From: a virus
Reading direction: 5' to 3' (one strand)
DNA length: 24,652 bases
Virus record (IMG/VR): IMGVR_UViG_3300013126_003298
Coordinates: 1 to 24,652 of that record
Made by a program: the position numbers and the translations under genes
Shown: positions 1 through 24,652 of the stretch, in pieces
Position numbering within the stretch: position 1 is the first letter of the stretch
How the letters are laid out: each line of letters opens with the position of its first letter
Notes under the pieces: model-generated
What the model saw: the letters and a program-made list of their open reading frames with translations, nothing else
What the model was told of the DNA's origin: nothing
The model's database searches: none

Positions 1-126
1 CCAAATGGTGATTTAAGAAGACAGATGGATACTAAAAGGCAAGAGAGTGTGGGATTATTACCAAAATTAGGATTTGAAAAAGCATTAGAAAAAACCTATG
101 AATACTACATCTCACATAATTTGTAG
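1..126 (+). CDS. C-terminal end of an NAD-dependent sugar-nucleotide epimerase/dehydratase (partial)
   Basis: The window opens inside this gene; frame 1 stays open from base 1 to the TAG at 124-126, giving the last 41 residues. The visible stretch PNGDLRRQMDTKR, followed by a KLGFEKALEKTYEYY-type ending, looks like the C-terminus of extended short-chain dehydrogenases such as GDP-fucose synthase or UDP-sugar epimerases, where the substrate-binding lobe ends with a 'D..r...lGf.....le.gl..t..wy' pattern. The complete epimerase at 997-1953 ends in a similar way (TLGWEAKTSIKEGLEKTLNWY), so the two are probably related. It overlaps the next gene by 29 bases. The Rossmann core lies outside the window, so substrate and activity cannot be judged. 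Confidence 0.7.
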   Translation, partial: PNGDLRRQMDTKRQESVGLLPKLGFEKALEKTYEYYISHNL

Positions 127-1000
127 TGGATGTTCATTTACTAATTTTCATGCCACCAAAGGTAAGAAAAGTACCTTTTGGCCCGAACATTTAGGGGATT
201 ACTATGAGAACGTATATAATGTAGGTTCTCCTACAAATGATGTTAAAACAACTGTAAGAAGTTTGATATATAAAGCAACCGAACTATTAGAGAAAGGTAT
301 TACCGATATCACCCTAATGGCATGTTGGACTTTTCTCAATAGAGATTCTATATTCGTACCAAACATCCCAAATTCAGTAATTCATAAAACTGATTATACT
401 GATACTAATTTTGAAAATGGATTTTATGCCCTAAGTGGAAATTTCTTTTATGATTGGATGAAAGAAGCAGAAGATTTCGAAAGAGAAAAAGAATATTTTA
501 GAGCAAAAGTAAAGTGGGTTCAAAGCGATGAAGAAGATACTCTTTCTTTCTTAGAATGGTTTCACTATTTAATTTGTTTTGCTGAAAGTAAAAATATCAA
601 ATTAAAAACATTCTTTATAAAAGATAATCTATCAACCGAAGAAACTATATTCGATGGGCAAATAGAAAATAATGAAGTAGAGAAAGAACCATTAAAATTT
701 GATGAAGTAGAACCAGTTTTACAACAATTATATTCAGAAAAGAAATTTAATAAAAGAGGAAACTTTAAAAGATTTGAACATATAATTTACATAAAAAAAT
801 TTTATGATTTAATTAATTGGGAAAAGTATTGTTGGTTTTATAGAAATGAGTACGGAGAATACGGTGGGGTATATGAATGGATATATGATAATATAGAAGA
901 AGATAGGTGGCTAGAGGGTAATATGATGGTAGCAGGGCATCCTTCTACAAAAACTTGGAAAAAATTTGTTGATGATATTTTATTAAAAGAAGTTATATGA
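98..1000 (+). CDS. SGNH-hydrolase-like protein, paralogue 1
   Basis: A 300-residue protein with the hallmarks of a divergent SGNH/GDSL hydrolase. A block-I-like GCSFT at residues 11-15 follows a short hydrophobic strand (Ser13 is the candidate nucleophile), a block-II-like GSPTND is at 43-48, an ACWTF strand stands where block III is expected, and GHPST at 280-284 supplies the candidate catalytic His281. No signal peptide or membrane segment is visible. The protein at 1934-2836 has the same length and the same motifs at matching places, and the one at 4686-5507 is a more distant copy. The family includes esterases and acyl-transfer enzymes acting on glycans; its position beside epimerases suggests glycan acylation or deacylation, but this is inference. 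It overlaps both neighbours (29 and 4 bases) and has no Shine-Dalgarno sequence. Confidence 0.65.
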   Translation: MNTTSHIICSGCSFTNFHATKGKKSTFWPEHLGDYYENVYNVGSPTNDVKTTVRSLIYKATELLEKGITDITLMACWTFLNRDSIFVPNIPNSVIHKTDYTDTNFENGFYALSGNFFYDWMKEAEDFEREKEYFRAKVKWVQSDEEDTLSFLEWFHYLICFAESKNIKLKTFFIKDNLSTEETIFDGQIENNEVEKEPLKFDEVEPVLQQLYSEKKFNKRGNFKRFEHIIYIKKFYDLINWEKYCWFYRNEYGEYGGVYEWIYDNIEEDRWLEGNMMVAGHPSTKTWKKFVDDILLKEVI

Positions 1001-1953
1001 ATAAAGAAAGCAAAATCCTAATATTAGGTGCTACCGGTTTCGTTGGTAGAAATTTGGCAGAACGATTGTACAACGAAGGATATACGAACCTTCGTAATCA
1101 TGGATATAATCGTAAATTAGAAGGTTTCGGAGAATCAGTTCAGGGTGATTTAAGAAATGAAGAATTTGTTAATCAAATTATGGAGGGAGTTGATGTTGTT
1201 TTCCATTGTGCAGCATCCACATCTAATGCAGTTGATACAATTTATGCTCCTCTTCTGCATGTTACTCCAAATGTTATAATTAATGCATTGACATTAGAAA
1301 AAGCATATAAGAATAAAATCAAAAAATTTATTTTTCTATCCTCTTCTACTATCTATCCTGAAAGTGGTGAAAGAGCAGTAAGAGAAACAGATAACATTTA
1401 CGAATCAATCTATAAGACATATTTTCCGGTAGGTTGGATGAAGAGATATGCAGAGGTTTTATGTAAGATGTATTCTGAGATTTTAGTTAATCCAATGCAG
1501 ACTGTAATTGTTAGACCTGCGAATTTATATGGCCCACATGATAAATACGATTTAGATAAGTGCCACGTTACTCCCGCTTCAATCATTAAAGTTGCAACTA
1601 GATTAGACCCGATTCCTGTGTGGGGAGATGGTACTGAAATTAGAGACCTTCTTTATGTTGAAGATTTTTGTGAGGCTTTGCAACTTATAATGGAGAAAGA
1701 GGAATCACATGAAATATATAATGTAGGTTCAAACAAAGGTTATTCAGTAAATGAAGTAATTGGGTATCTTAAAGAAATAGAAGGATTGGAATCTCCTATT
1801 GATTATGTTAATAACAAAGCTCCTATGATTCCAACAAGATTAATTGATTCTTATAAAATATTATACACTCTAGGGTGGGAAGCTAAAACTTCTATAAAAG
1901 AAGGATTAGAAAAAACATTAAATTGGTATAAGAGTGTTTATCTCAGCAAATAA
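997..1953 (+). CDS. NAD-dependent epimerase/dehydratase (extended SDR family)
   Basis: A 318-residue extended short-chain dehydrogenase. The nucleotide-binding GATGFVG is at 11-17, CAAST near residues 71-75 ends strand 4, and SSSTIYP at 115-121 carries the usual Ser/Thr of the active site. RPANLYGP (near 170) and a DLLYVEDFCEAL segment (near 220) are typical of the UDP-glucose 4-epimerase / GDP-fucose synthase group. The helix that normally carries YxxxK reads VGWMKRYAE, so Lys149 is present but the position four residues before it is Val145, not Tyr; the nearest tyrosine is Tyr142. The enzyme would interconvert or reduce an NDP-sugar, probably for a surface glycan. The exact substrate cannot be told. 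ATG start, 4-base overlap with the gene before and 20-base overlap with the gene after indicate translational coupling. Confidence 0.85.
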   Translation: MNKESKILILGATGFVGRNLAERLYNEGYTNLRNHGYNRKLEGFGESVQGDLRNEEFVNQIMEGVDVVFHCAASTSNAVDTIYAPLLHVTPNVIINALTLEKAYKNKIKKFIFLSSSTIYPESGERAVRETDNIYESIYKTYFPVGWMKRYAEVLCKMYSEILVNPMQTVIVRPANLYGPHDKYDLDKCHVTPASIIKVATRLDPIPVWGDGTEIRDLLYVEDFCEALQLIMEKEESHEIYNVGSNKGYSVNEVIGYLKEIEGLESPIDYVNNKAPMIPTRLIDSYKILYTLGWEAKTSIKEGLEKTLNWYKSVYLSK

Positions 1954-2836
1954 AAAATATATTCTTTGTAGTGGTTGCTCGTTTACAAATCTCAGACCAT
2001 TAAATCATTTACAAAAAGGAAATGATAGAGAACAATGGCAATGGCCAGAATGGCTACAATATAAATTGGGAGATGATTTTATTGTGCTTAATTTAGGAAA
2101 CCCAACTAATGATAACAATACGATTAAAAGAACAATAACATATTGGGTGGAATATATTAAACAAAATGGTGGTATTGTTCATAAAGTATTTGCTCAATGG
2201 ACTCAACCTTACAGAAGCTCTTTTTTGATTACCGATTACAAAGGGGAATTAGAAACAGGATCACATACGAATAATTATTTACCAAACCCTATTGAATATA
2301 AAGATGAATTTTGGTTTCTAACAGGTGGTTATTATGAAGTAAACAATTCAAAATATATTGGAATTGATAATATACTTAAAACCCATCATCTTAAATTAAG
2401 TAAGCAACATTCATATTCATTTATTGAAACTGTAATAGATTTATCAAATTATTTAGAAAAAGAAAATATAGATTATAATTATTTTACTATAAAAGATATT
2501 TTTTACGAACCTGAATTTTATACTGTTAATGTATATGATGGTGAAATTTGGTTAAACGAAGAATTAGATTATCATTATAATCAAAGTAAATTTTTTTCAA
2601 TTTATTTAGATAAAGTACCATTCCATAGATTCTGGTTTTACGAGGATAAAGGATTAAAAAAAGGAGGATTGTATGAATATTCTATTAAAAAGCAAAAAGA
2701 ACTAGATGATTATAGTGGATTAAAAAAAGTTCTATTTAGTGAAAACTTAAGCGGTGAATATGATTGGTTTGGACACCCATCATCGATACTTAATAAAAAA
2801 TTTGTAAATGAAGAATTAATAAAATATATTTTATGA
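1934..2836 (+). CDS. SGNH-hydrolase-like protein, paralogue 2
   Basis: A 300-residue paralogue of the product of 98-1000. GCSFT at 14-18 gives candidate nucleophile Ser16; the block-II-like GNPTND lies about 45 residues on, an AQWTQPYRSS segment occupies the block III position, and GHPSS at 280-284 gives candidate His281. The frame begins with GTG inside the end of the epimerase gene. No ATG lies between there and the GCSFT core, so GTG at 1934 is the only reasonable start. The C-terminus (W..GHPSS..NKKFV.EEL) matches paralogue 1 closely in layout. The repeated order epimerase then SGNH suggests that the gene pair was duplicated as a unit. Catalytic function and substrate are inferred from motifs only. 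Confidence 0.65.
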   Translation: MFISANKKYILCSGCSFTNLRPLNHLQKGNDREQWQWPEWLQYKLGDDFIVLNLGNPTNDNNTIKRTITYWVEYIKQNGGIVHKVFAQWTQPYRSSFLITDYKGELETGSHTNNYLPNPIEYKDEFWFLTGGYYEVNNSKYIGIDNILKTHHLKLSKQHSYSFIETVIDLSNYLEKENIDYNYFTIKDIFYEPEFYTVNVYDGEIWLNEELDYHYNQSKFFSIYLDKVPFHRFWFYEDKGLKKGGLYEYSIKKQKELDDYSGLKKVLFSENLSGEYDWFGHPSSILNKKFVNEELIKYIL

Positions 2837-3381
2837 GCCAACCAGAATATACTCCATATAAAGACGCCTTAACAAATGCGATGAATGAATTATCTAAAAA
2901 AGATAATATAGTTTTTATTGGGCAACAAATCGTATATAGAGGAAATCCTATGAGTACAACTTTAGATGAAGTTGATAAAAATTTAATGATTGAATTACCG
3001 GTTATGGAGGAGACTCAGATGGGAATGAGTTTAGGGTTGGCATTGGCCGGTAAATTAGTAGTTACATTTTATCCACGATGGGATTTTGTAGTATCAGCTG
3101 CGAATCAGTTAATAAATCATGTTGATAAAATAACTCTAATGGATAACAGTAAATTTGAGCCACATTTAATTATAAGATTAGGTAAAGGTTCGGATAAGCC
3201 ATTAGACCCTGGCCATCAACATAAAGGAAACTATATTGAAGAATTTAAATCATTGTGTAAGAATATAGAATTTCACGATTTAAAAACTCCATCCGATATT
3301 GAGTTAAGTTACAAATATGCAATGAATAATAAAGGTATTTATTGTTTAGTAGAGTATCCTGAATTATATTATGGAACTTAA
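2833..3381 (+). CDS. Transketolase / E1-beta-type pyrimidine-binding domain protein (single domain)
   Basis: A 182-residue protein consisting of one thiamine-diphosphate pyrimidine-binding domain, as in transketolase and in the beta subunit of pyruvate or acetoin dehydrogenase E1. The key stretch ELPVMEETQMGMSLGLALAG (residues 54-73) has the conserved P-x-x-E followed by a Gly-rich helix; Glu59 is the likely cofactor-activating glutamate. A YPRWDFVVSAANQLINH segment near 80-96 and GHQH at 127-130 fit the fold. Whole enzymes also need a pyrophosphate-binding partner and usually a C-terminal transketolase domain, and neither is in this protein. A partner may lie upstream of the window, as split transketolases do occur in sugar-biosynthesis clusters. 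It starts inside the stop of the preceding gene (ATGA overlap) and overlaps the next gene by 11 bases. Confidence 0.75.
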   Translation: MSQPEYTPYKDALTNAMNELSKKDNIVFIGQQIVYRGNPMSTTLDEVDKNLMIELPVMEETQMGMSLGLALAGKLVVTFYPRWDFVVSAANQLINHVDKITLMDNSKFEPHLIIRLGKGSDKPLDPGHQHKGNYIEEFKSLCKNIEFHDLKTPSDIELSYKYAMNNKGIYCLVEYPELYYGT

Positions 3382-4711
3382 TCTTATTTATGAAAATAAA
3401 ATAAATGGACTTATCCTACCAAATTGCCAACCGAAGGAGGTTTTTGAATTTTCAAAAAAATGGTTAATTGAAAATAGCTCTAATGATAATGGATTTTTAA
3501 CAAAAGAACTTTTTTCAGAGTTTGGTAATAATATTAGTGTATTGGGTAATAGTTTAGGATTTCAATCTATTGTAAATAGTGGATACGATCCTAAAACTAA
3601 AGTAACAATTAATAGAATATCGTTAAAAGAAATATTACTCAATCAGCGCAAATTTAAACATAGAAAACTATTGTTTGTAATAGAACCATTTGGTCATATA
3701 GACTATTTTAAACATCAGTTAATTAAATTAGATAAGAGTATATTTGAAGCATTAAAAAAAATAGATGCAACTATCGTAATAAATTATTCACATGAAGGTC
3801 ATTTAGAAGACTATTTTATTGAAGAAATACTAAAAAATATAGTTTATAAAAAAATTATATTTTTATACAATGATTATTTAAACGATTTTTCAAAATACGA
3901 ATCAAAGAATGTTTCTTTTATTAGATTCAATTATTATCTAAATAGAAGTAGTAGATATTTTCAACTTAATTTAAAGCAAAATCATATTAGTGATATATTC
4001 AATCCATTTGAAAAACAATTTCACTTTTTAAGCTTTAATCAATACCCTCACCATCATAGAGTAAAAGTAATTTCGGAATTATATAAAAATAAGATTGATG
4101 ATAAATTTTTAATTTCATATAATCCAAAATTTTACGATTTATTGGGTAGTGTAAAATATGATTATGAAAATCAATTGAAAGATTTAGGATTTTGGGACGA
4201 TTATTTATTGTTCACATCGTTACCAGAAAAAAAAGTAGATTTTGAAACAAATTTTAGAATAAGCGGATATGGATACGAAGATATAAGACCATATCAGAAA
4301 AGTGTAATCAGTTTAATAAGTGATACTATATTTTTTAAAAGACAGGGATTTGTATCTGAAAAAATATTTAAACCTATTATGTATCTTCAGCCTTTTTTAG
4401 TTGTAGGGCCACCTTATTATCTTAAAGAAATTCGTAATATGGGGTTCAAAACATTTGATGGGTTTATAGATGAAAGCTATGATGAGGAACTAGATGATAA
4501 AATTCGTTTAGAGAAAATAGTAAAAGAAATAATAAGAATTTCTAATACTCCAATTCAATTATTGTTAGAACAATTAAAAGAATTTGAAGATATATTATTA
4601 TATAATCAAATGAAATTATTATCGTTTGACCATTTAAATAGTGAAGTTAATACTGTGAAGGAATTAATAATAAAATCATATTGTAGTGAAGATAAAAAAA
4701 ATTTATTGTAA
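3371..4711 (+). CDS. Putative glycosyltransferase, fucosyltransferase-like C-terminal part
   Basis: A 446-residue protein whose first ~215 residues I do not recognise. The C-terminal half has a stretch like the donor-binding lobe of alpha-1,3-fucosyltransferases (GT10-like): SEKIFKPI at 329-336, followed by QPFLVVGPPYYLKE and the characteristic GFKTF (358-362) and DESYD (367-371). In that family an (S/T)EK-x-(F/W)-x-(P/A) motif contacts the nucleotide-sugar. SFNQYPHHHR at 221-230 may mark the junction between the two parts. Phage proteins with this tail are common but I know of no characterised member. The location after an epimerase and a TPP-domain protein supports a role in glycan assembly. 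ATG start 11 bases inside the preceding gene; no Shine-Dalgarno sequence. Confidence 0.5.
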   Translation: MELNLIYENKINGLILPNCQPKEVFEFSKKWLIENSSNDNGFLTKELFSEFGNNISVLGNSLGFQSIVNSGYDPKTKVTINRISLKEILLNQRKFKHRKLLFVIEPFGHIDYFKHQLIKLDKSIFEALKKIDATIVINYSHEGHLEDYFIEEILKNIVYKKIIFLYNDYLNDFSKYESKNVSFIRFNYYLNRSSRYFQLNLKQNHISDIFNPFEKQFHFLSFNQYPHHHRVKVISELYKNKIDDKFLISYNPKFYDLLGSVKYDYENQLKDLGFWDDYLLFTSLPEKKVDFETNFRISGYGYEDIRPYQKSVISLISDTIFFKRQGFVSEKIFKPIMYLQPFLVVGPPYYLKEIRNMGFKTFDGFIDESYDEELDDKIRLEKIVKEIIRISNTPIQLLLEQLKEFEDILLYNQMKLLSFDHLNSEVNTVKELIIKSYCSEDKKNLL

Positions 4712-5507
4712 CGGATGCTCACATTCTGCGGGAGGAGGATTAGAAATTGACAGGTTATTAGATGATGTTGTTTTTGTAAGAGATTATTATAAAGAAAGAT
4801 ATAATGTTTGGTGGAACTCACAATTAGAAGCAACATATATAAAATATACTTCAGATGTAATTAATTGTGAATATGTAAATGAGGCAGCTAGTGGAGGAGG
4901 AAGTGAGAGAGTTATAAGAATGGCGTATGATTTTGTTAAAAAAAATTATAAAGTAAAAGAAGAATTATTTTTAGTTCTAGAATTTCCATCATTAGGTAGA
5001 ATTGATTTATATTCAAAAGAATTAAATGACTATATAATTGCCAATTTGAACTTTATAAATAATGATTATAATGATGATTCCATAGATAATGTATATGCAA
5101 CGAGGGGGTATTATATTAAAGAATATAGCAAGGATAATCTTACTTTAATAAAACCTTTTAAATCTTATTATGAGAATTTTTTGTCTAGAAAAGCTCAATT
5201 TATAAAAGTTGGTAGGGAAATTAATACGTTTTTAGCTTATTTAGCGTATCATAAAATAAAGTTTATATTTTTTACCGGTGAATTTTCTACCTCAATTGAA
5301 TCACACTTTAAAGAAAGAAACCTATTAAAATTAAAATTAGGAAATAAAATAATTGAAGATTTGCATGAATTTGCGATTCAAACAAAATCTACTATTGCTG
5401 AAGAATGTAATTTCTTAACAACTGATTTACATCCTGGCTATTTCTCACATCAAAACTTTGGAAATCTCTTAGCGGAGTACATAATTGAAAATTATGAGAT
5501 TTTTTGA
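4686..5507 (+). CDS. SGNH-hydrolase-like protein, paralogue 3 (divergent)
   Basis: A 273-residue protein. It begins with a GTG that overlaps the preceding gene by 26 bases; the block-I-like NGCSHS starts only nine residues in (Ser12 candidate nucleophile), so a later start would destroy the motif. EAASGGGSERVIR near 62-74 is a good block II, LEFPSLGRID near 99-108 takes the place of block III, and DLHP at 247-250 is a canonical D-x-H block V with His249. It is closer to ordinary SGNH proteins than paralogues 1 and 2, which have GHPS instead of D-x-H. It ends the carbohydrate cassette; a short gap with the ATATTTATA motif follows. Confidence 0.65.
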   Translation: MKIKKIYCNGCSHSAGGGLEIDRLLDDVVFVRDYYKERYNVWWNSQLEATYIKYTSDVINCEYVNEAASGGGSERVIRMAYDFVKKNYKVKEELFLVLEFPSLGRIDLYSKELNDYIIANLNFINNDYNDDSIDNVYATRGYYIKEYSKDNLTLIKPFKSYYENFLSRKAQFIKVGREINTFLAYLAYHKIKFIFFTGEFSTSIESHFKERNLLKLKLGNKIIEDLHEFAIQTKSTIAEECNFLTTDLHPGYFSHQNFGNLLAEYIIENYEIF

Positions 5508-5515
5508 TATTTATA
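5507..5515 (+). promoter_or_regulatory. Intergenic ATATTTATA motif, copy 1
   Basis: An exact nine-base copy in the 15-base gap between 5507 and 5523, with seven bases between it and the ATG. Six such copies lie in gaps in this window. Its reverse complement, TATAAATAT, contains the T4 late promoter core, but that would read leftward, against every gene here. Its function is unproven. Confidence 0.4.
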
Positions 5516-5522
5516 TTGGTAT

Positions 5523-7862
5523 ATGAAAGAGCTAATAAAATTTTTAGTAGAAACTTTAATCGGAGAACAAACATCCGATAAAGTAGTTGTTTACTCTGGG
5601 AGATTCCAACCTTTCCACAAAGGCCATTTTGCAACATATCAAATGCTAGTGAAAAAATTTGGAAAAGAGAATGTTTACATAGGAACATCGAATAAAACCG
5701 ATAACATTAAATCTCCATTTGGGTTTAAAGAAAAGAAATATATTATAACTAAAATGTTTGGAATACCCTCAAATAAGGTAGTTCAAATAAAAAACCCTTA
5801 TGCACCCGTTGAAATTTTAGATAAATTTGATTCTAAAACTACGGCTTTTATTACCGCAGTTGGTGAAAAAGATGAATTAAGATTAGGTGGAAAATATTTT
5901 GAAAAGTATAAAGATAACGCCGATTTGGAAGGTTATATGGATAAGGGATATGTTTATATATCTCCATCTCAGCCTAATGCTATTAGTGGAACTGATGTAA
6001 GAAATTGGTTAGGTAAAGGAAGTGAAGAAGATAGGAAAAAAGGATTTATGAAAGCGTATCCTAAGTTTGATGATAAAATTTTCAAACTCATTACACTTAC
6101 CTTAAATAAAATAACAAAAGAAAGTTTAGTAGAAACTACATTAGGTGGGTATGGAGCCGATGAAGGTGAACCCGCTACTATGTACATTCCAGATGGAACA
6201 AAAAGAATATTAGATAAAGGAAAACCTGAGCCGTGGTTTAAACAATTGGGATTCACTCAAATGGATAAACCAAAAGCGGATAATATGAGAGGAAAGGGTA
6301 GAGCGAAGGATAAAGAATCTACGTTTAGAAAGGTTTACTATAAGGTTTCTAATATAGTTACAAGTGATTTAAAGCCAGTTGAAAAACCAAAAGGTGTTGA
6401 TAGCTGGAAGCAACTTAAAAAAGAAGATGTAATCAAAGGTGGATTAGCAGCAGGGATGAGTTTGGAAGACATTGCAAAGAAACATAATGTTTCTAATAAA
6501 GAAATTGCAGATGAATTTAGAAAAGGATATAAAGTAGAAAGAGAGCATACAGCTGATACCAATGTTGCAAAAGAAATTGCATTAGACCATTTATACGAAG
6601 ACCCAAATTATTATAGTAAGTTATCTAAAATAGAAACTCCATTAAGTGAGGGCTTACTTTTAGAAGGTGGAGCGTATGGTCACATGAATCACCCATTTGA
6701 CATTGAAATGAATCTTACATTTGGTGATTTGAAGAGAATAGTAAAGCAGGCATTAAGTGGCAAGTTAGAATTAGCGAGAGAAAAAACCGATGGGCAGGCA
6801 TTAGCAGTTAGTTGGGTAAATGGTAGATTAGTTGCAGCAAGAAATAAATCACATCTTAAGAACAAAGGTAAAGATGCGATGAGTGTTCAAGATGTAATAT
6901 CAAAATTTGCTGGAAGAGGTTCTGTATCCGATGCATTTAGTTTTGCAATCAAAGATTTAGAATCTGCGATTAAAGGGTTATCTGATACTAATAAAAAGAA
7001 GATATTCAAAGACGGTAAATGTTTTATGAATTGTGAAATCATTTATCCTGAGAATACAAATGTGATTCCTTATGGTCAATCACTTTTAGTATTTCATGGA
7101 ACTATGGAATATAATGATGAGGGAACTGCAATAGGAGAGAATCCGGAAGCTGGAGCACAATTAGCCGCTATGGTAAAAAAGGTAAACGCAGATATTCAAT
7201 CTAAGTTTAAATTACAGGGGCCTCCTATACAAAAATTGCCGATTAATAAAGATTTAAAATCCAAACAATCCCTATTCCTTTCAAAAATACAATCACTTCA
7301 AAATGAATTTGGGTTGACTGAAAAAAATGGAGTAGCTGATTATCATCAGGCTTGGTGGTTAAACTTTGTAAATAAAAATACAAAAGGATTAGATGAGCAA
7401 CAGAAAATTGGATTAGTAAAGAGATGGGCTTTTGGGGATAAAGGATTCCGAATCAAAGATATTAAAGATGAGAAGAATAGAGAGTGGGCTGAAAAAATAG
7501 AAAAACAAGACCAACAAAAAATAACAAAAGAAAATCTTCTTAAATTTGAAACTATATTTTTAGGAGTTGGGGCGGAGGTTTTATCATTTATGACTTCGGT
7601 ATTGACTGTAAATCCTGATGCAGCTAAACAACAAATGGTCGGTAGATTAGAAACGGCAATTAATTCAATTAGAGCTACTGGAGATGCTAAGAATTTAGAT
7701 AAATTGGAAATAGAATTAGCTAGAATTGAAGCATTAGGTGGGTTTGATAAAATAGTTCCAAATGAAGGAATCGTATTTAATTACAAAGGGAGTACATTTA
7801 AATTGACTGGAGCTTTTGCACCTTTAAACCAAATTTTAGGAATATTCACATTCAGTAGATAA
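5523..7862 (+). CDS. Fusion: NMN-adenylyltransferase-like domain, middle phage domain, polynucleotide-ligase-like domain
   Basis: A 779-residue multidomain protein. Residues 20-195 form a nucleotidyltransferase of the NadM/cytidylyltransferase type: SGRFQPFHKGH at 25-35 with the HxGH signature (His32, His35) and ISGTDVR at 154-160. Such enzymes join NMN and ATP to make NAD. Residues about 305-370 contain GMSLEDIAKKHNVS and then VEREHT...ALDHL.EDPNYY, a pattern I associate with a phage domain of unknown function (DUF5661-like, from memory). Residues 395-779 look like a covalent nucleotidyltransferase (RNA/DNA ligase or capping type): KTDG at 421-424 (Lys421 candidate AMP/GMP-attachment residue), CEIIYP around Glu505, EGIV at 748-751 and FKLTG at 759-763. 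The N-terminus MKELIKFLVE resembles T4 capsid-targeting peptides. L-x-E sites end at Glu10, Glu204 and Glu381, close to the domain borders. The stop overlaps the next start by one base. Confidence 0.8.
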   Translation: MKELIKFLVETLIGEQTSDKVVVYSGRFQPFHKGHFATYQMLVKKFGKENVYIGTSNKTDNIKSPFGFKEKKYIITKMFGIPSNKVVQIKNPYAPVEILDKFDSKTTAFITAVGEKDELRLGGKYFEKYKDNADLEGYMDKGYVYISPSQPNAISGTDVRNWLGKGSEEDRKKGFMKAYPKFDDKIFKLITLTLNKITKESLVETTLGGYGADEGEPATMYIPDGTKRILDKGKPEPWFKQLGFTQMDKPKADNMRGKGRAKDKESTFRKVYYKVSNIVTSDLKPVEKPKGVDSWKQLKKEDVIKGGLAAGMSLEDIAKKHNVSNKEIADEFRKGYKVEREHTADTNVAKEIALDHLYEDPNYYSKLSKIETPLSEGLLLEGGAYGHMNHPFDIEMNLTFGDLKRIVKQALSGKLELAREKTDGQALAVSWVNGRLVAARNKSHLKNKGKDAMSVQDVISKFAGRGSVSDAFSFAIKDLESAIKGLSDTNKKKIFKDGKCFMNCEIIYPENTNVIPYGQSLLVFHGTMEYNDEGTAIGENPEAGAQLAAMVKKVNADIQSKFKLQGPPIQKLPINKDLKSKQSLFLSKIQSLQNEFGLTEKNGVADYHQAWWLNFVNKNTKGLDEQQKIGLVKRWAFGDKGFRIKDIKDEKNREWAEKIEKQDQQKITKENLLKFETIFLGVGAEVLSFMTSVLTVNPDAAKQQMVGRLETAINSIRATGDAKNLDKLEIELARIEALGGFDKIVPNEGIVFNYKGSTFKLTGAFAPLNQILGIFTFSR

Positions 7863-8374
7863 TGGAATTATATAAATCAAAATTAAGTTTTAATAGCGGT
7901 AAATTAATAGATGAAATAAATCTTTACTATGATACATCATCGGTTTCAAATGATAATGTAAAAATGGAAAGTTATAATACTGATTTCAGTAAATTTAGTA
8001 AATTAAAATATTTTAACGAAGAGGTTTTAGCGATATTTGATGGGATTGAATTTGATAATATCTTTCTTTTCTTTGCTCAGCCAACCGGTGGATTATTTTG
8101 GCACAAAGATGGAGGAAATCATTATAGAAGATTCATAATGCCAGTAATTTCAAATGAAAACTGTATAAATCATTTTAGAATTGAAGAAGTTGAATACCAA
8201 ATGAGGTTTACCGATGGTGTAGTTCATTGGTTTGATTCGCAGGCTATTGAACATAATGTGATAAATACCGGAGAAACAACTAGAGTGGCATTTTTATTTG
8301 ATGTGGTTTACGATGAAAGTAAATTTCAAAATATTTTAAAAAATAGTTTCGATAAACATATAGTTTTCAATTAA
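7862..8374 (+). CDS. 2-oxoglutarate/Fe(II) oxygenase-like protein (aspartyl/asparaginyl hydroxylase type)
   Basis: A 170-residue protein with a jelly-roll oxygenase signature: His81-x-Asp83 in LFWHKDGGNHYRRF, a second metal-binding His131 in IEHNVINTGETTR, and Arg141 ten residues later, which usually binds the 2-oxoglutarate carboxylate. The spacing fits aspartyl/asparaginyl beta-hydroxylase-like enzymes, which hydroxylate amino-acid side chains in proteins. All the expected metal ligands are present, so it may be active. The substrate is unknown; it could be a virion protein, a host protein or a small molecule. The start codon shares one base with the preceding stop (TAATG), so the two genes are probably translated together. 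It ends before a 39-base gap. Confidence 0.65.
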   Translation: MELYKSKLSFNSGKLIDEINLYYDTSSVSNDNVKMESYNTDFSKFSKLKYFNEEVLAIFDGIEFDNIFLFFAQPTGGLFWHKDGGNHYRRFIMPVISNENCINHFRIEEVEYQMRFTDGVVHWFDSQAIEHNVINTGETTRVAFLFDVVYDESKFQNILKNSFDKHIVFN

Positions 8375-8389
8375 TTGTTTTTAAACAAA

Positions 8390-8398
8390 ATATTTATA
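8390..8398 (+). promoter_or_regulatory. Intergenic ATATTTATA motif, copy 2
   Basis: Exact copy in the gap 8375-8413, fifteen bases before the ATG at 8414. It is followed by another A/T run and no Shine-Dalgarno sequence. Function inferred only from its repeated placement in gaps. Confidence 0.4.
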
Positions 8399-8413
8399 TA
8401 AGAATTTATTAAG

Positions 8414-9241
8414 ATGCCACAACTTTTTGACAGAATCATTTTAGGGGAATGTATTATTGTATCCAAAGAAATTGGAGATAAATACATCCTTGCTAAAAAT
8501 AGAGATAGAGCGTATAACCCTCAATTAGAAGTTGTACACACTATTATAGATGGTGTTGAAGTAGTTTATCTACATGATATAGTGACGGACTGGAGTGAAG
8601 GAATGAATGAGCATGGTATAGGAATTGTAAATACTGCTTTAATGGTGGGTTATGATGAAGAGGAAAAGAAGATAGTGAAGAAAAAAGGAAAACCATCAAA
8701 AGATGGAGCGAAGATAAGAAAAGCATTAGGGTCTTCTACTCTTAAAGAAGCCATTAGATATGCTGTTCAATATGAGGGTGGGATTAAAGGGCATACATTT
8801 GCAAGTTCACCTAAAACAACTGTTTCAATAGAAACAACCTCAAAGCACAATCCAAAGATTAATTTGGTAAATAGAGAGCATCCAATGGTTAGAACAAATC
8901 ATGGTCATTATTATACCGATGCGGGATACATCGATGGGCCTGATTATAAGAGTTCAATCGTAAGAAAAATAAGTGCGGAGAAACAAATGGATAAAGTAGA
9001 TGATTGGAATCTGATTGCTCCATTAATGAGGAAGAATTTTTATAAAGATGATTCTCCATTGAATATGAAAAGAGATACTAAAAAAATGAGCACATCATCT
9101 CAATTAGTATTAAATCTTACTGATAAGATTTTTCAACTATCTTATTTTGAAAACAAAGTTGAATCATTTGAAGGTATAAAAGTAAATTTACCAGAGGGAT
9201 ATACTCCAAAAATTAAGATAGAAGTTAAAAAGATATCTTAA
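8414..9241 (+). CDS. Ntn-hydrolase-like protein (choloylglycine hydrolase / C45 acyltransferase type)
   Basis: A 275-residue protein resembling N-terminal-nucleophile hydrolases of the choloylglycine hydrolase and acyl-CoA:6-APA acyltransferase group. The supporting pattern is Cys13 in GECIIVSK, then LAKNRDRAY (Arg30, Asp31), EGMNEHGIGIVN (Asn65) and RTNHGHYY (160-167), which match in order the Cys...NxD...MNexGL...RTNH landmarks of the family. In active members the catalytic Cys becomes residue 1, so residues 1-12 would have to be removed by self-cleavage. The family cleaves or forms amide bonds in bile salts, penicillins or peptides. Why a phage would place one just before its terminase is unknown. 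It may be a structural or processing relative, and activity is not certain. Confidence 0.55.
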   Translation: MPQLFDRIILGECIIVSKEIGDKYILAKNRDRAYNPQLEVVHTIIDGVEVVYLHDIVTDWSEGMNEHGIGIVNTALMVGYDEEEKKIVKKKGKPSKDGAKIRKALGSSTLKEAIRYAVQYEGGIKGHTFASSPKTTVSIETTSKHNPKINLVNREHPMVRTNHGHYYTDAGYIDGPDYKSSIVRKISAEKQMDKVDDWNLIAPLMRKNFYKDDSPLNMKRDTKKMSTSSQLVLNLTDKIFQLSYFENKVESFEGIKVNLPEGYTPKIKIEVKKIS

Positions 9242-9278
9242 TCACAATTTTTTCAATATATATACATATATAAAGGTT

Positions 9279-9959
9279 ATGGCAAAAAAAGAATTTAAAA
9301 AGGATTTAATGCATAAAACCCGCCGAGAATTGGTGGATTATGTATTCAGAGGGGAAGACCCATCAAAATCATTTGGGTACGAAAAATCTAACCCTAACAT
9401 CAAAAGAAAGGTTGGCGAAAGATGGGAAGATGATACATACCAATATGAACAAAAAGAGGGGTATGTATTAAAGACAGGTAAAAACCACGAAGTATTCCAA
9501 TCAATCAGAGAATTTTTAAGAGAAAAAGAAAATTGTTCTAACCATTCTTGTCAAAAACAAAAATATGGAGAGAATGATAAACTTTTAATAAAACAATCCG
9601 GATTTTGTATTGATTGTAATTTGGAAATGGACTCCGAAGCAAAAAAACTAAATATTTTTGATGAATATAAAAATTTTAGAATTTTCGGAAGAGCTATTTC
9701 TCAAGCAAAAGAAGCAAAACGACAAATAGAAGATGGTATTAAGGAATTGAAACCATTTTATGAGCAGGTATTAGAAGATGGTAGAATTGAGGTGTGGCAT
9801 CTACCAAAACCTATGGAAGAAATGAAGGCTGATATGGAGTTGGAGATAAAAAATATAGAAAAAGGATTAGTAGAATTGGAAGAAGATATAGTTATTTATG
9901 AAACTAAATTAAAAGATTTAGACAATCCAATTCTAAATAAATTATTTAATGCAAGATAA
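9279..9959 (+). CDS. Zinc-ribbon and coiled-coil protein in the small-terminase position
   Basis: A 226-residue charged protein. Residues 86-113 contain two cysteine pairs, CSNHSC (Cys86, Cys91) and CIDC (Cys110, Cys113), which could bind one zinc ion. Residues about 140-215 are rich in E, K, L and I and should form a coiled coil or long helices. It ends 11 bases inside the large terminase gene. The T4 small terminase gp16 is also a mostly helical coiled-coil protein encoded just before gp17, so the position makes this a candidate DNA-recognition subunit, but I see no gp16 sequence signature and T4 gp16 has no such zinc ribbon. The leader holds alternating AT sequence and a weak AAAGG two bases from the ATG. 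Confidence 0.55.
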   Translation: MAKKEFKKDLMHKTRRELVDYVFRGEDPSKSFGYEKSNPNIKRKVGERWEDDTYQYEQKEGYVLKTGKNHEVFQSIREFLREKENCSNHSCQKQKYGENDKLLIKQSGFCIDCNLEMDSEAKKLNIFDEYKNFRIFGRAISQAKEAKRQIEDGIKELKPFYEQVLEDGRIEVWHLPKPMEEMKADMELEIKNIEKGLVELEEDIVIYETKLKDLDNPILNKLFNAR

Positions 9960-11532
9960 AGGATTATCATTAAAGGATGTAATCAGAGAGGAATATAAAA
10001 AATGTGCCGCTGACCCGGTATATTTTATGAGAAAATATTGTAAGATTCAACATCCTACAAAAGGTAAGTTGCGTTTTGAACTTTTTCCATATCAAGAAAA
10101 AACTCTTCATCAATTTAAAGACCATAGATATAATATAGTTCTTAAATCTCGTCAAACGGGTATCTCCACATTAACCGCAGGTTACTCATTGTGGAAGATG
10201 ATATTCAATCAGGATTATAACGTACTTGTAATTGCAATTAAGCAAGAAGTTGCTAAAAACTTAGTAACAAAGATAAGGGTTATGTATGATAACTTACCGA
10301 GTTGGTTAAAGGTAGCAACACAGGAAGATAATAAACTATCATTAAGATTAGTAAATGGTTCACAGGTAAAAGCAATTCCGTCTTCACCAGATGCAGGTCG
10401 TTCTGAAGCCTTATCACTTTTAGTAATAGATGAAGCGGCATTCGTTCCAGATATTGTAGAAATTTGGGCATCTGCAACTCCTGCACTATCAACGGGTGGT
10501 AGTTGCATCGCACTTTCTACTCCTAATGGTGTAGGTAACTGGTTTCACCAACAATGGGTTGGAGCAGAGGAACAAACAAATGAGTTTAATCCAATTTATC
10601 TACATTGGTCGGTGCATCCTGAAAGAGACCAAAGGTGGAGAGATGAGCAGGGAAAAGTATTGGGAGAAAAATTGGCAGCTCAAGAGTGTGATTGTGATTT
10701 TATTTCTTCAGGTGATACCGTTATTGCTCCAGAATTATTGATGTGGTATAAAGAAACATTTGTTAAAGAACCGATTGAAAAGACTGGATTTGACGGAAAT
10801 TATTGGAAATGGGAATATCCAGATTATCAAAAATCATATATGGTTGTAGCCGATGTGGCGAGAGGAGATGGCTCGGATTATTCTGCATTTCATGTTTTTG
10901 ATATTGTAAATAATGTTCAGGTTGCTGAGTATAGAGGAAAGATGGAAACTAAAGATTATGGTAATTTTTTAGTAAGTGTAGGAACTGATTGGAATAACGC
11001 ATTGATAGTAGTTGAAAACGCTAATATTGGTTGGGCAGTAATTCAGCAAATTATAGATAGAAATTATTCAAACCTATACTATCAAACACAAGATTACAAG
11101 TATATTGATATTGAAAAACAATATACAAATAAATTTAATGCGGAAGAAAAAAGACAAGTGGCAGGATTTACAACATCAGCAAAAACAAGACCACTTATCA
11201 TATCAAAGTTAGATGAGTACTTTAGAAGTAAAGAAGTGGTGGTTCAATCACTAAGATTAATAGATGAATTATTTACTTTTATATGGTACACTAATAGAGC
11301 TGAAGCAATGAGAGGATATAATGATGACTTAATAATGGCATTCTCTATTGGATTATGGGTGAGAGATACCGCACTTCGTTTAAGACAAGAAAGAATGGAT
11401 TTAACAAAAGTGGCAATCGATTCTATTTCTACAACAGGTTTTTCTATGGGTTCAGCAAACGAAAGAATGAGAGCAAATCCCTATGAAATGAATATTGGCG
11501 AGGGAAATGAAGATATAAGATGGTTATTCTAA
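9949..11532 (+). CDS. terL: Terminase large subunit (T4 gp17-like)
   Basis: The DNA-packaging motor, 527 residues (T4 gp17 is about 610). The N-terminal ATPase has Walker A KSRQTGIST at 66-74, Walker B LLVIDEAAF at 157-165 with Asp161 and catalytic Glu162, and the coupling motif ALSTPNG at 188-194. The C-terminal RNase-H-like nuclease has its acidic residues in VVADVARGDGSD (Asp302), VVENANIGW (Glu356) and NDDLIMAF (Asp459/Asp460). The protein would dock on the portal encoded at 12406-14310, translocate DNA with ATP and cut it at headful. The start overlaps the preceding gene by 11 bases. In T4 genes 18 and 19 follow directly; here they do not. Confidence 0.96.
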   Translation: MQDKGLSLKDVIREEYKKCAADPVYFMRKYCKIQHPTKGKLRFELFPYQEKTLHQFKDHRYNIVLKSRQTGISTLTAGYSLWKMIFNQDYNVLVIAIKQEVAKNLVTKIRVMYDNLPSWLKVATQEDNKLSLRLVNGSQVKAIPSSPDAGRSEALSLLVIDEAAFVPDIVEIWASATPALSTGGSCIALSTPNGVGNWFHQQWVGAEEQTNEFNPIYLHWSVHPERDQRWRDEQGKVLGEKLAAQECDCDFISSGDTVIAPELLMWYKETFVKEPIEKTGFDGNYWKWEYPDYQKSYMVVADVARGDGSDYSAFHVFDIVNNVQVAEYRGKMETKDYGNFLVSVGTDWNNALIVVENANIGWAVIQQIIDRNYSNLYYQTQDYKYIDIEKQYTNKFNAEEKRQVAGFTTSAKTRPLIISKLDEYFRSKEVVVQSLRLIDELFTFIWYTNRAEAMRGYNDDLIMAFSIGLWVRDTALRLRQERMDLTKVAIDSISTTGFSMGSANERMRANPYEMNIGEGNEDIRWLF

Positions 11533-11540
11533 TATTTATA
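11532..11540 (+). promoter_or_regulatory. Intergenic ATATTTATA motif, copy 3
   Basis: An exact copy beginning on the last base of the terminase stop codon and ending three bases before the ATG at 11544. A promoter here would give an almost leaderless transcript, so a translation or RNA-processing role is equally possible. Confidence 0.4.
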
Positions 11541-11543
11541 TGT

Positions 11544-12092
11544 ATGAAAATCTTAGTAGAAAATATTGAAACATTAAATGAGGGATTGAGATTTCACCTA
11601 AATATGGGTACTCCAATTCACGAATCTATTTATAGATACGGTTCAACTAAATATTTTGAAATGTTTAGAAGTGCAAGAGAACTATATAATGAGAATAAAT
11701 TGGTTTTAGAAAATGCACAAGATAAATGGTTTGTAACCGAAACTGATTTAGGTGAAAAGGGATTATATGAGGGTAATGAAGTTTGGTTAGATTTTCCAAT
11801 TTTAGAAGCAGAACATCAGGGAAAAGATGTAGAACTAAACGAACCTAAAAAAGGTGGGCCTAAAAAATTCTATGTGTATGTGAAAGATGGGGATAGTGTT
11901 AAAAAGGTATCATGGGGTGATACTACCGGTCTTAAAGTAAAAATAAACGATTTAGAGGCTAGTAAGGCTTTCGCATCCAGACATAATTGTGATACCGAAA
12001 AGGATAAAACTTCTGCTAGATGGTGGGCGTGTAATCTACCAAAGTATGCTAAGCAGTTGGGATTATCCGAACCAGCTTATAGATATTGGTAA
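11544..12092 (+). CDS. Conserved phage protein with RHxC...DKT.AR.W.C motif
   Basis: A 182-residue protein from the ATG at 11544. An in-frame ATG at 11520 exists but would add a hydrophobic eight-residue lead and lie inside the terminase gene, so 11544 is preferred. The C-terminal part has GGPKKFYVYVKD (104-115), KKVSWGD (120-126) and SRHNCDTEKDKTSARWWAC (145-163), a pattern I recall from many T4-like marine phages (DUF5872-like, from memory) with no known function. The two cysteines and nearby histidine could bind metal. The N-terminus MKILVE, with LNE shortly after, has L-x-E sites of the kind T4 prohead proteases cut. Its place between terminase and portal suggests a head or packaging role. 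Confidence 0.6.
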   Translation: MKILVENIETLNEGLRFHLNMGTPIHESIYRYGSTKYFEMFRSARELYNENKLVLENAQDKWFVTETDLGEKGLYEGNEVWLDFPILEAEHQGKDVELNEPKKGGPKKFYVYVKDGDSVKKVSWGDTTGLKVKINDLEASKAFASRHNCDTEKDKTSARWWACNLPKYAKQLGLSEPAYRYW

Positions 12093-12107
12093 TAATAGTT
12101 GGAAAAT

Positions 12108-12121
12108 TGAATAATTATTCA
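12108..12121. repeat. 14-base perfect palindrome
   Basis: TGAATAATTATTCA lies in the 39-base gap between 12092 and 12132. It is a perfect inverted repeat without a spacer, as in an operator half-site pair. In such A/T-rich DNA chance is a real alternative. Confidence 0.25.
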
Positions 12122-12131
12122 TAAATTCGGT

Positions 12132-12404
12132 ATGGGTGAAAAGTATTTAGATGTTTTTATAAATGATACTAAAAGATATAGGTTATTTAAAGGAGATATA
12201 GATGAGAGAGAGTTATTGTGGCATCAGGATGAGTGGGATAGAGAAATTTTGGTTTTAGGAGGAAAGGATTGGAAAATTCAATTAGATGATGAGTTACCAA
12301 TTGATTTAATAGAAGGTGAACAAATTGAAATAAAAAATCATAAGTTTCATAGAGTTATTAAAGGAAAAGGTAATTTGATTATCAGAATTATAGAAAATAA
12401 ATAA
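12132..12404 (+). CDS. Small cupin-like conserved phage protein
   Basis: A 90-residue protein with no membrane segment or signal peptide. The pattern LLWHQDEWDREILVLGG (28-44), then KDWKIQLDDELP (45-56), LIEG and HKFHRVIKG (69-77) resembles a small cupin or double-stranded beta-helix, with His31 and His73 as possible ligands. I recall similar short proteins in T4-like marine phages near head genes, without a known role. It sits between the terminase-linked gene and the portal and its stop is one base before the portal ATG, so co-expression with the portal is likely. The fold is inferred from pattern only. Confidence 0.55.
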   Translation: MGEKYLDVFINDTKRYRLFKGDIDERELLWHQDEWDREILVLGGKDWKIQLDDELPIDLIEGEQIEIKNHKFHRVIKGKGNLIIRIIENK

Positions 12405-12405
12405 A

Positions 12406-14310
12406 ATGGCAGAACAAAATAATAATTCGTTTTTCGAAAGAATGAGAAAATTATTCTCTACTAATGTTATTGTTAGAAGAGAAGATGGGAAAACGAAAGT
12501 TGTGGATACCGAAGGTAGCCAGGCATTATCAAATTTAAAAACTATTAGAGATAAGTTTTATAAATTGCAAACTGGTTATCAGTATAATGCTTTACAGACC
12601 CAACTCTCATATCAGACAATTAGAAGAGAGTTATTTTTGGATTACGATGCAATGGATCAAGACCCAATTATTGCATCCGCATTAGATATTTACGCCGATG
12701 AATCTACGACTAAAAATGAATTTGGTGATGTATTAACAATTAAAACTTCTAATCAAAACGTAAAAGAGGTATTACATAATTTATTCTATGATATAATGAA
12801 CATAGAATTTAACCTTTGGCCGTGGATTAGAAATTTGGCAAAATATGGAGACCAATTTTTGGTATTAGAAATTGTTGAGGGAGAAGGAGTTGTAAATGTT
12901 TTCCCACAATCAGTATATCATACACAAAGAACTGAAAATCCACATGATCCATCTAGAATCAATCGACATGAAACGGGTATTAAGTTTACCGTTGATCCAG
13001 ATTATTTAGGAAAAAAAGAATACGATAATTATGAGATGGCTCACTTCCGTTTATATTCTGATACCAATTATCTACCATATGGTAAATCAATGGTTGAGAA
13101 TGCAAGGAGATTGTGGAAACAAATTACCCTAATGGAAGATGCGATGATGATACATCGTATTATGAGAGCACCTGAAAAGAGAATATTTAAAATTGATATA
13201 GGTAATATCCCTCCTCAAGAGGTTGATAACTATATGCAAAAGATTATCAATAAGATTAAGAAAACTCCATTCCAAGATCAAAGAACAGGAGATTACAATC
13301 TTAAGTACAATATGATGAATATCACCGAAGATTTCTTTATGCCGGTGAGAGGTGGAGATAGTGGAACTCAAATCGATACTTTAAGTGGTTTGAATTATTC
13401 AGCAGTAGAAGATATTGATTACTTAAAAGCTAAATTATTTGCGGCACTTAAAGTTCCAAAGGCGTTTTTAGGATATGAAGAAGATATCAATGGTAAGGCT
13501 ACTTTAGCAGCGGAAGATATTCGTTTCGCAAGAACGATTGAAAGAATTCAAAGAGTTGTGGTTTCAGAATTAACACAGGTGGCAATAGCTCACTTAATGG
13601 CTAGTGGATTCGAAGGAATGGAGGCAGTTGATTTTTCATTAGAATTAACTAACCCATCTACTATTTACGAACAAGAGAAAATAAATTTGTGGACAGAGAA
13701 GGTTAGATTGGCTACTGATATGAAAGCATTAAAAATGATTTCAAACGATTGGATTTATAAGAATATATTCAAACTTTCCGATGATGAGATTGCTGAAAAT
13801 AAAGAAGATGTTGTAACCGATACATTTGATTTGAATCGTTTAACTAAGATAGAATCAGAAGGTGTTGATCCGTATGAAGAGCAACCTCAACAGGAACAAC
13901 CAACCGAAGAACCACAAGGTGAACAACCACCTCAAATGGAAGCTCCACAACCTGAAGGAGAGCCGGTTGTAAAAGATAAGGCTCAGACGAGTGCAGAAAA
14001 CGGTAAAGAAGGTGGAAGACCGGCAGAAGCTGGTGATAGTGGAACTGATGAAAATGCGTTTGGTAGAGACCCATTAGGTAAAGATGATATCACTAGAAAC
14101 TTCGGAAGAGAGACTAGAAAGGAAAGACTAGTATCTAAATTAAAAAACGTATCCGAAAAAGAAAAATTTTTAAAGGATGCTATAAGAAAAAGAATACAGT
14201 CGAAGTATGAGAAAAAAAGTGGAAAAAAGGTATTAAATGAAGATATTGATACTCAATCGGAAGATAGTGGTTCTTTATTAGATGATAAAAATATTTTGAC
14301 GGATATCTAA
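12406..14310 (+). CDS. 20: Portal vertex protein (T4 gp20-like)
   Basis: The dodecameric portal at the head vertex, through which DNA enters and leaves. It has 634 residues (T4 gp20 has 524). The conserved core is at about 70-440: LFLDYDAMDQDPIIASALDI (76-95), NLWPWIRNLAKYGDQFLVLE (136-155), YLPYGKSMVENARRLWKQ (222-239), MIHRIMRAPEKRIFKIDIG (248-266) and YLKAKLFAALKVPKAFLGYE (339-358). The extra length is in the C-terminus: a Pro/Gln/Glu-rich linker at about 488-520, then a charged segment. Such tails are common in marine T4-like portals. The leader AATAAATAAA before the ATG has no Shine-Dalgarno sequence. Confidence 0.95.
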   Translation: MAEQNNNSFFERMRKLFSTNVIVRREDGKTKVVDTEGSQALSNLKTIRDKFYKLQTGYQYNALQTQLSYQTIRRELFLDYDAMDQDPIIASALDIYADESTTKNEFGDVLTIKTSNQNVKEVLHNLFYDIMNIEFNLWPWIRNLAKYGDQFLVLEIVEGEGVVNVFPQSVYHTQRTENPHDPSRINRHETGIKFTVDPDYLGKKEYDNYEMAHFRLYSDTNYLPYGKSMVENARRLWKQITLMEDAMMIHRIMRAPEKRIFKIDIGNIPPQEVDNYMQKIINKIKKTPFQDQRTGDYNLKYNMMNITEDFFMPVRGGDSGTQIDTLSGLNYSAVEDIDYLKAKLFAALKVPKAFLGYEEDINGKATLAAEDIRFARTIERIQRVVVSELTQVAIAHLMASGFEGMEAVDFSLELTNPSTIYEQEKINLWTEKVRLATDMKALKMISNDWIYKNIFKLSDDEIAENKEDVVTDTFDLNRLTKIESEGVDPYEEQPQQEQPTEEPQGEQPPQMEAPQPEGEPVVKDKAQTSAENGKEGGRPAEAGDSGTDENAFGRDPLGKDDITRNFGRETRKERLVSKLKNVSEKEKFLKDAIRKRIQSKYEKKSGKKVLNEDIDTQSEDSGSLLDDKNILTDI

Positions 14311-14335
14311 AATATAGGTAATCCTAAGTTATTTA

Positions 14336-14344
14336 ATATTTATA
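14336..14344 (+). promoter_or_regulatory. Intergenic ATATTTATA motif, copy 4
   Basis: An exact copy in the 79-base gap after the portal gene, 45 bases before the ATG at 14390. An 18-base palindrome follows immediately. Here the spacing would allow a promoter with a normal leader. Confidence 0.45.
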
Positions 14345-14345
14345 T

Positions 14346-14363
14346 TATGTAAATATTTACATA
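14346..14363. repeat. 18-base perfect palindrome
   Basis: Two half sites TATGTAAAT and ATTTACATA read the same on both strands, with no spacer. It lies between the ATATTTATA motif and the capsid-core genes and could bind a dimeric regulator. A terminator is unlikely because the stem is A/T rich and no T-run follows. Confidence 0.35.
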
Positions 14364-14389
14364 TATAATAGTAAAAACAGGCGTTTGTA

Positions 14390-15268
14390 ATGAAAGTTAA
14401 ACACTCAAAGTTTAAAAATACGGCTATTTTATTTGAATTATTGGTAAAACAAATTACCCAGGAGGTATTATCTAATTCAACTAAAAACCTATCCGAAAAA
14501 ATTATTAAGGAATTTTTCAATTCTAGAAAAGAATTGGCTAAAGAACTTAAATTATACAATTGGATTGTAAAAGAAAGATTCTCATCAAACGATGATGCTA
14601 AGTTATTCTTATCCGAAATAATTGAGGAAAGAAAGAAATTAGATGAATCTAAGTTGGCTAAGGAAAAATATAACCTTATCAAAACGATTAAGGAATCCTA
14701 TGAATTGGATAAATTCCTTTCATCAAATTTACAAAACTATAAATTATTGGCTTCTATCTATAAGGTATTTGAAAGTAAAGCACATGGTAGAAAAGTAGAA
14801 ATCAGAGATTTTATTGATTCCAATAATACTATTTTAGAACACGTAACTAACACAAGACAGATTAATAAGCCTCAAGATAAATTATACGATGAGTTCAAAA
14901 AACAATCTGAAGATTTAAGATTGCTGACCTATAAATTACTTATAGAAAATTTCAATACCAAATATTCTAAATTAGATGATTCTCAAAAAGGTTTGCTAAG
15001 AGAATTTATTAATAATGTTTCTAATACATCAACATTTCCTAAATTTATTGGAGAAGAAACTAAAAAAGCGTTATCCTCTTTGATAGCAGAATCCAAAGAT
15101 ATTACTGATAAAGTAACTAAAATTAAGATTTCAGAAATGATTAAGTTATTTAAATCAGATAAATTCTTAAAAGAAAATAGTGAAAAGCAAGTTTCAGTTT
15201 TAATGCTTACATACGAATTATTAAAGGAAATAAAAAATGTCAAATCAGCTAGAAGCATTAAAAAATAA
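14390..15268 (+). CDS. Helical protein between portal and protease, prohead-core-like
   Basis: A 292-residue Lys/Glu/Leu-rich protein predicted to be nearly all helical. The N-terminal pattern HSKFKNTAILFELLVKQIT (residues 5-23), followed by IIKEFFN and KELKLYNWIVKE, resembles a protein I recall at the same place (between portal and protease) in marine T4-like phages. T4 itself has the small core proteins gp67 and gp68 in this slot, so a role in prohead core assembly is a reasonable guess, but I see no direct similarity to them. No catalytic motif or signal peptide is visible. It overlaps the next gene by 32 bases. Confidence 0.5.
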   Translation: MKVKHSKFKNTAILFELLVKQITQEVLSNSTKNLSEKIIKEFFNSRKELAKELKLYNWIVKERFSSNDDAKLFLSEIIEERKKLDESKLAKEKYNLIKTIKESYELDKFLSSNLQNYKLLASIYKVFESKAHGRKVEIRDFIDSNNTILEHVTNTRQINKPQDKLYDEFKKQSEDLRLLTYKLLIENFNTKYSKLDDSQKGLLREFINNVSNTSTFPKFIGEETKKALSSLIAESKDITDKVTKIKISEMIKLFKSDKFLKENSEKQVSVLMLTYELLKEIKNVKSARSIKK

Positions 15269-15689
15269 AATAAAAGAAATACTCTCTGAATTAAGAGAAG
15301 AGGATGAAGAGCTAAAAAAAGAAGTATCCACTACCGGAGATGTAGCTGGATACGATACTCCCAGAGCTTTTTCAAAAGATGGTAAGCATACATCTGATTA
15401 TGTGAAAAGAATGGCTTCCTTAACAGGATACACTTCACTTACTGAAAACCGTTTCCATAAATTAAGATTAGATAATACCCTAACTCCAAACCAAAAAATA
15501 GGATTGGGTATTAGAGAAACTCGTAGAAAATTAGATGAGATTGAAAAGTTTTTGGAGTGGTATGGTAGAATTAAAAAAGAAAATGCTATGAAAGGTGAAA
15601 ATTTTTGGAAAAGAACTAATCACCATATTTATAGAATAAGAGAAAGGTTATCGAATATTAGTAAAAATGTAACCTATCTAAAAAAGTAA
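15237..15689 (+). CDS. Conserved phage structural-type protein of unknown function
   Basis: A 150-residue basic, helical protein. The segment EVSTTGDVAGYDTPRAF (29-45) and later NTLTPNQKIGLGIRETRRKLDEIEKF match a family I have seen in T4-like marine phages near the prohead protease. The 'STTG-x-VAGY-x-TP' motif is its most recognisable part. Function is not known to me; the location suggests a head or core protein. An AAAGGA eight bases before the ATG is one of the few Shine-Dalgarno-like sequences in the window, but it lies inside the preceding coding region. The 3' end contains an exact ATATTTATA (15625-15633) as part of His-Ile-Tyr codons. Confidence 0.5.
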   Translation: MSNQLEALKNKIKEILSELREEDEELKKEVSTTGDVAGYDTPRAFSKDGKHTSDYVKRMASLTGYTSLTENRFHKLRLDNTLTPNQKIGLGIRETRRKLDEIEKFLEWYGRIKKENAMKGENFWKRTNHHIYRIRERLSNISKNVTYLKK

Positions 15690-15695
15690 TTTTGT

Positions 15696-16274
15696 ATGAA
15701 AATAACCAGAGAACAACTAAAATCATTAGTTGGTGAAGTGCTTCAAGAAGAAAAAGATTATCAATCGTTTTTTCAGGCAATGCTAAAAAAGCATGGCGTG
15801 GATTCACCTGCTGATTTCCAATCGGATGATGAAAAGAAAGATTTTTTCAATAAAGTTGAAAAGGCTTGGAATGGTGTATCCGAGAGATTAAAAGAAATCC
15901 ACAAAGAAGCAGCATCTGATGTAAATACTGCAAATATACCAGCAGGAATAGCAACTAAACTTGATCAGGCAACTGATAGAATGAAAGATGCTAAGATAAA
16001 TAATCAACAAAAATTACAAATTATAGCTAGAGTAATCGATGCAATCGGTTTAGATAAAATGAATTTGGCCGCATCTTTAAATAAATTGAGAACTAAGATG
16101 GAAATGACAGAGGAAGAAATGACTCAATACCAAAAAGTTTTCAAAGGTGTGATGGATAAATTCGGAATCAATTCACCTGCTGAATTGGATTCAGATGAAA
16201 AAAAGAAAGAATTTTTTAATGCAGTTGATAAAGCTTATCCAAACGAAGGAAAGATTGTTAAAATAAACCATTAA
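15696..16274 (+). CDS. Prohead-core-like protein with duplicated 39-residue module
   Basis: A 192-residue helical protein with an internal duplication. Residues 22-59 and 145-183 are alternate versions of one module: Y-Q-x-x-F, then a K-x-G-[VI]-[DN]-SPA-[DE] turn, then DEKK-[DK]-[DE]-FFN-x-V-[ED]-KA. I recall this module, alone or in tandem, in core and scaffold-type proteins of marine T4-like phages. The linker between the copies is rich in A, K and D. The N-terminus MKITREQLKSLVGEVLQEE has L-x-E sequences suited to the prohead protease encoded next door. A role in the assembly core that is later proteolysed is likely but unproven. Confidence 0.5.
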   Translation: MKITREQLKSLVGEVLQEEKDYQSFFQAMLKKHGVDSPADFQSDDEKKDFFNKVEKAWNGVSERLKEIHKEAASDVNTANIPAGIATKLDQATDRMKDAKINNQQKLQIIARVIDAIGLDKMNLAASLNKLRTKMEMTEEEMTQYQKVFKGVMDKFGINSPAELDSDEKKKEFFNAVDKAYPNEGKIVKINH

Positions 16275-16276
16275 GA

Positions 16277-16876
16277 ATGAAATCACTTTTAATAGAAACT
16301 AGATTATTTGAAGGGAAACTTAACGAAGACGAAAACGGTGTAGTTTTGGTTAAAGGTGTATTACAAAGAGCTGATGCACAAAATCAAAATGGTAGAGTGT
16401 ATCCTAAAGAAATATTAGAAAGAGAAGTTGATAAATACCAACAACTTATCAAAGAAAAAAGAGCTTTGGGTGAATTAGATCATCCTGAATCTTCAGTTGT
16501 ATCCCTTAAGAATGTTTCTCATAATATCAGAGAATGTCAATGGAATGGAGATGATTTAGTAGGTGTAGTCGAAATACTCCCAACTCCATCGGGAAATATC
16601 CTTAAAGAACTTTTGAAAGCAGGTATTCGTTTAGGAATATCATCAAGAGGCATGGGTTCAGTAGAATCTATGGGAGGAAATAAAGTAAAAGTTGGAGAAG
16701 ATTTTGAATTAATAGGTTGGGATTTTGTATCTAACCCATCAACACAAGGAGCATTTATGGAATCCTTAAATGAATCAGTTAAATTACAATTAAACGAATC
16801 TATTGGAACTGATGTATGTGGTGAGTGGTGCAAAACTCAACACTTAATAAGAGAAATAATCGAAGAGTTATCCTAA
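16277..16876 (+). CDS. 21: Prohead maturation protease (T4 gp21-like)
   Basis: A 199-residue serine protease of the T4 gp21 group (a herpesvirus-assemblin-like fold). Key parts are VLVKGVLQRADAQNQNGRVY (23-42), GELDHPESSVVSLKNVSH (65-82) with catalytic His69, and GIRLGISSRGMGSVE (116-130) with the nucleophilic Ser at 122 or 123. It would cut the scaffold, core and capsid proteins after Glu in L/I-x-E contexts once the prohead is complete. Its own N-terminus (MKSLLIETRLFEGKLNE) has two L-x-E sites, fitting self-processing. T4 gp21 is slightly longer (about 212). It lies two bases after the preceding gene and two bases before the bS21 gene. Confidence 0.9.
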   Translation: MKSLLIETRLFEGKLNEDENGVVLVKGVLQRADAQNQNGRVYPKEILEREVDKYQQLIKEKRALGELDHPESSVVSLKNVSHNIRECQWNGDDLVGVVEILPTPSGNILKELLKAGIRLGISSRGMGSVESMGGNKVKVGEDFELIGWDFVSNPSTQGAFMESLNESVKLQLNESIGTDVCGEWCKTQHLIREIIEELS

Positions 16877-16877
16877 A

Positions 16878-17093
16878 ATGGGAAAAAGATTATTAATCAA
16901 AGTTTCAAAAGGTTCATCACAGGATGAGCAACAAAGGAATTTAGAAAAGGCATTGAAAGTTCTAAAGAATAAGTTTTTTAAGACCGGAATGCAGAAAGAA
17001 TTAAGAGAAAGAACTGAATATTTAAAACCTTCGGTAAGAAAAAGATTGGAAGTAGAAAAGGCTAAGAGAAAAAATAAATTTAATTTTCTTTAG
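16878..17093 (+). CDS. rpsU: Ribosomal protein bS21 homologue
   Basis: A 71-residue very basic protein. From residue 25 it aligns without gaps to bacterial bS21 for about 30 residues: AL-[KR]-x-x-K....K-x-G....E-[LV]-R-x-R-x-x-Y-x-KP-[ST], then RKR and a Lys/Arg-rich tail. In E. coli the same segment reads ALRRFK...KAG...EVRRR..YEKP. bS21 sits on the small subunit near the 3' end of 16S rRNA; in flavobacteria it helps to hide the anti-Shine-Dalgarno sequence. Phage-encoded bS21 is known from metagenomic phages and can replace the host protein. Here it lies between the protease and scaffold genes, where T4 has no such gene. The start follows the protease stop by one base. The identification is strong; an effect on host translation is inferred. 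Confidence 0.85.
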   Translation: MGKRLLIKVSKGSSQDEQQRNLEKALKVLKNKFFKTGMQKELRERTEYLKPSVRKRLEVEKAKRKNKFNFL

Positions 17094-17110
17094 TTTTCTA
17101 TAACTTTCAT

Positions 17111-17119
17111 ATATTTATA
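17111..17119 (+). promoter_or_regulatory. Intergenic ATATTTATA motif, copy 5
   Basis: An exact copy at the upstream end of the longest gap in the window (17094-17226), 107 bases before the scaffold ATG. It precedes two possible stem-loops. Confidence 0.45.
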
Positions 17120-17135
17120 GATAATTGATTCGAAT

Positions 17136-17207
17136 ACCTCATCACTTTTTATATGAGGTCACCCTATAATCAAGTAATATCATTTGGACACACTTTCATT
17201 AGTCCAA
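17136..17207 (+). ncRNA. Two-hairpin 5' leader upstream of the scaffold gene
   Basis: In the 133-base gap before the scaffold gene two stem-loops are visible. ACCTCAT (17136-17142) pairs with ATGAGGT (17153-17159) around a 10-base loop, and TTGGAC (17184-17189) pairs with GTCCAA (17202-17207) around a 12-base loop. There is no T-run after either, so they are not typical terminators. They could be a stabilising leader, an RNA-processing site or a regulator-binding element for the abundant scaffold and capsid mRNAs. I do not recognise a known riboswitch. Confidence 0.35.
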
Positions 17208-17226
17208 GCAAATTCACAAATTTAAG

Positions 17227-18303
17227 ATGAATAGCAAATTGTTAAAAGAAGCAATTGCAGATGCTAAAGCTGTTAGAGAAACCGCGTTGGCTAATGCAAA
17301 AATCGCTCTTGAAGAAGCATTCACTCCTAAACTTCAATCTATGCTTTCTAGAAAATTACAAGAAGAATTAGAAGACGAAGAAGTGAAAGAAGAAGAAGAG
17401 GTAGAATTGACTCAAGAGAATGATGTATCTTCAGAAATCGGAAAAGGTGATGGTACTAAAATGCCAGCAGCCGCAGCTTTCGATTCAGCCGCAAAATCAG
17501 ATGAATTAGGTGCAGCAGAAGTTGATCAAATTTCTGCAGAAGTTGGTTCAGAAGATGAAAACGCTGAAAAAGTAGCGGGTATCACCGAAGGTGAAGAAGA
17601 AGAGGAAGACATCACAGGTGCAACTCCTGGTTCAGGATTGAACGAAGAAGAAGAAATTGATGAAGATGAATTAGACATCGAAGAAATCATCAGAGAATTG
17701 GAAGCAGATGCAGATGCAGAAGAAGCTCCTGTAGCTGAAGAAGAGCACGAAGAAGAGGCTCCAGCGGCAGTAGCAGAACCAGCAGCTGAAGAAGCTCCAG
17801 TTGAAGAAGAAGAGGAAATCGATTTAGACGAAATCCTTAGAGAAATGGGATACGGAGATGAAGCTGAAGAAGAAGCTCCTGTAGCTGAAGAAGAAGATGG
17901 TGAAGACCATTCTGCTGAATTAGCTGCAAAAGATGCCGAATTGGAAGAAGCATACAAAGTAATCGGTTCTTTAAGAAAGACTATTAACGAAGTAAATCTT
18001 CTTAACGCTAAGTTGTTGTATGTGAACAAATTGTTCAGAGGATACAACTTAACTAACGAACAAAAGACTAAGGTTGTTGAAACTTTAGATAGAACAAAGA
18101 ATGTAAGAGAAGTGAAATTAGTTTACACTACAATTGCAGAATCATTTAAAATTGGTTCATCAGCAACTAAGAAAACTGCAACTAAACTTACAGAAAGTTA
18201 CGCATCAAAGCCAGCAGCATCTACTGCACCTGCAAAACAAATTATCTCTGAAGATAATTCTGCAGCTGATAGATTCAAAAAATTAGCTGGTATTATCAAA
18301 TAA
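17227..18303 (+). CDS. 22: Prohead core scaffolding protein (T4 gp22-like)
   Basis: A 358-residue highly acidic scaffold (T4 gp22 is 269). The N-terminus LLKEAIADAKAVRETALANA (5-24), then ALEEAFTPKLQSMLSRKLQE, is the conserved start of marine T4-like gp22 proteins. Residues about 45-230 are an Asp/Glu/Ala/Pro-rich region with an imperfectly repeated module (EEIDxDE....REL and EAPVAEEE). Residues 230-300 form a helical domain (LEEAYKVIGSLRKTINEVN), and the end is DRFKKLAGIIK. It forms the inner core on which the capsid protein assembles and is then digested by the gp21-type protease. The extra length is in the acidic region. Leader: structured, no Shine-Dalgarno sequence. Confidence 0.85.
   Translation: MNSKLLKEAIADAKAVRETALANAKIALEEAFTPKLQSMLSRKLQEELEDEEVKEEEEVELTQENDVSSEIGKGDGTKMPAAAAFDSAAKSDELGAAEVDQISAEVGSEDENAEKVAGITEGEEEEEDITGATPGSGLNEEEEIDEDELDIEEIIRELEADADAEEAPVAEEEHEEEAPAAVAEPAAEEAPVEEEEEIDLDEILREMGYGDEAEEEAPVAEEEDGEDHSAELAAKDAELEEAYKVIGSLRKTINEVNLLNAKLLYVNKLFRGYNLTNEQKTKVVETLDRTKNVREVKLVYTTIAESFKIGSSATKKTATKLTESYASKPAASTAPAKQIISEDNSAADRFKKLAGIIK
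17719..17894 (+). repeat. 26-base direct repeat inside the scaffold gene
   Basis: The same 26 bases, coding for the EEAPVAEE module, occur at 17719-17744 and 17869-17894, 150 bases apart and in the same frame. Identical nucleotides at both sites suggest a recent internal duplication or gene conversion, and a possible site of slippage or deletion. Confidence 0.7.
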
Positions 18304-18307
18304 TTGG

Positions 18308-18333
18308 TAATTAAATAAAATAATTAAATAAAA
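18308..18333 (+). repeat. Tandem 13-base repeat in the major capsid leader
   Basis: TAATTAAATAAAA occurs twice, end to end, and is followed by AAACAAA and the ATG at 18341. There is no Shine-Dalgarno sequence. Highly A-rich leaders strengthen translation in Bacteroidota, so this may be an initiation enhancer for the most abundant virion protein. Confidence 0.5.
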
Positions 18334-18340
18334 AAACAAA

Positions 18341-19990
18341 ATGGCAAACTTTAATGTTAAATCATTATTAGAGGCGAAAAATCCTCAAGCTATTATGTTG
18401 GAACAAACTAGAGGTTTGAAGGGTAAATGGGATAAAACCGGTTTATTAGAAGGCCTTAAGGAAAGAGACCAACATTCAATGGCTGTATTGTTAGAGAACC
18501 AAGCTCAACAATTATTGAGTGAGGCAACTGCAACTGGAACAACTGCAGGTTCAGAAGAATGGTCAGGTGTTGCTTTACCATTGGTAAGAAGAATTTTCGG
18601 TGAAATCGCTGCAAAAGAATTCGTTTCAGTTCAACCAATGAACTTACCTTCAGGTTTGATTTTCTTCATGGATTTCAAATATGGTAGCTCTCAAAATGGT
18701 AGAACTGCTGGTGATTCTTTATACGGCGGTACTGGAGCTAAATTTGCTAGAACTGATGCTGCATCAGGTGGTCTTTATGGTGAAGGTAAATATGGCTACA
18801 CTTTAGCACCAACTGCAAGTGCAAGTATCACTTCTGCAACTATTTCTGATGCATCTCACGCTGATGTAGGTTTCAATGCTGAATACTCTGCATCTATTGA
18901 AGCTAAGAAAATTAGAAAAGTAGTTTTAACTGCTTCTCAATTAACTAACTTAGATTTAGAAGCTATCAAATTGATATCTTTAACATCTAACACCGGTTCA
19001 GTAGTAATTCCTGCTGCGGGACAACTTGAAGACTTAGCTGAGCATAATTATGCTGGTTCTACTGTAACTTTATTCTTTGAACAAGCTAATGCTACTGCAT
19101 TTACAACCGGTTCAAAGACTTTCACAGGTCAATTAACTGCTTCTTATCATACTCAACCTGTATCTTTCAATAGAGGTGATTTCGAAGACCAATCTCCAAT
19201 CGCAGGTGGTTCAAACCAATTGTCTGGAACTAACTTGAACATTCCAGAAGTTGATTTGGAATTGAAGAGTGAATCAATCGTTGCTAAGACTCGTAAGTTG
19301 AAAGCAGTATGGACTCCAGAATTGGCACAAGACTTGAACGCTTACCACTCAATTGATGCGGAAGCTGAATTAACTTCAATGTTATCTGAATACATCTCTT
19401 TAGAAATCGATTTAGAAATCTTAGATATGTTGCAAGTAAACGCATTGACAGTTGATTACTGGTCAACTAACGTAGGTGAAGAGTATAACGCTGCAACTGG
19501 TGTTTGGACTGCAGGTTCAGCTTCTTTGGCTTACCAAAAAGCTACTTGGTTCCAGACTTTAGGAGTTAAGTTAAACAAAGTATCTAATAAGATTCACCAA
19601 TTGACTATGAGAGGTGGAGCAAACTTCATTGTATGTTCTCCTGACGTAGCTACAATCTTAGAATCTATCCCAGGATTCCACGTGAATGCTGAGAAAGATG
19701 CATTGCAATTCGCTGCTGGAGTATCAGTAGTAGGTTCAATCTCTAACAGATACACTGTTTACAAGAACCCTTATATGACTTCTAACCAAATATTGTTAGG
19801 ATTCAAAGGTGCTAACTTCCTTGAGACTGGTGCGGTATATGCTCCGTATGTACCATTGATTATGACTCCATTAGTGTATGACCCAGACAACTTTACACCT
19901 CGTAGAGGAGTCATGACAAGATACGCTAAGAAGATAGTTAGACCGGAATTTTACGGAAAAATCTATGTTAAAGACTTAGCTAACTTGTAA
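18341..19990 (+). CDS. 23: Major capsid protein (T4 gp23-like)
   Basis: A 549-residue capsid protein (T4 gp23 is 521). The N-terminal region ends with LLSE at 58-61 followed by ATATGTTAG, a good match to the gp21 cleavage context (T4 gp23 is cut after Glu65), so the mature form should start near residue 62. VRRIFGEIAAKEFVSVQPMN (82-101) and SGLIFFMDFKYG (104-115) match the start of the mature T4-type fold. Residues about 153-300 are a Ser/Thr/Ala-rich insert. The core resumes at EVDLELKSESIVAKTRKLKA (303-322) and runs to the C-terminal P-domain, including VYDPDNFTPRRGVMTRYAKK (512-531). A strong terminator follows 38 bases after the stop. Confidence 0.93.
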   Translation: MANFNVKSLLEAKNPQAIMLEQTRGLKGKWDKTGLLEGLKERDQHSMAVLLENQAQQLLSEATATGTTAGSEEWSGVALPLVRRIFGEIAAKEFVSVQPMNLPSGLIFFMDFKYGSSQNGRTAGDSLYGGTGAKFARTDAASGGLYGEGKYGYTLAPTASASITSATISDASHADVGFNAEYSASIEAKKIRKVVLTASQLTNLDLEAIKLISLTSNTGSVVIPAAGQLEDLAEHNYAGSTVTLFFEQANATAFTTGSKTFTGQLTASYHTQPVSFNRGDFEDQSPIAGGSNQLSGTNLNIPEVDLELKSESIVAKTRKLKAVWTPELAQDLNAYHSIDAEAELTSMLSEYISLEIDLEILDMLQVNALTVDYWSTNVGEEYNAATGVWTAGSASLAYQKATWFQTLGVKLNKVSNKIHQLTMRGGANFIVCSPDVATILESIPGFHVNAEKDALQFAAGVSVVGSISNRYTVYKNPYMTSNQILLGFKGANFLETGAVYAPYVPLIMTPLVYDPDNFTPRRGVMTRYAKKIVRPEFYGKIYVKDLANL

Positions 19991-20028
19991 TCTTTGGATT
20001 AAAAGTTAAACTTTAATATAAAAAAATT

Positions 20029-20056
20029 GGGGATGAGAAATCATCCCCTTTTTTAT
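20029..20056 (+). terminator. Intrinsic terminator after the major capsid gene
   Basis: GGGGATGA (20029-20036), a GAAA tetraloop, TCATCCCC (20041-20048), then TTTTTT. An eight-base-pair GC-containing stem with a stable GNRA loop and a T-run is a textbook rho-independent terminator. It would end the scaffold-capsid transcript. Confidence 0.9.
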
Positions 20057-20077
20057 GTCTTTTTTATATTTAAATTT

Positions 20078-20725
20078 ATGAGGTTACATACAATAAAGGA
20101 TAAGTACGAAATAGGTAAGATTAAGACTTACGAAGATGTTCCAGGTTGGATAGGCTGTGCAGAGGATATTTACAAAATAATAATTGATAAGTTAGAAGAC
20201 GGGGATTCTATTGTAGAAATAGGTACATTCTTTGGTCAATCAACAATCTTTATGGCATCCTTAATAAAGGAAAGTGGTAAAAGGATAAACTTTGATACCA
20301 TAGATTCTCTTTGGCAGATAGATGCGGATGTTAGAAGAGGTGATCATCCACAATCTTTTTATGATTATCGTTTCTCAAAAGAATTAACAAATATTCCAAT
20401 AGATGAGTTAATTAAAGCACATTATCGATTATGTGGGGTTGAGGAATACATCAATCTTATGATAGGAGATAGTAGATGGTTATGGAAATGGTATGAAGAA
20501 GAATCTCTTAAATTCGTCTATATAGATGGAGATCATAATTACGAAATAGTAAAATTAGATATGGAGAATTGGTGGGGTAGAGTTCAAAAAGGGGGATATA
20601 TGGGAGGAGATGATATAGATGCGTATCCATCGGTTTTAAGAGCGATGAACGAATTAATAGAAAAAGAAGAAATCTCAAACGAAAGAGTTCAGATATTCCC
20701 AAATTCTTTTTTAATTCAAAAATGA
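20078..20725 (+). CDS. Class I SAM-dependent methyltransferase
   Basis: A 215-residue protein from the ATG at 20078. The frame also opens at a TTG at 20027, but that start would lie inside the terminator stem, so it is rejected. Motif I is VEIGTFFGQST at 46-56 (SAM-binding loop), TIDSLW near 74-79 has the acidic end of strand 2, and FVYIDGDHNYEIVKLDMENW (146-165) with KGGYMGGDD (171-179) is typical of the Methyltransf_24/CmcI/macrocin-O-methyltransferase group, which methylates sugars or small molecules, sometimes with a metal bound by the Asp/His residues. The substrate is unknown; a sugar made by the cassette at 1-5507 is possible but distant. No Shine-Dalgarno sequence. Confidence 0.75.
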   Translation: MRLHTIKDKYEIGKIKTYEDVPGWIGCAEDIYKIIIDKLEDGDSIVEIGTFFGQSTIFMASLIKESGKRINFDTIDSLWQIDADVRRGDHPQSFYDYRFSKELTNIPIDELIKAHYRLCGVEEYINLMIGDSRWLWKWYEEESLKFVYIDGDHNYEIVKLDMENWWGRVQKGGYMGGDDIDAYPSVLRAMNELIEKEEISNERVQIFPNSFLIQK

Positions 20726-20733
20726 TATTTATA
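20725..20733 (+). promoter_or_regulatory. Intergenic ATATTTATA motif, copy 6
   Basis: An exact copy starting on the last base of the methyltransferase stop, 25 bases before the ATG at 20759. It is well placed to start the neck-gene transcript. Confidence 0.45.
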
Positions 20734-20758
20734 CATATAAAAAACCATATACTAAAAA

Positions 20759-21130
20759 ATGGAACAATTAGCATCGATATTTTTACATAGTAGAACTCAA
20801 GCTCATGAATTTCACACTAGAGTAAAGGGGCCAGGTTCATTGGCACTTCATAAAGCATTAGAAGAATACTATACTGAAATAGTTCCACTTATAGATGGGT
20901 TGATTGAGGCTTATCAGGGACAGTTTGGATTAATACAGTTCAAACAGGTAAATGGAACTGATAACAATGCTTCAAAAGAAAATATAATCGCATATTTTGA
21001 TAAGTTAATTGCTTTTTTAAAGTTGGAAAGAAAATCAGAAAACTTAAAAGAAAGTTGGATACAAAATGAATTGGATAATGTTGCGAAATTGTTATATTCA
21101 ACAAAATACAAATTGGTTAATTTAGCTTAA
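20759..21130 (+). CDS. Ferritin/Dps-like conserved phage protein
   Basis: A 123-residue helical protein. FLHSRTQAHEFHTRVKGPGS (8-27), LALHKALEEYYTEIVPLIDGL (28-48) and IEAYQGQFG (49-57) resemble the first two helices of a Dps/ferritin-like four-helix bundle, with candidate ligands His16, His19, His31, Asp46 and Glu50. A longer charged helix pair follows. I recall such proteins in T4-like marine phages near neck genes (DUF5856-like, from memory). Whether it stores iron or is only structural is unknown. It is shorter than true Dps (about 160). It starts a new gene run after the ATATTTATA motif; the next gene is 17 bases on. Confidence 0.6.
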   Translation: MEQLASIFLHSRTQAHEFHTRVKGPGSLALHKALEEYYTEIVPLIDGLIEAYQGQFGLIQFKQVNGTDNNASKENIIAYFDKLIAFLKLERKSENLKESWIQNELDNVAKLLYSTKYKLVNLA

Positions 21131-21147
21131 CCTCAAACCGAAATTAG

Positions 21148-22302
21148 ATGTCAGTAAACTCAACAATAAATCACTATCCAGGATCTTCATCATTTGAAAG
21201 TGGCCAAACACCTTTCGGAATTTACGATGATGATAGTATATTTGGCGAAGATGCACCAAAGGTGGCATTGTGGTGTGCGAGAAGATTGGGGTATCCAATT
21301 ATAGATGTTGAATTAATAGATGAACAATTTTTTGCTTGTTTTGAAGAAGGGGTATCCGAGTATTCTGCACAAGTAAATCAATTTAATATACGAAATAATC
21401 TATCAATCGTTGCCGGTCAAAGTACTTCTACAAATTATACTGGACAATTAGTAGATGGTTCATTTGTTCCTACAATTGTAAGAATAAGTGATGCATATGG
21501 AACATTAGCGGGAGTAGGAGGTAGAACTGATATTAAGAGAGGATCTATATCAGCGAGTGCAAATACACAATCTTATGATTTAAAAGATTTTGCTGAAACA
21601 AATGAAAGTGGAAGTAGAATTGAAATAACAAAAGTTTATTTCGAACCAAAACCTGCTTTATCTAGATTCTTTGACCCGTATTCGATTAGCGGTATGGGTA
21701 CTTTAAATATTACTCAAGAGTTTGGATTTAGTTCATTCAGCACCGCAACTCAATTCGTATTAATGCCTTTCTATGAAGACCTTTTAAGAATTCAGGCAAT
21801 TGAGTTTAATGACCAAATCCGTAAATCAGCGCATACATTTAATATTGTAAATAATAAATTACAAATATTTCCTGTACCAACTGCTGACCATAACATATAT
21901 TTTGAATATTATGTTAAAAAAGATTTTGAAAAGAATTCAATAACAACAACACCAAATGTAATATCCGATTATTCTAATATCAAATATAGTTTTATACCTT
22001 ACAGAAAGATAAATGATGTTGGAAGGCAATGGATACGAAAATATACATTAGCCCTATCTAAAGAGTTATTAGGAGCTATCAGAGAGAAATATAATACTAT
22101 TCCTATACCTGGTGGAGAAACCACTTTGGATGGTGCGCAACTTAGAGCAGAGGCAACAACTGAAAAGGAAACACTTATTACACAATTGAGAGAAAACTTA
22201 GAAGAAGTAAGTAGAAAAACTCAATTTGAAAATAAGGCAGCGGAAGCTCAACAACACTTAGAGATGTTACAAAAAGTTCCACTATCAATTTATGTAGGAT
22301 AA
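21148..22302 (+). CDS. 13: Neck protein (T4 gp13-like head completion)
   Basis: A 384-residue protein (T4 gp13 is 309). ALWCARRLGYPIIDVELIDE (40-59), followed by a FEEGVSEYSAQVNQFNIRNN segment, matches the N-terminal region of marine T4-like gp13 proteins. PYRKINDVGRQWIRKYTLALS in the C-terminal third followed by AKELLGAIREKY-like sequence is the family's second landmark. The end is a helical, Glu/Gln-rich tail. It would bind the portal after packaging and form the neck with gp14. It is directly followed by the gp14-like gene, as in T4. Residues about 95-150 are a Ser/Thr/Gly-rich insert I do not recognise. Confidence 0.75.
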   Translation: MSVNSTINHYPGSSSFESGQTPFGIYDDDSIFGEDAPKVALWCARRLGYPIIDVELIDEQFFACFEEGVSEYSAQVNQFNIRNNLSIVAGQSTSTNYTGQLVDGSFVPTIVRISDAYGTLAGVGGRTDIKRGSISASANTQSYDLKDFAETNESGSRIEITKVYFEPKPALSRFFDPYSISGMGTLNITQEFGFSSFSTATQFVLMPFYEDLLRIQAIEFNDQIRKSAHTFNIVNNKLQIFPVPTADHNIYFEYYVKKDFEKNSITTTPNVISDYSNIKYSFIPYRKINDVGRQWIRKYTLALSKELLGAIREKYNTIPIPGGETTLDGAQLRAEATTEKETLITQLRENLEEVSRKTQFENKAAEAQQHLEMLQKVPLSIYVG

Positions 22303-22303
22303 T

Positions 22304-22759
22304 ATGCCCCGTTTTAATTCAGCTAGAGATATAAGATTTTTTGAGCAGATTTCAACTGAATTGGTTGATGATGTTATTGAAACATTAGTAACCCTTTTCA
22401 AAGTAAATGTGGATGAGACTGCCTATAATCTTTATGGAGAATCTCTCAATAAAAAATATTATAGAGGGATGGAAACAACTTGTGTAATAGAAAGAGATCC
22501 AACTGAAGCAAATTATGAAGGGTTTGGTTCTGATGCGAGTAGAAATAGTAGATTTAGATTTAATCGCCATACTCTTATTGAAAAGGATTTTTATCCAGAA
22601 ATTGGGGATTATATTTACTTAGATGGTTCGTATTATGAAGTATCAAATGTAAATGAAGATCAGTGGATTGGCGGACAAGGTGGTAGTAAGTTTTCAGTTA
22701 TATGTGAAACATTCTTAACTAGAAATACAACAATTAGTTTAGAAGAAATAGTTAGATAA
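22304..22759 (+). CDS. 14: Neck protein (T4 gp14-like)
   Basis: A 151-residue protein (T4 gp14 is 256), so it corresponds to the shorter version in many marine T4-like phages. The N-terminus FFEQISTELVDDVIETLVTL (12-31) and NLYGESLNKKYY, then FGSDASRNSRFRFNR and the YPEIGDYIYLDGSYYEVSNV region, are recognised landmarks. The last part contains QWIGGQGG. With the gp13-like protein it closes the head and forms the tail attachment site. It follows the gp13-like gene by one base and its stop shares a base with the next ATG (TAATG). Confidence 0.75.
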   Translation: MPRFNSARDIRFFEQISTELVDDVIETLVTLFKVNVDETAYNLYGESLNKKYYRGMETTCVIERDPTEANYEGFGSDASRNSRFRFNRHTLIEKDFYPEIGDYIYLDGSYYEVSNVNEDQWIGGQGGSKFSVICETFLTRNTTISLEEIVR

Positions 22760-23649
22760 TGGCAGATAAAAACTTTTCAAAAATAGTTAAGCAGGATGAA
22801 TCCAAAATGTTGGAGATATCCTTATTAGATGTCGATACCATTATCGCAAAATATATGGAACAACATCTAATACCTGAAGTTGAAGCCAATGGTAATAAGA
22901 TTAAAATTCCTTTATTATATGGTAATGCTGAGAGATGGAAATCTGCTCAAAGAGATGGGTATATAAAAGATAAATTAGGAAAGATTCAATTACCAATTAT
23001 AATGTTTAAGAGAAATTCCATTGAGACAAATGATTCAATGAGATTTCTAAAAGACAGAAATGTAACATATCCAACTGTAAAAAAGTATTCACAGAAACAT
23101 GCATACGATAGATTCTCACTATTAAACCCTGATTTCAAAAGAAGGTTTGAAGCGTATGATGTAAGAATGCCTAATTATGTTACCCTAACTTATGAAGTAA
23201 TATTTTGGACTGGATACACCGAACACAATAATAAAATAATAGAGCAATTTCAATATGCAGATGGATCATATTGGGGAGAAGATGATAAATATAAATTTAG
23301 AGTAGTTGTTGGAAATTTTGATAATCAACAAGATGTAGGAGCAGGTTCAGAAAGAATAATAAGAACAACTTGTACTTTGACAGTTAATGCATACTTATTA
23401 CCTAAGAGATTTGATAATCAACCTACAACTCAAAAAGGATTTAGTATTAGAAAAGTTATCGTTACGAATGAAGTTGTTTTGCAAAATGGAGAAGGTTATG
23501 ATTTAAATGGAAGATTAACCACTTCGTTAGAAAAACCATTGGAGAAATTTGGTAGCCAATTATTAGGCGATAAAATAGAAACCGAATCAGAAGATGTATT
23601 CGGAACTCCTTTACAAACCGAAGATGGTAATGAATTAATAGCAGAATAA
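22759..23649 (+). CDS. 15: Tail completion / sheath stabiliser protein (T4 gp15-like)
   Basis: A 296-residue protein (T4 gp15 is 272). IKIPLLYGNAERWKSAQRDG (48-67) and KIQLPIIMFKRNSIE (75-89) match the conserved N-terminal part of gp15-type proteins. NYVTLTYEVIFWTGYTEHNN and a later VVGNFDNQQDVGAGSERIIR stretch correspond to the central beta part. The C-terminal ~50 residues are acidic and variable. gp15 caps the tail tube and binds the neck in T4. The order gp13-gp14-gp15 is the same as in T4, but the block is downstream of the capsid gene rather than before the terminase. Confidence 0.7.
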   Translation: MADKNFSKIVKQDESKMLEISLLDVDTIIAKYMEQHLIPEVEANGNKIKIPLLYGNAERWKSAQRDGYIKDKLGKIQLPIIMFKRNSIETNDSMRFLKDRNVTYPTVKKYSQKHAYDRFSLLNPDFKRRFEAYDVRMPNYVTLTYEVIFWTGYTEHNNKIIEQFQYADGSYWGEDDKYKFRVVVGNFDNQQDVGAGSERIIRTTCTLTVNAYLLPKRFDNQPTTQKGFSIRKVIVTNEVVLQNGEGYDLNGRLTTSLEKPLEKFGSQLLGDKIETESEDVFGTPLQTEDGNELIAE

Positions 23650-23650
23650 A

Positions 23651-24529
23651 ATGCCAAAAATATCAGCGTTAGGCACTATCTCTCAACTGACTACAAGTAG
23701 TATTTTACCAGTAGTAGATGATAATCAAACTCAAAAGGTTACTTTACAGAGAGTAATTGAATTTGTTAGTGCGAGTATAGATGTAACTTTCGCAACTGAA
23801 ATAGAATTATTACAAAGTGCATCTTCTATTACATCATCTTTAAATGCGTTTGCTAGTTCATCAATTTTATCAATAGCTAGTAAATTATCAACTTCATCTT
23901 TCGAAGCATATACGGCATCAGTTTCTGTAGCTAATGTAGATACATCTTCTTTATTATCGACATCATCATTTAATACTTTCACTTCATCGTATAAATCAGA
24001 TAGTGCAAGTTTTGATAGTAGAGTTGATAGTTTAGAATTAATTAATGTAGCACCTTTTCTAAGTAGTTCTACATTTAATACATTTACATCTTCATATACA
24101 ACTCATAGTTCTTCTATTGATAATAGATTAGATATATTAGAAGGAATTAATGTAACTCCTTTTTTATCATCATCTACTTTTAATTCATATACATCTTCAA
24201 ATGAAAATACTAATTCAACTCAAAATAGCAGATTAACTTCATTGGAAAATAATAGTGGAAGTTATTTATTAAAATCTGAAACTGGAAGTTTTATTACTTC
24301 ATTACCAAATAATTTAATAAGTGGTAGTTCTCAGGTATTAAATAGTAGTAACGTAATATCATCATCTGCACAGATTTCTGCATCAGGTTTTGTAAGTTCA
24401 TCAAATGTATCAACAATTCAAACTATAACATCCGCATCATACGCAGCAATAACTCCGGTGAGTGGAACATTATATAATAATAGGATAAGATATGCCAGTT
24501 TTAGGAAATGCAAGTTCTTTAAGGTTTAA
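23651..24529 (+). CDS. Ser/Thr-rich repeat tail-fibre-type protein
   Basis: A 292-residue protein with very high Ser content and no Cys until the last few residues. After an N-terminal segment (MPKISALGTISQLTTSSILP) it has three 35-residue repeats beginning at residues 101, 136 and 171, each with LS-[ST]-[ST]-[ST]-FN-[TS]-[FY]-TSS followed by a (D/N)-x-R-x-x-x-LE heptad-like stretch. Such repeats form trimeric fibres or whiskers in phage adhesins. The N-terminal segment resembles one I have seen in marine phage structural proteins. It overlaps the next gene by 38 bases in another frame, and its last ~15 residues are the part forced by the overlap. It could be a neck whisker or a tail fibre. 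Confidence 0.6.
   Translation: MPKISALGTISQLTTSSILPVVDDNQTQKVTLQRVIEFVSASIDVTFATEIELLQSASSITSSLNAFASSSILSIASKLSTSSFEAYTASVSVANVDTSSLLSTSSFNTFTSSYKSDSASFDSRVDSLELINVAPFLSSSTFNTFTSSYTTHSSSIDNRLDILEGINVTPFLSSSTFNSYTSSNENTNSTQNSRLTSLENNSGSYLLKSETGSFITSLPNNLISGSSQVLNSSNVISSSAQISASGFVSSSNVSTIQTITSASYAAITPVSGTLYNNRIRYASFRKCKFFKV
23951..24244 (+). repeat. 35-residue (105-base) tandem repeats in the fibre gene
   Basis: Three in-frame units begin at 23951, 24056 and 24161. The amino-acid motif is well kept (SSTFNTFTSS and variants) while the bases differ, so the repeats are old and kept for their structure. A more distant unit may lie just before, near residues 78-90. Confidence 0.7.
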
Positions 24530-24652
24530 TGGAAATTCTGCCACAAAAGCATTTTTGAATAATAATCAAATATGGCCTGCACAATCACTAATAACTGATG
24601 GATTACAATTATATCTAAATGCCGGTAACACATCATCGTATCCTGGTAGTGG
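24492..24652 (+). CDS. N-terminal part of a LamG-like tail structural protein (partial)
   Basis: An open frame starts with ATG at 24492 (MPVLGNASSLRFNGN) and runs off the window end (53 codons). The sequence DGLQLYLNAGNTSSYPGSG at residues 35-53 is the start of a concanavalin/LamG-like jelly-roll common in large marine phage structural proteins, often reading 'DGL.LYLDAGN..SYPGSG..W.DLSG'. The N-terminal ~30 residues may be an attachment segment. It begins 38 bases inside the preceding fibre gene. The rest of the gene is outside the window, so size and role (baseplate, fibre or carbohydrate-binding decoration) are open. Confidence 0.65.
   Translation, partial: MPVLGNASSLRFNGNSATKAFLNNNQIWPAQSLITDGLQLYLNAGNTSSYPGS

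Follow-up and report, generated by a model that had tools for sequence, protein, structure and literature searches.

A NadM-like adenylyltransferase and a ligase-like domain joined in a predicted head-packaged polyprotein of T4-like aquatic phages

Results

Open reading frame and its relatives

The window, by which we mean the whole stretch of DNA analysed (24,652 nucleotides of the IMG/VR virus record IMGVR_UViG_3300013126_003298), carries on its plus strand, at 5523..7862, an ORF that starts with ATG, stays open over 779 aa without stops and encodes a polyprotein composed of a leader, a NadM-like domain, a variable linker and a ligase-like domain. A sequence-only reading of this DNA had placed an NMN-adenylyltransferase-like and a ligase-like domain in this one frame, and both assignments hold up; the motif positions it gave were all exact (HKGH, residues 32-35; ISGTDVR, 154-160; the VEREHT...ALDHL pattern; KTDG, 421-424; E505; EGIV, 748-751; FKLTG, 759-763). 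With the window ORF as the query, 333 related IMG/VR stretches were found, the copy of Microcystis phage Mel-JY01 returned 304, and a search with a profile-derived two-motif pattern returned at least 582 matching stretches. The ORF is thus far beyond a chance frame, and the fusion is conserved across hundreds of viral contigs and is encoded by aquatic T4-like phages that form a widespread group. Among 33 full-length close relatives, the first c. 200 and the last c. 400 residues are conserved and the middle is a mosaic; the 639-aa protein of Mel-JY01, the closest annotated isolate, has hardly any linker between the two domains.

Adenylyltransferase domain and linker

Residues 20-190 (5580..6092, +), with the motifs GRFQPFHKGH and ISGTDVR, were assigned by Pfam, NCBIfam and Foldseek to a NadM-type adenylyltransferase domain of the HIGH superfamily. 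Pfam CTP_transf_like matched residues 23-161 above its cut-off (7e-7), and the best fold match was NadM (2qjo/2qjt, E 7e-4). The NCBIfam NadM/NMNAT models matched the first 60-70 residues of the domain well below their whole-protein cut-offs, the score being 36.9 bits against 418 for the curated NadM equivalog. The first domain, which had been proposed as NMN-adenylyltransferase-like, is thus NadM-like, and it is predicted to synthesize NAD from NMN and ATP. Both the HIGH (GRFQPxHxGH) and the SxTxxR/SGTxxR motifs are intact in the window copy; in 28 of the 88 family members with a readable motif, another residue stands in place of the first HIGH His. The motif reads GRFQPFGPHH in relatives of a marine clade (e.g. 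L106 and L146), with SGTxxR retained, and this GxHH variant may have altered chemistry or lost activity.

Residues 191-378 (6093..6656, +) form a variable mosaic linker in the alignment of relatives, mostly of low confidence in the full-length model and enriched in [LI]xE. The VEREHT...ALDHL pattern, from which a middle domain had been read, is present; however, the region is really a small DUF5661 module (residues 316-371; 6468..6635, +; Pfam 8e-14, above cut-off) inside this highly variable linker, and it is missing from many relatives. DUF5661 also recurs as a small module in phage proteins unrelated to this one, among them a Vibrio phage DUF2213 protein.

Ligase-like domain

Residues 382-779 (6666..7859, +) form a ligase-like covalent nucleotidyltransferase domain, always C-terminal, as judged from motifs, predicted structure and Foldseek. 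Motifs I (KxDG), III (E), IV (EGxV) and V (K) of covalent nucleotidyltransferases occur in the correct order in 212 of 212 distinct sequences, in all of which H387, H390, K421, D423, G424, R440, E505, E748, G749, K760, T762 and N769 are invariant. On the plus strand, motif I (KTDG, 6783..6794) contains the predicted adenylated Lys421, and Arg440 (6840..6842), 19 residues further on compared with 20 in T4 Rnl2, is a candidate motif Ia. Motif III is Glu505 (7035..7037), which aligns with Glu159 of T4 Rnl1, and the stretch from EGIV of motif IV (748-751) to Lys760 of motif V occupies 7764..7802. In the predicted structure a helical insertion, the helices of which mostly have high pLDDT, lies between motifs IIIa and IV (approximately residues 542-740; 7146..7742, +). 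Nineteen residues follow K760, and nothing resembling a known C-terminal ligase domain was seen there.

Residues 382-779 gave no convincing match in Pfam, PHROG or PDB profile and sequence searches. The T4 RNA ligase 1/2 family gave no significant Pfam match, and motif V is KLT with a single Lys, not KxK; PDB sequence matches obtained with profiles of the domain (e.g. ribosomal eS6) were weak and apparently spurious, and were set aside. The full-length model (mean pLDDT 63) was too poor for judging the C-terminal domain, and a model of the domain from a 41-sequence alignment (pLDDT 81, pTM 0.73) showed a mixed core carrying the motifs plus the helical insertion. In a Foldseek search of the PDB, the top nine matches were all RNA ligases (archaeal ligases and T4 Rnl2), with low TM and a best E of 0.13, none being significant, and T4 Rnl1 and the Naegleria ligase came next. 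Against viral models, the family itself came first, followed by an Ackermannviridae protein (1e-7) and a Synechococcus phage S-PM2 'cytidyltransferase' protein (1e-3); most of the remaining named viral fold neighbours were RNA ligases. hhalign found the correct register, placing K421 opposite K99 (Rnl1) or K35 (Rnl2) and E505 opposite Rnl1 E159; however, the scores were only marginal, 1-7 of 60 column shuffles scoring equally high, and this comparison was dropped as proof of kinship.

The sequence-only reading had staked its C-terminal assignment on the predicted structure, and the model, with PDB E values of 0.13 or worse, does not overturn a nucleotidyltransferase fold. With the motifs in 212 of 212 sequences and RNA ligases leading the weak fold matches, the region very probably belongs to the covalent-nucleotidyltransferase superfamily; an RNA ligase is our best specific guess and a reasonably probable one. 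In one relative (L168:2438-3661) the domain is broken into ORFs of 132 and 273 aa, by a frameshift or a sequencing error.

Modules of the relatives

In all 96 unique complete ORFs the ligase-like domain comes last, 0-3 residues before the stop; most of these ORFs are 421-2463 aa, with varying N-terminal modules and a fixed C-terminal domain. The adenylyltransferase was present in 56 of 60 non-redundant proteins, a P-loop kinase preceded it in about 22, and three had a CCA-type PolyA_pol. Pfam counts over 40 relatives were 30 for CTP_transf_like, 19 for Zeta_toxin/AAA_33 kinase, three for PolyA_pol and two for HD, and a PDB search with the kinase module gave no specific kinase family. It is marine relatives that gain the kinase and, in some cases, a CCA-adding enzyme together with an HD domain. 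Three proteins of c. 425 aa consist of little beyond a short leader and the ligase-like domain, and in L165 this domain stands alone behind a short leader, MKFLKSYEEFLNE-NLILE-GG. A giant-phage relative carries a ParB_N domain; a scan for relatives of a giant-phage copy (L083) gave nothing further.

Several single architectures were also observed. A marine phage polyprotein of 2463 aa (L164:1836-9224) contains SH3-like, P-loop kinase, CCA-type PolyA_pol plus RNA-binding, HD and adenylyltransferase domains, a membrane-like segment and the ligase-like domain, with many [LI]xE sites. An ATP-dependent zinc protease-like domain (PF05618) lies between both enzymes in L146:1450-5058, and an RNase_T exonuclease domain occurs in a further member of the family.

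Leader, protease sites and gene neighbourhood

The N-terminus of the window protein is MKELIKFLVETLIGE. Its first 15 residues (5523..5567, +), MKELIKFLVE followed by TLIGE, constitute a capsid-targeting-like leader with two [LI]xE gp21-type sites (E10 and E15), as judged by T4 rules and conservation. Internal proteins of T4 have leaders of 10-19 residues, and in IPIII residues 4 and 7 serve targeting and residues 8 and 10 cutting; gp21 cleaves after [LI]xE-type sites, such as ITE-6 and LTE-619 of Alt (PMC9026906, PMC5694885). MKELIKFLVE agrees with IPIII at the key positions 4, 7, 8 and 10. E15 lies within [LI]xE in 33 of 33 close relatives, as does E381, which ends LLE (residues 379-381; 6657..6665, +), a gp21-type cleavage motif located where the ligase-like domain starts; family-wide, [LI]xE immediately precedes the domain-opening GG in 80 of 94. 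In Mel-JY01 the predicted cut lies near IIAE|GGLGGHM. Across the 33 relatives, leader and linker are rich in [LI]xE, whereas both folded domains are depleted of it. A leader [LI]xE at residues 8-22 was found in 91 of 93 complete family ORFs versus 249 of 655 (38%) other ORFs in the same loci, the test for the family being the more lenient on start choice.

The window also encodes a T4-type portal, gp23 and a gp21-type prohead protease (Peptidase_S77; 16277..16876, +; PF03420, 4e-27), which is a candidate processing enzyme. A large terminase gene lies downstream of the ORF (9949..11532, +); its homologue is downstream in 121 of the 123 loci with enough sequence, and an annotated terminase is correspondingly placed in L082 and L084.

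Mass spectrometry detected T4-GC190, a putative citidylyltransferase, in virions of cyanophage S-SM1 (Sullivan et al. 2010, PMC3037559), and virions of S-CREM2 contain a cytidylyltransferase, for which the authors suggest encapsidation (PMC10665884); this evidence concerns distant cyanophage homologues, not the window protein. The S-SM1 homologue starts with MKKFSAFLNE, the same M-K-x4-F-L-x-E pattern as in the window. Pairwise BLASTP of the window NMNAT against its S-SM1 counterpart gave no match (E 0.26), and the link runs through a profile: phrog_395 hits both the window (4e-14) and S-PM2 (6e-44), and S-PM2 matches S-SM1 at 6e-42.

Packaging in the phage head is a well-supported prediction, and the polyprotein would be cleaved there into its parts. 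The leader, protease sites, head-gene location and virion proteomics, which the sequence-only reading had missed, speak against a cytoplasmic bifunctional enzyme and for a packaged polyprotein, the domains of which are probably separated.

Link to cyanophage DUF6267

The S-PM2 protein has DUF6267 at residues 5-398 (2e-111), followed by an adenylyltransferase, i.e., the window pair in reverse order. It matched 521 phage records, mostly of cyanophages, in 201 of which a single place covered at least 80% of the fused length; among the matches listed, the pair is usually two neighbouring genes annotated 'hypothetical protein' and 'cytitidyltransferase'. In S-SM1 the genes for T4-GC190 and for DUF6267 (T4-GC71) overlap.

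DUF6267 and the window domain have in common the ordered pattern H-x2-H, KxDG, EGxV-x8-K-x-[VT], F-x3-N, which was drawn post hoc from both families and is present in 41/41, 11/11 and 10/10 alignment rows (62, some shared between alignments) and in 0 of 7188 other ORFs. In hhalign comparisons of DUF6267 with the window domain, one alignment outscored all 100 shuffles and the other 99 of 100; Pfam DUF6267 (PF19782) itself gave no match to the window domain at E 10. The ligase-like domain thus appears, from these alignments, to be distantly related to cyanophage DUF6267. The cyanophage pair of DUF6267 (PF19782, phrog_455) and cytidylyltransferase (T4-GC71 and T4-GC190) is the same domain pair, adjacent or fused, though in the opposite order, and RNK and E of the window domain correspond to GTK and QxD in DUF6267. 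Fusion in both orders together with adjacency would, we argue, mean that the two activities work together.

Discussion

The reading that we favour, to which we give about even chances, is a polyprotein, packaged in the head and cut by a protease, that counters host defences by delivering NAD synthesis and RNA repair. The polyprotein would enter the prohead via its T4-like capsid-targeting leader, and the phage gp21-type protease would cut after [LI]xE, setting free a NadM-type adenylyltransferase and a ligase-like nucleotidyltransferase. Both enzymes would enter the host alongside the DNA at infection, a delivery suggested by the leader and the homologues; the adenylyltransferase would make NAD from NMN and ATP, and the ligase-like enzyme, adenylated at Lys421, would seal broken RNA, most likely tRNA. 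Both may then blunt NAD-draining or tRNA-cutting host defences before phage gene expression.

Repair of NAD depletion and of RNA breaks caused by host defences was one of two functions suggested by the sequence-only reading, and it gains support from the extra kinase and CCA-adding modules of some relatives. In jumbo phages, RNA repair brings together ATP-grasp RNA ligases with polynucleotide kinases, phosphoesterases and template-independent nucleotidyltransferases (PMC7824862). The modules of the longest relatives come close to this set, and this domain company therefore favours RNA repair plus NAD restoration as a counter-defence. The broader proposal is put forward more tentatively: aquatic T4-like phages would inject, as a pre-emptive counter-defence ahead of all phage gene expression, a capsid-packed, protease-cut kit made up of an NMN adenylyltransferase, a kinase, a CCA-adding enzyme and a member of a new ligase family to which DUF6267 belongs.

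Internal head proteins, NadM-like domains, the ligase superfamily and polyvalent proteins are all known kinds. The T4 internal head proteins (IPI-III and Alt) share with the window protein a leader of 10-15 residues with F7, [LI]8 and E10, [LI]xE sites and a gp21-type protease in the same cluster; the window protein, in contrast, adds NAD-making and ligase-like domains and internal [LI]xE sites, its packaging and cleavage being predicted here from sequence. In T4 Rnl1 and Rnl2, which act with the PseT kinase/phosphatase, motifs I, Ia, III and IV have the same order as in the window domain, a kinase partner occurs in the window relatives, and RNA ligases dominate the fold neighbours. However, the window domain has a helical insertion of c. 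200 residues before motif IV, a single motif-V Lys, no C-terminal specificity domain and no significant sequence match to these ligases. Polyvalent proteins are likewise large multidomain mosaics related to conflict, for which delivery together with the phage DNA has been proposed (Iyer et al. 2017, PMC5512222), an architecture seen in the window family over the 96 unique complete ORFs, though with a different domain set. In that survey, RNA ligases were never seen to associate with its 2H domains (PMC5512222).

The window protein also shares a HIGH-superfamily domain and NadM-like motifs with the NadM-type NMN adenylyltransferases and NARP2, a phage pathway of NAD reconstitution in which NadV is the partner, but differs in being without a Nudix domain and fused to a ligase-like domain. 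In a survey of viral NAD metabolism, every phage with NadM also had NadV (PMC9503650), whereas in the relatives NadV was found in 0 of 15 records and PRPP synthetase in 0 of 17, several of these records exceeding 100 kb and many being fragments; NMN would therefore have to come from the host. NARP1 was considered and dropped, since its Namat resembles Nampt and is not of the HIGH type, and the 17 records contained no relative of PRPP synthetase. The NARP1 partner Adps is PRPP-synthetase-like.

Among the alternatives, packaged DNA repair is unlikely, though it survives best. The ligase-like domain would seal nicks in phage DNA at packaging or after entry, the adenylyltransferase would keep NAD available, and the target would be DNA, not RNA. 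DNA ligases belong to the same superfamily, the gene lies upstream of the terminase in 121 of 123 loci and the giant-phage relative has ParB_N; however, the top PDB fold neighbours are RNA ligases, just one named viral neighbour is a DNA ligase, T4 gp30 DNA ligase gave no motif-register alignment with the C-terminal domain, and the CCA-adding and HD partners point to RNA.

Quite improbable is a closed cycle within one protein, in which NAD made from NMN would be consumed by an NAD-dependent ligase or capping activity, with NMN released again. This was the other function suggested by the sequence-only reading, and it gained no support: Pfam profiles of the Ia and adenylation domains of NAD-dependent DNA ligase (LigA) gave no match even at E 10, just c. 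40 residues precede Lys421 in the domain, the predicted cleavage would separate the two domains and the ligase-like domain stands alone in some relatives. Speaking for this cycle are the fusion in both orders and, with no NadV found in the 15 records, the need for some other NMN source, such as ligase turnover.

A hijacking effector like T4 Alt, whose C-terminal nucleotidyltransferase would modify host proteins or RNA ends by AMPylation, NAD-capping or similar, has a precedent in the packaged Alt itself (PMC5694885), and no recognizable nucleic-acid specificity domain follows motif V; the motif set and fold neighbours are nevertheless those of ligases, and we consider such a role very unlikely. 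A head morphogenesis or core protein with secondary or degenerate enzymatic domains would fit the location among head genes and the changed HIGH motif of some family members, but it is the least probable reading, given ligase-like catalytic residues invariant in 212 of 212 sequences, HIGH and SGTxxR motifs kept in the window copy and a module content that varies widely, unlike that of a scaffold.

The reading as packaged NAD synthesis and RNA repair, which we continue to prefer, gives a single testable function to two phage gene families that are very common yet unexplained: DUF6267 and the core 'cytidylyltransferase' of cyanophages, which was detected in virions in 2010. If true, tRNA and NAD repair would arrive with the DNA and not be made post-infection, the expected working of NAD-depleting and tRNA-cutting defences against marine phages would change, and the known ligases would gain a new family marked by an unusual helical insertion. 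The openly searchable papers describe neither the combination, nor its route of delivery, nor a new ligase-like family that takes in DUF6267, and none of them mentions DUF6267.

Flavobacterium immuto phages encode, upstream of the terminase, a large mosaic protein annotated NadR (L084:1875-4595) with HIGH-type and apparent HExxH metallopeptidase-like segments. This NadR-like protein of 907 aa was considered as a relative and rejected, since inspection by eye showed no ligase-like motif in it and it seems to be a mosaic of its own. In the window itself, a 275-aa ORF at 8414-9241 resembles by eye an Ntn-type acyltransferase/hydrolase, with no Pfam match at E 0.01. Positions 98-5507 hold GCSF/GCSH-type hypothetical proteins, an epimerase-like ORF and, just upstream of the polyprotein gene, a short transketolase pyrimidine-binding protein (PF02779), perhaps forming a glycan-modification island in the head region.

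Follow-up and report, generated by a model that had tools for sequence, protein, structure and literature searches.

A ribosomal protein bS21 is encoded among the T4-type head genes of the phage DNA analysed here (the window, denoting the whole stretch of 24,652 nucleotides), and carries an arginine at the position of the tyrosine (Tyr54) that helps to lock the 16S rRNA 3′ tail in F. johnsoniae ribosomes. A phage bS21 with Arg at this tail-locking residue may alter how host ribosomes work at late stages of infection, and the consequence which we consider most likely, while placing it somewhat short of an even chance, is that the protein enters the 30S subunit with the 3′ tail held less firmly or differently. 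The relevant features are:

16277..16876, + strand: T4-type prohead protease (S77), directly upstream of bS21 (PF03420, E 4.1e-27; phrog_207, E 1.3e-51)
16854..16877, + strand: bS21 leader lacking a Shine-Dalgarno (SD) sequence (sequence and class table)
16878..17093, + strand: bS21 gene, 71 amino acids, net charge +14 (PF01165; PHROG 21469; dN far below dS)
17067..17069, + strand: codon aga for Arg64, which corresponds to Tyr54 in F. johnsoniae (aligned without gaps to 7jil_z as far as K63/A53)
17111..17119, + strand: promoter-like ATATTTATA, putative promoter (strand bias against shuffles)
17114..17212, + strand: structured RNA element in the scaffold leader (covariation; model R1 match of 41.7 bits)
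17125-17130/17168-17173 (P1), 17136-17142/17153-17159 (P2) and 17183-17189/17202-17208 (P3), + strand: RNA helices
17227..18303, + strand: acidic scaffold-like protein, 358 amino acids, net charge -60 (position and charge; putative role)
18341..19990, + strand: major capsid protein Gp23 (PF07068, E 9e-79)

The preliminary description of this DNA had reported a 71-residue bS21 with a nearly gapless core at 16878-17093, and the reading frame is indeed open as described. The translated product matches the Pfam Ribosomal_S21 profile (41.6 bits against a curated cut-off of 27; E 9.8e-11), with residues 20-66 aligned on positions 8-54 of the 55 in the profile, while PHROG 21469 ('ribosomal protein S21') constitutes a second family match. 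The best solved relatives are F. johnsoniae bS21 (7jil_z) and 9i5v, the former aligning without gaps to residues 20-63 (phmmer; E 7.9e-9). Comparison of the window with four close relatives (L002-L005; 86-90% identity) yields dN values of 0.042-0.099 against dS values of 0.47-0.97, indicating purifying selection, and dS reaches up to 1.17 within this set of five. The profile match and the low dN relative to dS together rule out a chance open reading frame or misread gene. The N-terminus contains an insertion of seven to eight residues compared with most relatives. An AlphaFold2 model (pLDDT 79; pTM 0.46) predicts helices at residues 15-36, 38-43 and 53-70, and a Foldseek search with this free, off-ribosome model returned no match at E 0.001 or better.

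The window, an IMG/VR virus record, comprises a T4-type head module, encoding terminase, the portal protein Gp20, the S77 protease, bS21, the acidic scaffold-like protein and Gp23, and the gene order is the same in L002-L005. The bS21 gene starts one nucleotide past the protease stop codon. No family match in Pfam or PHROG was obtained for the product of 17227-18303, and its strongly negative charge and location before the capsid gene suggest that it is the scaffold. The earlier placement of bS21 between protease and scaffold genes is thereby borne out, with the scaffold role putative. Its further placement inside a capsid operon holds insofar as the gene lies among head genes on the same strand, but the promoter-like ATATTTATA at 17111, 3′ of bS21, means that it may rather be the last gene of an upstream unit. 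The gene preceding the protease (15696-16274) varies in length, coding for 192 amino acids in the window, with open frames of 349, 270 and 276 amino acids in L002, L003 and L005, respectively.

The distribution of bS21 among relatives was determined in a scan based on the capsid protein alone, covering the best 80 of at least 595 loci, 50 of which were profiled as whole records. A PF01165 match is present in 25 of these 50 records (24 above the cut-off), one of the 25 being located approximately 100 kb away from the capsid gene. Where both protease and capsid genes are visible in this set, bS21 lies between them on the same strand in 24/47 loci. Its presence requires at least nine changes on the capsid tree, in which some rows scored as absent are fragments without the region. 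A 75-amino-acid gene at the equivalent location in Flavobacterium phage immuto (L007:9242-9469) is not a bS21 gene, but an unrelated hypothetical gene without a Pfam match. By capsid protein, immuto and Microcystis phage Mel-JY01 are the nearest annotated phages, behind a 484-kb phage record, while Rhodothermus phage RM378 is more distant. The host is probably a member of the Bacteroidia, as judged from the G+C content of 31%, the SD-less leaders and the Bacteroidia-like bS21 core. No tRNAs were found in the 24,652-base window, and several host-like enzyme genes are present (997-1953, 2833-3381, 5523-7862, 7862-8374 and 20027-20725), with NAD-dependent epimerase, transketolase pyrimidine-binding, cytidylyltransferase-like, Asp/Asn hydroxylase-like and methyltransferase domains.

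Bacteroidia ribosomes are reported to be SD-blind, with the 16S 3′ tail held by bS21, bS18 and bS6; in F. johnsoniae, bS21 contributes Tyr54, which is stacked against A1534 and guides the tail into the pocket formed by these proteins (PMC9976891). In the in vitro experiments of the same report, Y54A and deltaC ribosomes produced approximately three- and five-fold more protein from an SD message, while on an SD-less message the yield of Y54A ribosomes was similar to wild type with a lower toeprint affinity (PMC9976891). The class therefore represents a sharp case, in which a single bS21 tyrosine helps to hide the anti-SD and the effect has been measured. Arg64 of the window protein lies opposite this tyrosine in the phmmer alignment and in two further alignments, all ungapped there; another alignment is gapped at this site, and KRKNK flanks it under either alignment. 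The loss of rRNA-contact residues had been named in advance as evidence against the preliminary interpretation, and it is found at one contact, where Tyr54 is replaced.

Non-aromatic residues occupy position 54 in 22/26 bS21 proteins of the capsid-only scan (best 80 of at least 595 loci), with aromatic residues in the remaining four (L012, L041, L069 and L035). A bS21-based scan of 80 loci, biased towards its Arg54 query, recovered 65 Arg, 13 Tyr, one Gln and one cut-off protein; the retention of a basic residue in this biased set argues for function rather than decay. The phage bS21 proteins reported for Bacteroidetes phages are aromatic at this position in 61/61 cases (Chen 2022, PMC9723584). 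When 117 loci are tabulated, five contigs being counted twice (L031/L320, L042/L327, L030/L334, L044/L364 and L025/L387), bS21 is non-aromatic and on the strand of the head genes in 95, aromatic and on the opposite strand in seven, and aromatic and on the same strand in four, while no head genes are in view for eight aromatic and two non-aromatic proteins and one is cut off. Although this raw table is striking, no link between residue 54 and strand is claimed, given the double-counted contigs and the single change of bS21 strand on the major capsid protein tree. Among the literature matches listed, no publication describes a phage bS21 altered at residue 54 beyond the papers cited here.

The 80 nearest cellular bS21 proteins (best 80 of 535, retrieved with a pattern that excludes residue 54) comprise 79 with Tyr and one with His at this position. 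Among 123 bS21 loci of the same phylum, drawn from 118 evenly sampled genomes and three further loci (with one genome read twice and two cut-off copies of G149 excluded), 88 carry Arg, 33 Tyr and two His. Arg54 is thus frequent in those members of the phylum that fall outside the Bacteroidia type, the class names being based on how we read the sequences and PMC9976891. A log-odds classifier built on bS21 residues 10-53, with near kin removed, correctly assigned 31/31 and 74/74 cellular sequences and places the window core at +36.8 bits, on the Bacteroidia (aromatic-54) side, the lowest aromatic cellular score being 11.3 and the highest Arg54 cellular score -16.5. Bacteroidia-side cores are likewise found in 53 of 66 distinct non-aromatic phage bS21 proteins. 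A branch of the core tree (SH-aLRT 95) unites the window with 17 other non-aromatic phage rows and 41 aromatic cellular proteins, and includes none of the 75 cellular Arg proteins. The proposed comparison with cellular bS21 by phylogeny hence groups the window with aromatic cells, but AU tests on the few available columns do not reject alternative groupings of the Arg54 phages (p 0.33-0.67). A change from Tyr to Arg within the phage line is for this reason likely, not proven, and Arg54 as host-like ancestry is neither shown nor excluded by these comparisons.

The closest published system is that of the Bacteroidetes myoviruses of Chen 2022, where bS21 is likewise reported to lie in a T4-type head module, near the genes for terminase, portal, protease and capsid, and is most similar to Bacteroidetes bS21 (PMC9723584). 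In those phages, however, bS21 is encoded on the strand opposite to the head genes and is aromatic at position 54 (PMC9723584), whereas in the window the gene follows the protease on the same strand and codes for Arg. Four loci with the former layout (Tyr54, opposite strand) have capsid proteins far from that of the window on the tree. The F. johnsoniae protein (7jil) shares the gapless core and differs in the tyrosine, the absence of the N-terminal insertion and the SD that precedes its gene. The bS21 of pelagiphage HTVC008M is also encoded by a T4-like phage and was shown to enter E. coli 70S ribosomes (PMC6375957); by annotation alone, the HTVC008M stretch (L401) has no gene named S21 between its protease and prohead core protein. 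RpsU of Microcystis phage Mel-JY01 (PP395634, L008) resembles the window in head module, strand and non-aromatic residue 54, but its core scores -41.6 bits, on the non-Bacteroidia side, and its group uses SDs.

The preliminary observation that nearly all genes of the window lack an SD is upheld, with an SD-like motif preceding 2/25 genes compared with 17/120 internal ATGs, and the clade of the window shows no SD enrichment at -20..-5. The bS21 genes of this clade also lack an SD, unlike rpsU of many Flavobacteriales. A Tyr54 bS21 gene in a 735-kb phage record (LR756501; L011:7971-8168) is preceded by an extended SD, AAAGGAGG, resembling that of the autoregulated rpsU of Flavobacteriales. A general SD signal is likewise absent from the large Arg54 group and from the reverse-strand Tyr54 group. 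Two sister groups with Arg/Lys-54 bS21 nevertheless use SDs, namely the Mel-JY01-like group (0.41 of 83 genes; L008, L071, L089, L078 and L080) and the L067-like group (0.50 of genes; L067, L072, L079 and L084). Six of these nine loci have clearly or mildly non-Bacteroidia cores, L072 and L067 score slightly positive, and one is a duplicate. Phage SD use does not track residue 54, since these Arg/Lys-54 groups use SDs and the window clade and large Arg54 group do not.

Under the reading we tentatively favour, a T4-like phage whose host is probably one of the Bacteroidia would make its own bS21 along with its head proteins, and as bS21 joins the 30S subunit late and is exchangeable, the phage copy would replace the host copy in a share of ribosomes. 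Without Tyr54, the grip of these ribosomes on the 16S 3′ tail would be looser or of another kind, and the choice or rate of initiation would then differ from that of host ribosomes during late gene expression. We infer the incorporation step from this late, exchangeable binding and from the reported entry of the pelagiphage protein into E. coli ribosomes (PMC6375957), while the location among same-strand late head genes, the Bacteroidia-type core and the arginine itself speak for this reading, as does the measured effect of Tyr54 loss in F. johnsoniae (PMC9976891). Arg might, however, contact the tail by stacking or binding no less well than Tyr does, and in Borrelia a Lys53 has been judged to be compatible with binding of the tail (PMC10618245). 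As messages of the window lack SDs, a freed anti-SD would also have no obvious phage partner, and the frequency of Arg54 in the phylum and the AU tests, which keep that grouping open, argue against a phage-specific change. A bolder version, in which T4-like phages took a Bacteroidia bS21 and swapped its tyrosine for the basic residue of other classes to unlock the host anti-SD late in infection, appears unlikely; if true, a widely distributed group of T4-like phages would encode a switch between modes of initiation. It would fit the AAGGA/AAGGAG motif found before the scaffold start in 22/30 distinct leaders of Arg54 relatives with Bacteroidia cores, the same motif occurring in 3/36 capsid and 1/39 bS21 leaders of these relatives. 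The scaffold gene of the window itself lacks this motif before its start, however, 14/19 relatives without bS21 in view possess it, and no association between scaffold SD and bS21 is apparent on the tree, where three to four independent pairs are available.

Alternatively, the phage protein may be plain supply, ensuring that no 30S subunit lacks bS21 once the expression of host genes has ceased, with Arg54 equivalent or host-matching and message choice unchanged. We place this explanation second, well short of an even chance. In its favour, bS21 is reported to be indispensable to F. johnsoniae and to join the subunit at a late stage of assembly (PMC9976891), and a host-matching Arg54 would accord with its frequency in other classes and with the AU tests, which leave such an origin open. 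It sits poorly with a core resembling that of the Bacteroidia, where the nearest 80 cellular copies are all aromatic at position 54, and with the retention of an aromatic residue in 7/7 reverse-strand phages. The idea that phage bS21 takes over ribosomes at a late stage has already appeared in print for Bacteroidetes phages (PMC9723584), and both that report and the preliminary description have ribosomes biased towards the messages of the phage, which here would be SD-less or A-rich. The late gene neighbourhood, the SD-less leaders and the late co-expression described in related phages (PMC9723584) are in line with such a bias, but SD-lessness does not separate phage from host messages where ribosomes are already SD-blind, and in F. 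johnsoniae the loss of Tyr54 shifts output towards SD messages, the opposite direction (PMC9976891). The proposed switch to leaderless or A-rich messages is accordingly unsupported and quite improbable, and what stands of the original interpretation is the identity of the gene, its neighbours and the lack of SDs. A brake on the ribosome, whereby phage bS21 yields poorly active ribosomes and dampens host translation, is very improbable: E. coli ribosomes with pelagiphage bS21 gave approximately 5% of wild-type GFP (PMC6375957), but E. coli was a foreign host in that experiment and slowed translation during capsid production would harm the phage. Most improbable of all would be a head protein, the basic bS21 being packaged into the prohead together with the acidic scaffold and entering the next cell along with the phage DNA upon injection, to which the opposite charges of the neighbouring products and a suggestion of packaging in PMC9723584 lend themselves. 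The natural series of phages with Tyr or Arg at position 54 makes it possible to test, with single proteins in a cultivable laboratory strain, whether viruses remodel ribosomes to select messages.

The 133 bases separating bS21 from the scaffold gene are near invariant in the window and L002-L005 (mean column identity of 92%), in contrast to a bS21 dS of up to 1.17 in this set, and similar leaders precede the scaffold gene across the family whether bS21 is present or not, so that we draw no link between the leader RNA and bS21. Helix P3 shows 95.4% of cells paired across 29 sequences and changes on both sides in 5/6 pairs, in a register that was chosen after inspection of the aligned strands and in which the P3 of the window itself is misaligned by one column. 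Shuffled alignments reached these values in 0/500 cases on four of five measures and 9/500 on the fifth, and slid registers were at most 47% paired. P2 forms at least six pairs in 23/50 sequences (controls: mean 4.2; maximum 11), and a stem search reads compensating forms of P1 (including gttggtt/aaccaac, gttgatt/aatcaac and ttcggtt/aaccgaa). An RNA model built on the 29 sequences matched 59/73 loci, once each and always at the scaffold leader in coding-strand orientation; 30 of the 59 were not used in model building, many being close kin of training rows. A single strong match was obtained in 10/10 whole records, weaker ones having E >0.4. No match occurs in the Tyr54 loci L384, L386, L391, L396, L397 and L399, five of them reverse-strand, or in the RM378 and HTVC008M stretches. 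RNAalifold detected no covariation in the five closest sequences, which hardly vary, and the leader of the window folds with mild stability (z -1.54). Rfam yielded no match at gathering level and chance-like matches below it, and no paper on this element was among the literature matches listed. We would guess that it is a late 5′ leader controlling scaffold translation or message stability, and it provides a separate lead on the handling of late phage messages in these hosts. Two to three hairpins are seen in further examples (L031:6628-6722, L007:9517-9609 and L008:11765-11853).

The motif ATATTTATA, one copy of which precedes this element at 17111, occurs seven times on the + strand of the window and never on the - strand, against approximately two expected on both, and 0/100 shuffles reach seven. 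A comparable strand bias is observed for ATATTTAT[AT] in 16 relatives (80 versus 11), and the motif may represent the late promoter of these phages. The sites in the window are located at 5507, 8390, 11532, 14336, 15625, 17111 and 20725, several of them 16-54 nt before a gene start.
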